Source of the DNA: Vicinamibacterales bacterium
Lineage (GTDB): Bacteria > Acidobacteriota > Vicinamibacteria > Vicinamibacterales > 2-12-FULL-66-21
Reading direction: 5' to 3'
Assembly: GCA_035699745.1 (NCBI GenBank)
Contig: DASSPH010000066.1
Span: 1 to 64,000 of the forward strand
Length of the DNA stretch: 64,000 nt
The translations under genes and the position numbers were made by a program. Under the pieces are notes generated by a model. It made no database searches. It was given only the letters and a program-made list of their open reading frames with translations, and was not told the DNA's origin. This document shows positions 1-64,000 of the stretch, one piece after another (positions within the stretch are counted from its first letter, which is position 1; each line of letters starts with the position of its first letter).

Positions 1-321
1 CCACTTCGACGCCCACGACGCGCCGAACGGGATGACCGCCCACGCCATCATGGCCGGCGCGAAGGAGAGCATCGGCGCCAGGAAGAAGAGCGCCTTGTTC
101 GCGTACGGCGGCAGCGTCTCCTCTTTCATGATGTTCTTCACGCCGTCGGCGATCGGCTGCAGCAGGCCGTGCGGGCCGACACGGTACGGCCCGACCCGCG
201 ACTGCATCCGCGCCGCGAACTTCCGCTCGAGCAGCGTCACGTAGGCGAGCACGCCGGTGAGCACGCCGAGAATGGCGGCCCCCATCAGCGCCGCGGCGAC
301 GGCGGGCGGCAGCGCGATCAC
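1..321 (-). CDS. nuoH: NADH-quinone oxidoreductase subunit H, N-terminal part (cut by window edge)
   Basis: Membrane subunit of complex I next to the quinone cavity. Only the first 107 codons are in the window. The frame starts at a GTG whose last two bases are shared with the nuoD stop (GTGA, 4-base overlap), so the two are translationally coupled. A first membrane helix is followed by the family signature [16 protein letters not shown] and then [17 protein letters not shown], which is diagnostic for NuoH. The gene directly follows nuoD, with no nuoE, nuoF or nuoG between them. The identification is firm. The rest of the protein lies beyond position 1. Confidence 0.93.
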
Positions 322-1466
322 CGGTCCACCTCGCCGAACACCGGATCCACCGAGCCCATGATCGCGACGACGTCCGCGACGCTGGTGCCGGGCAGGATGT
401 GCGGCAGCACCGCGAGGTTCGAGAACGACGCCCCTCGCCACTTCATGCGATACGGCTTGTTGCTGCCATCGGACACGAGATAGCAGCCGACCTCCCCGCG
501 CGGCCCTTCCACGCGCGCGTAGGCCTCCCCCTTCGGCACCTTCACCTGGGCCAGCGACTTCACCCCCGGGCGCGAGGAGATCGGCCCCGGCGGCAGGCCG
601 TCGAGGGCCTGCCGGATGATCCGGATCGACTGGCGGAACTCCACCATCCGGACCAGATACCGCGCTTCGCAGTCGCCGGCCGGCCGGACCGGGACATCGA
701 ACGCGAAATCGCCGTACGACGAATACGGCTGCGCGCGGCGCAGATCGTAGGCGATCCCCGAGCCGCGGAGGAGCGGGCCGCTGACGCCGACGTCCTGGGC
801 GAGCGCCGCCGAGATCACCCCGACCCCGCGCGTGCGCATCGTGAAGAACGGGTTGTCCGCCAGCATCCCCTCGTATTCGTCGAGCCGCTGCTCGATGAGG
901 TCCACCGTCCGCCGGCACTGCTGCACCCAGCCGTCCGGCAGGTCGTAGCGCACGCCGCCGACCTGGTGAAATCCGTAGAGCAGGCGCGCGCCGACCAGCG
1001 ACTCGAACAGGTCGAGCACCAGCTCGCGCTCGCGGATGCAGTAGAGGAAGATCGTCGCGCCGCCGCCCAGCGCGCCGCCCATGTCCATGCACCACGTGCC
1101 CAGCCACAGGCAGTGCGACGCGATCCGCTGCAGCTCGCCGACGATGACCCGCAGGTACTGCGCGCGCTTGGGGACCTCGAACTGCCCGATCTGCTCGGCC
1201 GCCATCACGTACGCCAGCTCGCTCGACATCGCCGCGACGTAGTCCGTCTTCGACGCGATCGTCGGGTACTGCACGTAAGCCAGCGTCTCCGCGAGCTTCT
1301 CGTGGCAGCGGTGCAGGTAGCCGATCACCGCGTCGACGCCCACCACCGTCTCCCCTTCGAGCGTGAGGATGGCGCGGAACACGCCGTGGGCCGAGGGATG
1401 CTGCGGCCCCATGTTCATGGTCAGCCGCTCGCTGCCGGTGTAGTCGAGTGCGCGAACGTCAGGCAT
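318..1466 (-). CDS. nuoD: NADH-quinone oxidoreductase subunit D (49 kDa subunit)
   Basis: Peripheral-arm subunit of complex I that helps form the quinone site beside the N2 cluster of NuoB. The 382-residue length is normal for an unfused Nuo[13 protein letters not shown] lies at residues 17-28 and carries the conserved His pair (H23, H27) of the quinone pocket. The C-terminus, [12 protein letters not shown], is the usual family ending. It starts 12 bases after nuoC and overlaps the nuoH start by four bases. NuoC and NuoD are separate here, unlike the fused NuoCD of enterobacteria. Confidence 0.97.
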
Positions 1467-1478
1467 GCGGGCAGGCGC

Positions 1479-1931
1479 CTACCGGTACGGCGGATGCGGC
1501 GTGTCGACCGCGTAAGACTTGAGGAGCGGATGCCCCTCCCAGTCGTCGGCGAGCAGGATGCGGCGGCGATCGGGATGGCCGGCGAACTCGACGCCGAACA
1601 TGTCGTAGCACTCGCGCTCCATCCAGTTCGCGCCGCGGTAGACCGGCACCAGCGACGGACACGCCGTCCCGCCGGCGCCGAGCTTGGTCCGCAGCTGCAC
1701 CGAGACGCGCGCCTCGAGGTTGTCGAGCCGGGCAATCACTTCGAGGCCCTCGGCCTTCCAGTCGATCGCGGTCAGGAAATTGAAGAACGCGCAGCCGAGC
1801 GTGTCTTTCGCGAACCGCGCCGTGGCCTGCCACGCCTCCGGCTGCACCCGGGCGACGATGGGGGCCGTCCCCTCGATGGTCGTGACCCCCTCGACCAGCG
1901 TCAGCAGCTCGCGCGCGCGTTCGGGCGTCAT
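1479..1931 (-). CDS. nuoC: NADH-quinone oxidoreductase subunit C (30 kDa subunit)
   Basis: Peripheral subunit of complex I that scaffolds NuoB and NuoD. The protein has 150 residues. The PROSITE-type signature is visible as NWMERECYDMFGVEF near residues 102-116, followed by HPDRRRILLADDWEGHPLLK. The canonical motif has Leu where the first Arg after HPD sits. The ATG lies one base after the nuoB stop (TGACATG), so it is tightly coupled to nuoB and followed closely by nuoD. Confidence 0.96.
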   Translation of the reverse strand: MTPERARELLTLVEGVTTIEGTAPIVARVQPEAWQATARFAKDTLGCAFFNFLTAIDWKAEGLEVIARLDNLEARVSVQLRTKLGAGGTACPSLVPVYRGANWMERECYDMFGVEFAGHPDRRRILLADDWEGHPLLKSYAVDTPHPPYR

Positions 1932-1932
1932 G

Positions 1933-2568
1933 TCAATCGACCTTCGGACCCGGTTCGGCGCGGCGGCCGGTGCGGCGGAAATGCGAGATCTGATCCTGGA
2001 GCAGCAGCAGCCCGTTCAACAGCGACTCGGGCGGCGGAGGACACCCGGGCACGTAGACGTCGACGGGGATGATCCGATCCACGCCCTTCACCACGTGGTA
2101 GCCGTGGCGGAACGGCCCGCCGGAATTGGCGCACGAGCCCATCGAGACCGCCCACTTCGGATCCGGCATCTGGTCGTAGATGCGCTCCAGCATCGGCGCC
2201 ATCTTGATGGTGACGGTCCCCGACACGATCATCAGATCGGAGTGGCGCGGCGACGCCCACGGCACCATCCCGAGGCGCTCGACGTCGAAGCGCGACGCGA
2301 AGGTCGCCATCATCTCGATCGCGCAGCAGGCGAGGCCGAACGACACCGGCCACACCGAGGACTTGCGCGCCCAGTTGAAGAAGCCGTCGGCCACGGTGGT
2401 GACGACGAACCCGCCAGGGAAGGCGTGGATGCCCTCGGTCACGCGCTCGAACAGCGAGGACGCGGCGTCGCCCGTCTCGGGCCGCCGCTGGTGGTGGGTC
2501 TCCCACTCCTGGAGATCTTTGACGTCGCGCCAGAGCGGAATCGGAATCTGCGGAACCGGCGGCTTCAC
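1933..2568 (-). CDS. nuoB: NADH-quinone oxidoreductase subunit B (N2 cluster subunit)
   Basis: Iron-sulfur subunit carrying the N2 tetranuclear cluster, the last electron donor to quinone in complex I. With the GTG chosen here (GTGA overlap with the nuoA stop) the protein has 211 residues. The four cluster ligands are visible: tandem Cys81-Cys82 in [11 protein letters not shown], Cys146 in MGSCANSGG and Cys176 in [11 protein letters not shown] second in-frame GTG lies two codons upstream (2574). The ~50-residue N-terminal extension before the conserved core is within the range seen in the family. Surrounded by nuoA and nuoC on the same strand. Confidence 0.96.
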
Positions 2569-2921
2569 TTCCACTCGAGGAGCCCCTCCCGATAGGCGTA
2601 AATCCACGCGAGCCCGAGGATGCCGACGAACCCCAGCATGACCAGGAGGCCGCCAACCCCGAGCGCGCGCATCGTCACGGCCCACGGAAAGAGGAACACC
2701 GCGAGCGTATCGAAGACGAGGAAGATCAGGGCGACGAGATAAAACCCGACCGGAAACTGCACCCAGGCTTCGCCGATGGGCTCGGCGCCGCATTCGTAGT
2801 TCACGGCCTTGGCCGCTGAGGGGCGCGACGGCCGGACGACCCAGGCGGCGGCCAGAGATCCGGCGGCGAACGCCAGGATCAGCCCGAAAAAGATCGCAAC
2901 CGGCAGATAACCGCTCAGCAT
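2565..2921 (-). CDS. nuoA: NADH-quinone oxidoreductase subunit A
   Basis: Small membrane subunit of complex I with three predicted transmembrane helices, 118 residues. The family landmarks YECG (residues 42-45) followed by the [12 protein letters not shown] helix with its acidic residue are present. The start is placed at [13 protein letters not shown] because the longer upstream frame encodes a non-membrane Arg/Pro-rich stretch that overlaps the divergent promoter region. It is the first gene of the nuoABCDH operon and overlaps nuoB by four bases. Confidence 0.95.
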
Positions 2922-2947
2922 CGGCGTGGACTTCGCAGGATGCGGAG

Positions 2948-3014
2948 AGCATAGCACGCGGCGGTGCCCGGATCGGCCGGACGCGATGCGGGCGGCCGGG
3001 TACCGCATTACAAT
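2948..3014. promoter_or_regulatory. Divergent promoter region between nuoA and the GMC dehydrogenase
   Basis: The 112-base gap between the two divergent start codons holds two -10-like boxes. TATGCT, reading on the minus strand at 2953-2948, is 26 bases before nuoA. TACAAT, on the plus strand at 3009-3014, is 19 bases before the GMC gene. No convincing -35 hexamers are seen. This is pattern-based only. Confidence 0.3.
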
Positions 3015-3033
3015 CGGCGCGGGACACCCACCT

Positions 3034-4755
3034 ATGCAAATCATCCGCAATCGCAGAATTTACGACGTCGCCATCATCGGCTCCGGCGCGGGGGGCGGCA
3101 TGGCCGCGAAGGTCCTCACCGAAGCCGGGGCCGACGTCGTCATGCTCGAGGCCGGGCCGATGTGGGATCCGGTCAAGGACTCCTACATGTTCCGGTGGAA
3201 CTACGACAGCCCGCGGCGCGGCGCGGCCATCCCCACCCAGCAGTTCGGGGAGTACGACGCCGCGTTCGGCGGGTGGACCCTCGACGGCGAGCCCTACACC
3301 ACCGCCGCGGGCGACGACTTCTTCTGGTTCCGATCGCGCATGCTCGGCGGCCGCACCAACCACTGGGGGCGGATCTCGCTGCGCTTCGGGCCCGACGACT
3401 TCCAGCGCAAGTCCATTGATGGGCTCGGCGACAACTGGCCGATCACCTACGAGGACATGAAGCCCTGGTACGACGAGACCGATCGGCTGATCGGCATCTT
3501 CGGCACCAACCTCCCGTTCCGCAACGAGCCCGACGGCATCTTCCTGCCGCCGCCGAAGCCGCGCTGCTACGAGCTGCTGATCCAGCAGGCGTCGGAGAAG
3601 CTGGGGGTTCCCTGCGTGCCGTCGCGGCTGTCGATTCTCACCCGCCCGCACAACGGCCGCGCCGCGTGCCATTACTGCGGCCAGTGCAACCGCGGCTGCG
3701 CGACGCACTCGAACTTCTCGTCCCCCTCGGTGCTGATCCCGCCGGCGATGAAGACGGGCAGGCTCACCATCGTCGCCAACGCGATGGCGCGCGAGGTCAC
3801 CGTGGACGAGAACGGGCTCGCCTCGGGCGTGTCGTACATCGACAAGAACACGGTCCGCGACAATCACGTCCGCGCCCGGATCGTCGTCCTCGCGGCGAGC
3901 GCCTGCGAGACCGCCCGCATCCTGCTGAACTCGAAGTCGCCGAAGTTCCCCCAGGGCCTCGCCAACTCCACCGGCATCGTCGGCAAGTACCTGACGGACT
4001 CGACCGGCACGGGCGTGACCGGGTTCATCCCGAAGATGATGGACAACCACCCGCACAACGAGGACGGCACCGGCGGCGCCCACCTCTACATGCCGTGGTG
4101 GATCGACAACAGGAAGCTGGACTTCCCGCGCGGGTATCACATCGAGATCGGAGGCGGCCGGCGCATGCCGGGCGCCGGCTTCCTCGGCAACATCCACGCC
4201 TATACCGGCGTGGAAGCGTCGGGAACGCCGATCGCGTTCGGCGGCTACGGCGCGAGCCTCAAGCGCGACTACCGCCGCGTCTATGGGTCGACCGTCAGCT
4301 TCGCCGGACGCGGCGAGATGATTCCGAACCCGGACAGCTGGATGGAAATCGATCCGCGCGTGGTCGACAAGTGGGGCATCCCGGTGCCGCGGTTCCACTT
4401 CAAGTGGAGCGACTACGAGATCAAGCAGGCGAAGCACATGCAGGAGACCTTCCGCGCCATCATTCACGAGATGGGCGGGACGCCGCTGTCGCCGATGCCG
4501 ACGGCGCAGCAGAACTACGATCTCGCGCCCGGCGGCCGCATCATCCACGAAATCGGCGTCGTCCGGATGGGCAACGATCCGAACACCTCGGCGCTGAACA
4601 AGTACTGCCAGGCGCACGACGCGAAGACCGTCTTCGTCGCCGACGGCGCCCCGTTCGTGTCGCAGCCGGACAAGAACTGCACGTGGACGATCCTGGCGCT
4701 GGCGATGCGCACGGCGAACTACATCGCCGAGCAGCGCAAGGCAGGAGCCATCTGA
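3034..4755 (+). CDS. GMC-family FAD-dependent dehydrogenase, large subunit
   Basis: Predicted flavoprotein oxidising a sugar or alcohol, 573 residues. The Rossmann FAD motif GSGAGGG is at residues 16-22 and the GMC C-terminal segment with [19 protein letters not shown] is present. A cysteine cluster C-x2-C-x2-C-x3-C (C212, C215, C218, C222) lies mid-protein. Similar Cys sets occur in gluconate/glucose dehydrogenase-type GMC subunits, where an Fe-S cluster is known in some members. The protein has no signal peptide. The next gene encodes a Tat-tagged subunit-3 protein, so export by hitch-hiking is likely. The ATG at 3034 was chosen because the frame upstream of it is not GMC-like. The substrate cannot be told from sequence. 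Confidence 0.9.
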
Positions 4756-4758
4756 GGC

Positions 4759-4794
4759 CACGGATCACACGGAACACACGGAACACACGGATGA
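4759..4794. repeat. Four 9-bp tandem repeats CACGGAWSA
   Basis: Units CACGGATCA, CACGGAACA, CACGGAACA and CACGGATGA run head to tail in the 42-base gap between the GMC subunit and its partner. The last unit is exactly the reverse complement of a unit at 61263-61271, so the motif recurs in the genome. Confidence 0.85.
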
Positions 4795-4797
4795 CTT

Positions 4798-5394
4798 ATG
4801 GATAAGCTGAATCGCAGAACGTTGCTCAAGGTGCTCGGCGCGGCGCCCGCCGCCGCCGGGTTCACCTGGACCGAGGCGGAGGCGGCGCAGGCGGCGAAGT
4901 CGCAGGCGGCGCGGCGCACCGGGGCGAAGCCCGCCGCCTTCAAGCCGAAGTTCTTCACCGCGCACGAATGGGCGACGGTGAACCTGCTCGTCGACATCAT
5001 CATCCCGAAGGACGAGCGCTCGGGCAGCGCCACGGACGCGGGCGTGCCGGAGTTCATGGACTTCATGATGAGCGACCAGCCGGGGCGGCAGACCGCGATG
5101 CGCGGCGGGCTGCGCTGGATCGACGCGCAGTGCGAGAAGCGGTACGACAAGCGCTTCCTCGAGTGCACCGAGGCCGAGCGCACGGCGGTGCTCGACGACA
5201 TCGCGTGGCCGCAGAAGGCGAAGCCGGAGTTCCTGCACGGCGTCACGTTCTTCAACAGCTTCCGCGATCTGACGGCCGCGGGTTTCTGGTCCAGCAAGAT
5301 GGGCGTGATCGACCTCGAGTACACGGGCAACACGATGATGCCGGAGTGGCCCGGCTGTCCGCCTGAGGCGCTGAAGAAGCTCGGGGTCGGCTAG
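4798..5394 (+). CDS. Gluconate 2-dehydrogenase subunit 3 family protein (Tat-exported small subunit)
   Basis: Small partner subunit of the preceding GMC dehydrogenase, 198 residues. The N-terminus has a twin-arginine signal (NRRTLLKVLG, Arg6-Arg7) followed by an Ala-rich hydrophobic stretch. The body matches the subunit-3 family: HEWATVNLLVDIIIPKDERSG followed by GVPEFMDFMM. In characterised homologues this subunit escorts the folded FAD subunit through the Tat system and stabilises it. Expression with the GMC gene is likely, as the gap is 42 bases. No cytochrome c subunit follows within the window. Confidence 0.88.
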   Translation: MDKLNRRTLLKVLGAAPAAAGFTWTEAEAAQAAKSQAARRTGAKPAAFKPKFFTAHEWATVNLLVDIIIPKDERSGSATDAGVPEFMDFMMSDQPGRQTAMRGGLRWIDAQCEKRYDKRFLECTEAERTAVLDDIAWPQKAKPEFLHGVTFFNSFRDLTAAGFWSSKMGVIDLEYTGNTMMPEWPGCPPEALKKLGVG

Positions 5395-5434
5395 AGAGTT
5401 CAGCCGTCAGCCGAAAGCGGAGAGCGGAGTCCGC

Positions 5435-5851
5435 ATGAAAGTTCCGGCCCGATGGTCGGCGATCGACGACTCGGAACCGCTGCCGGTGTCCCTGCTGCGC
5501 GCGCCTGCCGCAATCGCCGCGGGCGCCTTCGTTGCCGGCGTGGCCGTGGGCGCCGTCGCGGCCCCGTTCGCGTCGGCGCCGACGCCGGCGATCACGTATC
5601 TCCTCACCCTCATCGTGTGCGCGCCGTTTCTGCTGCCGACGTCGGCCTATCGCCGGCACCGCGCGCTCTGGTGGTGGATGGCCGCGGCCGCCGCCCTCGC
5701 CACCATGCGCGCCGTCTTCATGGCGGGCTTCCTGCTGCCGTACCAGTCCTGGGGAGCGTGGGCGCTGAAATGCGCGATGGATCTCCTCGCCGCCGCGGTC
5801 CTGTGGCTCGCGACGCTGGCGATTTTCAGAGCCCCAGTCCCCGATTCGTAA
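5435..5851 (+). CDS. Small integral membrane protein of unknown function
   Basis: 138 residues with about four hydrophobic segments (Ala-rich helix near residues 25-45, then ITYLLTLIVCAPFLL, WWWMAAAAALATM and LLAAAVLWLATLAIF). I do not recognise the family. It has an ATG preceded by a GGAG stretch and follows the dehydrogenase subunit-3 gene by 40 bases. It might be a membrane anchor or accessory protein for the dehydrogenase, but nothing in the sequence proves it. Confidence 0.6.
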   Translation: MKVPARWSAIDDSEPLPVSLLRAPAAIAAGAFVAGVAVGAVAAPFASAPTPAITYLLTLIVCAPFLLPTSAYRRHRALWWWMAAAAALATMRAVFMAGFLLPYQSWGAWALKCAMDLLAAAVLWLATLAIFRAPVPDS

Positions 5852-5852
5852 C

Positions 5853-5930
5853 CGATCGCCCGATCACCCGATCACCCGATCACCCGATCACCCGATCGCC
5901 CGATCGCCCGATCGCCCGATCGCCCGATCA
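5853..5930. repeat. 8-bp tandem repeat CGATCRCC, about 9.75 copies
   Basis: Nine complete units plus six bases. The order is one G-type unit (CGATCGCC), four A-type units (CGATCACC), four G-type units, then CGATCA. It fills the space between two convergent genes, and its last three bases are the stop codon of the cupin gene. A related CGATCCCC-type repeat is at 35598-35623. Confidence 0.93.
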
Positions 5931-6353
5931 CTTCGCTTTCCAGTTGATCACGTGATACGTGGCGGGCGTCGAGCCGACGTTCTTGATGTTGTGCAGCTGG
6001 TTCGACGCCTGGAAGATCAACGATCCGGGCCCGCCGCGTTTCAGCTCGCCGTTGACCAGAGCTTCGACCTGCCCCTCCTTGACGATGAGGATCTCTTCGT
6101 TGGGATGCCGGTGCGGCGGGTGCGATTCCTCACCCGGGCGCAGCGTCGTGATGTGAATCTCGAGCTCCGCCAGCGTCGCCGTGGGCTGCTGCACGACCCG
6201 CCGCACTTCGCCGGTCCGGTTCGGCTGCGGGCTCAAGCTCGACCACTCGAAGAGTGTGGACGGCAGAACGTCGGCCCGTGCGGACGCGATCGATACCGCT
6301 GTCAGCGTGAGAAGAACCGCGATGGAAGCCACTGCCACGTCTCGACGCGTCAT
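5928..6353 (-). CDS. Exported cupin-domain protein
   Basis: Single-domain cupin, 141 residues, with an N-terminal signal peptide (TRRDVAVAS followed by a hydrophobic stretch and SARA). Metal-binding residues are visible: H81, H83 and E87 in HRHPNEE of motif 1, and H121 in motif 2. The fold is secure; the substrate or role is unknown. The ATG at 6353 is preferred over the one four codons upstream, because GAGGAG lies five bases before it. The stop codon overlaps the tandem repeat at 5853-5930. Confidence 0.82.
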   Translation of the reverse strand: MTRRDVAVASIAVLLTLTAVSIASARADVLPSTLFEWSSLSPQPNRTGEVRRVVQQPTATLAELEIHITTLRPGEESHPPHRHPNEEILIVKEGQVEALVNGELKRGGPGSLIFQASNQLHNIKNVGSTPATYHVINWKAK

Positions 6354-6479
6354 AACACTCCTCATCCGACATCCGCAGTCGTGGACTCACCCGACCGTGA
6401 GTTCTCCGCGCAGGTGGATGTCCTTTGACGACGACCCGATCATCTGCCGGTTTCATGATTTGCGAGGCGCGATACGCCC

Positions 6480-7646
6480 TCAGGGATTCACGAACACGAC
6501 GCTGACCGGGAACGGGACCTGAAGCGTGGTTCCCGCCGGCGTGAGCCCGCCGGTCGCCTGATCGATCCGGAACACCACGATCGTGCTCGAGTTCTGGTTG
6601 GCCGCAATCAGGAGACGCCCGGACGGATCGATCGCGAAGTTGCGCGGCGTCTTCCCCTGCGTCGACGCGCGATCGAGCGCCGTCAGCGTGCCCTTCCCGG
6701 CGTCGATCCGGAAAGCCGCGATGCTGTCGTGGCCGCGATTGGACGCGTAGAGGAACCTGCCGCCCGGGTGCACGGCGATCTCGGCGCCGCTGTTGTCGCC
6801 GGCGAATCCTTCCGGCAGCGTGGAGAGCGTCTGGAGTTCGGTCAGCGTCCCGCGCGTGGCGTCATACCGCATCGCCACCACACGGGAGAGCATCTCGCTC
6901 AGGACGTAGGCGAACTTCCCGTCGGGCCGGAACGCCAGGTGCCGCGGACCGGATCCCGGTGCAATCGCGGAGAACGGCGGATCCGCGGGGGCCAGACCGC
7001 CGGCGCGCGGATCGATCCGGTAGGTCAGCACCTTGTCGAGGCCGAGATCCGCGGCGAGCACGAAGCGGTTGTCGGGCGACACCGTCACCGCGTGGCCGTG
7101 CGGTCCGCTCTGGCGTTCCTTGTTCACGCTCGAGCCGCTGTGCTGGAAGAACGCCGAGGCGTCGCCAAGCCGGCCGTCGTCCTGCACCGGAAACGCGGCG
7201 ACGCTGCCGCCGCCGTAGTTCGCGACGAACACCCATTTGCCCGACGCGTCGAGCGAGACGTGGCACGGCCCGCCGCCGCGCGACGAGACCCGATTCAGCA
7301 GAGTCAGCGTGCCGGTGCCGCGATCGATCGAGAAGGCGCTGACGCTCCCGGCGTCGCGCCCTTGGTACCTGGACACCTCGTTCACCGCGTAGAGAAATCG
7401 CTGGTTCGGGTGCACCGCCAGAAACGACGGGCTCTCCGTTTCCGCGGCCAGGCCGTCGGTCCCCATCGGCGTCATCCCGCCGTCGGCGCGCAGCCGGTAC
7501 GCGTAGATGCCCTTGCTCGGTGCCCGTGTATAGGTTCCGACGAACACGATCCGGTCGCCGGACGTCTGCGCGCGCGGAGCCGCCGCGGCGCCGGTCCAGA
7601 CGATGGCGGCCAGCACGCCGGCAACGCCGAGGAGAATCCTGCGCAT
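6480..7646 (-). CDS. Exported lactonase-family seven-bladed beta-propeller protein
   Basis: Member of the 6-phosphogluconolactonase/muconate-cycloisomerase-like propeller family (PF10282 type), 388 residues with a signal peptide (MRRILLGVAGVLAAIVW... AAAAPRAQ). Repeated blade motifs such as FLAVHPNQRFLYAVNE, GPCHVSLDASGKWVFVANYG, HGHAVTVSPDNRFVLAADLG and PRHLAFRPDGKFAYVLSE are spaced regularly. It probably acts on sugar lactones in the periplasm, but many members are uncharacterised. The gene is divergent from the CBM9-like gene, with only 21 bases between start codons. Confidence 0.85.
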   Translation of the reverse strand: MRRILLGVAGVLAAIVWTGAAAAPRAQTSGDRIVFVGTYTRAPSKGIYAYRLRADGGMTPMGTDGLAAETESPSFLAVHPNQRFLYAVNEVSRYQGRDAGSVSAFSIDRGTGTLTLLNRVSSRGGGPCHVSLDASGKWVFVANYGGGSVAAFPVQDDGRLGDASAFFQHSGSSVNKERQSGPHGHAVTVSPDNRFVLAADLGLDKVLTYRIDPRAGGLAPADPPFSAIAPGSGPRHLAFRPDGKFAYVLSEMLSRVVAMRYDATRGTLTELQTLSTLPEGFAGDNSGAEIAVHPGGRFLYASNRGHDSIAAFRIDAGKGTLTALDRASTQGKTPRNFAIDPSGRLLIAANQNSSTIVVFRIDQATGGLTPAGTTLQVPFPVSVVFVNP

Positions 7647-7667
7647 CGGCGCTAGATTACACCTGTC

Positions 7668-8411
7668 ATGAAGGTTGTGATCTCCGTCCTGACCGTCCTG
7701 TGCCTGGTCCCGGTGACGACCCGCTATGATGGCGCCGTGAACGCGCAGCCCGCGGAGCGTCCCCGTCTGTCGGTCAAGCCGACGCCGGACTTCGAGGTTA
7801 CCGGGACGGGTGACCATCCCGGCTGGCAGGCGACGGAGTGGACCACGCTCCGCCGGCGCCAGCCGGACGGGCATCCCTACGAGACCCGATCCAAGGTGCT
7901 CTATTCGAAGACGGGTTTGTACTTCCTCATGGACGCCGCGGACAGGACGCTCACGGCGGCGATGAAGGAAGACTTCATGGATCTGTGGAACGAGGACGTC
8001 TTCGAAGTGTTCCTCTGGACGGACGAGCGCTACCCGATCTACTTCGAGTACCAGATTTCGCCGCTGAACCGCGAACTGGCGATCCTCGTGCCCAACTTCG
8101 GCGGCCAGTTTCTCGGCTGGCGGCCGTGGCATTACGAGCGGGACCGCCTCACGCGCAAGGCCACCAGCACCGTTGGCGGACCCAAGACGTCACAGGCCGC
8201 GATCGACGGCTGGCGCGCGGAGTTCTTCATTCCCTACGCGCTGCTCCGCCCGCTGCAGAACGTGCCGCCGAAGCCCGGCACCGTCTGGCGCGCGAACTTC
8301 TACCGGATGGACCATGACGCCGGCAGGCGGACGCAGTGGGAGTGGGCGCCGGTCGGCGAGAGCTTTCACGAGTACCAGAAGTTCGGCGAGCTGGTGTTCG
8401 CGGATCGCTGA
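7668..8411 (+). CDS. Exported carbohydrate-binding family 9-like protein
   Basis: A CBM9-like beta-sandwich domain (PF06452 type) fills most of the 247 residues. Typical segments are DAADRTLTAAMKEDFMDLWNEDVFEVFLWTD (split pattern WNEDVFEVF) and YFEYQISPLN, ending with WRANFYRMDHD and WAPV. The N-terminus MKVVISVLTVLCLVP looks like a signal peptide with cleavage near VNA-Q. An alternative GTG at 7737 has a TATGAT box six bases upstream and would give a protein without a signal, so the start is uncertain. The same domain recurs as the C-terminal half of the ApbE fusion 1.4 kb downstream. Confidence 0.8.
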   Translation: MKVVISVLTVLCLVPVTTRYDGAVNAQPAERPRLSVKPTPDFEVTGTGDHPGWQATEWTTLRRRQPDGHPYETRSKVLYSKTGLYFLMDAADRTLTAAMKEDFMDLWNEDVFEVFLWTDERYPIYFEYQISPLNRELAILVPNFGGQFLGWRPWHYERDRLTRKATSTVGGPKTSQAAIDGWRAEFFIPYALLRPLQNVPPKPGTVWRANFYRMDHDAGRRTQWEWAPVGESFHEYQKFGELVFADR

Positions 8412-8465
8412 CGCCAGAAAACGGCACGCCTGACCGCGCCGGGAATGCTATCATCCGCGCCACCC

Positions 8466-9782
8466 ATGCCTTCACCCCATCGCTTCAAACTGTTCTCGAT
8501 GATGGTGCTCGAGTTCTTCATCTGGGGCGCCTGGTATCCGCTGATCTTCGGCTATCTCCCGAGCCTCGGTTTCACGCCGGCCGAGCAGACCTGGATCCTG
8601 AGCACCTTCCCGGTCGCCGCCATCGTCGGCATGTTCTTCAGCAATCAGTTCGCCGACCGCAACTTCGCGGCCGAACGGTTCGTCGCCGCCAGCCATCTGA
8701 TCGCGGGCCTGGCGATGATCTCGCTGTTCTGGATCACGTCGTTCTGGCCGTTCTTCTTCGCGCTGCTGGTGCACTGCCTCCTCTACGTGCCGACGATCTC
8801 GATCACCAACTCGATCGCCTTCGCGCACATGCAGGACGCGCAGAAGGAGTTCGGCATCGTCCGGATGGGCGGCACGATCGGCTGGATCATGGCGGCGTGG
8901 CCGATGACCTTCATCCTCGTCGACTGGGATCGGGTGCGCGCGGCCAACACCGACGGCTTCGTCAGCTGGCTGGGCACCGTTCTCGCCTCGGGCCTCACCG
9001 GCCCGGCGCTGCAGCAGGGCACGAAGTACGTGTTCGTCGTTGCCGGCCTCGCGTCGCTGGTCCTGGCGGCGTTCAGCCTGACGCTGCCTCACACGCCGCC
9101 GAAGAAGGTCACGGCGGGCGCGAACAAGTTCGCCTGGCTCGAGGCGCTGCGGCTGTTGAGCGCGCCGTTCATCCTCGTGCTCTGGCTGGTGACGTTCATC
9201 GACGCGACGGTGCACAACCTGTACTTCAACTGGACGGGCACGTTCCTCGGCACGCCGGCCGACGCCGGCGGCGTCGGCATTGCGGGGAACTGGATCATGC
9301 CGGTCATGAGCATCGGCCAGGTCGCGGAGATCCTCACGATGGCGGTGCTCGGCGTGACCCTGAAGCGGCTCGGCTGGCGGACGACGATGATCCTCGGGAT
9401 CCTCGGACATGCGGCGCGCTTTGCCGTGTTCGCGTTCTTCCCCGAGAACCAGGCGCTCATCATCCTGATCAACGTCGTCCACGGCGTCGCCTACGCGTTC
9501 TTCTTCGCGACGGTCTACATCTTCGTCGACGAGTTCTTCCCGAAGGACGCGCGCGCGAGCGCGCAGGGGCTGTTCAATCTGATGATCCTCGGCCTCGGTC
9601 CGCTCGTCGCGAACGTGATCGGGCCGAAGCTGATGGGCGAGACCTTCCGCACCGCGGCAGGCGTGGACTTCCGCAGCCTCTTCCTGGTGCCCTTCAGCGC
9701 TGCGGTCGTCGCGGCGATCGTGCTGGCGATCTTCTTCCATCCGCCGCGCACCGTGCAGGCACCGGCGAACGCCAGGCATTGA
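8466..9782 (+). CDS. NupG-type nucleoside/sugar:proton symporter (MFS)
   Basis: About 438 residues with twelve hydrophobic segments. The sequence has the nucleoside:H+ symporter family character: MMVLEFFIWGAWYPL near the N-terminus, GIVRMGGTIGWIMA, and FYFN-like LYFNWTG in the second half. It probably imports nucleosides or related glycosides across the inner membrane. The ATG at 8466 (MPSPHRF) is preferred over an ATG seven codons upstream, which lies over a TATCAT -10-like box at 8449-8454. It sits between two CBM9-containing genes on the same strand. Confidence 0.83.
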   Translation: MPSPHRFKLFSMMVLEFFIWGAWYPLIFGYLPSLGFTPAEQTWILSTFPVAAIVGMFFSNQFADRNFAAERFVAASHLIAGLAMISLFWITSFWPFFFALLVHCLLYVPTISITNSIAFAHMQDAQKEFGIVRMGGTIGWIMAAWPMTFILVDWDRVRAANTDGFVSWLGTVLASGLTGPALQQGTKYVFVVAGLASLVLAAFSLTLPHTPPKKVTAGANKFAWLEALRLLSAPFILVLWLVTFIDATVHNLYFNWTGTFLGTPADAGGVGIAGNWIMPVMSIGQVAEILTMAVLGVTLKRLGWRTTMILGILGHAARFAVFAFFPENQALIILINVVHGVAYAFFFATVYIFVDEFFPKDARASAQGLFNLMILGLGPLVANVIGPKLMGETFRTAAGVDFRSLFLVPFSAAVVAAIVLAIFFHPPRTVQAPANARH

Positions 9783-9794
9783 GCCGGACCACTC

Positions 9795-11787
<1,993 letters not shown>

Positions 11788-11801
<14 letters not shown>

Positions 11802-12633
11802 TCGTGCGCGGTTCCGATCGATAGCCGCCCCTCGCCGCCAGCCGTCGCTTCACCGCCCGCGACAGGAACGGCAGGAACCGCTCGATCGCGACGAGGATCC
11901 TGCCGTGCCCGGTGACGATGATTTCGCGCTTCCCTCTCGCCACGGCACGCAGGCTCCGCGCCGCCGCCTTCGCAGTGGGCATGACGAGCCACGCGGGGAT
12001 TGGCTCCGCGGCATCGGCGTGGAGCGCGCCCTGGTTGTCCACGCGCCGGATGTCGCTGGCGACGAACCCGGGGCTGATCAACGTGACCGTGACGCCGCGG
12101 AGGGCCAGCTCCGGCGTAATCGCGTCGGCGAGCGCGCGGACCGCGAACTTGCTCATCGCGTACGGCGAGCCGTTCGGCGCCGAGATCCACCCCGCGACAC
12201 TGCCGAGGATCACCACGTTGCCTCGCGCCTGCTCGATCGCCGGCAGCGTGGCGTAGATCGTGCGCAGGACCCCGAACACGTTGGTCTCGAACTGCCGCCG
12301 GTAGTCGTCCACCGTCAGGTCGGGCAGCGCTCCGACGACGCCGAACCCGGCATTGGCGATCGCGACGTCGAGCGTCCCCCAGCGGCGCACCGCTTCCGCG
12401 GCGGCCCGGTCCACTTCTCCGTCGCGCGTTACGTCGCACTGAACGACGAGCGGCGCCGGGTGCCCGGCCGCGCCGATCCTTTGCGCGACCGCCTCGAGGA
12501 GAGGCGTGCGGCGGGCCGTCAGCGTCAGATGCGCGCCGGCCTGCGCCAGCTGCCAGGCCAGCTCGGCCCCGATTCCGGAGGAGGCGCCGGTGATCAGCAC
12601 GCTCTTCCCGCGAAAGAAGGCTGGCGCACTCAT
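11788..12633 (-). CDS. SDR-family NAD(P)-dependent oxidoreductase
   Basis: Classical short-chain dehydrogenase, 281 residues. The cofactor motif TGASSGIG is at residues 15-22, NAG at 94-96, the catalytic Ser145 in ILGSVAGW, and Y158-x3-K162 in YAMSK. ARRTPLLE after strand beta-2 suggests NADP(H) preference. The C-terminal positively charged extension (RFLPFLSRAVKRRLA) resembles membrane-associated SDRs. Start at MSAPAFFRGK, four bases after the preceding gene, so it is likely the last gene of a three-gene unit with the DUF362 gene. Substrate unknown. Confidence 0.9.
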
Positions 12634-12637
12634 GTGA

Positions 12638-13462
12638 TCACCGCGCCGCACTGAGATCGACGACCGCGTAGACGCCGAACCGCGGCAACGAGAACTCCGT
12701 GGCGCCGCCGGCGACGACGTGATCGACGAGCGCCGACCGTCCGGCCCCCGCGATATAGACATGGCCGCCGGCAAAGCCGCCACGGACGCGCACGCGCAGG
12801 CCGTCGATTTCGCGCCCCCCGTAGTTGATGAGATGCAGGCGCACCTGCGCGGCGTCGCCGGTGAGCCGCCCGATGACCAGTTCGCTGCCGTAGACGCGCA
12901 GGCTGCGCCGATCGTCGGTCAGCAGGCGGCGGACCTTCAGCGCAAACGCACTCGGATCCGCCGCCTCTTCGGCCGGGAACTCCCGCGTGCCGACCGCGAC
13001 GTTGAGGGGATAGCGCGGCTCCGGCGCCTTGACGACGGCGTAGAGCAGGTTGCGCCGCGCGAGCAGGTTCATCACCTCGCCGGTGACCGCACTGCCGTCG
13101 TCCACGACGCCGAAGTCGGCGATCGCGGGGAGGCGGGACGGCGGGAGGCTCCCGACGAAGGCGGCGAACGCGCGCAGCGCGTCGGCATCCGCCGGATCCG
13201 TCTGCAGGACCGCGTCCGCGTCGTAGGCGAACTTCTCGGCCATCGCGAGTGATGCCTTCCCCGCCGGCAGTTCGTAGCGGAATCTCGCGCCAGGGTGCCT
13301 GATGAAGCGCCAGCCGCTCGCGACGATCCACGGGCTTCGGGTCGGCGACGCCACGCCCGCGCGCGCGACGATGCCGGGTGTCGGCAGCAGTTCGCGCGCG
13401 CCGGTCTCTGCCTGGGTGACGGCGAGCGCGGAGAATCCGGCCAGGATCAGGAGCCTAGTCAA
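12638..13462 (-). CDS. Exported protein of unknown function
   Basis: About 274 residues with a probable signal peptide (TRLLILAGFSALAVTQ). The start is taken as TTG at 13462, which overlaps the end of the DUF362 gene by eight bases; no ATG or GTG fits the conserved region better. The C-terminal ~110 residues are beta-strand-rich (VRLHLINYGGREIDGLRVRVRG, split as LHLINYGG and RVRVRG, then SLPRFGVYAVVDL) and look like the beta-sandwich tails of secreted hydrolases. No catalytic motif was recognised. It is sandwiched between DUF362 and SDR genes in one operon. Confidence 0.6.
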   Translation of the reverse strand: MTRLLILAGFSALAVTQAETGARELLPTPGIVARAGVASPTRSPWIVASGWRFIRHPGARFRYELPAGKASLAMAEKFAYDADAVLQTDPADADALRAFAAFVGSLPPSRLPAIADFGVVDDGSAVTGEVMNLLARRNLLYAVVKAPEPRYPLNVAVGTREFPAEEAADPSAFALKVRRLLTDDRRSLRVYGSELVIGRLTGDAAQVRLHLINYGGREIDGLRVRVRGGFAGGHVYIAGAGRSALVDHVVAGGATEFSLPRFGVYAVVDLSAAR

Positions 13463-14597
13463 CGCGGATGCTGTCGACCTTGATCTTCGTCCGGCCGTAG
13501 ACGCCGAGCCCGAGCGTCGAGGCGTACTCCACGTGTCCGGGCTCGCGGATGATGATGTTGACGTTGGGATCCGCATCCCGCGCGCGCCCGTCGTCCACGC
13601 GCAGCGAGGCGGGCGAACGATCCCAGATCGAGATCGCGCCGCGGGCGCGGCGCTCGTCGTCGATGATGTCGAGCAGCAGGCGGTCGATGGCGACCGGGTC
13701 GGTGCCGAACATGATCTCCTTCGGGTAGAACACGTAACGCGTGGTCCTCGCGAAGGGACCGCCGTGCCAGACGCCGCGCAGGCCGTCCATGATCTGGAGC
13801 ACGGTCCGCGAGCGCAGCGGCTCGATCGCCGCCAGCGTGCCGACGACCGAATAGGTGTGAGACGTGCCGCGGTAATGGGTGCGGGCGACGTTGGAGAAGC
13901 TTCCGTAGGCGATGTTCTTCAGGCAGCCCGTGGCGCCGGTGGCGCCGTGATCTTTCATGTTCGGGATATTGATGATCTTCGTCAGCTGCTGCGAGACCAG
14001 CCGCATCATGTTGGACCGGGTGTCGTCCTCGCCGAAGAGATCGGCTTCGAGGTAGATCGCCGGGTCGTATCCGGCGTTGTCGACGTTCCGGTTCGCGCGC
14101 TCGGCGGCGGCGATGGTCACGCCGGGCGGCAGGTGCGGGGCGTAGTTGCATTCGTCGAGCTGATTCTGGAAGCGCTCGTAGACGTAGACCTGCGACGGCG
14201 GCACGCCGGCCGCCCCGAGCTGACGCACCGTCTCGGCGACGATCTCGTAGGCGGAGATGCAATGCGGGTAGCCGCCGCAGTTCACCTTGATCCCCACGCG
14301 ATCGGCGGGCTCGAAGAACCGGCGCCAGGCGTCCGTCGTCGTCGCCGCGCCGGTCAGCGCGCGCATGCCGCGCGCCATCATCTCGCGAACCACTTCGGCG
14401 TTCGCGGTCCCGGTAGCGGTGTCGACGCACCGATCGGACTTCACCGACACGACGCGTCCCGGGTACGGGCCGGGCATGCCGGGCGTGGCCGCCGGCTTGT
14501 GGGGGGACACGACACGAAACGCGGGAACGTCGCGCGGCCGCGCCTGGAGGAGCAGCGGCGCCGCTCCCAGTACCCGGACAAACGTGCGCCGGTCCAT
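13455..14597 (-). CDS. DUF362-domain protein, probably Tat-exported
   Basis: 380 residues. The N-terminus MDRRTFVRVLGAAPLLL is a short twin-arginine-type signal. The family core is visible: RVGIKVNCGG, a central segment with IINIPNMKDHGATGATGCLKNIAYG, and FGTDPVAIDRLLLDII near the C-terminus. DUF362 proteins have no firmly assigned reaction; several carry Fe-S centres, but no ferredoxin-type Cys set is evident here. First gene of a three-gene minus-strand unit. It is divergent from the RidA gene, with a 61-base gap. Confidence 0.82.
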   Translation of the reverse strand: MDRRTFVRVLGAAPLLLQARPRDVPAFRVVSPHKPAATPGMPGPYPGRVVSVKSDRCVDTATGTANAEVVREMMARGMRALTGAATTTDAWRRFFEPADRVGIKVNCGGYPHCISAYEIVAETVRQLGAAGVPPSQVYVYERFQNQLDECNYAPHLPPGVTIAAAERANRNVDNAGYDPAIYLEADLFGEDDTRSNMMRLVSQQLTKIINIPNMKDHGATGATGCLKNIAYGSFSNVARTHYRGTSHTYSVVGTLAAIEPLRSRTVLQIMDGLRGVWHGGPFARTTRYVFYPKEIMFGTDPVAIDRLLLDIIDDERRARGAISIWDRSPASLRVDDGRARDADPNVNIIIREPGHVEYASTLGLGVYGRTKIKVDSIRVD

Positions 14598-14658
14598 GAC
14601 GGCGCCATCCTACTCCAGTTCGCTTGACGCCGATGGGACGCTGCGCCATGGTTACGCC

Positions 14659-15132
14659 ATGAACAAGACAACTCGTCGCGGGTTCATCGGCCGCGGCGCC
14701 GCGGCAGCGGCAGCGGTCACGGCGGCGCTCCCGGCGCGGGCGTCGGCGCAGGCGCCGGCCGACAAGCCGGTGAAGAAGGTCCACTATCGCAGCGGCAAGA
14801 AGCCGGAGAAGACACCGCTGTTCAACAGCACGGTGTCGTACGGCAACCTGCTCTTCATCGCCGGCGTCGGCTACCACCAGGAAGGGGACATCAAGGTCCA
14901 CACCAAAGGGGTCCTCGATCAGATCCAGCGGCAGCTCGAGAGCGTCGGCTCGTCGATGGAGAAGGTCCTCAAGTGCAACGTCTACTTGAACGATCTCAAG
15001 GACTACGCGGCGATGAACGAGGTCTTCCTCGGCCGCTTCGGGGACGAGCCGCCGGTGCGGACGACGATCGCGGCGCCGGGCGGGATCCCGGGGAATTCGC
15101 TGGTCGAGATCGACGTCATCGCGACGTTATGA
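14659..15132 (+). CDS. RidA/YjgF-family protein with Tat signal
   Basis: 157 residues. Residues 1-35 form a twin-arginine signal (TTRRGFIGRGAAAAAA ... ASAQA). The rest is a single RidA domain with GNLLFIAGVGYH, LDQIQRQLESVGSSMEKVLKCNVYLNDL (split as LESVGSSMEKVLK and NVYLNDL) and the active-site Arg in EPPVRTTIAAPG, followed by VEIDVIA. Cytosolic RidA hydrolyses reactive enamine/imine products of PLP enzymes. An exported version beside an exported PLP enzyme suggests the same partnership outside the cytoplasm. This last point is inference. Confidence 0.85.
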   Translation: MNKTTRRGFIGRGAAAAAAVTAALPARASAQAPADKPVKKVHYRSGKKPEKTPLFNSTVSYGNLLFIAGVGYHQEGDIKVHTKGVLDQIQRQLESVGSSMEKVLKCNVYLNDLKDYAAMNEVFLGRFGDEPPVRTTIAAPGGIPGNSLVEIDVIATL

Positions 15133-15156
15133 CCGCCGCGCGCGCGGCGAAGGTCT

Positions 15157-15219
15157 CTACTCGAACGCCAGTTCACCGTGGAGGACGTCGACGGAAACCG
15201 ATTCTGTTTCCATGGCTGA
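15157..15219 (+). pseudogene. Possible C-terminal remnant of a VOC/glyoxalase-fold protein
   Basis: Twenty codons before a TGA read LLERQFTVEDVDGNRFCFHG. The DVDGNRFCF part resembles the last strand of glyoxalase/bleomycin-resistance (VOC) proteins, commonly DPDGNRLCF. No N-terminal part is found in the 24 bases after the RidA stop. It is too short to be sure. The rest of the 220-base gap to the next gene shows only the ribosome binding site of that gene. Confidence 0.3.
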
Positions 15220-15352
15220 TCGAGCGAACCCGCTCGAGTTCAACCACACGGGCTGACAGACGGACGGGGTCCTGACGCTGCGGGCAGATCGGCATGCCCG
15301 CGAGTGATAAATCCGGTAAGCTGGCGCATCGCCGCGAACCGGAGGTGAGGCC

Positions 15353-16951
15353 GTGCTGCAGTCGCTGAAGAAGACTCTGAGCCGCCGTGACCTGTTTCGC
15401 TGGTCTGCCCTGCTGACCGCCCCCGCGCTTCTTCAGTCTCGCGCCGCAGGCGAAGCGCAGAGCCGGGCCCAGCCGCCGCCTCGCGATGTCTACCGGGCGA
15501 TCGGCGTCCGCCCGCTGATCAACGCCCGCGGCACCTTCACGATCATCAGCGGATCGCTGATGCTGCCCGAAGTCCGGACGGCGATGGACGCCGCGGCGCA
15601 GCAGCACGTGCACCTCGACGAACTGATGGCCGCGATCGGCGCGCGGCTGGCCGAACTGACGAAGGCGGAATGGGGCATGGTGTCGTCCGGATGCGCCGCC
15701 GCCCTGACCCACGCGACGGCGGCCTGCGTGGCCGGCGGCAACCCGGACCTTCACATCCGCATCCCGAACCTGAGCGGCTTCGCGAAGGACGAAGTGATCA
15801 TCCCGCGCCACTCGCGCAACGTCTACGACGCGGCGGTCCGCGCCGTCGGCGTGCGGATCGTCGACGTCGGCACGGCCGAGGAACTCGAGGCGGCGTTCGG
15901 TCCGCGCACCGCGATGGTCTACATCCTCGCGGGCCCCAACGCCGACAGCGGTCCGCTGAGCACGAAAGCGATCTGCGCCATCGCGCGGCAGAAGCAGGTG
16001 CCCGTGCTGGTGGACGCGGCTGCCGAAGTCCTGACGGTGCCGAACGTGCACCTGGAGAACGGGGCGACGCTGGTCGGCTACAGCGGCGGCAAGTGCCTGC
16101 GCGGCCCGCAGAGCGCCGGCCTGCTGCTCGGGCGCAAGGATCTGGTGCAGGCCGCGTGGATTCACAGCGCGCCCCATCACGGCTTCGCCCGCTCGATGAA
16201 GGTCGGCAAGGAAGAAGCGATCGCGATGCTGACCGCGGTCGAGATGTGGACCAGGCGGGATCACCAGGCGGAATGGAACCGCTGGCTCGGCTGGCTCGAT
16301 CACATCGCCAGGCACGTCTCCAGGATTGACGGCGTCACGACCGCGATCACGGAGACGACGGAGTTGTCGAATCGCACGCCGGCGCTCTCGATCCGGTGGG
16401 ACGCTGCACGGCTGGGCGTGACGGGCGCGGCCGTGGCGAGGCACCTGATGGACACGGAGCCGCGCATCGCCACCCCGGGCGGGCGCGATCGCGACGGCCT
16501 GACGAGCATTTCGGTCACCCCGTACCAGATGTCCGCCGGAGACGAGAAGATCGTCGCCGCCCGGATCCACGACACGCTGGCGCGTCCTCCCAAATCGATC
16601 CGGATCGACGCGCCGGCCGCGATGGCCGCACCCGCGGCGGATCTGAGCGGGCGCTGGAACGTGCGGATCGAGTACGTCGCCGCCGCCTCCACCCACGCGC
16701 TGCACCTGAAGCAGACCGGCAACCGCGTCGACGGCACGCACCAGGGTGATTTCGTCTCGCGCGATCTCGCCGGGACGATCGACGGCGACCGCGTCCAGCT
16801 CTCGAGCAGCTATGGCGAGCGGAATGGAGACGCTCTGAGTTTCCGTTTCAACGGCACGGTCACCGGCAACGAGATGGCGGGATCGCTCGACATGGGCGAG
16901 TACCTCACCGCGAAATGGACGGCGCGGCGGCACGAGTACCGGCGAGGGTGA
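15353..16951 (+). CDS. SelA/DgaE-like PLP-dependent enzyme, Tat-exported, with C-terminal beta domain
   Basis: 532 residues. A twin-arginine motif (LSRRDLFRW) opens a signal peptide. Residues ~50-420 are a fold-type I PLP domain of the SelA-related group that includes D-glucosaminate-6-phosphate ammonia lyase DgaE: VRPLINARGTFTIISGS, SSGCAAALTHATAA, LVDAAAE, and the PLP lysine K247 in YSGGKCLRGPQSAG. Residues ~425-532 add a beta-rich lipocalin-like module (SGRWNVRIEY ... HLKQTGNRVDGTHQGDF). GTG start with GGAGGTGAG just upstream. The amidohydrolase follows after four bases. The probable chemistry is beta-elimination/deamination of an amino sugar acid or amino acid; the substrate is unknown. 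Confidence 0.82.
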   Translation: MLQSLKKTLSRRDLFRWSALLTAPALLQSRAAGEAQSRAQPPPRDVYRAIGVRPLINARGTFTIISGSLMLPEVRTAMDAAAQQHVHLDELMAAIGARLAELTKAEWGMVSSGCAAALTHATAACVAGGNPDLHIRIPNLSGFAKDEVIIPRHSRNVYDAAVRAVGVRIVDVGTAEELEAAFGPRTAMVYILAGPNADSGPLSTKAICAIARQKQVPVLVDAAAEVLTVPNVHLENGATLVGYSGGKCLRGPQSAGLLLGRKDLVQAAWIHSAPHHGFARSMKVGKEEAIAMLTAVEMWTRRDHQAEWNRWLGWLDHIARHVSRIDGVTTAITETTELSNRTPALSIRWDAARLGVTGAAVARHLMDTEPRIATPGGRDRDGLTSISVTPYQMSAGDEKIVAARIHDTLARPPKSIRIDAPAAMAAPAADLSGRWNVRIEYVAAASTHALHLKQTGNRVDGTHQGDFVSRDLAGTIDGDRVQLSSSYGERNGDALSFRFNGTVTGNEMAGSLDMGEYLTAKWTARRHEYRRG

Positions 16952-16955
16952 CGCG

Positions 16956-18287
16956 ATGAGAGTGTTGCACAGGCTCGCCCTCGCCGCATGTCTGCTGGCC
17001 GCGGCGGTCGCGACCGGCAGAGCGCAGCGCCCGGTCGACGCCCGGAAATACGATCTGCTCCTGAGGGGCGGGCACGTGATCGACGGCCGCAACCGCCTCA
17101 GCGCGGTTCGCGACGTCGCGATCGCGGATGGGAAGATCGCGGCGGTCGCCGCCGGCATCGATCCGGCGCTGGCGCTGAAAGTGGTCGACGCGTCGGGCCT
17201 CTACGTGACCCCCGGCCTGATCGACCTGCACGTTCACGTCTACGCCGGCACCGGCGAGCGCGCCTCTTACGCCGGCGACAACAGCGTCTATCCGGACGGA
17301 TTCAGTTTCCGCAGCGGCGTGACGACGGTCGTGGACGCCGGCTGCGCCGGCTGGCGCACCTTCGACGATTTCAGACAGCGGATCATCGATCGGTCGAAAA
17401 CCCGCGTCCTCGCCTTCCTCAATATCGTCGGCAACGGCATGCGCGGCGGGAAGTTCGAGCAGGACCTCGCCGACATGGAGGTGAAGCCCACGGCCGACAT
17501 GGCGCTGCGGCACAAGGGCCTGATCGTGGGGATCAAGACGGCGCACTTCGCCGGCCCGGAGTGGGCGCCGGTCGAACGCGCCGTCGCCGCCGGGACGATC
17601 GCGAACGTTCCCGTCATGGTCGACTTCGGCACCAATCGCGCCGAGCGTCCGCTCAGTGAGCTGGTCACGAAGAAGCTCCGGCCCGGCGACATCTACACGC
17701 ACCTCTATTCGGGGCTGCGCGACGAACAGCTCCCCTCCGGCCAGGTGAACCCGGCGCTGTTCGAGGGGCGCAGGCGCGGCGTCGTCTTCGACGTCGGGCA
17801 CGGCGGCGGCAGCTTCCTGTGGCGCATCGCCGTTCCCGCAGTGAAGGCCGGCTTCCTGCCCGATTCCATCTCCACCGATCTCCACATCGGCAGCATGAAC
17901 GCCGGCATGAAGGACCTCCTCAACGTGATGGACAAGTTCCTCGCGATGGGACTGCCGCTGGACGACGCGGTGCTGCGCGCCACCTGGAATCCCGCGAAAC
18001 AGATCGGCCGCGAGGACCTCGGGCACCTCTCGCCCGGAGCCGCCGCCGACGTCGCCGTGCTGCGGCTCGAGAAAGGACGCTTCGGCTTCGTCGATATGTA
18101 TGGGGCGCGGATGGACGGGACGCAGAGGCTCACGAACGAGCTGACGCTGCGGGACGGACGAGTCGTCTACGACTTGAACGGGATCACGCGGCCGGACTGG
18201 AAGACGCTGCCGGGCGATTACCGCCAGACCGGCGACGCCCGGTGGGACGCTGTGACGCCGGCGCCGCGGCGCCCGGGCGGGAGGTAA
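16956..18287 (+). CDS. Exported amidohydrolase/deacetylase-family metallohydrolase
   Basis: 443 residues with a signal peptide (RLALAACLLAAAVATGRAQ). Binuclear amidohydrolase landmarks: HVHV after GLIDL (HxH), the carbamylation-type lysine in VGIKTAHFAG, His in IYTHLYSG and FDVGHGGGSF, and Asp in SISTDLHIG. It resembles the EF_0837/AHA_3915 group, which neighbours SelA-like PLP enzymes in several genomes. That is the arrangement here, with a four-base gap after the PLP gene. It probably deacylates or opens a substrate that the PLP enzyme then processes; this is inference. Confidence 0.85.
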   Translation: MRVLHRLALAACLLAAAVATGRAQRPVDARKYDLLLRGGHVIDGRNRLSAVRDVAIADGKIAAVAAGIDPALALKVVDASGLYVTPGLIDLHVHVYAGTGERASYAGDNSVYPDGFSFRSGVTTVVDAGCAGWRTFDDFRQRIIDRSKTRVLAFLNIVGNGMRGGKFEQDLADMEVKPTADMALRHKGLIVGIKTAHFAGPEWAPVERAVAAGTIANVPVMVDFGTNRAERPLSELVTKKLRPGDIYTHLYSGLRDEQLPSGQVNPALFEGRRRGVVFDVGHGGGSFLWRIAVPAVKAGFLPDSISTDLHIGSMNAGMKDLLNVMDKFLAMGLPLDDAVLRATWNPAKQIGREDLGHLSPGAAADVAVLRLEKGRFGFVDMYGARMDGTQRLTNELTLRDGRVVYDLNGITRPDWKTLPGDYRQTGDARWDAVTPAPRRPGGR

Positions 18288-18290
18288 CGG

Positions 18291-18330
18291 AGGGGGACGG
18301 AGGGGGACGGAGGGGGACGGAGGGGGACGG
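18291..18330. repeat. 10-bp tandem repeat with G5 tracts (G-quadruplex-prone)
   Basis: Four perfect units of AGGGGGACGG lie immediately after the amidohydrolase stop codon. This gives four G5 tracts spaced by five bases on the plus strand, a strong match to a G-quadruplex pattern. Degenerate GGAGGGAAC units continue to 18380 into the hairpin. Confidence 0.9.
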
Positions 18331-18351
18331 AGGGAACGGTTTTCGACACGG

Positions 18352-18433
18352 AGGAACGGAGGGAACGGAGGGAAACGGAGCCAGGAGAGTTTTTCAGATT
18401 TCGCTCCGGTTCCCTCCGTTCCCTCCGTTGCTC
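18352..18433. terminator. Long imperfect hairpin between convergent genes
   Basis: A purine-rich arm (18352-18381) pairs with a pyrimidine-rich arm (18403-18433) over about 30 bases with two mismatches. The loop is ~21 bases and contains TTTTT. It sits between the convergent amidohydrolase and DUF1080 genes, so it may end transcription from both sides. No flanking T-tract follows the stem. Confidence 0.55.
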
Positions 18434-18476
18434 CGTTCTAGAGACCGTTCCCTCCGTCCCCTCCGTTAACTCCGTT

Positions 18477-19325
18477 CTACTCGGCGAGCTTCAGCTCTCG
18501 AATCCAGACATTGCGGAAGCGCACCGGGTTGCCGTGGTCCTGCAGCCCGATATACCCCTTGGCGTTCGACGGCGCGTACGGTGGAATCTGACGATGCGCG
18601 GTGGGGCCCCAGAACGCCTGATTCGAGTGGACCACGACGCCGTTGTGCAGCACCGTCACCATCGCAGGCTTCTCCAGCTTGTCGCCGTTGAAGCGCGGTG
18701 AGGTGAAGGCGATATCGTATGACTGCCATTCGCCCGGCGGCCGCGACGCGTTCACCATCGGCGGAAACTGGCCGTACATCGCCGACGCCTGGCCGTCCGC
18801 ATACGACTTGTTCTCGTAGCTGTCGAGCACCTGGATCTCGAACACGCCGTTCAGGAACACGCCGCTGTTGCCGCGTCCCTGGCTGTTGCCTCGCACTTCG
18901 GACGGCGTGGCGAACTCGACGTGCAGCTGGTAGTCGGTGAAGTCGTCGCGCCTGGTCCGGATCATGCCCTTGCCGCTCGAGAGCACGCCGCTCGCGTCGA
19001 TCGGCCAGCTGACCGGGCCGCCGCCCTGCGTCATCTGCCACTTGCTCAGATCGTTGTTGGCGCCGAGCAGGACGATCGCGTCCGCCGGCGGCGGCAGTGA
19101 CACGAACGGGCCCGGCTTCACGACCACCGGCCGCGGGCGATCGTCGTCGTGGACGAGCCACTTGCCATCCGGCTGCTTCGGCGTGTCCTTGTAGCCGGTG
19201 GGCGCCGGCGCCGGCGGCTTGGCCGGTCCGGCCGGCGGATTCTGCGGCGCCTGCACCTGCGTCATCACCCTGACGCCGAACAGCGCCGCGAGCAGGCACG
19301 CGGCGAACGTCGTCTGCTTTCTCAT
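18477..19325 (-). CDS. Exported DUF1080 protein (3-keto-glycoside hydrolase/lyase family), second copy
   Basis: 282 residues with a signal peptide (MRKQTTFAACLLAALFG). After a Pro-rich linker the DUF1080 concanavalin-like domain shows ADAIVLLGANNDLSKWQM, DYQLHVEFATPSE, GRGNSGVFLNGVFEIQVLDSY (split as GNSGVFLNG and FEIQVLDS), and GYIGLQDHGNPVRFRNVWIREL at the end. Members of this family cleave 3-keto-glycosides made by Gfo/Idh/MocA-type dehydrogenases. The ATG overlaps the stop of the upstream DUF1080 gene (ATGA). Confidence 0.87.
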   Translation of the reverse strand: MRKQTTFAACLLAALFGVRVMTQVQAPQNPPAGPAKPPAPAPTGYKDTPKQPDGKWLVHDDDRPRPVVVKPGPFVSLPPPADAIVLLGANNDLSKWQMTQGGGPVSWPIDASGVLSSGKGMIRTRRDDFTDYQLHVEFATPSEVRGNSQGRGNSGVFLNGVFEIQVLDSYENKSYADGQASAMYGQFPPMVNASRPPGEWQSYDIAFTSPRFNGDKLEKPAMVTVLHNGVVVHSNQAFWGPTAHRQIPPYAPSNAKGYIGLQDHGNPVRFRNVWIRELKLAE

Positions 19326-20011
19326 TGCAGCTCCCGGATTCTGATGTTGCGGAGTGACAGCATGCCGGGGTGATTGCCCTGGATGCCGATGTGGCCCTTC
19401 GGCGCCTTGCCGAAGTTCGGATACTTGGTGAACTTGCTGGCCTGGTATTTCGCTTCCCACTCGGGGCCGCCGATCTCGAACTCGGCGGTCTTGATCCCGT
19501 TCAGCCAGTGCTCGACGTGCGGCCCCTTGGCGACGATGCGCGTGCGGTTCCACTCCCCCACCGGCTTCACCGCGTCACGCGGCGGCGACGAGAACTCGTA
19601 CATCGAGCCGGCGACGTGGTCGTCGCGCTTGTTGTCGGCCGCGTCGACGTTGTCGAGGAGCTGATACTCGGGGGCGCTCCAGTAGATCGCGTTGTACTCC
19701 TCGGTGCCGCGATAGAAGATGCCGGAGTTGCCCGCCTTGCCGATCTTCCACTCGAGCTCGAGCTCGAAATCGCCGAACTGTTCCCTGGTGACCATGTCGT
19801 TGGCGTTGCCGTCTTTCCACAGCTCGCCGTCCTTCACCAGCCAGCAGTCTTTCAGCACGCCGGGCTCGCACTGCTTGGGGGACCTGTCGGTCTTGAAGAT
19901 CTTCCAGGCGTCCATGGTCTTGCCGTCGAACAGGCTCTTCCATGGTCCCGGCTTCCCCGCCGGGCTCTGCACCAGCACCGCGAAAACAATCACCGCAATT
20001 AGATGGCCCAT
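19322..20011 (-). CDS. Exported DUF1080 protein (3-keto-glycoside hydrolase/lyase family), first copy
   Basis: About 229 residues with a short signal peptide (GHLIAVIVFAVLVQSPAG). The domain runs WKSLFDGKTMDAWKIF, FGDFELELEWKIGKAGNSGIFYRG (split as FELELEWK and GNSGIFYRG), PEYQLLDN and HIGIQGNHPGMLSLRNIRIREL. It is more compact than its downstream neighbour. An ATG six codons upstream (20029) is also possible; neither has a clear ribosome binding site. It is coupled by ATGA to the second DUF1080 gene and divergent (41 bases) from the Gfo/Idh/MocA gene, so the three probably work together. Confidence 0.87.
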   Translation of the reverse strand: MGHLIAVIVFAVLVQSPAGKPGPWKSLFDGKTMDAWKIFKTDRSPKQCEPGVLKDCWLVKDGELWKDGNANDMVTREQFGDFELELEWKIGKAGNSGIFYRGTEEYNAIYWSAPEYQLLDNVDAADNKRDDHVAGSMYEFSSPPRDAVKPVGEWNRTRIVAKGPHVEHWLNGIKTAEFEIGGPEWEAKYQASKFTKYPNFGKAPKGHIGIQGNHPGMLSLRNIRIRELQ

Positions 20012-20052
20012 GCCCGGAAGGTATATCATGACCGCGCGCATAGGGGGGCGTC

Positions 20053-21657
<1,605 letters not shown>

Positions 21658-21678
21658 TACCTGACTGTCACGGAATCA

Positions 21679-21780
21679 CGCTCCGGGCACAAAGGTCACG
21701 AAGATCACAAAGATCACGAAGAAGACCAGTAGGTCTTCTTCGTGGTCTTTGTGATCTTCGTGGTCTTTGTGCCGGAGCGT
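21679..21780. terminator. Perfect-length long hairpin built from 9-bp repeats
   Basis: Two ~49-base arms (21679-21727 and 21731-21780) pair with one bulge and about three mismatches around a 3-base loop. Each arm is itself periodic, made of units like GATCACAAA and GGTCACGAA. It lies between the convergent oxidoreductase and permease genes. It could terminate transcription from both directions or be a processed RNA hairpin. Confidence 0.65.
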
Positions 21781-21830
21781 CACTCGTGCCGGCGCATCAC
21801 TCGTGACACGGCGGCGTCCGGCGACGCTGC

Positions 21831-24263
21831 TCAGTCGGCGCGCAGCACCGAGGCAGGCGTGACCCGGACGGCCCGGAGGGCGGGCACCAGCGAACCGGCC
21901 AGGGCGATGAGCAGCACGGCGCCGACGCCCGCCGCGAAGGTGGCGGGATCGCCCGGCGCAATCCCGAACAGCAGCGCGCTCATCCACCGTCCCGCGGCAT
22001 ACGCGCCGGCGACGCCGGGGACGATGCCGAAGACGGCCAGCCGCATGCCGCCGGCGAAGATCATCCGGCTGACGCCTGCCGGCTGCGCGCCGAGCGCGAG
22101 CCGCACTGCAATCTCCTGCGAGCGCTGCGACACGGTGTAGGCGAGCAGGCCGTAGATGCCGACGCCGGCGAGCAGGAACGCTACCGCCGCCAGGACGCCG
22201 AGCACCTGGATCTGCGCCTGCCGCGACGCCGTATCCCCCGCCAGCACGGCCTCCATCGTCCGGACGTTCGAGATCGGCTGCTCGGGATCCGCCTCCTTGA
22301 CGATGCGGCGAATCGCTCCGACCAGCGCCTCGCCCGAGCCCGCGTGGCGCACGACCAGATCCTTCGGCTCGAAGTTCGTCGGCCAGCCGTCCGCGACCTG
22401 CCCCGCCGGCAGGTAGATCTGCGGCTCGCTGGTCCGCTCGAGCCCGCGCACCTTGACGTCGCCGACCACGCCGACGACGGTGCGCTCCGCGTCGCGGTGG
22501 CGGAAACGCCTGCCGATCGGATCCTGGCCGGGCCAGTAGCGCTCGACGAACGACGCGCTCACCACGGCGACCCACGCGCGGTCCCGCGCGTCCGCCTCCT
22601 CGACGTCGCGCCCGCGGCGAAGCGGGATCCCCATGGTCCGGAAGTATTGCGGCGTTACCCAGCGGTGGCTGACGCCGCCCGTCCGGTAGTTCTCCCGGGC
22701 CTGACCGGGAATCTCGACGGCGGTGACGATGCCCGTCATCACCATTGGCAGGCCGCTGATGAACGCGGCGCTCTCGACGCCGGGCAGCGCGCGAACGCCC
22801 GCCAGCACCTGCTGGTAATACTGATCGCGGCGCGCGGCGCGTTCGTATTTCGGCCGCGGCAGCGCGGTGCGCAGCGTGAGCACCTGGCGCGGAGAGAACC
22901 CGGGCTCGATCGACTGCACGCGCCAGAGCGCCCGGATCAGCAGCCCCGAGGCGATCAGCAGGATCACCGACATCGTCACTTCCACCGTCACCAGCACGGC
23001 GCGGACGCGCTGCTTTCGCCCGCCCGCGGTGCGGCCGCCGTCACGCAGCGCGGCGAACCCGGAGCCGCGCGCGGCGCGCACTGCGGGAAACAGTCCGAAC
23101 CCGAGACCGGTGAGCGCGGTGAATACCGCCGCCAGCCCGAACACGCGCAAGTCGAGCGCCGGCCGTGCCGCGATGGGCAGCGTCGGCGGCACGAGGCTCG
23201 AGAACAGCGGCAGGCTCGCCGCCGCAACGGCGACGCCGACGGCGCCGCCGAGAAGAGTCAGGACGATGGTCTCGGTGATCAACTGGCGGATGAGCCGGCC
23301 CCGCCCGGCGCCGAGCGCCGCGCGGACCGCCATCTCGCGCTCGCGTGCGCTGGCCCGCGCGAGCAGCAGGTTGGCCAGGCTCGCGCACGTGAGGATGAGC
23401 AGGCACAGGGTCGCCCCGCCCAGCGCGGTCAGCATGACGCGGAAGCGCGGCGACATGTTGTCGTGCATGCGGAAGAAACTCACGCCCGTCTCGTCGTTGG
23501 TGTCCGGGTACTCGCGCGCCAGGCGATCGGCGAGCAGGGTCAGCTCGGCGCGCGCGGTGTCGAACGTGACGCCGGGTTTCAGCCGCGCGATCGCCTCGAG
23601 GTAGTTGTTCGAGCGATTCGCAAACGCGTCATCGCGGAGGATCAAGGAGGTCCAGAGCTCCTTGTCGCGGTCGGGAAAGTAGAACGACAGCGGCATGACG
23701 CCGATGACCGTGTACGGCGACCCGTTCAGGGTGATCGTCCGCCCGACCACACCGGGGTCCCCGCCGAACTGAGATCGCCAGAGTCCGTGGCTGATGATGG
23801 CCGCACGGGCGTCCGCGTCGCCCGGCTCGAACACCCGTCCCATGGCCGGCGCAACGCCGAGCAGCGGGAACACCTCCGGCGTCACCGAGGCAATCGCGAG
23901 GCGGACAGGCTCGCCTCCGCCGACGAGATTCACCGCGTCGGCCGCGAACGCCCCCATGCCGCGGAACGACGTGCTCGTCGCCTTCAAGTCGCGGTAGTTC
24001 GCCGGGGACATCTGGTTCATGCAGCCCCAGCCGCCGCCGGTGCGGGGTCCCTCGCAGAGCCGCACCAGGCTGTCCGGATCCGGGAACGGCAGCGACCGGA
24101 ACAGCACGAAATCCGCGACCGAGAAGGCCGCGGTGTTGGCGCCGACTCCCAGGGCGATGACGAGGATGGCGGTCAGGGCGAAGCCGCGCGCGCGGACGAG
24201 CGTGCGGGCGGTGTAGCGCAGGTCCTGGAAGAGGATGTCGCGGTGGGCTGAGAGTGCTGGCAT
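21831..24263 (-). CDS. ADOP-type ABC permease (FtsX/MacB-like, duplicated)
   Basis: 810 residues: an N-terminal juxtamembrane segment (FQDLRYTARTLVRARGF), a MacB-like periplasmic domain, a first FtsX block with LLILTCASLANLLLARASAREREMAVRAALGAGR (split as CASLANLLLARAS and EMAVRAALGAGR), a second periplasmic domain (SFVERYWPGQDPIGRRF, VVGVVGDVKVRG), and a final FtsX block with VSQRSQEIAVRLALGA. It ends in RAVRVTPASVLRAD. This is the acidobacterial duplicated orphan permease architecture. No ATPase is encoded nearby. The substrate is unknown; a role in export or in envelope mechanotransmission is possible. Confidence 0.88.
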   Translation of the reverse strand: MPALSAHRDILFQDLRYTARTLVRARGFALTAILVIALGVGANTAAFSVADFVLFRSLPFPDPDSLVRLCEGPRTGGGWGCMNQMSPANYRDLKATSTSFRGMGAFAADAVNLVGGGEPVRLAIASVTPEVFPLLGVAPAMGRVFEPGDADARAAIISHGLWRSQFGGDPGVVGRTITLNGSPYTVIGVMPLSFYFPDRDKELWTSLILRDDAFANRSNNYLEAIARLKPGVTFDTARAELTLLADRLAREYPDTNDETGVSFFRMHDNMSPRFRVMLTALGGATLCLLILTCASLANLLLARASAREREMAVRAALGAGRGRLIRQLITETIVLTLLGGAVGVAVAAASLPLFSSLVPPTLPIAARPALDLRVFGLAAVFTALTGLGFGLFPAVRAARGSGFAALRDGGRTAGGRKQRVRAVLVTVEVTMSVILLIASGLLIRALWRVQSIEPGFSPRQVLTLRTALPRPKYERAARRDQYYQQVLAGVRALPGVESAAFISGLPMVMTGIVTAVEIPGQARENYRTGGVSHRWVTPQYFRTMGIPLRRGRDVEEADARDRAWVAVVSASFVERYWPGQDPIGRRFRHRDAERTVVGVVGDVKVRGLERTSEPQIYLPAGQVADGWPTNFEPKDLVVRHAGSGEALVGAIRRIVKEADPEQPISNVRTMEAVLAGDTASRQAQIQVLGVLAAVAFLLAGVGIYGLLAYTVSQRSQEIAVRLALGAQPAGVSRMIFAGGMRLAVFGIVPGVAGAYAAGRWMSALLFGIAPGDPATFAAGVGAVLLIALAGSLVPALRAVRVTPASVLRAD

Positions 24264-24349
24264 GAACGGCTCCCGGGAGTTTGACGCTCCAGGGAGCCGA
24301 CGGTTAGCTCCAGCGCCGCGCGAACGAGCCTCGCCAGCGACGCCGTCGG

Positions 24350-24377
24350 GATCCGAGGGGGCGAAGCCCCTCGGATC
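24350..24377 (-). terminator. Perfect 11-bp stem hairpin after the TonB-dependent receptor
   Basis: GATCCGAGGGG and CCCCTCGGATC pair perfectly around a GCGAAG loop, five bases beyond the receptor stop codon and 86 bases before the permease start. There is no T-tract on the minus strand, so termination would be of the T-less type common in GC-rich genomes. Confidence 0.6.
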
Positions 24378-24381
24378 GGAA

Positions 24382-27300
24382 TCAGAAGCCCAGCCTGATG
24401 CCGAGCTGGAGCGTCCGCGGGAAGTTCACCTGGCTCGCCGTATCGACGATGCCGAAGTTGCCCTGCCGCGGGTCGGTGTTCGGCGCGCCGAAAATGCGGA
24501 CGTTGAACACGTTGAACGCCTCGACGCGAACCTGCAGGTTCTGTCCGCCGGGGAGCCGGTTGTTCTTGAACAGCGAGAACGACCACTGCGGCTCGGTCGG
24601 CTCGTTGACGTCGTGGAACCGCGACTTCGCCACGCGGTAGTCGTTCTGGCCGAGCACCGTCCACGCGAACGTGCCGTCGGGGCGCGGGTTGTTCAGCGCC
24701 GTGCTGCTGTTGTCGAACCAGCGCGAGAACGACTGCTCGCTCTTGGGAAGCGCGACGTCGGAATCGAGCTGGACCGCGACGGTGTTCAACGCCAGCGGAC
24801 GTCCGGACTGGATCTCGCCGATGGTATTGAACTGCCATCCGCCGATCAGCGCCGCGACGATGCCGCTCGTGCTGCCGCCGAACCGGCGCCCCGGCCCGAA
24901 CGGCAGATCCAGCAGCGTGGTGATCGTCAGCCGGTGCCGGCGCTGATCCCCCTGGAGATCCCTGAACGGTTCGGTGTCGTAGTCGGTCAGGAAGTTGATC
25001 TTGTCCTCGAGCTTCATCAGCGTGTAGTTCACCGCGAACATCACGCCGTTGCTGTAGCGGCGCGTTGCCACCGTCTCGAGCGCGTTGTAGTACGCCGACC
25101 CGAGGTTCAGCCGGTTCATCGTGATCTGGCCGAACTGCGGGTAGGGACGCAGCAGCTGCGATCGGGCGGCCGTGGTGGCGTTCAGCCCCTGGCCGGGGAC
25201 GAGGCCGGCGAACGGGTTGGTGAACGTCTGATTGAGGTAGCCGGCGTTCCCGCCGAGCGCAGGGATGGCCTTGTCGTTCTCGGACTTGGGCACCGAGTTG
25301 ATGTTCCGGGACGCGCCCAGCTTGCTCACGACGTTGCCGACGTAGGCCACGTCCAGCCCGATCTTCCACGGCAACTGAATGTCGACGCCTGCCATCCATT
25401 GATCCGTATACGGCACCTCGTAGTCCGGATTGGGAATGGTGAAGCCGGTGCCGATGCTGGTGAGGAGCCCAAGCTCGCCGGCGAGCGGCTGCAGGAACCC
25501 GGACGGGAACGGATTCGCCCACGGCGTCGCAGGGTCGACGCCATTTGGCGCAAAGGCGACGAACGGCGTGTTCCTCTGGAAGTCGGTCGTGTAGACGCCC
25601 GCCTGCCCGCCGCTCGACAACCCCAGGTACGAACGGCCGTAGTTGCTCCGGGCGACGAGCCAGTCATTGATCTTGTAGGTAAACCCGACGCGCGGCTGGA
25701 TGTTGTTCCAGTCGGCCTTGTAGGGCGTCTCCGGGCCGCCGCGGTTCGCGAACAGCAGGCCCCCTCGCAGCGTCAACGGCTGTCCGGTCGCGGGATTGAT
25801 CGTGTTCGATCCCTGCGGGAGCTGCGACTGCAGCGGGTTGGGGGAGGTGGAATCGAAACCGGAGACCGTCAGGTTGTCGCCGACGCGAACCGGCGGCTGG
25901 TAGTCCCAGCGGAGCCCGAGGTTCAGCGTGGCGCGCGCGCCGATCTTCCAGTCGTCCTGCGCGAACAGCGCGTAGTAGCGGTACTTCTCCGTGCGGGGGG
26001 TTCCGGCGGTCACCACGCCGGCGTTAGGCAGTCCCAGCAGAAACTGCGCGAACTCGTTGCCCGACGCGGCGCCGGTTCCGCTGAGTGGATCCCGGCGCGT
26101 GAACTGCGTGCCACGGAAATCGAACCGGCCATTCGTCGGGACCTCGTCCTGACGGTAGAACTCATACGCCCGGAACTCGCCGCCGACCTTGGCGAAGTGC
26201 TTGCCGAACGTTCTCGACAGCGTCGAGCTGAGCGAGTACGCATCGTTCTTCGGACGCCGGAAGGTGCGCGGGAACATGTCCTCGTACTGATCGAAGTCGA
26301 TCTGCGGGAACGGCGGTCCGGTGAGCTGATAGGGACCAGTGAATGGCAGGCTGGGATTGACGTCACCGTACTCCTTCTCGTGCGGCTCGTCGAACCGATC
26401 CCATGACACGCGCGTGTTCCACAGCATGTTGTTCGAGAAGGTGCGGTTGTCGTCCACCGTCGCGAGGTAATGGTTGCGGTGGGTCGGATAGTTGTCGCTG
26501 CGGAGCGCCGGCTCCGGCAGCGCGTTCTCGTTGCGATACTCGATCCCCCAGTTCGCGCTGTTGCTGAACGAGAGCCGGTGGTTGTCGCTGAAGACGTGGT
26601 CGATGCGCGTGAGATACGAGTTGTAGCGGTAGCGGCCCAGATTGGGCGAGTTGACGAAGTTGCTCGATCCCGCCAGGTTGCTCGGCGTCGCGTTCTCCTT
26701 GGGGATGAACGGCAGCAGGGCCTTGGCGATCGGGTGCCAGCGGTTCTCGGGGATGACGTTCCCCGGGAACGGCTGTCGCGTGCAGACCAGGCTCGCCGAG
26801 CAGACCGTGGTCGCGGGATCGTAGATGAGAATCGGCGTGCCGTTCGCCGTGGTCGTCTGCGAGAAGTCGCCGCGCAGCTGCGCTGCCGTGGGGATGGTCC
26901 GCGTCACCGGGAACGGGATGTTCTCGTAGAACCCCTGATAGCCGCCCATGAAGAAGGTCTTGCCGCGGCGGACCGGGCCGCTGAGCATCGCCTCGCCGTT
27001 GAAGTACTTGTGTTCCTTGTTCGAGATCCGGTTGCGGATGTTCTGGATCTGATTGGCGTCGAGCCAGGTGCCGCGGTGCAGCAGGATGCCGGAGCCGCGG
27101 AGATCGTTGGTGCCCGACTTGAACGTCATGTTGACGACGCCGCCGCTGGTGCGGCCGAACGAGGCGTCGACGCTCGAGGTGCCGATCTTGAATTCCTCGA
27201 TCGCATCCACCGGCGGCGCGTAGTTCCAGTTGCCGGTGCCGCCGCCGGTGCCGGCGCTTGGCGCCCCTTCCATCAGGAACTCGTTGTTGCCGGTGCGGCT

Positions 27301-27864
27301 GCCGTGGATCGACAGCGAGCCGTTGACGTCCCACGCGCGCGTGCCGGAGAACCCGGTCGCGCCGAAGGTGGTCTGCGTGAAGATCGTCCCGGCGGTGAGC
27401 TGCGCGAGCATGTAGACCTGCCGCCCGTTCAGCGGCAGCTCCGAGATCCGCTTGTTCTCGATCGTCTGGGCGATCGTCGTCTCGTTCGATTCGATGTTCG
27501 TCGTCGCCGCGCTGACGGTGACCGTTTCCTCGACGGCGCCCATCGACAGCGAGAGATTGACGGTGACGGTCTCGGCGGTGCGCAGCGTGATGCCCTCGCG
27601 AACGAACGTCTTGAACCCGGAGAGGGCCGCGGTGATCCGGTACGGCCCCGGCTGCAGGTCTTGAATCGTGTACACGCCGCGGTCGTTCGTCTGAGCGTCG
27701 ACGGCGACGTTGGTGTCGGTATTGAGCGCGGTCACGGTAGCGCCGGGCACGACGCCGCCTTGCGCGTCGGTCACGGTGCCGGTAACAGTAGCCCTGAACT
27801 GCTGGGCTGCTGCGTAGGCGGGTATGAGCAGAGCCAGAATCGCGAACCTGAGCGAACGAACCAT
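24382..27864 (-). CDS. Oar-like TonB-dependent receptor with N-terminal carboxypeptidase-regulatory domain
   Basis: Outer-membrane protein of 1160 residues. Order: signal peptide (LRFAILALLIPAYAAAQ), a carboxypeptidase-regulatory-like beta domain (TVTGTVTDAQGGVVPGATVTALN, split as VTGTVTDAQGG and VPGATVTALN), a plug domain (ISELPLNGRQVYMLAQL ... GGVVNMTFKSGTNDLRGS), then a long beta-barrel ending in QLGIRLGF with the terminal Phe needed for barrel assembly. No TonB box was identified. The ATG at 27864 has GGAGGAGG six bases upstream, better than the GTG two codons earlier. The substrate may be a polysaccharide or protein; unknown. It is divergent from the VWA-like gene. Confidence 0.9.
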   Translation of the reverse strand: MVRSLRFAILALLIPAYAAAQQFRATVTGTVTDAQGGVVPGATVTALNTDTNVAVDAQTNDRGVYTIQDLQPGPYRITAALSGFKTFVREGITLRTAETVTVNLSLSMGAVEETVTVSAATTNIESNETTIAQTIENKRISELPLNGRQVYMLAQLTAGTIFTQTTFGATGFSGTRAWDVNGSLSIHGSRTGNNEFLMEGAPSAGTGGGTGNWNYAPPVDAIEEFKIGTSSVDASFGRTSGGVVNMTFKSGTNDLRGSGILLHRGTWLDANQIQNIRNRISNKEHKYFNGEAMLSGPVRRGKTFFMGGYQGFYENIPFPVTRTIPTAAQLRGDFSQTTTANGTPILIYDPATTVCSASLVCTRQPFPGNVIPENRWHPIAKALLPFIPKENATPSNLAGSSNFVNSPNLGRYRYNSYLTRIDHVFSDNHRLSFSNSANWGIEYRNENALPEPALRSDNYPTHRNHYLATVDDNRTFSNNMLWNTRVSWDRFDEPHEKEYGDVNPSLPFTGPYQLTGPPFPQIDFDQYEDMFPRTFRRPKNDAYSLSSTLSRTFGKHFAKVGGEFRAYEFYRQDEVPTNGRFDFRGTQFTRRDPLSGTGAASGNEFAQFLLGLPNAGVVTAGTPRTEKYRYYALFAQDDWKIGARATLNLGLRWDYQPPVRVGDNLTVSGFDSTSPNPLQSQLPQGSNTINPATGQPLTLRGGLLFANRGGPETPYKADWNNIQPRVGFTYKINDWLVARSNYGRSYLGLSSGGQAGVYTTDFQRNTPFVAFAPNGVDPATPWANPFPSGFLQPLAGELGLLTSIGTGFTIPNPDYEVPYTDQWMAGVDIQLPWKIGLDVAYVGNVVSKLGASRNINSVPKSENDKAIPALGGNAGYLNQTFTNPFAGLVPGQGLNATTAARSQLLRPYPQFGQITMNRLNLGSAYYNALETVATRRYSNGVMFAVNYTLMKLEDKINFLTDYDTEPFRDLQGDQRRHRLTITTLLDLPFGPGRRFGGSTSGIVAALIGGWQFNTIGEIQSGRPLALNTVAVQLDSDVALPKSEQSFSRWFDNSSTALNNPRPDGTFAWTVLGQNDYRVAKSRFHDVNEPTEPQWSFSLFKNNRLPGGQNLQVRVEAFNVFNVRIFGAPNTDPRQGNFGIVDTASQVNFPRTLQLGIRLGF

Positions 27865-27942
27865 GAGCACCCTCCTCCCAAGAAGGTGATCGCATCCTAT
27901 TACTTTTTCGCGCCCGGGAGCGAGCGAAGCGGCCCCGCCGTT

Positions 27943-29685
27943 ATGGCAAGATGGTCCGGGACGTCCACGGTGAAGCTGCGATCACCGCTCCTGCTGGTGC
28001 TCATCCTCGCGCTGCTCGCTCCGCTGGGAGCGGCGACCGAGCCTGTACGCATCTCGACCATCGTCACCGACCGCCAGGGCAAGGCGGTGACCGGCCTCAC
28101 GCTGAAGGACTTCGAGATCCGGGAGGACGGCGTGCTGCAGCCGCTGCTCTCGGTGGAGTCGCGGAAGCCCGCGCCGCGCCGGCTGGCGATTCTGCTGGAT
28201 GAGTTTCACGTCGATGCCGCGGACAGCGTCCGGATCCGCGATGCCGTCATCAGGTTCATCACCGCACAGATGCGCCCGGACGACACCGCGGTGATCCTCA
28301 AACCGCTCGACCCGCTGACCACGATCCGGCTCACGAGCGATCGCGACGCGCTCGTGGCCGCCGTCAGCACGTTCGAGGGACGCAAGGGGAACTTCGAGCC
28401 GCGCTCCGCGCTCGAAGAGGAGACGATTGGACGGGCGCCGGCGCTCGCCGAGGCCGGACGCGCGCAGGTCGTCCTCTCCGGCTTGCGTGCGCTGGCGACC
28501 CAGCTCGGCTCGTCGCCCGGGCGTTCGGCGATTCTGCTGGTGAGCGAGGGGTTCACGCGCCAGCCGCGGCGCCTGACGGTGCGCGGGCTGCCGGACGCCA
28601 CGACCGTCGAACGCTTCGCCAACCGGTACGATGTGCCGATTTACGCGTTCGACCCGCGGACGGCCGCCGGCGAAGATGCGGCCGGAGTCGCGATGCTGGG
28701 GCGGTTCGTTGCCGAGACCGGGGGAACGCTGGCGCGCGGCGACGATCTCGCCGGCAACCTCGCACGCGCCGGCCAGGAGATCGACAGCGGCTATACCCTC
28801 ACCTACCAGCCGTCGCGCGCCGACGACGGACGCTATCACCCGGTGCGCGTCACCGTCGTGCGGCGCGAGGCCGACGCGCGCAGCCGCGGGGGCTACGTCT
28901 CGGCGCCGTCGGCGGAAGCGCGCCGTGCGATGCGCGAGGGGCCCGGCGCGAACGTCATCCTGCCGACCCGCCTGCTCCGCCGCAGCCCGCTGATCGACGT
29001 GTGGTCCGGGGTGACGCGCGTCTCCACCAGCGACGGGCGCGTCATGGTCACATGGGAACCGGGACGCGCGCTGACCGCCGCCGGACGCGCGACTGCGTCG
29101 CGGGTGGCGCTGAAGGCGACGACGCGCGACGGCCAGGTGCTGTATGAAGGATTGCTCGCCCCGGTGCGCGTCGGGGAGGCGGCAGACAAGAACGCCTCGG
29201 ATCGCGCGGAGTTCGACGCGCCTTCCGGCCGGGTCCAGCTCGATATGACCGTGCTCGGGATGCGCGGCGAGAAGCTCGACGTCGACGCCCGCGACGTCGA
29301 GGTCCCGGCGCTGAGCGGGTCGTCACCGCTGCTGCTGCCGGCAATCCTGATTGCCACGCAGTCGGCGCGCGAGTTCCGCGCCGTGGCCGACGACGCCAAC
29401 GCGGCGCCCGATCCCTCGCGTCAGTTCCGCCGCACCGAACGCCTGGTGATCCGCGTGCCCGCCTACTCGGGCGACGCGCCGGTGCCGGTGACCGCCTACC
29501 TGCTGAACCGCCTGGCGCAGCCGATGCGCGAAATCGGCGTGCTGCCCGGCGCCGGCGGCGCCGGGGTCACGCAGTTCGATCTGCCGCTCGCGCCACTCGC
29601 GCCGGGCGAGTATTTTCTGCAGTTCAACGTCAAGGGCCCGGGCGCGCCCGTCGGCCAGCGGATTCAGTTCCGCATCACCGGCTGA
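27943..29685 (+). CDS. Exported VWFA-related acidobacterial-domain protein
   Basis: 580 residues. Signal peptide near VKLRSPLLLVLILALLAP; a GTG at 27970 is an alternative start. The N-terminal part shows the family opening VRISTIVTDRQGKAVTGLTLKDFEIREDG (split as TDRQGKAVTGLTLKDFEI), then a von Willebrand A-like Rossmann core beginning LAILLDEFHVD. The MIDAS DxSxS is replaced by DEFHV, as in many acidobacterial relatives. GYTLTYQPSRADDGRYHPVRV follows, and the C-terminal 250 residues are beta-rich. Function unknown; probably an envelope protein-protein interaction module. Its gene is divergent (78 bases) from the TonB-dependent receptor. Confidence 0.82.
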   Translation: MARWSGTSTVKLRSPLLLVLILALLAPLGAATEPVRISTIVTDRQGKAVTGLTLKDFEIREDGVLQPLLSVESRKPAPRRLAILLDEFHVDAADSVRIRDAVIRFITAQMRPDDTAVILKPLDPLTTIRLTSDRDALVAAVSTFEGRKGNFEPRSALEEETIGRAPALAEAGRAQVVLSGLRALATQLGSSPGRSAILLVSEGFTRQPRRLTVRGLPDATTVERFANRYDVPIYAFDPRTAAGEDAAGVAMLGRFVAETGGTLARGDDLAGNLARAGQEIDSGYTLTYQPSRADDGRYHPVRVTVVRREADARSRGGYVSAPSAEARRAMREGPGANVILPTRLLRRSPLIDVWSGVTRVSTSDGRVMVTWEPGRALTAAGRATASRVALKATTRDGQVLYEGLLAPVRVGEAADKNASDRAEFDAPSGRVQLDMTVLGMRGEKLDVDARDVEVPALSGSSPLLLPAILIATQSAREFRAVADDANAAPDPSRQFRRTERLVIRVPAYSGDAPVPVTAYLLNRLAQPMREIGVLPGAGGAGVTQFDLPLAPLAPGEYFLQFNVKGPGAPVGQRIQFRITG

Positions 29686-29737
29686 CGACGTCGCAGTTCC
29701 TTGCCGGTAGGGCCGCCGGCAGCGCGCCCGCCGGCCG

Positions 29738-32173
29738 TTACTCGCGTCGCAGCGCCACCAGCGGATCGACGGCGGCGGCGCGACGCGCCGGCAGCGCGCT
29801 CGCGAGCAGACCGGCACAGGCGAGGACCGCGAGAGCGCCGGCGAAGATGCCGGCATCGTTCGGCTGCACCTCGAAGAGGAACGATTTCACGCCCGAACCG
29901 AGATACCAGGCGCCGATCCCCCCGATCGCCAGTCCCGCCAGCATCAGCACTCCCGCGCGGCGCAGCACCATCGAGACGACGTTCGCGCGCGTGGCGCCGA
30001 GCGCCATGCGCACGCCGATCTCGTTCGTGCGCTGCGCCACCACGTACGCCATCACCCCGTAGATGCCGACGGCGGCGATCACCAGGCCGAGCACGCCGAA
30101 CAGCGCGAGCACCGCCATGTTGAAGCGGCGCTGCGCGATCAGGCGGTCCATGTAACGCTCCAGCGTCACCGTGTCGCCGGTAAGGCGCTGCTCCGGATTG
30201 ACCGACCAGATCGCCGCCTTCACCGCCGGCAGCACGGCGAGCGGATCCCCCGCGCTGCGGATCGCCAGCGTCGCGCCGTAGCTCTCTTCCTGCGCCGCCG
30301 GCAGATAGCACTCCTGCCGCGGCGCGATCTCCGGCCCGAGATGGTGAATGTTGCCGACGACGCCGACGACGGTCCACTCCTTCTTGTTCATCGTGAACCG
30401 CTGCCCGAGCGCGTCCTGGCCCGGCCAGTAGCGCTGCGCCGCCGCCTGGTTGATCACCACCACGGGACTGCTGCCGGCGCGGTCGTCGTCCGAGAGGTAG
30501 CGTCCTTTCAGCAACGGAATGCGGAGCACCCGCAGGTAGTTCGCGGACACGGTCCGCCGATCGATGTCGTCTCCTTCGCCGCTGAGCTGCCCGCGTCCCG
30601 GCAGCGTGATGCGCGTCCGGCTCCAGCTGCCGGAGAGCGGCAGGCCGCCGCTCACCGTCCCGACCATCTCCACGCCCGGGACGCGGCCGACTGCCTCGAC
30701 CGCCTGACGCACGTATGGCGCGCTGCGAACCGCGTAATCGGCGAACGTCTCTCCCGGCCGGCGGCTCAGCCCGATGTTGAGCGCCAGCACATTCCTGTAG
30801 TCGAACCCGGGATCGACGCGGATCAAGCGCACGAAGCTCCCTGTGAACAGGCCGGCGCCGACGAGCAGGATCACCGCCAGCGCCACCTCGGCGACGACGA
30901 GGATGCTGCGCAGCCGCTGCGCGGCTCCGCCCGCGGTGGCGGAACGGCCCCCGTCCTTCAACGAGCCGGCCAGGTCCGGCCGCGCCGACTGCAGCGCCGG
31001 GGCCACGCCGAACAGAACGCCGGTGACGCCGGACGCGAGAATCGTCGCGGCGAGCACGCGGTAGTCGATCCCGATCGACGCGACGCGCGGAAGTCCGGCG
31101 GGCAGCCAGGCGCGCAGGACTGTGACGCCGCCCCAGGCGAGCAGCACCCCGAGCAGCGCCCCGGCTGACGAGAGCAGCAGACCTTCGATCACCAGTCCGC
31201 GGACGATGCGGAACGGGCTGGCGCCGAGCGCCGCGCGGATCCCCATCTCGCGCGTCCGGCCGGTGGCGCGCACCAGCATCAGGTTGGCGACGTTCGCGCA
31301 GGCGATCAGCAGCACGAGCACCACCGCGCCCAGCAGCATCAGCATCCAGCCGCGGACCTTGCCGACGAGATGATCGTGCAGCGTCAGCACGTACGCCCTG
31401 CGGCCGGGGGTCCACTTCGGGTCCTTCTGATCGAGCTGCTCCGAGAGCCGCCACATCTGCCCGGTCGCCTGCTGCAATGACAGGCCGTCCTTCAGGCGGC
31501 CGATCACGGTGTGGTTGTAGTTGTGGCTGTCCCCCTTGGTGCGATCCTCCTTGCTGAACATCATCGGCACCAGCAGGTCCGCCGGACGATCGCTGCCGAC
31601 CGGATACGAGAACGTGGCGGGCATCACGCCGACGATCTCGTAGGCGCTGTCGCTGAGCTCGATCGTCCTGCCCACCACGTCCGCGGCGCCGCCGAACCGC
31701 CGCTGCCAGAAGCCGTAGGTCAGAATGGCGACGCGGTGCCGTCCCTCGACCTCGTCGCTCGCGTTGAACGCCCGGCCGAGAAGCGGCGCGACCCGGAGCA
31801 CGGGGAAGAACTCCGCCGTGATGCGCTGCGCCCGCGCGTCTGCGGGCTCCCCCCCTTCCGTTTTCAAGCGGAACTGGGTCCCGGCGACGGCGGTAATCTG
31901 CTGGAACGGCTGCTGGAGCTCGCGCCAGTCCAGGTAGGTCTGCGGCGTGACGTTCCCGAGCCCGAAAGTGACCGCCCGCCGGGTGTCGTTCTCGTAGATC
32001 ACCCCGAGCCGATCGTGCTCGTCGAAGGGCAGCCCGCGGAGGACGACAGCGTCGACCACGGAGAAGATCGCCGTGCCGGCGCCGATGCCCAGCGCCAGCA
32101 CGAACAGAGCGACCAGCGTGAACCCCCTCGATGCGAGCAGGGACCGGGCGGCACTCTTGAGGTCGTCGCGCAC
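29738..32173 (-). CDS. ADOP-type ABC permease (FtsX/MacB-like, duplicated)
   Basis: 811 residues from a GTG start (RDDLKSAARSLLASRGFTLV). Two MacB-like periplasmic domains (VVGRTIELSDSAYEIVGVMP; GQDALGQRFTMNKKEWTVVGVVG split as GQDALGQRF and WTVVGVVGN) alternate with FtsX transmembrane blocks (ACANVANLMLVRATGRTREMGIR, split, and VAQRTNEIGVRMALGA). It ends in ARRAAAVDPLVALRRE. Orphan: no ATPase alongside. It converges on the VWA-like gene with a 52-base gap. Confidence 0.88.
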   Translation of the reverse strand: MRDDLKSAARSLLASRGFTLVALFVLALGIGAGTAIFSVVDAVVLRGLPFDEHDRLGVIYENDTRRAVTFGLGNVTPQTYLDWRELQQPFQQITAVAGTQFRLKTEGGEPADARAQRITAEFFPVLRVAPLLGRAFNASDEVEGRHRVAILTYGFWQRRFGGAADVVGRTIELSDSAYEIVGVMPATFSYPVGSDRPADLLVPMMFSKEDRTKGDSHNYNHTVIGRLKDGLSLQQATGQMWRLSEQLDQKDPKWTPGRRAYVLTLHDHLVGKVRGWMLMLLGAVVLVLLIACANVANLMLVRATGRTREMGIRAALGASPFRIVRGLVIEGLLLSSAGALLGVLLAWGGVTVLRAWLPAGLPRVASIGIDYRVLAATILASGVTGVLFGVAPALQSARPDLAGSLKDGGRSATAGGAAQRLRSILVVAEVALAVILLVGAGLFTGSFVRLIRVDPGFDYRNVLALNIGLSRRPGETFADYAVRSAPYVRQAVEAVGRVPGVEMVGTVSGGLPLSGSWSRTRITLPGRGQLSGEGDDIDRRTVSANYLRVLRIPLLKGRYLSDDDRAGSSPVVVINQAAAQRYWPGQDALGQRFTMNKKEWTVVGVVGNIHHLGPEIAPRQECYLPAAQEESYGATLAIRSAGDPLAVLPAVKAAIWSVNPEQRLTGDTVTLERYMDRLIAQRRFNMAVLALFGVLGLVIAAVGIYGVMAYVVAQRTNEIGVRMALGATRANVVSMVLRRAGVLMLAGLAIGGIGAWYLGSGVKSFLFEVQPNDAGIFAGALAVLACAGLLASALPARRAAAVDPLVALRRE

Positions 32174-32307
32174 GGCCGGTTAGACGGGCGACGCCGCCGT
32201 GGGGTTGGCCGTATGGACTTCCTTCACGCATGCGTCGCGCCCGCGCGGGCTGGCCAGCGGTGAACACGGGCCGCGCCGGTGGCACGAGGCTTGGTGGTGT
32301 GCGGCGT

Positions 32308-32526
32308 ATGACGGACATCAGGAGCCTGGTCGAGGCGCTGCCCGAGTGCGAGCCGAAGGGGAGGCTGCGAGGCCTCGCCACCGCCGCGTCGACGCTCGAC
32401 GAGGGCTCGCGCGGCGAAATCCTCGAGCGCATGGCGCGCGTCGTGCGCGAGTGGCGGGAAAAAGATCCGGTAACCGACCTCGACAGAGAGATCGAGCGGC
32501 AGATCCGCGGATCGCAGGATCGCTAG
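32308..32526 (+). CDS. Small helical protein of unknown function
   Basis: 72 codons including the stop, starting at MTDIRSLVEALPE. Predicted all-helical and charged (ERMARVVREWREKDPVTDL). It lies between two permease genes on the opposite strand. Its TAG and the TAG of the following permease overlap in a shared CTAG. GGTGG about 12 bases upstream could serve as a weak ribosome binding site. It may be real, but no family is recognised. Confidence 0.4.
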   Translation: MTDIRSLVEALPECEPKGRLRGLATAASTLDEGSRGEILERMARVVREWREKDPVTDLDREIERQIRGSQDR

Positions 32527-35201
32527 CCGCTGCGCAGGGCCGCCGCCGGATCCACGCTGGCAGCGCGCCGCGCCGGCAACGCCGCCGCAACCGCTGCCGC
32601 GGCCAGCAGCGTCGCCGCCGACACGGCGAAGGTGGCCGGATCCCGGGGTGTCATCCCGTAGAGAAAGCTCGTCAGCAGGCGCCCGGCCGCCAGCGCCGCG
32701 GGGATACCCAGCGCAATGCCGGCCCCCGCCAGGAGCAGCGTCTCGCGGACGATCCCGCGCATCACGCTCGACGGCGTCGCGCCCAGCGCCACACGGACGC
32801 CGATCTCGGCCGTGCGGTGCGCCACCGAATACGCAACCACGCCGTAGAGTCCGATGCACGCGAGCAGCAGCGCCAGCGCGGCGAACATCGCGCACAGCCG
32901 CAGCAGCAGCCGCTCCGCCGAGAGCGAGTGGTCGACCTGCTCGGTCAGGGGCAGAACCTGGCGGATCATCAGCTCCTTGCTGACGCTCGACAGCGCCTCG
33001 CGCACCGGCCCGGCAAGCGACGCCATCGGCATCGTCGACCGGACCTCGAGCGACCGCAGCGTCCGCGTCATCTTGGCGTAGGGCACGAACATGAGCGGCT
33101 TGGCGGCTGTGCGCAGGCTGTTGTATTTCGCGTCGCGGACGATGCCGACGATCTGCAGCGGCCGGCCGGGCTGGCCGCCGAAGCGGATCGTGCGTCCGAC
33201 GGCCCCGCCGGGGAAGAAACGCCGCGCGAAGCTCTCGTTGACCACGACCGCTCCCGCTGCCGAGACATGATTGTCCTCGTCGCGCAGCGCACGCCCTTCG
33301 AGCATCGTCATCCCGAGGGTGTCGAAATAACCGGGTGAGACGCTGTTGTAGCGCGCCGTCAGCCGCTCGCTCGCCCCGGCGCCGGGAATCGAGAACGGCG
33401 CGCCGATATCCGACGGGCTGAAGATCAGCATCCCGGAGAAGCTGGCCGACTGAACGCCCGGAATGGCGAGCACGCGCTCGCGCGCGGCGCGTTCGACCGC
33501 GGCCATCGCCTCGGGCTGGCGGTTCGACGGACTGCCGGCGAGGCTGAACACGATCACGTTCTGCGGCGAGAACCCGAGATCCTGCGCGTAGAGCTTCTGG
33601 ACGCTGCGCACGAGCAGGCCCGCGCCGACGAGGAGGAGCAGCGACAGCGCCACCTGCGCGGCGACCAGCACGCGGCCGGCCCGCTGCCGCGCCGGCTGCC
33701 GTATCGCGCGTCCGGCGCCTTTCAACGCCGGCGCGAGGTCGAGCCGCGTCGCCCGCAGCGCGGGGACGAGGCCGAAGATCACCGCGGTGGCGATGGCGAG
33801 CACGGCGAGGAACGCGAACACGCGGATATCGGGATCGAGCCGGAGCTTCAGCCCCACCGGACCGCCGAGGATCATCCGCGCCAGACTCCGGGCTGCGAGC
33901 TGGGAGATCAGGAGCCCGGCCGCCGCGCCCGCCGACGCGAGCAGCAGGCTCTCGATCAACAGCTGCCCGACCAGACGCGCCCGGCTGCAGCCGAGCGCCA
34001 GCCGGACGCCGATCTCCCCCGCGCGCGCCGCGCTCCGCGCCAGCAGCAGGTTGGCGATGTTGGCGCAGGCGATCAGCAGCACCAGCGCCACCATGCCCAT
34101 CACGATCAGCAGCGGCTTCATGTAGGTGCGCCGCAGCGAGAAATCGAGCCCGGCGGCAGCCGGCAGCAGCTCGATGGACGCCTGCTCCGGCGTCTTCTGG
34201 ATGCCCTCCTCCACGCGCAGTTGCCTGAAGAGCACGGTCAGCTGCGCGGCCGCTTCCGCGGGAGCGATGCCCGACTTCAGCCGGCCGAAGAACGCGGTGA
34301 AGGTTCCGCGCCGGTTCTCCAGCTCGTCGAGCGACGACCAGGCGGTGAGCGGGACCCAACCGTCGGCCGCGTTGCCGAGCACCTCGCCGGCAAACCCTGG
34401 CGGGGTGACGCCGACCACGCGCGCGGCGGTGCGGCCGATCAGAATCGTCCGGCCGATGACGGACGGATCACGGGCGAACTGCCGCTGCCAGAAGGCGTCG
34501 CTGAGGACGACGATCGAGCCGGCTTGCTCGGCGCTGGCCGGAACGCGATCGTCTTCAGGGAGGAACAGCCGTCCGGCGGCGGGCGCGAGGCCGAGCACCG
34601 AAAAGTAGTTGCCGGTAACGAAGCTGATCCGGACGTTGTCGATCTCCGCGCCGCCGCCGGAGGCGGCCGGCACCGTCACGCGAACCGGCGTCTCACCCGC
34701 CGTCGCGACGATGCCGGTCAGCGCCTGCTGCCGCGCCGCGAGATCCCGGTGCATCGGGAACGACAGGAATGCCGGGTCGCTGCCGCGCGGCGCGATCTCG
34801 ACGAGCGCCGACGGGTCCCGGACCGGCAGCGGGCTGAGCGCCAGCGCGTTGATGAAGGTGAAGATCGCGGCGTTGGCCCCGATGCCCAGGGCGAGCGACA
34901 GCACCGCGGCGGCGGTGAAGGCGGGACTCTTGCGCAGCGCCCGCACCGCGTAGCGGAGGTCGCCGAGCAGCATCTCGAGGCGCACGCCGGCGCGGACGTC
35001 GCGCACCGCGTCCTGGACCGGCTCACCGCCCAGCGCGAGGCGCGCCGCCCGCCGCGCGTCGGCGTCGCTCATGCCCTGCGACGCGTAGCGGTCGCGGAGC
35101 GTCTCCTCCGCGGCGCGCAGCTCGTCGTCCAGCTCCCGTTCCACCGCGGACTTGTGCAACAGGTTGCGCCACGCGTGGATCAGCCGCGATCGGTGACGCA
35201 C
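32523..35201 (-). CDS. ADOP-type ABC permease with N-terminal PadR-linked leader domain
   Basis: 892 residues, longer than its relatives by an ~85-residue cytoplasmic N-terminal domain (AWRNLLHKSAVERELDDELR ... DADARRAARLALGG) that is characteristic of ADOPs encoded beside PadR regulators. MacB-like periplasmic and FtsX blocks follow twice (ACANIANLLLARSAARAGEIGVR, split, and VAHRTAEIGVRVALGAT), ending with ARRAASVDPAAALRSG. GTG start, one base after the PadR stop. Expression is therefore probably controlled by the PadR operator upstream. No ATPase gene nearby. Confidence 0.88.
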   Translation of the reverse strand: MRHRSRLIHAWRNLLHKSAVERELDDELRAAEETLRDRYASQGMSDADARRAARLALGGEPVQDAVRDVRAGVRLEMLLGDLRYAVRALRKSPAFTAAAVLSLALGIGANAAIFTFINALALSPLPVRDPSALVEIAPRGSDPAFLSFPMHRDLAARQQALTGIVATAGETPVRVTVPAASGGGAEIDNVRISFVTGNYFSVLGLAPAAGRLFLPEDDRVPASAEQAGSIVVLSDAFWQRQFARDPSVIGRTILIGRTAARVVGVTPPGFAGEVLGNAADGWVPLTAWSSLDELENRRGTFTAFFGRLKSGIAPAEAAAQLTVLFRQLRVEEGIQKTPEQASIELLPAAAGLDFSLRRTYMKPLLIVMGMVALVLLIACANIANLLLARSAARAGEIGVRLALGCSRARLVGQLLIESLLLASAGAAAGLLISQLAARSLARMILGGPVGLKLRLDPDIRVFAFLAVLAIATAVIFGLVPALRATRLDLAPALKGAGRAIRQPARQRAGRVLVAAQVALSLLLLVGAGLLVRSVQKLYAQDLGFSPQNVIVFSLAGSPSNRQPEAMAAVERAARERVLAIPGVQSASFSGMLIFSPSDIGAPFSIPGAGASERLTARYNSVSPGYFDTLGMTMLEGRALRDEDNHVSAAGAVVVNESFARRFFPGGAVGRTIRFGGQPGRPLQIVGIVRDAKYNSLRTAAKPLMFVPYAKMTRTLRSLEVRSTMPMASLAGPVREALSSVSKELMIRQVLPLTEQVDHSLSAERLLLRLCAMFAALALLLACIGLYGVVAYSVAHRTAEIGVRVALGATPSSVMRGIVRETLLLAGAGIALGIPAALAAGRLLTSFLYGMTPRDPATFAVSAATLLAAAAVAAALPARRAASVDPAAALRSG

Positions 35202-35202
35202 G

Positions 35203-35532
35203 TCAGTCGGCCTCGAGGATCTGCCCGATCGCGAAGACGACGCGGGCCCAGTTCTTCTTCTCGGCGGCGAGCTGCTTCTGGCCGGCGGCGGTGAGCCGGT
35301 AGTACCTGGCGCGCCGCCCTTCCGGCGTCTGCGTCCATTCGCCTTTGATGAACCCGTCCTGCTCGAGCCGGTGCAGCGCCGGGAACAGCGAGCCCGGCCG
35401 GACCACGAAGGTGCCGCCGCTGATCTGCTCGATGCGGTCGGCGACGCCGACGCCGTGACGCGGCTCCAGTTCGAGCGTCTTCAGCACCAGCAGGTCGAGG
35501 GTGCCCTTCATCAGCTCCGCCTGTTTGCCCAT
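35203..35532 (-). CDS. PadR-family transcriptional regulator
   Basis: 109 residues, a single PadR winged-helix domain: MKGTLDLLVLKTLELEPRHG, then GVADRIEQISGGTFVVRPGSLFPALHRLEQDGFIKGEW (split as PGSLFPALHRLEQDGFI), and RRARYYRLTAAGQKQL. The start at MGKQAELMKG is the conserved family start; the longer frame runs through the operator. It forms an operon with the ADOP permease that follows (one-base gap). An inverted repeat 28 bases upstream is the likely autoregulatory site. Confidence 0.93.
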   Translation of the reverse strand: MGKQAELMKGTLDLLVLKTLELEPRHGVGVADRIEQISGGTFVVRPGSLFPALHRLEQDGFIKGEWTQTPEGRRARYYRLTAAGQKQLAAEKKNWARVVFAIGQILEAD

Positions 35533-35559
35533 GGCGGAGATGCCAGCACGTTTCGGTGT

Positions 35560-35582
35560 TCGATATAGAAATTCTATATCGA
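35560..35582. promoter_or_regulatory. Probable PadR operator: perfect 11-bp inverted repeat
   Basis: The arms TCGATATAGAA and TTCTATATCGA flank a single central A. The dyad is 28 bases upstream of the padR start and contains TATAGA/TATATC hexamers that can act as the -10 element, so binding would block transcription of padR and its permease. It is also in the divergent spacer toward the TonB-dependent receptor at 35877. Confidence 0.75.
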
Positions 35583-35597
35583 CCGGCCACGGGTTGC

Positions 35598-35623
35598 GCG
35601 GGGATCGGGGATCGGGGGATCGG
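35598..35623. repeat. Short GGGGATC-type repeat in the padR/receptor spacer
   Basis: Three consecutive G4-5 runs separated by ATC form an 8-bp periodic stretch (CGATCCCC on the other strand), related to the repeat at 5853-5930. Apart from the PadR operator and a ribosome binding site near 35866, nothing else was recognised in the 344-base spacer between padR and the receptor gene. Confidence 0.6.
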
Positions 35624-35876
35624 CAAGCGGCACGCGGCTCAGCCGCGACCGGCGGCGATTCGGTCTGCTGGATGCGATCCACGGTGGAATTGGATCGCCT
35701 GGCTGCGGCTGCCCCCCGATCTCCGGCCGTTCGTCACACCCCGCGTCACTCGCCATCGCGGAGCACGCGCTCGCGGCGCGTGGGCCCCGTTCGTCCCACG
35801 GCCCGTGCGAACCCGTTCCGGATGTGGGACTGGTGTGTCGCTTGCTCAGCGCAGCCGCCATCAAAGGAGCTTCGCA

Positions 35877-38840
35877 ATGCACACACGAACATGGCGGCTG
35901 CTGATTGCCGCGCTCTGCCTCGCTGGATTCGCCGCGAGCGCCGACGCCCAGCAGACGACCGGCACGATCACCGGACGCGTGCTCGACGAGCAGAAGGCCG
36001 CGGTCCCCGGCGCGACCGTGACGGCCAGGAACGAGAGTACCGGGTTGAGCCGCAGCGAGCTCAGCGACAGCGAAGGGATCTATCGCATCACCGGCCTGCC
36101 GGTGGGCAGCTACGCGTTGTCGATCGATCTCAGCGGCTTCCAGGCCCAGTCGCGCACCGTGCAGGTCAGCGTCTCGGAGACGCTCACGGCCGACTTCGAT
36201 TTGCGCGTCGCGCGGGTCGCCGAGACCGTCAATGTGACGGCCGAGAGCCCGCTGGTCGACACCACGTCGTCCGCGGTCGGCGGCCTGGTCGACACCCGCC
36301 GGGTCGAGAACCTGCCGCTGAACGGACGGCAGTTCGCCAACCTGGCCGTGACCATCCCGGGCGTCGGCCTCGGCTTCCATAGCGACCCGACCAAGAGCAC
36401 GCAGTTCTCGCCGCAGATCAACGGCGGCAACGGCCGCAACGTGAACTATCAGATCGACGGCGGCGACAACAACGACGACACCGTCGGCGGCCTGCTGCAG
36501 CTGTTCCCGCTCGAGGCGATCCAGGAATTCAACTTCCTGACCTCGCGCTACAAGGCGGAGTACGGCCGCAGCAACGGCGGCGTGATGAACATCGTCACCA
36601 AGAGCGGGACGAACGACTATCGCGGCAGCGTCTTCGAGCTCTTCCGGGACAAGGCGATGAACGCGAAGACGGAGACGGAGCGCCGCGGCTCGCTCGCCAA
36701 GCAGGATTACCGGCGGAACCAGTTCGGCGGCAGCCTCGGCGGACCGATTCTGCGCGATCGCGCGCACTTCTTCGCCGCCGTCGAGCGCACCAACCAGGAC
36801 ACCACGCAGGCGGTGTCCAGCCAGGGCCTCTTTCCCGACAAGGACGGGGTGTTCGCGACGCCGTACCGCGAGACCCTGTTCACGGGCAAGGCGACCGCCA
36901 ACCTGACGCCGACGCAGTACCTGTCGGTGCGCTACGGCCGCAACCAGAACGCGCAGCCCTACGGCGCCACGCCGCGCGCCACCGCCGACAACTGGGGGGA
37001 CAGCGACAACCGGTTCAACTCGATCAACGTCAATCACAACGCGTCGCTGCGCGGATCGAAGCTGAACGAGTTCGTCTTCCAGTACGCCGATTTCTCGAAC
37101 CACATCTCGGCGCGGAGCCAGACGCCGTACGAGTCGTTCCCCAACGGCGTGACCACCGGCCAGAACGTCAACTCGCCCCAGAGCACGGCACAGAAGAAGT
37201 ACCAGTTCCGCGACGACTTCTCCTGGCACGCCGCCGGCCTGGGCGGACTCGGTCACGACTTCAAGGCCGGCGTCAACTTCGTCAACGAGCCGCGCCTGTT
37301 CATCACGTTCAACACCGGCAAGGGCGTGATTCAGTACAACCACCTGAACAACGACGTCAACGGCCCGATCTCGAACGTGACGCTCAACGATGGCGACTCG
37401 GCCGCCAACATTCCGCTCAAACAGTACGGGATGTATTTCCAGGACGATTGGCGGGTGAGCGATCGCGTCACGCTGAACCTCGGCGTTCGCTATGACTTCG
37501 TCAAGGGGCTGCAGTTCGATCAGTCGCAGAACCCGAATTACCTGCTGGCGCAGCAGTCCGGCGCCGCCGGACGATTCGCCAGCGTCATCGGCTACGAGAA
37601 CTTCGGCAAGAGCGCCAGGGACGACATGGACAACGTACAGCCGCGGGCCGGCGTGGTGTGGGACGTGCGCGGCAACGCCAAGGACATCGTCCGCGCCGGT
37701 TGGGGGATCTACACCGACTTCGGCTACACCAACTCCAACGTCCTGTTCGCCGCCGCGGACGCCAGCGGGTCCCGCTTCGGGACGGTGTTCACCGCCAACA
37801 ACACGGCGGGGCTGCGCAACCCGGACGGCAGCTTCTACCGGGTCGGGCAGCCGCTGTCGAATCTCGCCTCGCAGAACGAAGCGGGCGCGCTGCCGCTGTT
37901 CGGGCAGTGGGTCGACCCTCGCCTGGAGCAGCCCGAAACGCGGCAGACGGCGATCGGCTGGACGCACGCGCTGTCCGCGAGCACGGTGGTCAGCGCCGAC
38001 TACGTCCACATCGACGGCCGGAAGCTCAACGTCCGGCCGCGGCTGAACACCCGCGTCAACGGCGGCGATCGCCGCTTCGCGGACGTCGGCTTCAACCCGA
38101 ACTCGTCGGCGGCGCGCGCCGCGATCAGCCGCGGCCGGTCGGAATACGACGGGCTGATTCTCGGCCTGCGCCGCCGGCTCTCGCGCGGCGTCGACTTCAC
38201 CAGCTCCTACACACTCTCGCGCGGCCGCAGCACGATCGGCACCGCCGGGGACGAGCTGGACACGCGCTACCTGCAGGACGCCGCCAACCCGTTCGACGAT
38301 CCGCGGATGCTGGGGCCGAACCGCCGCACCGACGCCCGCCATCGCCTCACGGCGAGCGCGACGCTGCAGCTGCCGGCCGGCTTCCGGGTCGCGCCGATCT
38401 TCATCTTCCGTTCCGCCCTGCCCGTCTACCTCGGCGAGGGCGTGGACCGCAATCTCGACGGCGAGCTGAACGACCTGCCGGAGCGCGCCGTGGCGTTCGA
38501 CGGCTTCGACGGCAACGGCGTCGTGAAGCTGAAGGACATCGGCGCATGCGAGACCATCAACTGCGGCCGTGGACCGCGCTTCTCGCAGCTGAACCTGCGC
38601 GTGTCGCGCACCTTCCGGCTCCCGGGCCGCGCCAACCTGGAAGCGATCGGCGAGGTGTTCAATCTGTTCAACGCGATCAACCCGGCGAACATCGAAGGCG
38701 CCATCTCCGGCGTCGTGCAGACGGTGCGTCTGGTCGGCGGGCAGGCGAATCCGACCTATATGCAGCCGACGCGCTTCGCGGGCGACTTCCAGCAGCCCGA
38801 GCAGCGGGTCGGACAGATCGGGTTCCGGTTCACGTTCTGA
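35877..38840 (+). CDS. Oar-like TonB-dependent receptor with N-terminal carboxypeptidase-regulatory domain
   Basis: 987 residues. Signal peptide (TWRLLIAALCLAGFAASADAQ), then a carboxypeptidase-regulatory-like domain (ITGRVLDEQKAAVPGATVTA), a plug region (VENLPLNGRQFANLAV ... GGVMNIVTKSGTNDYRGS) and a beta-barrel ending GQIGFRFTF. The repeated QDDWRVSDRVTLNLGVRYDF-type strand pairs are typical. The ATG at 35877 has AGGAG at the right distance; the frame upstream of it is spurious. Divergent from the padR-permease operon and followed by an AraC-type regulator. Substrate unknown. Confidence 0.92.
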   Translation: MHTRTWRLLIAALCLAGFAASADAQQTTGTITGRVLDEQKAAVPGATVTARNESTGLSRSELSDSEGIYRITGLPVGSYALSIDLSGFQAQSRTVQVSVSETLTADFDLRVARVAETVNVTAESPLVDTTSSAVGGLVDTRRVENLPLNGRQFANLAVTIPGVGLGFHSDPTKSTQFSPQINGGNGRNVNYQIDGGDNNDDTVGGLLQLFPLEAIQEFNFLTSRYKAEYGRSNGGVMNIVTKSGTNDYRGSVFELFRDKAMNAKTETERRGSLAKQDYRRNQFGGSLGGPILRDRAHFFAAVERTNQDTTQAVSSQGLFPDKDGVFATPYRETLFTGKATANLTPTQYLSVRYGRNQNAQPYGATPRATADNWGDSDNRFNSINVNHNASLRGSKLNEFVFQYADFSNHISARSQTPYESFPNGVTTGQNVNSPQSTAQKKYQFRDDFSWHAAGLGGLGHDFKAGVNFVNEPRLFITFNTGKGVIQYNHLNNDVNGPISNVTLNDGDSAANIPLKQYGMYFQDDWRVSDRVTLNLGVRYDFVKGLQFDQSQNPNYLLAQQSGAAGRFASVIGYENFGKSARDDMDNVQPRAGVVWDVRGNAKDIVRAGWGIYTDFGYTNSNVLFAAADASGSRFGTVFTANNTAGLRNPDGSFYRVGQPLSNLASQNEAGALPLFGQWVDPRLEQPETRQTAIGWTHALSASTVVSADYVHIDGRKLNVRPRLNTRVNGGDRRFADVGFNPNSSAARAAISRGRSEYDGLILGLRRRLSRGVDFTSSYTLSRGRSTIGTAGDELDTRYLQDAANPFDDPRMLGPNRRTDARHRLTASATLQLPAGFRVAPIFIFRSALPVYLGEGVDRNLDGELNDLPERAVAFDGFDGNGVVKLKDIGACETINCGRGPRFSQLNLRVSRTFRLPGRANLEAIGEVFNLFNAINPANIEGAISGVVQTVRLVGGQANPTYMQPTRFAGDFQQPEQRVGQIGFRFTF

Positions 38841-38908
38841 GCGCAGGGGTGAAGCGGCGTTGACTGCGATTCCGGCCGTCACCGAAGCGTGGCGGCCGGA
38901 TCGTCGCA

Positions 38909-38914
38909 TAGACT
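38909..38914 (+). promoter_or_regulatory. TANNNT -10-like box just before the AraC gene
   Basis: TAGACT ends eight bases before the ATG at 38923, which would place transcription start at or within two bases of the start codon. Confidence 0.35.
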
Positions 38915-38922
38915 CGACCGCG

Positions 38923-39714
38923 ATGCGCTACACCCAGTACCCGCCGTCCCCCGCCCTGGCGCGGATCGCCGACTGCTACTGGATTCTCGAGGATCACGGC
39001 ACCGGGCGGCCCGAGCCGATCATCCCGGACGGGCGGATGGAGATCGTCCTCCACTATGGCGTCCGCTTCGAGCGGCATCACCCGAACGGCAGCGTCGAGC
39101 GGCAGCCCGCGTCGCTGATCGTCGGCCAGATGCTGGCGCCGATGTGTCTCGGATATCGCGGGGCCGCCGGCGTCGCCGCCATCCGGCTGCGTCCCGCCGG
39201 GGCAAGGTCGGTGCTGCGCGGCCACGCCGCGGAGATCACCAACCGGGCGGTCGACCTCGAGGCGATCTTCGGATCGACGGCGACGCTGCGCGAACGGCTC
39301 GCGCTGGCCGCCGACGACGCCGCGCGGGTGCGCGTGCTGGAGGGGTGGCTCGCGTCGATCGTTCGCGGCGGACCGGCCGCGGAGATCGACGCCGCCGTCG
39401 GCGCGATCGCGCTCAGCGGCGGCACGGCCGCGCTGACCGGGGTGGCGGCCGACGCCGGCCTGAGCCTGCGTCAGCTCGAACGGCGGTTCCTCACCGACGT
39501 CGGCCTCCCGCCGAAATCGTTCGCGCGGCTGGTGCGCCTGCAGGCGGCACTGCGGCGCATCGGCGAAGGGCGGCCGCTCGCCGAGATCGCGCAGGCGTGC
39601 GGCTACTACGACCAGTCGCACATGACACGCGACTTCGGACGGCTCGCGGAAACCTCGCCTGCCGCCTGGCTGCAGGGCGCGGGCGATCTCACCCAGCTGT
39701 TCGTCGGCCGCTAG
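38923..39714 (+). CDS. AraC-family transcriptional regulator with DUF6597-type sensor domain
   Basis: 263 residues. The N-terminal ~120 residues (RYTQYPPSPALARIADCYWI, IIPDGRMEIVLHYG) match the sensor domain of this AraC subgroup. Residues ~165-255 form the double helix-turn-helix: LTGVAADAGLSLRQLERRFLTDVGLPPKSF (split as AADAGLSLRQLERRF), then LAEIAQACGYYDQSHMTRDF. The ATG at 38923 is preferred to a TTG at 38860, which lies 19 bases after the receptor gene. The effector and target genes are unknown. Confidence 0.85.
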   Translation: MRYTQYPPSPALARIADCYWILEDHGTGRPEPIIPDGRMEIVLHYGVRFERHHPNGSVERQPASLIVGQMLAPMCLGYRGAAGVAAIRLRPAGARSVLRGHAAEITNRAVDLEAIFGSTATLRERLALAADDAARVRVLEGWLASIVRGGPAAEIDAAVGAIALSGGTAALTGVAADAGLSLRQLERRFLTDVGLPPKSFARLVRLQAALRRIGEGRPLAEIAQACGYYDQSHMTRDFGRLAETSPAAWLQGAGDLTQLFVGR

Positions 39715-39715
39715 C

Positions 39716-40183
39716 CTAACTCCCGCCGCACGACGACTTCCGGTAGGGAAAGTCGATGCGCCGGTTCTGTCCGTTCATCGGCCCTTCGATCGACGCCGTC
39801 AGCGCATCGCCGTCCCGCTTGTAGATGATGCGTTTGGGAAAGTCGTGCGCCGGGTTCTCGAAGACGACCTCGCTCGCGGTGGCGCGCGCCGCAGTGAAGG
39901 TCGCCTCGGGCTGACGCGACGGTTTCGCCACGTACTCGAGCCCCTGCGCACCCTGGCGGATGATCAGGAACTCCCACTCCGTCGTCTTTTCCCCAGCCGT
40001 GGTCCGGGACACCCCCATCATCGTCCCACTCTCGGGCGGCATCCAGTGCTCGGCGACGTGGCGCCCGTTGCGCGTGGCGTCCCAGCACCCGGCAATCCAG
40101 GCGACATCCTTCACGGTGGGTTGCGGCGCGGCGGCGGCCTGCGCCGCGGCGGCCAGGGCGATGAACAGGGACAGTGAAAGCAT
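39716..40183 (-). CDS. Exported DUF6265-family protein
   Basis: 155 residues with a signal peptide (LSLSLFIALAAAAQAAAA). The body is beta-rich with the family pattern VAWIAGCWDATRNGRHVAEHWMPPESGTMMGVSRT (split as AWIAGCW and EHWMPPESGTMMGVSRT), LEYVAKPSRQPEATF and ENPAHDFPKRIIYK. Function unknown; lipocalin-like fold likely. It converges on the AraC gene with a single base between stop codons. Confidence 0.82.
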   Translation of the reverse strand: MLSLSLFIALAAAAQAAAAPQPTVKDVAWIAGCWDATRNGRHVAEHWMPPESGTMMGVSRTTAGEKTTEWEFLIIRQGAQGLEYVAKPSRQPEATFTAARATASEVVFENPAHDFPKRIIYKRDGDALTASIEGPMNGQNRRIDFPYRKSSCGGS

Positions 40184-40359
40184 GCCGCAGCCTACCGCGG
40201 ACCGAAATGCCGCGTCTTGGAAAAATGCGACGCCCTACTGTTTCATCGCGTCGATGGCTCCGGTCGTCCCTGCGTGCCGACGATCGTGCGTCGGATGGCG
40301 CTCTGCAAGTGAACCGCGCGGCGCCGCGCGCGTAATAGGGAGTGCCACAGGAGGCACTC

Positions 40360-40830
40360 ATGACAATGTTGTGTGTCGCGACGACCGCGTTGATGCTGCT
40401 GCAGCCCGCCGCAGCCAGGCCTGCACCGCCGAAGCCGGCTGCCGCCAAGCCGGCCGCGGCAAAACCGGCGGCGACCGACCTCGCGGTGACCCTGAGCTAC
40501 AAGGGCAAGGGGACGGTCGACGCGGGCCACCAACTGATCGCGTGGCTGTTCACGGACGCGAACGTCACGAGCAGCAGCCGTCCGATCGCCACGCTGACGA
40601 CGGCGAAGAACGGCGACACGCTGACCTTCAAGGACGTACCTGCCACGCCGGTTTACATCTTCGCGGCGTACGACGCCAGGGGCGGGTACGACGGACGCAA
40701 CGGTCCGCCTCCCGCGGGAATTCCAACCGCGCTTTACCGGAAGGTCGCCAAGGGGCCGGCGACGGCAGTGAAGGCCGGCGGTCCGGCGGTGAAGCTGAGG
40801 TTCGACGATTCGCAGCCCTGGAAACCGTAA
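40360..40830 (+). CDS. Exported protein of unknown function with Ala/Pro/Lys-rich linker
   Basis: 156 residues from an ATG preceded by AGGAGG. Signal peptide (MTMLCVATTALMLLQPAAA), then a low-complexity PKPAAAKPAAAKPA linker and a ~110-residue beta-rich domain (LSYKGKGTVDAGHQLIAWLF ... FKDVPATPVYIFAAYDARGGYDG). It looks like a small periplasmic carboxypeptidase-regulatory or transthyretin-like fold, but no named family is recognised. Confidence 0.65.
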   Translation: MTMLCVATTALMLLQPAAARPAPPKPAAAKPAAAKPAATDLAVTLSYKGKGTVDAGHQLIAWLFTDANVTSSSRPIATLTTAKNGDTLTFKDVPATPVYIFAAYDARGGYDGRNGPPPAGIPTALYRKVAKGPATAVKAGGPAVKLRFDDSQPWKP

Positions 40831-40856
40831 CGCAGCACGAGCGGCGCTCGGCCGAA

Positions 40857-43274
40857 CTAAATCCGCAGCGCCACCAGCGGACTCACGCGGCTCACCCGTC
40901 GCGCCGGCCACCACGCCGCGGCGGCGGCGACGGCGAGCAGCGCGGCGGGAACGGCTGCGAACACCACCGCGTCCGGCGCGGCGCCGAAGACCGCGATGAC
41001 GACCGCGAACGCCGCGACCCAACCGACGAGGGCGCCGGCAGTCACCACGACCAGGTGTTCGGCGACGAACTGCGCCACGACCCGCGCCGGGGTCGCGCCC
41101 AGCGCCAGCCTGACGCCGATCTCCATCGTCCGCAGGGCGACGGAGTAGGCGACCACCGCGTAGATGCCGATCGCCGCGAGCAGCAGGAGCAGCGGCGCGA
41201 GCACGCCGAACATGCGCGCCGGAATGCGGCGGAAGATCAGGTTCGCTTCGATGTGATCCGAGAGCGTGCGCACGTCGAAGACCGGCAGTTCCGGATCCAG
41301 ATCGCGGACGACCGACCGCAGCGTCATGGCGATCGCCGTCTCCGTCCCCGGACGCGTGCGGAGGTGGATCTCCCCCGCCGCGGACGGACGATCGCGGTAC
41401 GACAGGTAGATGATGGGTGTCGGCGGCTCGCCGAACGAGTTGTAGAGCGAGTTCTTCACCACGCCGGCGATCGTGTACTGGCGCCCGCGGGTGTCGAGTC
41501 GGAGCCCCACCGGGTCGCGGCCGGGCGCATAGCGCCGCACGAACGCCTCGTTCACGATCGCCTGGCGCGGCGCCGCGTCGTCGCGGAGGCTCACGAAGTC
41601 CGACCCGGAGAGAATCGGGAGCCCCATCACCGCGAAGTAGCCGGGCGTCACGGTGTTGGTCAGCGCTTCGTCGGGGTCTTCAGCGTTGGGCGGACGCCCC
41701 TCCAGAGTGAACAGACGCATCGGCAGTCCGTGGATGTCGAGCGGCACCGCCGATGCGATTGCCGCTTTCTCGATCCCGGCGGTCGCATTGAGGCGATCCA
41801 GGAGGGTCGCGGCGAACGTGCGCGATGTGGTGTCGGTCGACGGGCGGACGGACAGGTCGTATCCGGCGAGGAGGATGCCGGCGCGGGTGAAGCCGGGATC
41901 CTCGTGCCGGGTGTTCATGAAGTTGCGCAGGAAAATGCCGGCGGCGACGAGCACCATGACGGCAAGCGCCACCTCCGCGGCCATCAGCGTGTGGCGCAGA
42001 TAGCTGCGGCGCGGCGTCGCGGCGGCGGCGCGAAGCGCCTGCTGCACGTCGAGACGCGCCAGCTGGACGGCCGGCGCCATCCCGAAGATCAGACCGCACG
42101 CGACCCCCAGCCCGATCGCGAACGCCAGCGTGCCCCAGTCGACGGAGGTCTCGAACGACACCGGAATGCCGCGGACGCGCAGCGGCGGCATGGCGTTCAG
42201 GAGTCCGGTTCCCCACGCGGCGATCACCGCGCCGACCGCGGCGCCGGCGAGCGCGAGCAGGACGCTTTCGGTCAGCAGCAGACTGGCGATCCGCCAGCGC
42301 CCCGCGCCGAGGGCGAGCCGCATCCCCATCTCACGCTGCCGCGCGCTGGCGCGCGCCAGCACCAGGTTGGCGGTGTTGCCGCACACGGCGAGCAGCAGGA
42401 GCAGCATGATCGCCTGCATGATCCCGAGCGACGTGCCGAGCATCCGCTGCGGCCCGCGCGGCGCCCGCCAGTACGGCAGCACCTCACCCTGGACGTTCCG
42501 GCTGGCGGCGGGATAGGTCCGCGCGAGGTGCGCCATCGCCGCGTCGACCTCGCTCTGCGCGCGCGCCGCGTTGGCGCCCGCGGCCAGCGGCCCGGTCACG
42601 GTGTAGGCGCGGATGCCGCGATCCTCGAGATCGCGCGCGCCGCCGAGTACCGCCGGGGCCAGCGTCGCCGGCAGCCAGAAGTCGAACATCAGCCGCATCA
42701 CCGTGCCCTTGAAGCCGCGCGGCGCCACGCCGACGATCGTGAGGTCGACGCCGTTGACACGAACCCGCCGGCCGGGCACGTCGCCGGCGCCGGCGAATCG
42801 CGTCTGCCAGTAGTCGTACGAGATGACCACGACCGGGGCGGCGCCCGGCCGCTCGACTTCGTCGCGGCGGAGGAAGCGGCCCAGCGCCGGCGTCAGGCCG
42901 AGGCCGGCGAAGTAGTTGTCGGACACGAGCAGCCCGGTCGATCGCTCCACCTGGCCGCGCTCGCCGACGTAGAGCGGAATCATGCGGAAGGCGATCAGTT
43001 CGTCGAAGACACGGAGCCGCTCGCGCAGATCGCGATACTCCAGCCAGGACGCGCCGGGGTACAGCCCGGCCTCGGTACGGGGCTCGACCAGGTGCAGCCG
43101 CGACGCGATCGCCACGCCTGGGATCGGCGTGAAGACGACCGCCTGAACCCACGAGAACACGATCGTGTTGGCGGCAATGCCGACGGCGAGCGATCCGATC
43201 ACGACCGCGGCAAGGCCCGGCATGCGGGCGATGGCGCGCGCCGCGTGGCGCAGATCCCGGACCAGCGCCGCCAT
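40857..43274 (-). CDS. ADOP-type ABC permease (FtsX/MacB-like, duplicated)
   Basis: 805 residues beginning MAALVRDLRHAARAIARMPG. The duplicated MacB periplasmic plus FtsX blocks are present: VCGNTANLVLARASARQREMGMRLALGAGR (split as NTANLVLARASARQREMGM) and VALRTMEIGVRLALGATPARV, ending ARRVSRVSPLVALRI. The ATG at 43274 overlaps by one base the stop of a small membrane-protein gene (TGATG), implying coupling. A GTG directly in front is possible. Close to a two-component system on the other strand. Confidence 0.88.
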   Translation of the reverse strand: MAALVRDLRHAARAIARMPGLAAVVIGSLAVGIAANTIVFSWVQAVVFTPIPGVAIASRLHLVEPRTEAGLYPGASWLEYRDLRERLRVFDELIAFRMIPLYVGERGQVERSTGLLVSDNYFAGLGLTPALGRFLRRDEVERPGAAPVVVISYDYWQTRFAGAGDVPGRRVRVNGVDLTIVGVAPRGFKGTVMRLMFDFWLPATLAPAVLGGARDLEDRGIRAYTVTGPLAAGANAARAQSEVDAAMAHLARTYPAASRNVQGEVLPYWRAPRGPQRMLGTSLGIMQAIMLLLLLAVCGNTANLVLARASARQREMGMRLALGAGRWRIASLLLTESVLLALAGAAVGAVIAAWGTGLLNAMPPLRVRGIPVSFETSVDWGTLAFAIGLGVACGLIFGMAPAVQLARLDVQQALRAAAATPRRSYLRHTLMAAEVALAVMVLVAAGIFLRNFMNTRHEDPGFTRAGILLAGYDLSVRPSTDTTSRTFAATLLDRLNATAGIEKAAIASAVPLDIHGLPMRLFTLEGRPPNAEDPDEALTNTVTPGYFAVMGLPILSGSDFVSLRDDAAPRQAIVNEAFVRRYAPGRDPVGLRLDTRGRQYTIAGVVKNSLYNSFGEPPTPIIYLSYRDRPSAAGEIHLRTRPGTETAIAMTLRSVVRDLDPELPVFDVRTLSDHIEANLIFRRIPARMFGVLAPLLLLLAAIGIYAVVAYSVALRTMEIGVRLALGATPARVVAQFVAEHLVVVTAGALVGWVAAFAVVIAVFGAAPDAVVFAAVPAALLAVAAAAAWWPARRVSRVSPLVALRI

Positions 43275-43402
43275 CACCGCGATCCGTGCAGCGATCGCAG
43301 CCAGTCGTGCACCGCGCCGCCTTGATCGCCGTGCAGGAACAGCAACGCGGCGACGATGACCGCGGCGACGACCGCCAGGACGCCAAGCATCTTGAGACTC
43401 AT
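43274..43402 (-). CDS. Small single-pass membrane protein coupled to the ADOP permease
   Basis: 42 residues from ATG at 43402: a single strong transmembrane segment (MLGVLAVVAAVIVAALLFL) followed by a basic/aromatic tail (HDWLRSLHGSR). Its TGA overlaps the permease ATG (TGATG), the best argument that it is translated. Divergent from the response regulator with an 85-base spacer. No family recognised; possibly a permease-associated micropeptide. Confidence 0.5.
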   Translation of the reverse strand: MSLKMLGVLAVVAAVIVAALLFLHGDQGGAVHDWLRSLHGSR

Positions 43403-43476
43403 GGCGCGAGGATATTCATGCCCCGCTGAACGGCGGGTGAACGCGCCGTTCAGCCCCCGTTCAGGTTGGAGTGGGC

Positions 43477-43482
43477 TATAAA
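43477..43482 (+). promoter_or_regulatory. TATAAA -10-like box five bases before the response regulator start
   Basis: TATAAA ends five bases before the GTG at 43488, in GGGCTATAAACGATC. It predicts a leaderless mRNA for the two-component operon. Several GTTCAG/GTTCA half-motifs (43448-43464) lie just upstream and could be response regulator sites. Confidence 0.45.
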
Positions 43483-43487
43483 CGATC

Positions 43488-44156
43488 GTGCGCGTTCTGG
43501 TGGTCGAAGACGAAGCCCGGCTGGCAAAGCAGCTGGCAAACGCGATCGCGGATGCCGGCTACGCCGTCGACGGGGCGTCGGACGGCGCGCGCGCCGACTT
43601 TCTCGCGCAGACCGAGCGCTACGACGCCGTGGTGCTCGATCTCGGCCTGCCGAAGGTCGACGGGCTCACGCTGCTTCGCCGCTGGCGCGATGCCGGCCTG
43701 GCAATGCCGGTGCTCGTCCTGACCGCCCGCGGCAGCTGGCACGAGAAGGTGCACGGCATCGACGGCGGCGCCGACGACTACGTCGCCAAGCCGTTCCGCA
43801 TGGAGGAAGTGCTGGCGCGGCTGCGCGCGCTGATCCGCCGGTCGAGCGGACAGGTGGCGGCGGAGCTGCGCTGCGGCCCGGTCGCGCTCGACCCGCGCGG
43901 TGCGAAGGTCTCCGTGCACGGCCTCCCCGTCCGCCTCACCAGCCACGAGTTCCGCGTCCTCTCCTATCTCATGCACCATCGCGGCAGGGTGGTCTCGCAG
44001 GCGGAGCTGAGCGATCACATCTACGCCGAAGCGGCCGACCGCGATTCGAACACCGTCGAGGTCTTCATCGCCCGGCTGCGGCGGAAGATCGGATCGGCCG
44101 CGATCGAGACCGTCCGCGGTCTCGGCTACCGGATGGACTGCGATCGCGCGCCATGA
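43488..44156 (+). CDS. OmpR/PhoB-family response regulator
   Basis: 222 residues. The receiver domain has the acidic pair E7-D8, phosphoacceptor D51 (VVLDLGLPKVDG), T80 and K102 (DDYVAKPF). The C-terminal winged helix (LTSHEFRVLSYLMHHRGRVV ... NTVEVFIARLRRKIG ... ETVRGLGYRM) is the OmpR DNA-binding type. Closest in style to the QseB/PmrA group. GTG start. It overlaps the histidine kinase by four bases (ATGA). Confidence 0.95.
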   Translation: MRVLVVEDEARLAKQLANAIADAGYAVDGASDGARADFLAQTERYDAVVLDLGLPKVDGLTLLRRWRDAGLAMPVLVLTARGSWHEKVHGIDGGADDYVAKPFRMEEVLARLRALIRRSSGQVAAELRCGPVALDPRGAKVSVHGLPVRLTSHEFRVLSYLMHHRGRVVSQAELSDHIYAEAADRDSNTVEVFIARLRRKIGSAAIETVRGLGYRMDCDRAP

Positions 44157-45130
44157 GATCGCTTCGCCTGGCCATCCTCGTCGGCGCCGGTCTGTGGACG
44201 CTCGGGCTGCTGGCGGCGTGGGCGGTCCTCCTGACGCTGAATCACCGCGTCTTCATGTCCGTCGCCGTCGTCCACGCGTATCCGCATTCGCTCGGCGTGC
44301 TGGCGATCGGATCGATGCTGGTCGGGTTCGCGATGGTCCGCGCCGGCCTGAAGCCGCTGAACGAGATCCGGCGCCGGCTCGCGGACGTGCAGAGCGGCCG
44401 CGCGCGCCAGGTGCTCGGCGAATATCCGTCGGAGGTGCAGCCCCTGGTCCGGGATCTCAACGGCCTGCTCGCGCACCAGGAACAGGCCGTCAGCCGCGCC
44501 GTCGCGAAGGCCGGCGATCTGGCGCACGGACTGAAGACGCCGCTCGCGGTGCTGTCGCAGGAAGCGGAGCGCGCCGCGGGCCGCGGCCAGCCCGAGCTCG
44601 CCGCCGCGATCGGCGAGCAGGTCGAGCGCATGCGGCGACAGATCGAATATCACCTCGCGCACGCGCGCGCCGCGGCCTCCGGCGCGACGCCCGGGCTGCA
44701 TTGCCCGGTCCGGCCGTCGGCCGAAGGCCTCGCCCGCACCTTGCGGCGGCTGCACGCGGACCGCGGCCTGGCGATCGCGCTCGACGTCCCCGCCGAACTG
44801 GCGGTCCGCTGCCCGCGCGAGGATCTCGACGAGATGCTGGGCAACCTGCTGGACAACGCGTGCAAGTGGGCGCGCGGCCGGATCCGGCTCTCGGCGGAAC
44901 CGGCCGGCGGCGACGTCGCGCTGGTCGTGGACGACGACGGTCCGGGGCTGGCGCCGGCGATGCGCGCCGCGGTGCTGCAGCGCGGGGTCCGCGCCGACGA
45001 GGCGGCGCCGGGGTCGGGCTTCGGCCTGGCGATCGTCGGCGAGATCGCCGCCGTCTACGGCGGCGCCATCGCGCTGGAGACGTCACCCCTCGGCGGGCTT
45101 CGCGCCCGGCTCACCCTCCCCTCGGCCTAG
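44153..45130 (+). CDS. Sensor histidine kinase (PhoQ-like, small sensor)
   Basis: 325 residues. Two transmembrane helices (LAILVGAGLWTLGLLAAWAV and SLGVLAIGSMLVGFAMV) enclose only ~20 periplasmic residues, so the sensing domain is minimal. The H-box is DLAHGLKTPLAVL (H125), as in PhoQ-type kinases. The N-box is EMLGNLLDNACKWA and G-boxes are DDDGPGLA and GSGFGLAIV. Co-translated with the response regulator. The signal is unknown; the divergent small protein/permease operon is a candidate target. Confidence 0.92.
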   Translation: MRSLRLAILVGAGLWTLGLLAAWAVLLTLNHRVFMSVAVVHAYPHSLGVLAIGSMLVGFAMVRAGLKPLNEIRRRLADVQSGRARQVLGEYPSEVQPLVRDLNGLLAHQEQAVSRAVAKAGDLAHGLKTPLAVLSQEAERAAGRGQPELAAAIGEQVERMRRQIEYHLAHARAAASGATPGLHCPVRPSAEGLARTLRRLHADRGLAIALDVPAELAVRCPREDLDEMLGNLLDNACKWARGRIRLSAEPAGGDVALVVDDDGPGLAPAMRAAVLQRGVRADEAAPGSGFGLAIVGEIAAVYGGAIALETSPLGGLRARLTLPSA

Positions 45131-45217
45131 GCAGCCGCGCGGTCGCCGTTCGACGGCGCCGGCGTGACGCTCTGCGTGCGCGCTCCAGACGATGACCGAC
45201 ACCATCGCGACGTCTGA

Positions 45218-47632
45218 TCAGCGCTCCCTGAGCGCGACCAGCGGATCGACGCCGACGGCGGCGCGCGCGGCGATGGCGGCGGCGAGGCCGCCCACGACGA
45301 GCAGCGCCGCCGCGCACGCGGCCGCGGGTTTCCAGATCCCGCCGCCCACGTCCGGCAGCAGGGCCGCGAGTCCGGCGCCGGCGGCAATCGAGGTGACGAT
45401 CCCGGCGATCGCCCCGGCGGCCACCGCTCTCGCGCCCGCCCAGGCCATCGTCCACCACACGTTCCCGGAGCTTCCACCCAGCGCCAGCCGAATACCGACT
45501 TCCCGGGTGCGTTCGACGACGGATCGAGCGGTCACTCCGTAGGTGCCGATGGTCGCAAGCAGCAGACCCACGGCGCCGCACGCCGCGATCACCATGGCGC
45601 GGAAGCGATGCGCGCCGAGCGAGTCGGCCAGGAACTCGTTCAGCGTGACCACGCCCGCCAGCGGCTGATTCGGATCCACCTGCCAGATGGCCCGCTTGAT
45701 GTCCGCGACGGCGCCGCGAGGGTCGCCGGCGGTGCGAACGACCAGGCCAACCGGCGCGGCGGCGTTGCTGCCTTGGAAGTACGGCGTATACAGGATGTCA
45801 GCGGCGTCGAGATTGAGGCCGACGTCGCGGACGTCTCCGGCGACGCCGACGACGGTGACGGAGACCTTGCTGTTGTTCCCGCGCTGGATGCGCTTGCCGA
45901 GCGGGTCTTCGTCGCCCCAGAAGCGCCGGGCGAAGCCGCGGCTGACGATCGCGACCAGCGGCGCGTCGATGCGATCCCGCGCGTCGAAGGCGCGGCCGCG
46001 CACGATGGGTATCCGCATCGCTTCGAGATAGCCGGGGCTGATCCGCCGGTACTGCACCGTGTACGGCTGGCCGTCCGGCGATGGACGATCCTCGATCCGG
46101 ATCAGCGTCGTGAAGAAGAAGTTCACCGTGAAGGTGTTCAGCGTCGTGCCCGCCTCGACGACGCCTGGCGCGGCGCGGAGCCGCTCGAGCACGCGTTCGA
46201 CGAACCGGGTGCGGTCGCGCTCCTCCGGGAACAGATTGGCCGACAGTCGCAGCTGTCCGGCAATCACGTGGGAGGGATCGAAGCCGGGATCGAGCCGCGA
46301 GGCGCGATGCAGCGCCGCGACGACCTGCGCGCCGCTCGACAGCAGCACGAGCGCGAGCGCGGTCTGCGCCGTCACCAGGATCGCGCGGATGCGGCGCGCG
46401 CCGGGTCCGCCACTGGCGCGGCGGGAACCGGCGGCGACGGCGGCCGCGATCCCCGGTCCGGCGATGCGCAGGACCGGCGCCGCGATCGCCGCCAGCATCA
46501 CGATTGCCGCCACGGCGAAGCCGCACAGCGCCACCCGCCAGTCGATCGTTGCCTGCGCCGCGGCGACGCGATTGGCGCGATCGAGCGCCAGCATCGCCGG
46601 CACCAGCCACGACGCGGCGATCAGCCCGCCGAGTCCGCCGGCGCCGGCCAGGATCAGCGCTTCGGCAATCTCGCCTGCGGCCAGGTCGAGACGTGACGCG
46701 CCCAGCGCCGCCTTCACCGCGAAATCCGCCCGGCGGTACAAGACGTCCGCGAGCGTCAGATTGGCCAGGTTCGCGACGGCAATGAGCCCGAGCGCGGCGA
46801 CGGCGACGAGCAGCATCACGACCGCTGGGCCCTGGGCGCCGAACTGCGCCTCGCGCATGTCCCTGGCGCCCGCGCTCCACCCTTTCAGCAGCGCCGGATT
46901 CTCGGCGACGAGATCCGCGAACACACGATCGATCTCCGCCCTGGCCCGTGCGGCGGTGCCGCCGGCGGGCAGCAGGCCGTAGGTCACGACCGAGGTCAGC
47001 GCCGTCCGCGCCATCGGATTGCGCGTCGACAGCGGCGTCCAGAGCTGGGACGGCACGAATGCCGGCTCGAAGCCGCGGCGCATGACCCCGACGATGACGT
47101 GCGCGTCCCCGTCGATGATCACGCTGCGGCCGATGACGCGGCGGTCGGCGCCGTAGCGGCGCGTCCAGAGCGCGTGACTGAGCACGGCGAGCTTGTCGTC
47201 GGCCGCCGCTTCCTGCTCGGTGAACACGCGGCCCGCCTCGATCTCGCCGCCGAACAGCGTGAAGAATCCCGCGGTCACGCGTCCGGCCGGCACGGCCTCG
47301 GCCTCGCCCTCGCCCTCGCCGGTGAGCGCGCGCTCACCCGACCAGATCCCTTCGATCCGCTCCAGGGAGCGGACCCGCTCGCGGTACCGTTCGAGCTGCA
47401 GCGGCGTCAGCGGGTTCGCGTCCTTGAACTCCGGCCGTCCCGGCGACTGCAGGTAGAGCCGCAGCAAACGATCGGCGTGCGGAAACGGCAGCGGCCTCAG
47501 GAACGTGACGTTGGCGACGGTGAAGACGGCGCTGACAGCCGTCACGACGATCGTCACCGTGAAGAGGCGCCCCGCGGCGAGTCCGGGGCGCTTGGCGAGC
47601 ATGCGGAGCGCTATCGTCAGGTGTTGCATCAT
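45218..47632 (-). CDS. ADOP-type ABC permease (FtsX/MacB-like, duplicated), divergent member
   Basis: 804 residues starting MQHLTIALRMLAKRPGLAAG after a GGAGG six bases upstream. MacB-like domains and FtsX blocks alternate twice, but the motifs are less canonical than in the other copies: AVANLANLTLADVLYRRADFAVKAALGA in block one and RTREVGIRLALGGSSGNVWW (one residue apart from the usual pattern) in block two. It ends GVDPLVALRER. No ATPase partner. It converges on the histidine kinase gene. Confidence 0.86.
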   Translation of the reverse strand: MMQHLTIALRMLAKRPGLAAGRLFTVTIVVTAVSAVFTVANVTFLRPLPFPHADRLLRLYLQSPGRPEFKDANPLTPLQLERYRERVRSLERIEGIWSGERALTGEGEGEAEAVPAGRVTAGFFTLFGGEIEAGRVFTEQEAAADDKLAVLSHALWTRRYGADRRVIGRSVIIDGDAHVIVGVMRRGFEPAFVPSQLWTPLSTRNPMARTALTSVVTYGLLPAGGTAARARAEIDRVFADLVAENPALLKGWSAGARDMREAQFGAQGPAVVMLLVAVAALGLIAVANLANLTLADVLYRRADFAVKAALGASRLDLAAGEIAEALILAGAGGLGGLIAASWLVPAMLALDRANRVAAAQATIDWRVALCGFAVAAIVMLAAIAAPVLRIAGPGIAAAVAAGSRRASGGPGARRIRAILVTAQTALALVLLSSGAQVVAALHRASRLDPGFDPSHVIAGQLRLSANLFPEERDRTRFVERVLERLRAAPGVVEAGTTLNTFTVNFFFTTLIRIEDRPSPDGQPYTVQYRRISPGYLEAMRIPIVRGRAFDARDRIDAPLVAIVSRGFARRFWGDEDPLGKRIQRGNNSKVSVTVVGVAGDVRDVGLNLDAADILYTPYFQGSNAAAPVGLVVRTAGDPRGAVADIKRAIWQVDPNQPLAGVVTLNEFLADSLGAHRFRAMVIAACGAVGLLLATIGTYGVTARSVVERTREVGIRLALGGSSGNVWWTMAWAGARAVAAGAIAGIVTSIAAGAGLAALLPDVGGGIWKPAAACAAALLVVGGLAAAIAARAAVGVDPLVALRER

Positions 47633-47653
47633 GACCATCCTCCGGCTCCTTGC

Positions 47654-47854
47654 CTGCGCGCCAGCGGCCGCCTCGTCATGGGAGCGCGCTACGCCGGCGT
47701 CGGGCTGATCGTCGTGTCGGCGGCGGGCGACGCCGACGCGCGCACGCTCTTCGAGGCAGACCCCTCCATCAGCGCCGGTACCGTTGCGCTCGAGATGCAC
47801 CGCCTCTCGGTGTGCTACCCGGGGATCGTGGGGACGCCCGCGCCGCCTAGGTGA
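47654..47854 (+). pseudogene. N-terminally truncated YciI-like protein remnant
   Basis: An in-frame segment LRASGRLVMGARYAGVGLI ... DADARTLFEADPSISAGTVALEMHRLSV resembles the second half of YciI-family proteins (Gly-rich turn, then eeA..l...DP...aG....ev.p). The expected N-terminal half is missing, since the sequence upstream is the start of the permease on the other strand. An ATG at 47678 would allow a 58-residue product. Its end overlaps the convergent DinB gene by eight bases. Probably a decayed gene. Confidence 0.4.
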
Positions 47855-48350
47855 GCAGCCGCTCGATCTGCGCCAGGTGGTTGCGATCGTGGCCGGCATA
47901 GAGCGCGAGCAGATGCCGCACGCTCTCGCGCCCGCGCTCCGCGTGGATGCCGTAGCGATCGAGCTCCTCGGCACCGAGCCCGCGCACCAGCCGCACCGTC
48001 GATTCGCGGATCGCCGCGAACAGCGCCAGCGACTGCTGCGCGTCGCTCGATTCCGCGCGCTGCACGCGCGACCACGCGTCCTGGTCGTAGGCCTGGATCG
48101 CGGTGCCGGGCGCCGCGAGGATCATGCGGAGGCGATAGGCGAACACGATCTCGGCGTCGGCGAGATGCGCCACGATCTGCGCGGCCGACCATCGCCCCGG
48201 CCCGGGCGATCGCTGGAGCGCCGCGGCGCTCCGGCCATGGATCGACCTCGCGATCGTCGCCGGGGTCGACGCCAGCACCTCGACGGGATCGGCGCCGGCC
48301 GAGAGCGCCAGCAGCCGCGCCGTGTATTGCTCGAAGGTCTCGACGATCAT
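47847..48350 (-). CDS. DinB/YfiT-like four-helix-bundle protein, second of a pair
   Basis: 167 residues. DinB-type helical bundle with the metal-ligand pattern: first His in WSAAQIVAHLADAEIVFAYR (H of VAHLAD), and the C-terminal pair in LYAGHDRNHLAQIERLL. Such proteins include thiol-dependent metalloenzymes, but the reaction here is unknown. The ATG overlaps the stop of the upstream paralogue by four bases, so both are co-translated. Confidence 0.85.
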   Translation of the reverse strand: MIVETFEQYTARLLALSAGADPVEVLASTPATIARSIHGRSAAALQRSPGPGRWSAAQIVAHLADAEIVFAYRLRMILAAPGTAIQAYDQDAWSRVQRAESSDAQQSLALFAAIRESTVRLVRGLGAEELDRYGIHAERGRESVRHLLALYAGHDRNHLAQIERLLT

Positions 48351-48874
48351 GCGTGTGCCTCCTGCAGCAGGCTGAAATACTTCCGCCACGGGCCCACCTG
48401 ACGCCCGAACGAACGGGTCAGCAGGCGCGAGATCTGCGCGATGTGCGCCAGGTCGTGCGTGGCCCAGCAGGCGAGGAGCTGCTCGAGCGTCACATGCCCG
48501 AACTCGGGATGAATGCCGGTCAGGCGCAGATGATCGGCCGACAGGCGGAACGAGTCGAGCCGCTCCAGGTTGGCGCGGCGGAGCTGGCCGAACTCGCCGA
48601 CCAGCGCCTCGGCGGTCCAGCCGCGATAGCGGGTGAATCCCCCCTCGCGGTCGAACGGCATGAAGCGGCCGCCATCCGACAGGATCCGCTCGAGGCGCGG
48701 CATCCAGTCGGTGATCTCGCCGTCGGCGACGTGGCACAGGACTTCGACGACGTGCCACGAGCCGGGGGCGTCGCGCCACGTCAGCGCCTCGGGCGGCGCC
48801 GCGGCGATCAGTCCTTCGATGATGCGGGGGGTCTGCGCCAGGGCCTGGCGCACGGCTTCCAACGGAGTGTTCAT
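48347..48874 (-). CDS. DinB/YfiT-like four-helix-bundle protein, first of a pair
   Basis: About 175 residues, starting MNTPLEAVRQALAQTP; a GTG three codons upstream is possible. Metal-ligand pattern: WHVVEVLCHVADGEI near the N-terminus and ATHDLAHIAQISRLL near the C-terminus. It is a distant paralogue of the next gene, coupled by ATGA. Two tandem DinB proteins may form a heterodimer; this is a guess. Confidence 0.85.
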   Translation of the reverse strand: MNTPLEAVRQALAQTPRIIEGLIAAAPPEALTWRDAPGSWHVVEVLCHVADGEITDWMPRLERILSDGGRFMPFDREGGFTRYRGWTAEALVGEFGQLRRANLERLDSFRLSADHLRLTGIHPEFGHVTLEQLLACWATHDLAHIAQISRLLTRSFGRQVGPWRKYFSLLQEAHA

Positions 48875-48951
48875 GACCTTCACATGGTCAGGCTACCCGC
48901 ATCGGCGCGTGACATCCAACGAATCGTTGGCCTGCGATCGATGAGCGGCGT

Positions 48952-49872
48952 TCATGCCGAGGCGCGGCCGCGCGTCCGCGCCGGCAGCGCGCGCCCGGCG
49001 ACGAGATCGATGAAGTCCGAGAGGTACGGCGGATCGGCGTGCGCCGCGAGGGTGGCCGCGGCCCACTGCCGCCGCATCCCGCGCCGCGTAATCGACAGCC
49101 CGGCGACCCCCCCGCTGGCGATGGCGCGCTGCGCCGACCAGCGCGGCAGGATGCCGACGCCGGCGCCGGCCCGCGCCAGCTCGATCATCGCCTCGGTGAG
49201 CATGATGAACGACACGCGCGCGGGCACCAGCCCGCGGGGCTGGAGGATGCGGCGGAAGGCAAAGCTGTCGTCGCGCGCCGACGAGTAGAGCAGCAGGTGC
49301 TCGGCGGCCAGCGCCTCCGGCGCCACCCACGGCCGCCGCGCCAGCGGATGCGTCCTGGCGACGATCGCCACCATCTCGTCGTTGAACAGCGGCCGCAGGC
49401 GAAGGCGCCGATCCCTCGCCGGATCGATCAGGATCGCGAGATCGATCCGCCCCTCGAGCAGCGCCTCGACCGGCCCGCCGGTCTCCTCGGCGGCGACGTT
49501 GATGGTGACGCGCGGGTGCTTGGCCTGGAAGGCGGAGAGAATCGGCCCGAGCCAGTGATAGCCGGTGTAGCACTCGGTGCAGACGCGGATGGTCCCTTCA
49601 CCGTGCCCGGCGAGCCGCCGCACGTCGTCTTCGGCGCGCTGCACCTCGCCGAGGACGCGCCGCGCCGCCTCGAGCACGCGGCGCCCCGGCTCGGTCAACA
49701 CCATGCGCCGGCCCAGCCGGGTGAACAGCGGCGCGCCGAGGCGCCCTTCGATGTCGCGCAACTGGTGGCTGAGCGCCGACTGCGTGAGATGCAGCTGCCC
49801 CGCCGCTTTGGTCATGCTGCCGGCGTCGGCGATGCCGGCGACCAGGCGCAGGTGCCGGATCTCCAGGTGCAT
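48952..49872 (-). CDS. LysR-family transcriptional regulator
   Basis: 306 residues. The N-terminal winged HTH reads LRLVAGIADAGSMTKAAGQLHLTQSALSHQLRDIE (split as SMTKAAGQLHLTQSALSHQ), followed by LGAPLFTRLGRRMVLTEPG. The effector domain begins GTIRVCTECYTGYHWLGPIL, similar to the MetR-like branch. A symmetric T-N11-A box lies 17 bases upstream of its ATG. It follows the symporter gene on the same strand with a 74-base gap and precedes the DinB pair. Confidence 0.92.
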   Translation of the reverse strand: MHLEIRHLRLVAGIADAGSMTKAAGQLHLTQSALSHQLRDIEGRLGAPLFTRLGRRMVLTEPGRRVLEAARRVLGEVQRAEDDVRRLAGHGEGTIRVCTECYTGYHWLGPILSAFQAKHPRVTINVAAEETGGPVEALLEGRIDLAILIDPARDRRLRLRPLFNDEMVAIVARTHPLARRPWVAPEALAAEHLLLYSSARDDSFAFRRILQPRGLVPARVSFIMLTEAMIELARAGAGVGILPRWSAQRAIASGGVAGLSITRRGMRRQWAAATLAAHADPPYLSDFIDLVAGRALPARTRGRASA

Positions 49873-49888
49873 GCGGGCATCCTAGCAT

Positions 49889-49903
49889 ATGAGCATTGCT
49901 CAT
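49889..49903. promoter_or_regulatory. LysR-type dyad box upstream of the LysR gene
   Basis: ATGAGCA and TGCTCAT flank one central T, giving a perfect 7-bp inverted repeat with the T-N11-A core typical of LysR-type sites. Its position 17 bases before the start fits negative autoregulation. Confidence 0.65.
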
Positions 49904-49946
49904 CGACCTACGGGTTCGTACGTGGATACCTCATAGGCGTCACAGC

Positions 49947-51571
<1,625 letters not shown>

Positions 51572-51575
<4 letters not shown>

Positions 51576-51889
51576 CGCCGCGACCCGCCGATCCGGTGCA
51601 GCAGCTCTTCGGCCATGCGATCGAAACGGCGGGCGCGCCGCACGTACGCGGCCATCAGCGCCCAGGCCATCACGAACTGCGAGAGGGCGAACAGGTACGC
51701 CAGGTTGATGCGGCCCGCCACGGGGGTGCTCATCACGTCTGGCCAGTAGCCGACCAGCGCCGGCAGCGCGAAGTAATAGACGACGAAGAAGATGCTCGCG
51801 GGCAGCAGGAACGCGCGCTTGGCGCGGACCAGGGCGCGGAACTCGGGCATCCGCTCGATGGCGGACCAGTCGGGATGCGAATCAGCCAT
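51572..51889 (-). CDS. DUF485 membrane protein (YjcH-like), partner of the symporter
   Basis: 105 residues with two transmembrane helices (LLPASIFFVVYYFALPALVG and NLAYLFALSQFVMAWALMAAY) and the DUF485 pattern F..L.R.KR.F. It is regularly encoded just before acetate-permease-type symporters, as here with a four-base overlap. Its exact role is unknown. It lies 12 bases after the DUF4412-like gene on the same strand. Confidence 0.9.
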
Positions 51890-51901
51890 GCGGTGATCGG
51901 G

Positions 51902-52708
51902 CTACCGCCCGCGGCCGGCGGGTCCGCCGAACGGCCGCTTCTGATACCCGGCGGGCACCGCATAGATGGAGTCGGGGAACGTCTGCCGGCTCACGTCGCT
52001 GATCTCCGTCGTGATCTGCCGCCCGAGCACCGTCGCCGTGCGCCGGACCGGAATTCCCGCGAACCCCTGCTGCTCGACGGTGCCGATCGCGAAGGCCTGG
52101 CTGGCCATGGCGGGCACGACGCGCTTGAAGAAGTCGATGAACTGCTTCGTCACCGCGAAGTCCGCTTCGGTCAAACCGAGCGTCTTCGGCTCGACGGTGC
52201 AGACCTCGGACGTCCTGGTCTCCCCGTCGTAGCCCTCGTACTTCGTGCAGCTCCACTTGCCGACCGTGTCCGTGCCGGTCCGCTTGTAGACCGTCTTCGG
52301 CGCGGCGCCGCCCGCGCCGCCCATCCGTCCTTTCATCATCGACTCGATCTGGGCGCGCTGCTCCGGCGGCAGGCTCTCGAGCTGCTTCTGGATCTGCGAC
52401 ATGGCCTGGGACATCTGCGCGCCGAGCTGGTCGGCGTCCGCCTTCGTCAGCTCGGTGTAGCTCTTGTTCTGGTCGTCGATCATGATCAGCACCTGCCGCG
52501 TGCCGTCGAAGATGACGACCTGCTTCTCGCCGCGCGGCCCGGTGGCCTCGGCCCGCATGCGGTTGCTCTCGATCTGGATCTGGTTCGTCGACGGCGTGCC
52601 GCTCGACGTGGTCTTCTCGACGATCAGGATGCCCGCGGCCCCCTGAACCGATACGGAGAGGACGCAGGCGCCGGCGCCCGCCAACAGGCTGGTGAAGGTC
52701 ACTTTCAT
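51902..52708 (-). CDS. Exported DUF4412-like protein
   Basis: About 268 residues with a signal peptide (MKVTFTSLLAGAGACVLSVSV). The core matches DUF4412-type proteins: IQIESNRMRAEATGPRGEKQVVIFDGTRQVLIMIDDQNKSY (split as NRMRAEATG and VIFDGTRQVLIMID), a helical AQMSQAMSQIQKQLESLPPEQ segment, and TDTVGKWSCTKYEGY. An ATG three codons upstream is possible. Function unknown, probably periplasmic. It may be co-transcribed with the DUF485-symporter pair, but the functional link is unclear. Confidence 0.72.
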   Translation of the reverse strand: MKVTFTSLLAGAGACVLSVSVQGAAGILIVEKTTSSGTPSTNQIQIESNRMRAEATGPRGEKQVVIFDGTRQVLIMIDDQNKSYTELTKADADQLGAQMSQAMSQIQKQLESLPPEQRAQIESMMKGRMGGAGGAAPKTVYKRTGTDTVGKWSCTKYEGYDGETRTSEVCTVEPKTLGLTEADFAVTKQFIDFFKRVVPAMASQAFAIGTVEQQGFAGIPVRRTATVLGRQITTEISDVSRQTFPDSIYAVPAGYQKRPFGGPAGRGR

Positions 52709-52724
52709 GCCCCGCATTATCGGT

Positions 52725-52942
52725 TCATTCGGCGCGCAGCGCTACCATCGGATCGACGCGGACGGCGCGCCGCACCGGTACATAGCAGGCCGCCAGCGTG
52801 GCGAGCGCGACCGCGAAGGCGACCGCGGCAAGGTCGCCGCAGCGGAAATCCCGTGCGCGCGAGCGGATGCCCATCGCGCGGAATAGTCTGGCCTGACGAC
52901 GGTGCAGACCGCGGAGCGGATGTCCTGAACGAGCGTGTCCAT
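52725..52942 (-). pseudogene. Deletion remnant of an ADOP permease gene
   Basis: The first ~15 codons from 52942 read MDTLVQDIRSAVCTV, the typical start of an ADOP permease. The last ~45 codons to the TGA at 52725, in another frame, read AAVAFAVALATLAACYVP then VRRAVRVDPMVALRAE, the typical FtsX C-terminus. About 2.2 kb of expected coding sequence is missing near 52890-52900, and the two pieces are out of frame. This is a clear internal-deletion pseudogene. Confidence 0.75.
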
Positions 52943-52991
52943 GGGGAGGGCGGAGTCACAGGATGACGCGCGCGCGGGACTGCGGTCCGCG

Positions 52992-53246
52992 TCAATCGTC
53001 CAGGTGTTTCTTTTCGACCTCCTGCTGAAAGGCGGCCTGGTCCCGCCGCTGCGCGTTCTGCTGCTTCTCGACGGCGCGGCGCGCGGCCGGGCTGAGTCCG
53101 CCGGAACGCACCGAGAAGGAGAACCCCGAGAGGAGGCGCTCGAGATCGCTCGCGCCGCAGGCGGGGCAGAGGGGTCGTGCGGGCTCGCGCACGAGCGCCT
53201 CGAAGACCTCGCCGCAGGCGCGGCACCGGAAGTCGAACAGCGGCAT
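52992..53246 (-). CDS. FmdB-family zinc-ribbon protein
   Basis: 84 residues. MPLFDFRCRACGEVFEALV opens a zinc ribbon with C-x2-C (RCRACG) and a second C-x2-C (LCPACGAS), followed by a charged helical tail (RRAVEKQQNAQRRDQAAFQQ) with a His-Leu-Asp-Asp end. FmdB-type ribbons are small putative regulators; function unproven. The start is set at the conserved MPLFDF. Divergent from the Xre antitoxin gene with a 73-base spacer. Confidence 0.87.
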   Translation of the reverse strand: MPLFDFRCRACGEVFEALVREPARPLCPACGASDLERLLSGFSFSVRSGGLSPAARRAVEKQQNAQRRDQAAFQQEVEKKHLDD

Positions 53247-53319
53247 GGGCACATTCTCTCCCGGGCGGGACGGGCGGGCCTTCGGCTTGCCTTGGAATGA
53301 AACGTATGCCATTATTTCT

Positions 53320-53715
53320 ATGGAAAGCACGCGCATGCCCCGTCCCAGGCCCCGGCCCGACCCGCTCGCCGACGCCGCGCTCGTCACCACGGCGGTCGTC
53401 CGCGCCGCCTCGCGCCTGGGGCTCTCCAATCGTTCGCTCGCCCGCGTCCTGGGCGTGTCCGAGGCGACCGTGTCGCGGATGGGGGGCGGCGCCTATCTCT
53501 TGAAACGCGGCGACAAGGCGTTCGAGCTCGCCCTGCTCTTCCTGCGGATGTTCCGCGCGCTCGATGCGCTGGCGGGCGGCGACGAGCAGGTCGGACGCGC
53601 CTGGCTGCGCAATGAGAACCTCGCGCTCGGCGGCGTCCCCGCCGCGCGCATCGAGTCGCTCGCCGGGCTCATCGACGTCGTTGGCTACCTGGACGCCCAC
53701 CGCGCTCTCGGCTGA
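53320..53715 (+). CDS. Xre/MbcA/ParS-type antitoxin of a RES toxin-antitoxin pair
   Basis: 131 residues. An N-terminal HTH is visible in LGLSNRSLARVLGVSEATVSRM. The C-terminal MbcA/ParS/Xre toxin-binding domain has DEQVGRAWLRNENLALGGVPAARI and SLAGLIDVVGYLDAHRA (the family's typical AW...N..L.g.P...l....G...V..yL). Start at MESTRMPRPRP, with a second ATG at 53335. The preceding 25 bases are AT-rich for this window. It overlaps the RES gene by ~35 bases, as usual for such pairs. Confidence 0.88.
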   Translation: MESTRMPRPRPRPDPLADAALVTTAVVRAASRLGLSNRSLARVLGVSEATVSRMGGGAYLLKRGDKAFELALLFLRMFRALDALAGGDEQVGRAWLRNENLALGGVPAARIESLAGLIDVVGYLDAHRALG

Positions 53716-54439
53716 AGCGCGGCGCCTCGCCGGCCGCTGCTGGCGCGTGGTCGAAGCCCAGCACGTGGTCTCGACGATGAAGATCGTCGACACGCTGGCC
53801 GAGCAGGCGCGGCTGGAGGAGCTGCTCGAAGAGAGCAAGCCGGCCGTCCCCGAGGACTGCCGCCACCTCCACTACCTCCTGTTCACGCCCTTCCGCTACG
53901 GCGCGCTCTATCCGCGCGGGTCGCGGTTCCGCCGCGCCGGCCTGACGCCGGGGGTGTTCTACGCGTCCCAGGCGGTGACGACGGCGATCGCGGAGATGGC
54001 GTTCGCGCGGCTGCTCTTCTTCGCCGATTCGCCGGCGACGCCGTGGCCGGGCAATGCCGTCGAGCACACGGCGTTCCAGGTGCGGTTTCGCACCACGCGC
54101 GGTCTGGATCTGATCGCCGAGCCCTTCGATCGCGAGCGCGCGCGATGGACGGACCCCACGGACTACAGCGCGTGCCAGGCGCTGGCGGACGCCGCCCGGG
54201 CGGGCGGCGCGGAGGTGATCCGCTACGCGTCGGCGCGGGATCCCGGCGGGGTGAACATCGCGCTCCTCACCTGCGCCGCGTTCAGCGGCACCGCGCCGCT
54301 GGATCGGCAGACCTGGCGCCTGCATCTCGACGGCCGCGGCGTCCGCGCCCTGTGCGCGCATCCCGAGCGGCGCCTGGCGTTCGATCGAGCGGCGTTCGCG
54401 CGCGACCCGCGCATCGCCAGCCTGCGGTGGGATCGGTGA
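53681..54439 (+). CDS. RES-domain toxin (NAD+-targeting)
   Basis: 252 residues from a TTG at 53681; no ATG/GTG precedes the conserved N-terminus TWTPTALSAEARRLAGRCWRVV (one residue longer than quoted blocks). The catalytic set of RES toxins is visible: R72 (TPFRYG), Y94 (GVFYAS), E105 (AIAEMAF) and S163 (TDYSACQALAD). Characterised relatives either phosphorolyse/hydrolyse NAD+ (MbcT, Res) or ADP-ribosylate a target (ParT). It probably acts in the cytosol and is neutralised by the upstream Xre protein. It ends four bases before the convergent transporter. Confidence 0.86.
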   Translation: MATWTPTALSAEARRLAGRCWRVVEAQHVVSTMKIVDTLAEQARLEELLEESKPAVPEDCRHLHYLLFTPFRYGALYPRGSRFRRAGLTPGVFYASQAVTTAIAEMAFARLLFFADSPATPWPGNAVEHTAFQVRFRTTRGLDLIAEPFDRERARWTDPTDYSACQALADAARAGGAEVIRYASARDPGGVNIALLTCAAFSGTAPLDRQTWRLHLDGRGVRALCAHPERRLAFDRAAFARDPRIASLRWDR

Positions 54440-54443
54440 CCGT

Positions 54444-55706
54444 CTACAGGCTGTCATCCTTCGTCTCGCGGCTCGCGAGGAGACCGGCCAGCGTGAGCGC
54501 CGCCGCGAGCGCGAGGTAGTAGCCGACGTACTGCAGACCGTACCGCTGGGCGAGCCAGGTCGCCGCATACGGCGCGAGCGACGCGCCGAAGATGCCGGCG
54601 AGATTGAAGGTCAGCGAGCTGCCGGTATAGCGGACGGCGGTCGGAAACAGCTCCGACAGCGCGGTGCCGAGCGGGCCGTAGGTGAATCCCATCAGCGTGA
54701 GCCCGGCCGCCATGGTGAACATCGCGCCGGCGGTGCCGGCGCTCAACAACGGCGCGAACACGAACCCGAACAGGCCGATGGCGATGGTGGTGAGGATCAG
54801 CGTCCGCCGCCGGCCGTGCGAATCGGCGAGCGTCGCCGAGAGCGGAATCGTGACCGCGAAGAACAGAATCCCGAAGAGCTGAATCAACAGGAACTGCTGC
54901 CGGTTGTAGCCGAGCGCCGACGTCCCCCACGACAGCGCGAACACGGTCATCAGATAGAACAGCACGAACGTCGCGAGCGAGATCAGGACCCCGAGCACCA
55001 GCTGCCGCGGGTGGCGCCGGAATACTTCCACCATCGGCAGCTTCACGCGGCCGCGGCGTTCCAGCGCGTCGCGGAAGACCGGCGTCTCGTGAATGGTCAG
55101 CCGGACGTAGAGGCCGACGATGACGAGCGCGGCGCTGGCGAGAAACGGGATGCGCCAGCCGTAGCCGAAGAACTGCGCGTCGGTGAGCTGGTTCGACAAC
55201 AGCAGGAAGATGCCCGCCGAGCAGATGAATCCGACCGGCGCGCCGAGCTGCGGGAACATGCCGTACCAGGCGCGCCGGCCGGGCGGCGCGTTCTCGATCG
55301 CGAGCAGGACCGCGCCCCCCCACTCGCCGCCGAGGCCGAGCCCCTGCCCGAAGCGGCACAGCGCGAGCAGCAGCGGGGCCGCGATGCCGATCGTCTGATA
55401 CGTCGGCAGCAGGCCGATCAACACCGTCGAGATGCCCATGGTCAGCAGCGCCGCCACCAGCGTGGTCTTGCGCCCGACGCGATCGCCGAAATGCCCGAAC
55501 AGCGCCGACCCGATCGGCCGCGCCAGGAACGCGATCGCGAAGGTGGCGAGCGAGGCCAGGGTCGCCGACGCCGGATCGGACGCCGGAAAGAACAACCGCG
55601 GAAAGACGAGCACCGCGGCGGTGGCATAGATGTAGAAGTCGAAGAACTCGATCGCGGTACCGATCAGGCTCGCGAAGAGCACCTGCCTGGGAGAATTGAC
55701 GCTCAC
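54444..55706 (-). CDS. MHS-family MFS transporter (metabolite:H+ symporter)
   Basis: 420 residues with 12 transmembrane helices. MHS traits: SLIGTAIEFFDFYIYATAAV at the first helix, GHFGDRVGRKTTLV in loop 2-3, and CRFGQGLGLGGEWGGAVLLA (the GGEWGGA signature). It probably imports an organic acid or compatible solute with protons. The GTG start at 55706 (MSVNSPRQVL) is taken because the upstream frame consists only of tandem-repeat translation. The substrate cannot be assigned. Confidence 0.88.
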   Translation of the reverse strand: MSVNSPRQVLFASLIGTAIEFFDFYIYATAAVLVFPRLFFPASDPASATLASLATFAIAFLARPIGSALFGHFGDRVGRKTTLVAALLTMGISTVLIGLLPTYQTIGIAAPLLLALCRFGQGLGLGGEWGGAVLLAIENAPPGRRAWYGMFPQLGAPVGFICSAGIFLLLSNQLTDAQFFGYGWRIPFLASAALVIVGLYVRLTIHETPVFRDALERRGRVKLPMVEVFRRHPRQLVLGVLISLATFVLFYLMTVFALSWGTSALGYNRQQFLLIQLFGILFFAVTIPLSATLADSHGRRRTLILTTIAIGLFGFVFAPLLSAGTAGAMFTMAAGLTLMGFTYGPLGTALSELFPTAVRYTGSSLTFNLAGIFGASLAPYAATWLAQRYGLQYVGYYLALAAALTLAGLLASRETKDDSL

Positions 55707-55771
55707 GACGCCACGACCGGTGCGGCCCAGAGCGCGATTGCGGCGGCGGCGAAACGCATGCGGTATCTTAG

Positions 55772-55975
55772 CCGCAGGGGACTCGCTTCGCTCGCTGTCG
55801 GGCAGCGTGGAAGGGGACTCGCTGCGCTCGCTGTCGGGCAGAGACAGGGTCAGTCGCTTCGCTCCCTGTCGGGCAGCGTGGAAGGGGCCTCGCGGCGCTC
55901 GGCGTCGGGCAGAGTGGAAGCGGCCTCGCTGCGCTCGCTGTCGGGCAGGGACAGCGACGAGTCGCTTCGCTCCTT
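55772..55975. repeat. Array of ~35-bp degenerate repeats (left, minus orientation)
   Basis: Five to six units built on CTCGCTGCGCTCGCTGTCGG GCAG (shown in two pieces) with alternating linkers of the GTGGAAGGGGC and GACAGGG types. On the minus strand the unit reads CCCGACAGCGAGCGCAGCGAG. It begins 24 bases beyond the four-helix-bundle gene's stop and extends toward the transporter start. The same unit occurs in opposite orientation at 57455-57915. Confidence 0.9.
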
Positions 55976-55999
55976 TATCGCGCGAGGAGCTGGGTGAAC

Positions 56000-56467
56000 T
56001 CACTCGTCCGGCGACTGGAAACCGGCGTTGCGCGGGCGGCGGGCGGCAACGGTTCCGGAGGCTCGTCGCTTCGCTTGTTTCTCCGCCTCTTCCCGTCGGA
56101 TCTGGGCGAGCTTCGCCGCGAGAAGACCGCCGGTCAGCTTCATCGCTGAGTCCGCGAGTTTGCATGCCCTCGTGAACTCTGCTTCGGTCCAGTACTTTCG
56201 GTGAAACCCGCGGCGCAGGTGGTTCGTCGTTTCCCCGAGCGACGCGCGTGCGATTCGGTAGTAATTCGCCGATTCTCTGGGTTTGAATCGCAGGAAGCCT
56301 TCGGCGATCTGTGCGGGCGCCTTGGCCGACGATTTGAGGATCTGCTCGCGGAAACTCTCGTTGCGCGCAGCACCGCCAGTCGACGTCAGGTCGTCCACGA
56401 GATCGGCCAATTCGTCCGCAAACTGCCACGCGATGAGATCTTCGTACCGGGTGATTTTTGGCTGCAT
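56000..56467 (-). CDS. Four-helix-bundle protein (23S rRNA-intervening-sequence protein family)
   Basis: 155 residues starting MQPKITRYEDLIAWQFADEL, the usual opening of the S23/IVP four-helix-bundle family. SFREQILKSSAKAPAQIAEGF, then ESANYYRIARASLGETTNHL, complete the family pattern. A charged basic tail (RREEAEKQAKRRASG) follows. Members are named after proteins in 23S rRNA intervening sequences, but stand-alone copies like this are common and of unknown function. It is divergent from the TIM-barrel gene, and its 3' end abuts a repeat array. Confidence 0.87.
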   Translation of the reverse strand: MQPKITRYEDLIAWQFADELADLVDDLTSTGGAARNESFREQILKSSAKAPAQIAEGFLRFKPRESANYYRIARASLGETTNHLRRGFHRKYWTEAEFTRACKLADSAMKLTGGLLAAKLAQIRREEAEKQAKRRASGTVAARRPRNAGFQSPDE

Positions 56468-56580
56468 GCCGGCCGCGTGGCATAGCGCGTGCCGTCCCAC
56501 CGGAGCGGCGCTCGTCACCCTTCCAACGACGCGGTGCCGGGTCCGGCGCGACCGTCCCGAAGCGAGGCACCCGCCGGGCA

Positions 56581-56586
56581 TATAAT
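56581..56586 (+). promoter_or_regulatory. Consensus TATAAT -10 box directly before the TIM-barrel gene
   Basis: A perfect TATAAT lies 9 bases before the ATG at 56596 (6 before a GTG at 56593). Transcription would start within about three bases of the start codon, i.e. leaderless or nearly so. No good -35 is seen. Confidence 0.5.
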
Positions 56587-56595
56587 CGCGGCGTG

Positions 56596-57441
56596 ATGAA
56601 GAGAACTGCGGCGACGTTGGTGCTGGTGGCCGTCGGCTTATCGCTCGCGGGGGCGCAGACGTCCGGGGGAAAAGTCGCGGTCGGCTATTGCACAGGGCTG
56701 GCGAACCTCGAGGCGGCCAAGGCCGCCGGGTTCGACTACGTGGAGGTCTCGGCGACCGAGATCGCCAATCTCTCGGACGCGGATTTCGACGCCGCGGCGG
56801 CGAAGATCAAGACGATCGGGATTCCGACGCCGGCCGCAAACCTGTTCGTGCCCGCAGCGATCAAGCTGACCGGCCCGGAGATCAATGTCGAGCAACAGAA
56901 CGCGCACGTGCGCAAGGCGCTGACGCGGCTCGCGAGGCTCGGCACTCAGGTCGTGGTGTTCGGCAGCGGCGGCGCGCGCCGCGTGCCCGACGGGTTTTCC
57001 AGGGAGGAAGCCTTCAAGCAGCTCGTCGATTTCGGCCGGCGCGCCGCGGAAGAAGGACGCGCCAACGGCATCACGATCACCATCGAGCCGCTGCGGAAGC
57101 AGGAAACGAACATCATCAACACGGCCGGCGAGGGACTGGCGCTGGTCGAGGCGATCAACCACCCGAACTTCCAGTTGATGATCGACTTCTACCACCTCGC
57201 GAGCGAACAGGAAGACCCGGCGATCGTCCTGCGGGCGAAGGATCGCCTGCGCCACCTGCACGTCGCCAATCCGAAGGACCGCGTGTTTCCCGCAACCTGG
57301 GAGGAGTACGACTACGCGCCGTTCTTCGCCAATCTGAAGAAGATCGGCTACGACAAGCGGATCAGCGTCGAAGGACGAACGACCGATCTCGCCGCACAGG
57401 GCCCGCCGGCGATCGCACTGCTGCGCCGCGCCTTCCAGTAA
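56596..57441 (+). CDS. Exported sugar phosphate isomerase/epimerase-like TIM-barrel protein
   Basis: 281 residues with a signal peptide (KRTAATLVLVAVGLSLAGAQ). Xylose-isomerase-like TIM barrel: LEAAKAAGFDYVEVSATEI, VVVFGSGGARRVPDG, ITITIEPLRKQETNIINTAGE (split as ITIEPLRKQETNI), LMIDFYHLASE, HLHVANPKDR and RISVEGRT. The metal ligands E (IEP), D (IDFYH), H (HLHVA) and E (VEGR) are in place. Exported members of this family often sit in 3-keto-sugar or polyol pathways. The substrate is unknown. Confidence 0.86.
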   Translation: MKRTAATLVLVAVGLSLAGAQTSGGKVAVGYCTGLANLEAAKAAGFDYVEVSATEIANLSDADFDAAAAKIKTIGIPTPAANLFVPAAIKLTGPEINVEQQNAHVRKALTRLARLGTQVVVFGSGGARRVPDGFSREEAFKQLVDFGRRAAEEGRANGITITIEPLRKQETNIINTAGEGLALVEAINHPNFQLMIDFYHLASEQEDPAIVLRAKDRLRHLHVANPKDRVFPATWEEYDYAPFFANLKKIGYDKRISVEGRTTDLAAQGPPAIALLRRAFQ

Positions 57442-57454
57442 CTGACCCCACCCA

Positions 57455-57915
57455 AGGCGAGCGGAGCAGGCCGTCTTCCACCCGGCCTGACAGGGAGGCG
57501 AAGCGAGTGTCGCTGCCCGACAGGGAGCGCAGCGACCCGCCTTCCACGCTGCCCGACGGCGAGCGCAGCGAGCGCCCCTTCCACCCTGCCCGACCGCGAG
57601 CGAAGCGAGTGTCCCGTCCCTGCCCGACAGGGAGCGAAGCGACCCTCCTTCCACCCGGCCCGACGGCGAGCGCAGCGAGCGCCCCTTCCACCCTGCCCGA
57701 CAGCGAGCGCAGCGAGTGTCCCCGTCCCTGCCCGACAGCGAGCGAAGCGAGTGTCCCTGTCCCGGCCCGACGGCGAGCGAAGCGAGTGTCCCCGTCCCTG
57801 CCCGACAGCGAGCGCAGCGAAGCCCCTTCCACCCTGCCCGACACGGAGCGAAGCGACCCCCCTTCCACCCGGCCCGACAGCGAGCGAAGCGAGTGTCCCC
57901 GTCCCGGCCCGACCC
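57455..57915. repeat. Array of ~35-bp degenerate repeats (right, plus orientation), 12 units
   Basis: Twelve units with the core CCCGACAGCGAGCGAAGCGA G and one of two linkers, TGTCCCCGTCCCTG-like or CCCCTTCCACCCTG-like, about 34-37 bp each, preceded by one degenerate unit. It begins 13 bases after the TIM-barrel stop and fills most of the 549-base gap to the DUF4142 gene. The remaining ~75 bases show only a GGAGG ribosome binding site. Unit order alternates irregularly between the two linker types. Confidence 0.92.
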
Positions 57916-57990
57916 CGCTGAGGTCAGCGCGTTTGCAACCAATCGCGCGTGTGGACATCAGTTCTCAGGAATTCAGCGGAGGTTAGGCAG

Positions 57991-58740
57991 ATGCGACGAA
58001 TGGGTGTGATGGCTTTGGCGCTCGCGGCGACGCTCGCCGTCGGGTGCAACCGTAACGACAACCGCGCGAACGACTCCGCCGCCGGAACCGCGGGCACGCC
58101 GGGCACCGCCGGCACCGCAGGCCGCGACAACGGCGTCAGCGCCGGTGACCGCGACTTCGTCCGCGACGTGGCGACGATGAACATGGCAGAGATCGAGCTG
58201 AGCCGCACGGCGCTGCAGCGCGCCGCCGATGCCAACGTCAAGAAGTTTGCCCAGATGATGGTCGACGATCACACATCGGCGGGCGACAAGCTGAAGGCGT
58301 TTGCCTCGCAGCACAATATCGACGTGCCGGCGCAGCTCGACGACAAGCACCGCGACGCCGCCGAGAAGCTGAGCCAGAAGCAGGGCCTGGACTTCGACAA
58401 GGAGTACGCCGACCGCATGGTCGACAGCCACCAGGACCTGGTCGACAAGCTCGAGTCGCGGATCGACCGGGACACGCTGTCGAAGTGGAAGGCAGGGCGT
58501 GACGGCCATACCAGCACGCCCGCCGGGACCACCGCCGAGCCCGCGTCGAAGGCCGAGAAGAACGCGCGCACCGACAAGGACGCCAAGGTCGAAGCCACCG
58601 CAGTGACGGCCGAGAAGAGCGACAACCCGATCACGCAGTCGCTGAACCAGTGGGCGGCGGACACCTATCCGGTGGCGTACGCGCACCTGCAGGCCGCCAA
58701 GGATCTGCGCGACGGCGTCCGCAAGCGCGCGACCAATTAG
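57991..58740 (+). CDS. DUF4142-family lipoprotein
   Basis: 249 residues. Start at MRRMGVMALA, with GGAGG 8-12 bases upstream. A lipoprotein-type signal ends at C19 (LAVGC). The DUF4142 ferritin-like helical domain covers SAGDRDFVRDVATMNMAEIELSRTAL (split as GDRDFVRDVATMNMAEIEL), VKKFAQMMVDDHTSAGDKL and FDKEYADRMVDSHQDLVDKL. The usual domain is interrupted by a ~35-residue low-complexity insert (TPAGTTAEPASKAEKNARTD) before the final helix (LNQWAADTYPVAYAHL). Function unknown, periplasmic. Confidence 0.88.
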   Translation: MRRMGVMALALAATLAVGCNRNDNRANDSAAGTAGTPGTAGTAGRDNGVSAGDRDFVRDVATMNMAEIELSRTALQRAADANVKKFAQMMVDDHTSAGDKLKAFASQHNIDVPAQLDDKHRDAAEKLSQKQGLDFDKEYADRMVDSHQDLVDKLESRIDRDTLSKWKAGRDGHTSTPAGTTAEPASKAEKNARTDKDAKVEATAVTAEKSDNPITQSLNQWAADTYPVAYAHLQAAKDLRDGVRKRATN

Positions 58741-58752
58741 TCCGGCTCCGCG

Positions 58753-60561
58753 TCACCGGTAGCCGGCGGCCTGGATCTCGAACAGTCGCGCATACCGGCC
58801 GCCGGCCTCGAGCAGCTGATCGTGCGACCCGATCTCCGTCACGCGGCCGTCCGCGATGACGGCGATCCGGTCGGCGATCCGCACCGTCGAGAAGCGGTGC
58901 GAGATCACCAGTCCCATCCGTCCGCGCAGGTTCGCCTTCAGCTCCGCAAAGATGGCCGCTTCCGCCTCCGGATCGAGCGACGACGTCGGCTCGTCGAGGA
59001 TCCAGATGTCCGCGTCGCGATACATGATCCGCGCGAGCGCCAGCCGCTGCCATTCCCCTCCGGACAGATCGTGGCCGCCCTCGAAGAGCCGTCCCACCTT
59101 CGCGTCGAGCCCTTTCGCCATCTTCGCGACCAGCCACTCGCTGCGCGCGTCGCGCAGCGCCTCCATCACCCGGTCGTCGTCGGCCGGACGGTCCGGGCGC
59201 CCCATGACGACGTTCTCGCGTACCGACAATTCGTAGCTGGCGTAATCCTGGAAGAGCACGCCGATGCGTCCCCGCAGCACGTCCGGCGGGATCTGACGAA
59301 GGTCGACGCCGCCGATCCGCACCACGCCCGCATCCGGGTCGTAGAAGCGCAGCAGCAGCTTGACCAGCGTGCTCTTGCCGGCGCCGTTCTCGCCGACCAG
59401 GGCGACCAGCTCCCCTGGCGCGACCCGCAGGTCGAGCCCTGACACCGCCGGCTCCGTCCCGCCCGGGTAGGTGAACGTCACGCCGTCGAACTCGATCGAG
59501 TCGGCGCGCCAGCCGGCAGGCAGCGCCGCCGGCGCCGGCGCCGGCACCAGCGGCGGGATCGCCAGGAAGGAGAAGTAATCGTCGAGAAACGTCGTGTGCT
59601 GATCGACGGCGACGAACGTGCTCGAGATGTTCCCCAGCGTGCCGGCGACCGACGTGAACGCGCCGATCACGAGGACCACGCCGCCGGGATCGATCTGGCC
59701 GGCGGCGCCGCGAATCGCCACGAACACGTACGCCAGCGCCAGCGTCGTGCCGCTGACCAGGCCGGTGAGGAGCGACACCCGCGTGGCGGAGCGGAACATC
59801 TGCTGCCGCTGCCGGAACAGCTGCTCCGAGATTGCCGCGTGCCGGCCGAGCAGGTACTCGGCCAGCACGTAGGCGCGGACTTCCTTGGTCATGCGCGGCT
59901 GCACCAGCAGGTTGCCGAGATACTCCCGCTCCCGTTCGTCCGGCGTTTCCTTGTAGAAGAACTCGTAGAGGCGCGACGTGACTCGCCGTTCGAGCAGCAG
60001 CGAGAGCAGCGCCGCCATCAGCGCGAGGATCACCAGCAGGTAATGCAGGCTGGCGAGCAGCGACGCCATCAGCACGATGGTGACGATGTTGCCGGAGAGC
60101 CCGAGGACCGACCAGGTGAGGTCGCCGGGACGCCACGAGACGTCGCGCTTCGCGCGCGCGAGGCGATCGTGCCAGTCGGAATGATCGAAATGGCCGAGAT
60201 CGAGCGTCGACGCCTTGCGCAGCAGGCGCCGCTCGGCTTCGAGCTCGACGCGGCGGACGAACAGGTTGCGCCCGTAGCCCATGTAGGCGCCGATTCCCCG
60301 CTGCACCGCCGTCACCATCCAGAGGCCGATCAGCACCGGCACGAGATCCTCGAACGGGATCGCGTGCAGCCGGGCGCTCGCGATCCGGTTCACGAGCGTG
60401 GCGCCGAGATAGATGGAAATCGGCGGCATCGCCGCGCTGACCATGCCGAGCAGCGAGAAGCGGACGAGCGATTCCGGAGAAGCCGCCCAGGCGAGCGCGA
60501 GCCCCTGCTTCAGGTTGTGCGCGACGCGGCGGAGCCGGCCGCGCGATGCCGTGTTGTCCAT
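58753..60561 (-). CDS. ABC exporter, fused transmembrane and ATPase domains
   Basis: 602 residues. Six transmembrane helices in residues ~30-330, then an ATPase domain: Walker A GENGAGKST (390-398), Q-loop Q438, signature LSGGEWQRLALAR (499-511), Walker B IWILDEP (519-525) and the switch His555. A half-transporter that dimerises to export a lipid, peptide or drug; substrate unknown. The GEWQ variant of the signature is common in this subgroup. It starts 24 bases after the cutC stop on the same strand, so an operon is likely. Confidence 0.93.
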   Translation of the reverse strand: MDNTASRGRLRRVAHNLKQGLALAWAASPESLVRFSLLGMVSAAMPPISIYLGATLVNRIASARLHAIPFEDLVPVLIGLWMVTAVQRGIGAYMGYGRNLFVRRVELEAERRLLRKASTLDLGHFDHSDWHDRLARAKRDVSWRPGDLTWSVLGLSGNIVTIVLMASLLASLHYLLVILALMAALLSLLLERRVTSRLYEFFYKETPDEREREYLGNLLVQPRMTKEVRAYVLAEYLLGRHAAISEQLFRQRQQMFRSATRVSLLTGLVSGTTLALAYVFVAIRGAAGQIDPGGVVLVIGAFTSVAGTLGNISSTFVAVDQHTTFLDDYFSFLAIPPLVPAPAPAALPAGWRADSIEFDGVTFTYPGGTEPAVSGLDLRVAPGELVALVGENGAGKSTLVKLLLRFYDPDAGVVRIGGVDLRQIPPDVLRGRIGVLFQDYASYELSVRENVVMGRPDRPADDDRVMEALRDARSEWLVAKMAKGLDAKVGRLFEGGHDLSGGEWQRLALARIMYRDADIWILDEPTSSLDPEAEAAIFAELKANLRGRMGLVISHRFSTVRIADRIAVIADGRVTEIGSHDQLLEAGGRYARLFEIQAAGYR

Positions 60562-60585
60562 GCTTCGCGAGGCCTCGCGCCCGGA

Positions 60586-61248
60586 CTATAGCAAACGGGC
60601 GAGCGCGCGCGCGGCCGCTTCGTCCTCGAAGCGCGCGTGAACCTCCTTGACGCCGGTGCCCGCGACGATTGCGCGAACGTTGTGAGCGCGAACGCCGCCG
60701 CCGGCCAGAACCGTGACCCGATCGGCCGACAGGCGCACCAGCACCGCGAGCCGCTCCATCCCCTCGAGCGCCGTCTGCGCGCCGCCCGACGTCAGCACCC
60801 GCCGCACGCCGCTGCTGACGAGATCCTCGACCGCCGCACGCTGATCGCGCACCTCGTCGAACGCCCGGTGAAACGTCACCGGCAGGCCGGCGGCGGCTTC
60901 GACGACGCGCCGTGTGCGCGCGACGTCGACACGATGGTCCGCGTGCAGAAGACCGGTCACGATCCCTTGCGCGCCCCGGGCGCCGGCCGACGCGGCGTCA
61001 CGCAGCATGCCGGCGACCTCGCGGTCGCTGTAGACGAAATCCCCGGCGCGCGGGCGGATCATGACGAACACCGGGATCGACACGCGCGCGGCAACCGCGG
61101 CGACGAGGTCGAGCGGAGGCGTGACCCCGCCGGCGCCGAGATCGACACACAGCTCCAGCCGGTTGGCGCCGCTCCGCTCCGCCGCCACCGCCGCCTCCGT
61201 CGTCTCGACGACGCATTCGAGGAGTGTGCCCACGTTCGGCTCCATCAT
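60586..61248 (-). CDS. cutC: CutC-family copper homeostasis protein
   Basis: 220 residues, TIM-barrel CutC family: LLECVVETTEAAVAAERSGANRLELC (split as SGANRLELC), DLGAGGVTPPLDLV, VFVMIRPRAGDFVYSD, GIVTGLLHADHRVD, VTFHRAFDEV, VRRVLTSGGAQTALEG, VLAGGGVRAHNV and KEVHARFED. All conserved blocks are present. The family is linked to copper tolerance in eukaryotes and some bacteria, but the enzymatic role is unsettled. ATG at 61248 or 61245. Divergent from the amidase gene, upstream of the ABC exporter. Confidence 0.92.
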   Translation of the reverse strand: MMEPNVGTLLECVVETTEAAVAAERSGANRLELCVDLGAGGVTPPLDLVAAVAARVSIPVFVMIRPRAGDFVYSDREVAGMLRDAASAGARGAQGIVTGLLHADHRVDVARTRRVVEAAAGLPVTFHRAFDEVRDQRAAVEDLVSSGVRRVLTSGGAQTALEGMERLAVLVRLSADRVTVLAGGGVRAHNVRAIVAGTGVKEVHARFEDEAAARALARLL

Positions 61249-61261
61249 CGGCCAAACGGTG

Positions 61262-61291
61262 TCATCCGTGCCATCGGTGCATCCGTGGCAT
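61262..61291. repeat. Three degenerate TCATCCGTG-type repeats in the cutC/amidase spacer
   Basis: Units TCATCCGTGC, CATCGGTG and CATCCGTGG run in tandem in the 55-base divergent spacer. TCATCCGTG is the exact complement of the last unit at 4786-4794. Confidence 0.6.
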
Positions 61292-61296
61292 ACGAT
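61291..61296 (+). promoter_or_regulatory. TACGAT -10-like box before the amidase gene
   Basis: TACGAT ends seven bases before the ATG at 61304, compatible with leaderless transcription; it overlaps an alternative ATG at 61295. Confidence 0.35.
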
Positions 61297-61303
61297 GAGC
61301 GCC

Positions 61304-63772
61304 ATGAAGCGCGCTTTCCTCACCGCCGCATTCGTCGTGGCCGCGGTCGTGCTGTCTCGCGCCACGACCCGGCTCCCCTCCGCCGACGGACAGTTCTGGG
61401 ACATCCAGGACACGTCGCCGTGGGCGCAGGACAGCGGCGGGATTGCGACCGGCGGCGGCGCGAATCCCTTCAACGGCTTCGGCTACCTGAAGCTCGCGGT
61501 GCGCACTGCCGCGGGCGCGTCGCTGGCGCACAACGTCTACCTCAGCGGCTTCGGTCTCGCGCACGACGGCGCCGAGCGCTTCGATTCCATCACGCCCGCA
61601 TTCGTGGCCGGCGTCGCGATCGACCGCGGCATCTTCGCGCCGCGGGACACCAATTACCTGCGCTACGTCGACACGTTCACGAACATGACCGCCGAGACCA
61701 GAGTCGTGCGCGTCGCGTGGGGCGGCGCGGCGGGCGCCTACGAAGACGGCGGCCGCGTCGCCATCGTCACGACGGGCAGCGGCGATCGCACCATCGATGC
61801 GTCGGACGGCTTCGTCACCGTCATGCAGAACGCGACCGGCGCCGCCGACCCGGCGCGCGGGCCGTCCGGGCACGGCCCGTCGGCGCACGTGCTCGGGTCG
61901 CGCGCCGCGGGCACGCTGGCCCGCGCAGGGGACATGTATGCGGATCCGTTCACGAACGCGTGGCCCGGCTACGACCCCGCGCACATCGGCTACGTCTTCG
62001 CGCTCACGCTGCGGCCGGGGGAATCCGCCTCGCTGATGACGTTCGTGGTGAAAGGGCTGAGCGAGGTGTACGACCCGCGCGGCGGGTTCCCGATCGCGCT
62101 GAAGGACGCGCTGGTCGCGCCGAAGAACGCGGCGCCGTACGGCGGGCCGTCGCCGCAGATCCCGGCCGCCGGCTCGCAGATCGCCGCGGTCACGCAGACG
62201 GCACGCCGCCTGCTCGCCGAGCCGGATGTTCGAGGGCTGACGCCGCGGCAGCGCAGCAGGCTGATCAACTGGCCGCGCATCGCTCCGGCGCCCGTCCCGT
62301 TCACGGTGGTCGAGAAGACTGCCGCCGAGTTGCAGGCGGCGATGACGCGCGGCGACACGACCGCCGAGGATCTGGTGCGCGAGTATCTGGTGCGCCTGGC
62401 GGCCTACGATCGACACGGGCCGCGGCTGCGATCGATGCTGGCGCTGAACCCGCGCGTCGTCCACGAGGCGCGGACGCTCGACGCCGAGCGGGCGGCCGGG
62501 AAGGTGCGCAGCCCGCTGCACGGCGTGCCGGTCGCGTTCAAGGACAACATCGACGTCCTCGGCCTGCCGACCACCGGCGGCGCGCTCGCGCTCGTCGAGC
62601 ACCGGCCGCGGCTCGATTCGCGGGTCGCGGCGGGCATGCGCCGCGCCGGCGCGGTGATCCTCGGCAAGACCAATCTCGACGAGTTCCCGTTCGGCGATTT
62701 CGGCATCAGCAGCGTGGGCGGCACGATCGGCAACGCCTACGATCCCTCGCTCAGCACGGCAGGATCGAGCGGCGGCAGCGCCGTCGCCGTGTCGCGGAGC
62801 CTGGTGACGCTGGGGTTCGGGACCGACACCTGCAACTCGCTGTCGAATCCGGCGGCGTTCGCGTCGCTGGCGACGATCCGGACCACGCGCGGATTGACCA
62901 GCCGCGCCGGCGTCATGCCGCTCAACACGTTCAACGACGCCGTCGGGCCGATGGCGAAGTCGGTGCGTGAGGTGGCGCTGGTCCTCGATCAGGTGACCGG
63001 CGCCGACCCCGAAGACCCGGCTACGGAGGCGGCGGCGGCGCATACCGGCGCGTCGTTCGCGGCGGGCCTCGACGCGGCGTCGTTGAAGGGGAAGCGGATC
63101 GCGGTGCTGCGGCAGTTGTTCGTCGGCGTGACCGGCGAGCGCGAAGCCGCGGCCATGATGGAGCGGGTCGTCAAGGAACTCCGCGCCGGCGGAGCGACCG
63201 TGGTCGACGCCACGATCCCCGATCTCGACGGCGAATACCGCCAGGCGCGAGGGAGCGCGCCCGGATCGCTCGAGGCAGGGTGGACGGCATATCTCACGCG
63301 CGGTTCGAAGAGCGGCGATCGCGTGCTGACGATCGAGGACCTCATCGCGTCGGGCAGGATGGCGCCCGACGGCACGCGGCGCCTGCAGGACGCGCTGCGC
63401 AGCAGCGCCGAGGGGGAGCGGGGACGTCTCGCCACCGAGCGGTTCCTTGCCGGCCGCACGCGCTTCCGGCAACTGTTCGAGGCGGTGCTGGAGCGCGAGC
63501 GCGCCGACGCGCTGCTCTATCCCGCCAACCAGGCGCGGCCGCACACGCACGAAGGGGGCCTCGAGCGGTACGGCGGCGAGCCCGGCACCTGCGAACCGAG
63601 CGCGATGACGGGCCTGCCGCAGGTCACCGTTCCCGCCGGCTTCCTCGGCGGCCGCCATCCATTCGGCATCTCGTTCCTCGGCCGTCTGTGGTCGGACCGC
63701 GACCTGCTCGCGCTCGCCCACGCCTACGAGCAGGCGACGCACCATCGCCGGGCGCCCGGCACCGCCAAGTGA
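61304..63772 (+). CDS. Exported amidase-signature enzyme with a large N-terminal domain
   Basis: 822 residues. Signal peptide (KRAFLTAAFVVAAVVLS), then a ~300-residue N-terminal domain of unknown function (DGQFWDIQDTSPWAQDSGG ...), then an amidase-signature domain. The catalytic triad is inferred as K413 (VAFKDNID), cis-Ser S488 (TAGSSGGSAVAVS) and S512. The nucleophile motif, normally DTGGSIR, reads DTCNSLSNPAA, so the two oxyanion-hole Gly are Cys510 and Asn511. It may hydrolyse amides or esters in the periplasm; the reaction is unproven. GTGA overlap with the next transporter. Confidence 0.85.
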   Translation: MKRAFLTAAFVVAAVVLSRATTRLPSADGQFWDIQDTSPWAQDSGGIATGGGANPFNGFGYLKLAVRTAAGASLAHNVYLSGFGLAHDGAERFDSITPAFVAGVAIDRGIFAPRDTNYLRYVDTFTNMTAETRVVRVAWGGAAGAYEDGGRVAIVTTGSGDRTIDASDGFVTVMQNATGAADPARGPSGHGPSAHVLGSRAAGTLARAGDMYADPFTNAWPGYDPAHIGYVFALTLRPGESASLMTFVVKGLSEVYDPRGGFPIALKDALVAPKNAAPYGGPSPQIPAAGSQIAAVTQTARRLLAEPDVRGLTPRQRSRLINWPRIAPAPVPFTVVEKTAAELQAAMTRGDTTAEDLVREYLVRLAAYDRHGPRLRSMLALNPRVVHEARTLDAERAAGKVRSPLHGVPVAFKDNIDVLGLPTTGGALALVEHRPRLDSRVAAGMRRAGAVILGKTNLDEFPFGDFGISSVGGTIGNAYDPSLSTAGSSGGSAVAVSRSLVTLGFGTDTCNSLSNPAAFASLATIRTTRGLTSRAGVMPLNTFNDAVGPMAKSVREVALVLDQVTGADPEDPATEAAAAHTGASFAAGLDAASLKGKRIAVLRQLFVGVTGEREAAAMMERVVKELRAGGATVVDATIPDLDGEYRQARGSAPGSLEAGWTAYLTRGSKSGDRVLTIEDLIASGRMAPDGTRRLQDALRSSAEGERGRLATERFLAGRTRFRQLFEAVLERERADALLYPANQARPHTHEGGLERYGGEPGTCEPSAMTGLPQVTVPAGFLGGRHPFGISFLGRLWSDRDLLALAHAYEQATHHRRAPGTAK

Positions 63773-64000
63773 GCCGGACATCAGCGCCGGGGGCCGAGAG
63801 ACTGCCGCTGCCGGGCGCGTACAAGTGGCACGTCGTCGCCATGCTGTGGTGCATCTCGTTCTTCAACTACGCCGACCGGCAGGCGATCTTCTCGGTCTTC
63901 CCGCTGCTCGAGCGCGAAATGCAGCTGACCCCGGTGCAGCTCGGGCTGCTCGGTTCGGGATTCGCGTGGGTATACGGGCTCGCGGCGCCGTTCGCCGGCG
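63769..64000 (+). CDS. MFS transporter, N-terminal part (cut by window edge)
   Basis: GTG at 63769 overlaps the amidase stop by four bases (GTGA). The 77 visible codons include a short cytoplasmic leader and a first transmembrane helix with MLWCISFFNYADRQAIFSVF, then LEREMQLTPVQLGLLGSGFA. This is the opening of spinster/anion:cation-symporter-like MFS proteins. Co-expression suggests it moves the amidase substrate or product. Confidence 0.82.
   Translation, partial: MSRTSAPGAERLPLPGAYKWHVVAMLWCISFFNYADRQAIFSVFPLLEREMQLTPVQLGLLGSGFAWVYGLAAPFAG

Follow-up and report, generated by a model that had tools for sequence, protein, structure and literature searches.

PF05635 genes between inverted tandem arrays: a candidate repeat-armed insertion element in Acidobacteriota and other bacteria

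Two repeat arrays are considered here, and it is probable, at a rough estimate of 0.65, that they form the inverted arms at the two ends of an insertion element. A gene of the PF05635 family would be the constant feature of this element. The arrays lie in a 64,000-nucleotide stretch of a Vicinamibacterales genome, referred to throughout as the window. The four-helix-bundle gene is a recurring partner of inverted arrays, a point absent from the preliminary description of this DNA, and PF05635 genes of Acidobacteriota, Cyanobacteriota, Bacteroidota and further bacterial groups are found in this arrangement too, the repeat differing from one case to the next. The repeat-armed PF05635 element is apparently both widespread and undescribed; no published account of PF05635 together with arrays was found in the open-access literature. 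In its minimal form the proposed element would consist of a G-rich tandem array, a PF05635 open reading frame and the inverse C-rich array, placed between genes and commonly starting at a stop codon; the copy in the window (approximately 55776-57913) would additionally carry a putative TIM-barrel gene.

Arrays and genes of the window

The window contig is part of a 6.3 Mb genome in 110 contigs. Its two tandem arrays are in opposite orientation and point outward; the spacing from one copy to the next is mostly 35-37 bp. The left arm (55776-55972, C-rich unit on the minus strand) holds five intact core units and one degenerate unit, and the right arm (57456-57913, plus strand) 11 intact core units together with degenerate ones. 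The left array lies 24 nt past the stop of the PF05635 gene (56000) and the right array 13 nt past that of the putative TIM-barrel gene (57441). The preliminary description had placed inverted arrays after the stops of two divergent genes; the arrangement is real, with distances to the stops as it gave them, and 'divergent' is correct for this pair, the PF05635 gene being on the minus strand and the TIM-barrel gene on the plus strand. Its view that a single repeat family is present in inverted orientation is borne out by the longest inverted alignment of the two arrays (126 nt, 85% complementary); exact inverted matches between them reach 27 nt at most. Two classes of linker, CCTTCCACC and TGTCCCYGTCCC, do occur as it described, but they do not strictly alternate: the right array runs A A B A A B B B A A B. 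This is a higher-order repeat of 107 bp built on AAB, a pattern expected from tandem duplication.

The PF05635/TIGR02436 gene (23S rRNA IVP-like, four helix bundle protein; 56000-56467, minus strand) encodes 155 amino acids and exceeds the curated cut-offs of the two profiles (62.8 bits vs 33.8 and 48.8 vs 24, respectively). Its product is 52% identical to a paralogue on contig C94 of the same genome, and no close relatives were found in the genome contigs searched. The putative TIM-barrel gene (56596-57441, plus strand) owes its fold assignment to the preliminary description; its product has no Pfam, NCBIfam or PDB-sequence match. It is probably extra cargo, because homologues in relatives are found with no PF05635 gene nearby. 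Alternatively, its position within the arrays may reflect two neighbouring array insertions. The right arm is approximately 990 bp from the PF05635 start, as against the usual 200 bp or less, and this counts against the proposed element.

PF05635 genes between inverted arrays

The minimal form of the element is seen on C94, where a PF05635 gene stands directly between two arrays of the window family. Five further PF05635 genes of the window's genome are also located between inverted arrays, whose units are unrelated: GCAGTGCG on C78, GGGTTCTAC on C61, GATTGGC on C73, GATTCGG on C29 and GATCGGGT on C12. The gene on C104 is the only one in this genome that lacks arms. In a sample of 60 loci from Acidobacteriota and other genomes, with 300 bp searched on each side, inverted arms scoring at least 20 were present in 32, compared with 4 of 700 random placements; the count ignores kinship, the thresholds were set by us and the random placements include non-intergenic positions. 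The remaining 28 loci fall below this score, several of them at background, which also counts against the element. The arms are tandemly repeated, each locus having its own unit, mostly of 7-9 bp and most commonly of period 7. Two loci (L073 and L200) have array units of ~36 bp on both sides, resembling the window's unit in length and unlike the heptamers.

A replicate was drawn from Bacteroidota, as relatives of one genome picked before looking and with kinship not factored in; arms scoring at least 15 were present in 10 of 25 loci, compared with none of 52 displaced windows, and 5 of the 25 reached the threshold of 20. When each locus is oriented by its gene, the upstream arm is G-rich in 26 of the 32 armed loci of the first sample and in all 10 of the second. 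This polarity bears on the suggestion of a phase switch, in which the inverted arrays recombine and the PF05635 and TIM-barrel genes between them are turned round. The 126 nt of inverted homology at 85% would be in its favour, but an exact match of only 27 nt is not, and frequent flipping would randomise a gene-arm polarity that is fixed to the extent just given (26/32 and 10/10). We consider such a switch highly improbable.

Dispersed copies and their placement

Arrays also occur without the gene. A DNA search of the window's genome with the arms of five PF05635 genes gave 20 dispersed sites for the C73 unit, 12 for the C78 unit, six for the C61 unit and one for the C29 unit. Both orientations are present at 16 dispersed sites; the G-rich arm is on the left in all 16, and the PF05635 gene is absent from 14. 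The window itself contains an inverted pair at 18287-18477 (unstranded; ACGGAGGG left, CCCTCCGT right), which starts at a TAA and has neighbours that look like convergent genes; this pair has no PF05635 gene, and nor does an inverted pair of short arrays at 21688-21771 (unstranded; GATCACAAA/TTTGTGATC type, unit of 9-18 bp). A single CCGATCAC array (5852-5929, plus strand) follows a TAA and resembles the C12 arm unit, GATCGGGT. Arrays that lack the gene are most simply understood as non-autonomous derivatives.

A pattern of two tandem units of the window family has 53 matches in the genome, none when read backwards as a control and none in 59 relatives, all of them from other genera. The family occupies 13 sites and is essentially all intergenic, by gene calls from a simple codon model, the exception being the last core of the right C94 array, which overlaps the predicted end of selA. 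Five of the 13 sites are cut by contig ends, and eight others besides the window were assessed for stops. The preliminary description had looked to a genome-wide search for consistent placement at gene ends, and this is what was found: at all eight untruncated sites, the window not being counted, a neighbouring gene has its stop ~25 nt or less from an outer array edge. The genes concerned encode, by Pfam, an aldo-keto reductase, RNase E/G, a sulfatase, a DndB-like protein, a DUF6454 protein, glutamate dehydrogenase and a TonB-type receptor; the eighth is an unnamed gene on C45. The idea that each array would be transcribed as a sense 3' tail does not extend beyond the window as a general rule, since the unit is antisense to the stop-adjacent gene at all eight of these edges. 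Paired arrays that share one site point outward (C32, C35, C66, which is the window contig, C94 and, mostly, C67). At the window's own site the outer array edges face the 5' ends of an MFS and a DUF4142 gene and both stops face inner edges; the sense orientation there follows from both genes lying inside the element, with arrays pointing outward. A tRNA-Leu gene (L040, 357-440) was also observed between outward-pointing arrays of the window family, adjoined by a CT-rich repeat.

Filled and empty sites

PF05635 genes on plasmids are mainly from Cyanobacteriota, and arms scoring at least 14.5 were present in 10 of 15 plasmid loci. In Nostoc edaphicum a PF05635 gene with TAGGGAG arms is located between nrdB and nrdA; other plasmid PF05635 genes separate cas10 from cmr3 and cas6 from cas4. 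The same neighbours are found without the segment in Calothrix NIES-4105, Picosynechococcus PCC 7002, Pseudanabaena ABRG5-3 and Dolichospermum UHCC 0315A. Filled and empty sites in relatives, as expected of a mobile element, are present at four cyanobacterial sites. No empty site was found for the window's own element because in relatives the TIM-barrel gene is not syntenic with the MFS or DUF4142 genes. In several cases (the cas10 TGA, the cas6 TGA of Anabaena sp. 90 and the nrdA TAA) the segment starts at a stop codon or a few nucleotides from it, and the stop can form part of the first array unit. Comparison of filled with empty cyanobacterial sites gave no clear case of a target-site duplication; none can be read because the short intergenic target differs between the two. 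Deletion could be an alternative cause of the empty sites, and no transposition event or excised form was seen, which again counts against the element.

Another explanation is that the PF05635 gene and its arrays are immobile and that the arms act in RNA, as processing or terminating stems, in the manner of 23S rRNA intervening sequences (IVS). It is favoured by the fact that in IVS a PF05635-family open reading frame is bracketed by inverted repeats and RNase III cuts these elements (PMC4990558), and by the RNA of the Nostoc element, for which a single long arm-to-arm stem is predicted (z -7.1). However, empty sites in relatives and dispersed gene-less pairs require spread or loss. Furthermore, no known RNA gene family, whether rRNA or another, occurs in any of 20 scanned PF05635 loci, and neither they nor the window have an Rfam match that would place them inside an rRNA gene, as for IVS. 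We regard this explanation as unlikely.

The core and its hairpin

The window's unit contains an 11-nt core, GAGCGNAGCGA (for example at 57525-57535, plus strand), the flanking bases of which covary (C..G or G..C). In the window's genome the closing bases are C..G in 46 copies, G..C in 39 and others in five, so that 85 of 90 are paired, compared with about 49% expected from column make-up; because the copies share ancestry, this count cannot be turned into a probability. The covarying pair suggests, from comparison of sequences, a hairpin cap in the window's unit. The DNA sequence d(GCGNAGC) forms an unusually stable mini-hairpin. A model X-GA-GC-GNA-GC-GA-Y, in which a GNA loop would be closed by two G-C pairs, tandem G.A pairs and the covarying pair, fits the core. 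Among 252 copies from outside the window's genome, 68% have a Watson-Crick first closing pair and 60% a Watson-Crick second one, compared with 37% and 35% in a shuffled control, and the reversed core, also a control, has no closing-pair excess. The core recurs in Acidobacteriota with unrelated complementary arms (CATCCT/AGGATC and CATTCT/AGAATC) and in Halorientalis with the complementary arms TCCGAAAACC/GGTTTTCGGA. In folding programs the core hairpin scores strongly only with long outer arms, and units from the window show no better folding than shuffled versions of themselves. No published description of the core as a repeat was found in the open-access literature.

These features might be taken to indicate intergenic palindromes of the ordinary REP/BIME type, placed downstream of genes and acting on termination or mRNA stability, beside which a PF05635 gene is a coincidental neighbour. 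The arrays are indeed intergenic and stop-adjacent, much as known REPs follow genes and in some cases lie no more than 15 nt from a stop, and the closing pair of the core hairpin covaries (85/90). Against this, two separate samples show the PF05635 association at a level far exceeding background, and most PF05635 arms are short-unit arrays that lack the window's palindrome. The full core is also beside none of the three Y1 transposase (RAYT-type, PF01797) genes of the genome, and a RAYT has no support as array partner. We judge coincidence quite improbable.

The core is a separate matter from the PF05635 gene in general: a general link between them was rejected, with four cores in 90.7 kb around 30 PF05635 genes from core-rich genomes being about the genome-density expectation. 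One genome (G294), with 181 cores compared with 23 controls, has two same-core hairpin repeats ~90 bp apart in opposite orientation (L231, 1493-1604); their arms differ (ATTCC/GGAAT and ATCTC/GAGAT) and both are complementary. The core is shared by GTCATCCTGAGCGNAGCGAAGGATC-type repeats in Acidobacteriota genomes (L125, L126, L129, L130 and L132), for which no published description was found in the open-access literature.

How the element might spread

We infer that the element is mobile and that the PF05635 protein has a role in this. The arms would pair in single-stranded DNA or in RNA, giving a long stem with the open reading frame in the loop, and the protein would bind the paired-arm stem or the repeats. 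A binding role is guessed in preference to an enzymatic one because the family's solved member (2gsc), a homopentamer built of four-helix bundles, has no known function (PMC4990558). The element was not found to have a nuclease, integrase or reverse transcriptase of its own, and copies might be spread by replication or repair enzymes of the host. Arrays would afterwards grow and homogenise by slippage and conversion, which is proposed to be why each locus has its own unit with arms that are still complementary; units of the window family would each carry a GCGNAGC hairpin cap. That the arms are complementary with locus-specific sequence implies that what is maintained is arm pairing, or copying between arms, and not the sequence; this agrees with a long stem that has the reading frame in its loop, the fold predicted for the Nostoc RNA. 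A broader reading, offered tentatively and at slightly less than even odds, is that these elements constitute an undescribed and widespread mobile class. A non-catalytic four-helix-bundle protein would be the sole factor that they encode, insertion would favour stop codons, and each copy would make or adopt a heptamer-type unit of its own, kept complementary in its two arms.

Relation to known systems

PF05635 is a common family with no assigned function, hitherto met mainly as odd insertions in 23S rRNA, and it now gains a likely element context. Two old questions become testable, namely how rRNA intervening sequences move and why 7-bp tandem arrays are abundant. If the new mobile class is real, part of the scattered heptamer and 35-37 bp arrays of bacteria would be explained.

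The resemblance to 23S rRNA IVS encoding S23p (PF05635) lies in an open reading frame of the same family and in the inverted repeats on either side of it, which pair to give a long stem. In contrast, IVS are located in rRNA helices and have simple inverted repeats, whereas PF05635 elements occur between protein genes, have tandem-array arms and exist as gene-less copies. With REPINs/BIMEs and their RAYTs the elements share a pattern of few gene-bearing copies and many gene-less inverted intergenic pairs near stops, and the window's unit is likewise a dispersed, intergenic palindromic unit; it has no GTAG end, and TGTC, a listed variant of CGTC, is beside the short stem. The element protein, however, is a four-helix bundle and not a Y1 (HUH) transposase, and the arms are tandem arrays of locus-specific units.

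Heptamer arrays are reported from Xanthomonas (GGGAATC, with 70 and 75 inverted pairs; PMC4692102), Nostoc (GGGGA(T/C)T) and Beggiatoaceae (TAACTGA). These are also 7-bp arrays in intergenic DNA; unlike the present case, the text searched in those papers makes no mention of four-helix-bundle or S23 genes. Xanthomonas does encode a PF05635-like protein (2gsc). The element offers a possible source for such unexplained heptamer arrays of bacteria, and we predict that those of Xanthomonas, Nostoc and Beggiatoaceae will prove to be linked to PF05635.

Follow-up and report, generated by a model that had tools for sequence, protein, structure and literature searches.

An exported two-domain amidase of the Vicinamibacterales with a DTCNS motif, a probable active-site disulfide and a predicted beta-supersandwich front domain

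The amidase gene close to the end of the 64,000-nucleotide stretch of DNA analysed here (the window) raises the question of whether an amidase-signature (AS) enzyme carrying Cys-Asn before its nucleophile serine is still a hydrolase, and of what the approximately 330 residues upstream of the amidase domain in this 822-aa protein contribute. On the basis of its directly observed anatomy, clade, triad and cysteine pairing pattern, together with its predicted folds, we consider it probable that the protein is an exported Ser-cisSer-Lys hydrolase with a Cys510-Cys763 disulfide and a supersandwich front domain. Its catalytic machinery would be an ordinary one placed in an exported protein, combined with a probable disulfide at the active site and with a front domain that has no name.

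Gene anatomy, export and genomic context

The coding sequence occupies positions 61304..63772 of the forward strand, on which all the protein features given below also lie, and encodes 822 aa plus a stop from an ATG start. The mechanical open reading frame list starts this frame at 61061, while the start at 61304 yields the signal peptide common to the relatives. The N-terminus, MKRAFLTAAFVVAAVVLSRA, is a Sec-type signal peptide (aa 1-20, 61304..61363), with Lys-Arg, a hydrophobic stretch and a small residue at the likely cleavage site, which reads A-VT in most orthologues. Signals were called with a crude in-house hydrophobicity rule, not SignalP, and this rule was passed by 25 of the 26 rows with a placeable cleavage site in the 27-row orthologue alignment. 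The exceptions are L025, which fails, and L027, which has no site, the starts of both having been set inside the gene. The protein thus looks exported, as the first-pass annotation had proposed. The mature chain would begin with an N-terminal domain (approximately aa 21-314, 61364..62245) followed by the AS domain (approximately aa 333-820, 62300..63763).

Only one Pfam family, PF01425, is matched in the protein, at 249.3 bits against a cut-off of 27, with residues 356-802 covering the full profile (1-445). The best NCBIfam model, the amidase equivalog NF006006 / PRK08137, scores 367.4 bits, below its cut-off of 534. For the predicted model, the 50 structural matches listed are all AS enzymes covering all or most of the amidase half (Z 29.0-39.2). 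The genome holds seven AS genes, and the nucleophile motif could be read by pattern in six of them.

The GTG at 63769-63771 overlaps the stop TGA at 63770-63772, and the downstream frame (63769..64000, forward strand, continuing beyond the end of the window) is an MFS_1 transporter. The overlap claimed previously is therefore real, but it is not a feature of the family: at E 1e-5, the flanks of 37 orthologue loci yielded no MFS relative (several flanks being short or cut, and some loci representing one genome twice), and neither did those of 17 further loci (14 from the clade of the window enzyme and three from the QTGDS lineage described below, partly the same records). Since no transporter was found in these flanks, an MFS operon was rejected as a hint to function. 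No widely shared neighbour emerged from the 31 loci compared, where the widest cluster (seven) is the antisense of the amidase gene itself and the next ones cover five. The amidase gene behaves as a single unit. Approximately 50 bases from its start lies a divergent CutC-family gene (60589-61254, reverse strand; L085:4590-5255). As a common neighbour, CutC was discarded, nearly all matches being to the antisense of the amidase start contained in an over-long CutC query; at one locus (L014) CutC is possibly a true neighbour of the orthologue. Elsewhere in the window, around 57450-57960, there is a repetitive intergenic stretch with near-repeated peptides in several frames.

The neighbouring genes offer no hint to the substrate, which leaves room for the idea that the protein forms amides or transfers acyl groups instead of hydrolysing. 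Such AS enzymes exist, ClbL joining two intermediates according to the excerpted text of PMC10478638. ClbL, however, belongs to an NRPS-PKS pathway, whereas the window gene has no conserved neighbour, and activated acyl partners would be scarce outside the cell for an exported protein. We therefore regard this reading as very improbable.

The catalytic triad and the residues preceding the nucleophile

The residues and coordinates proposed from the sequence for the active site were confirmed, and align with the AS motifs of PAM: Lys413 (62540..62542), cis-Ser488 in GSSGGS (62765..62767), Cys510 (62831..62833) and Asn511 (62834..62836), at positions -2 and -1 of the nucleophile, and the nucleophile Ser512 (62837..62839). 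PAM, from Stenotrophomonas maltophilia (1m21, 1m22, 5ac3), is the best PDB match (E 1.7e-75 for 5ac3 and 3.1e-73 for 1m21), and superposes on the amidase domain with Z 39.2 and 2.8 A over 451 residues at 34% identity (33-36% overall range). Both share the same triad, and PAM also lacks Gly-Gly, its motif being ETDGS (Asp-Gly). In contrast to the window protein, the PAM chain begins at the amidase domain, without a supersandwich, and has neither DTCNS nor the 510/763 cysteine pair. By sequence and fold, the PAM nucleophile corresponds to Ser512, and not to another Ser or Gly-Gly motif. In the whole-protein prediction, the active-site loops (residues 458-490 and 511-517) are too poorly modelled, with pLDDT under 50, for the active site to be read from it.

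The motif DTCNSLSNP is invariant in 27/27 aligned orthologues with 64-74% identity. In a tree of 71 amidase domains, from which the motif columns were excluded, all 30 DTCNS rows form one branch with a support of 100/100, and the triad is aligned in each of these 30 members. Three orthologues come from metagenome-assembled genomes titled as other phyla. The Cyanobacteria title (L030) looks like a binning error, because its amidase domain is identical to that of an acidobacterial genome (G167); the Pirellulales (L017) and Steroidobacteraceae (L026) titles may represent transfers or binning errors.

The wider comparison comprised 134 rows, namely relatives chosen for their similarity to the window protein, 60 further regions from the top of the list and three QTGDS loci; seven exact duplicates and matches covering under 380 query residues were left out before counting. 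A set chosen in this way is no census of the AS family. The Lys, the cis-Ser and the Ser are kept in 134/134, and the triad is therefore full throughout a set in which the two preceding positions show nine and six residue types, respectively: Cys (53), Gly (46), Asp (27), Asn (2), Phe (2), Ser, Met, Thr and Arg (one each) at -2, and Gly (64), Asn (56), Asp (7), Ala (3), Ser (2) and Thr (1), with one row unread, at -1. These counts were taken as aligned, and the few Phe and Arg rows may be misaligned. Consequently, the Gly-Gly that the first-pass annotation took as invariant is not so, as also seen in PAM (ETDGS), 5ewq (ETTGS) and 4gyr (DTAGS). Gly, Asn and Asp tolerate a left-handed backbone, and their presence at -1 in 127/134 relatives would fit, from general protein chemistry, a strained, left-handed residue in this loop.

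According to the excerpted accounts, the oxyanion in UMG-SP2 is bound by the main-chain amides of Ile187 and Gly188 and, more weakly, contacted by Ser190 (PMC11708778), and the oxyanion hole of FAAH is Ile238-Gly239-Gly240-Ser241 (PMC4481349). These places correspond to Thr509 to Ser512 in the window protein. As the AS oxyanion hole is described there as made of backbone amides (PMC11708778), the side chains at these positions would not be the donors; and since a backbone amide can act as donor whether or not its residue is glycine, the Cys-Asn substitution is no argument for a dead enzyme.

A pseudo-enzyme, or one of strongly altered specificity, in which the change from Gly-Gly to Cys-Asn disables the oxyanion hole and leaves amide binding or another role, would account for a pair of changed positions right at the nucleophile and for a motif that is both invariant and clade-specific, and the function could have passed to the added domain. 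On the other hand, the Lys, cis-Ser and Ser are aligned in the 30 clade members as well as in the 134 relatives, these two positions are free to vary, as PAM and other enzymes show, and the oxyanion donors are backbone amides in the excerpted description (PMC11708778). Moreover, conservation of the amidase half is no lower than that of the front half in the codon-position comparison, where third positions vary approximately twice as much as first positions and two to three times as much as second positions, in both protein halves and in 4/4 pairs compared, as would be expected of a protein under selection. We thus consider a disabled or strongly altered enzyme unlikely. The earlier annotation correctly took the motif as the mark of a clade, but its suspicion of a dead enzyme on this basis was mistaken: with the triad intact in 134/134, backbone donors, and both positions variable in many lineages including PAM, loss of hydrolytic activity does not appear to follow from the motif. 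It is very likely, judging from the sequence comparisons, that the window enzyme is a working amide hydrolase of a PAM-like branch of the AS family.

A cysteine pair at the oxyanion loop

The cysteine of the motif comes with a constant partner. In the clade of the window enzyme, Cys510 and Cys763 (63590..63592) are the only cysteines from approximately residue 28 to the end in 27/27 aligned members. More generally, all 53 relatives with Cys at -2 have a Cys within one column of 763, compared with 2/81 of those without it, and each of the 53 amidase domains with Cys510 holds exactly two cysteines; the two rows with Cys763 but without Cys510 are of the DTGGS/DLGGS types and have four and nine cysteines. 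Fisher's test on this pairing gives 1.8e-35, on rows that are related by descent. Indeed, Cys510 requires two changes on both the 134-row tree and the 117-row tree (the latter built without the DTGGS/ETGGS rows and seven rows on long branches), and the AU test does not reject a single origin (p-AU 0.331). On these trees, the 53 paired rows go back to just one or two evolutionary events.

Plasmid relatives from other phyla behave similarly. Among 18 of them (taken for taxonomic spread from 40 listed, out of 129 records with a match), Cys510 occurs in two, both haloarchaeal DTCSS sequences and both with the partner cysteine, as against 0/16 of the others; one of the two has four cysteines. In the combined set, both cysteines are present in 55/55, in the exact column in 53/55, and as the only two cysteines in 54/55. 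Two other haloarchaeal plasmid sequences (L208 and L210) carry DCGGS, with the Cys at -3, plus a Cys in the C-terminal segment that elsewhere holds 763, and in L208 these are the only two cysteines.

Outside the clade, the pair is found in an unnamed sister lineage of exported DTCGS/DTCSS amidases, with acidobacterial, Actinomadura and haloarchaeal examples. These resemble the window enzyme in their amidase domain (approximately 36-44% identical), triad, cysteine pair and mostly signal-like N-termini, and differ at -1, where they have Gly or Ser in place of Asn; no supersandwich is seen in them, because the matches begin at approximately residue 325. By the crude rule, signal-like N-termini are present in 46/53 relatives with the pair, seven failing, versus 36/81 without it. 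One haloarchaeal sequence with the pair (L203) has no evident signal peptide at its annotated start. Other AS subfamilies have recurring cysteine pairs of their own: 653/711 (29/32 each), 682/696 (5/5) and 486/515 (22 and 23/40), the last flanking the cis-Ser and the nucleophile. The genome of the window also encodes VKOR and thioredoxin-like domains within one 411-aa frame (G000 contig C17, 13919-15049), a fusion that is a known kind of disulfide-forming machine. No PDB chain with the DTCNS motif was seen among the matches listed (up to five per search).

The simplest reading of these patterns would be a Cys510-Cys763 disulfide by which the C-terminal wall of the active site braces the oxyanion loop, and we hold this to be likely from the sequences compared. 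The two cysteines could instead act as thiols, in a metal site, as a reactive or redox-sensing pair, or with a catalytic Cys, given that the alignment places both near the active site and that they are strictly co-conserved. Nevertheless, a protein with an export signal and exactly two cysteines is a typical case of a structural disulfide, none of the triad residues is altered, and no further conserved Cys or His cluster was seen as far as looked for, making functional thiols improbable in our assessment.

Under the favoured disulfide, the enzyme would work as follows. Sec export would remove aa 1-20, and oxidation outside the cytoplasm would join Cys510, a residue of the oxyanion loop, to Cys763, which lies in the segment EPGTCE-SA-TGLP ahead of the C-terminal part of the AS fold; the resulting disulfide would brace the loop. 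The oddity of the DTCNS motif would then be structural, because the proposed disulfide holds the loop in place. Asn511 would fill the loop position that is Gly, Asn or Asp in most relatives, Lys413 and cis-Ser488 would activate Ser512 as in other AS enzymes, the oxyanion would be held by the backbone amides around Thr509-Ser512, and the acyl-enzyme would be resolved by water. More broadly, it is a testable idea that exported AS amidases use disulfides specific to each lineage to brace their catalytic loops. A bolder extension, which we offer as a long shot, is an activation lock: with Cys510-Cys763 reduced in the cytoplasm, the loop would be loose and the amidase off, and export with oxidation would set the oxyanion hole and turn it on; exported AS enzymes would have invented such staples repeatedly (510/763, 486/515, 653/711 and 682/696), while secreted enzymes and giant surface proteins would share, in the supersandwich, a new module for holding substrates.

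The N-terminal front domain

The extra N-terminal region pointed out from the sequence is a real domain without a name: aa 1-325 match no Pfam family at E up to 10. Modelled alone, it reaches pLDDT 77.5 and pTM 0.82, and is a predicted beta-supersandwich with a C-terminal helix leading to an N-W motif (aa 322-323) just past the end of the domain. The recurrence of the Ile-x-Asn-Phe/Trp end motif is not independent evidence, because the search pattern was written after the motif had been seen. The best structural match is 9ju0 (Z 16.4, 3.6 A over 233 residues, 11% identity), followed by GH65 (14.3), cyclic glucan synthase (14.2), cellobionic acid phosphorylase (14.2) and GH116 (13.9); overall, aa 18-314 match supersandwiches with Z 13-16, an rmsd of mostly 3.5-6 A and 207-259 residues. 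Foldseek gives E 9.5e-8 to cellobiose phosphorylase, with TM-scores of just 0.28-0.46; its matches include the periplasmic domain of YidC as well. The supersandwich fold of the model is therefore credible, while the fold alone shows no sugar binding, because the YidC domain is also among the matches. The front domains of GH65, GH94, GH116 and cyclic glucan synthase have a similar predicted fold at only 6-16% identity; in contrast to the sugar enzymes, the front domain of the window protein leads into an amidase and not into a sugar-enzyme catalytic domain.

The distribution of this domain is wider than that of the DTCNS clade. It was found in 17/396 genomes of the phylum by single-sequence search and in 30/149 genomes of the order by profile, 25/149 having a near full-length match of the window type; it was not found in the plasmid collection. 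It is fused to two amidase lineages, the DTCNS clade and the QTGDS lineage, of which there are five examples (L086, L099 and L123-L125). The latter has the same domain order and triad, and differs in being approximately 29-35% identical, in having Asp before the nucleophile and in carrying the 682/696 cysteine pair instead. Both lineages group together with SH-aLRT supports of 98 (134 rows), 95 (117 rows) and 66/92 (the careful 71-row tree), a grouping that is unsure because long branches meet. In addition, the domain occurs in a 461-aa protein with no amidase and no Pfam match (L100, 4474-5856), and there are weak matches within very long frames (thousands of residues), either together with CarboxypepD_reg repeats or next to DUF11 (L102 and L104). 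Some relatives (L101-L105) lie in giant open frames of up to 5747 aa, and several copies can occur in one protein. The front-domain profile matched the five QTGDS proteins as well as L100, L102 and L105; it did not match L101, L103 and L104, which single-sequence tblastn alone had matched.

We read the front domain as a general extracellular module. Its most likely role would be to hold the enzyme on, or to present, a large extracellular substrate, although we put this forward tentatively, as a possibility somewhat short of an expectation; for the substrate itself, we would guess peptide-type or polymer-bound amides.

In searches of an open-access library, we found no paper on the DTCNS amidase clade, none of six motif strings and no GatA residues, and, among the matches listed for AS enzymes in combination with disulfides, secretion, a sandwich domain or Acidobacteria, nothing on this amidase family. 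What had appeared as the loss of the oxyanion Gly-Gly becomes a testable structural idea. Since AS enzymes are studied for the breakdown of polyurethane and drugs, according to excerpted sources, a natural way of stiffening the active site may be of practical use. Finally, Pfam has no name for the front domain, a widespread extracellular module, and naming it would aid the annotation of the secreted proteins of Acidobacteria.
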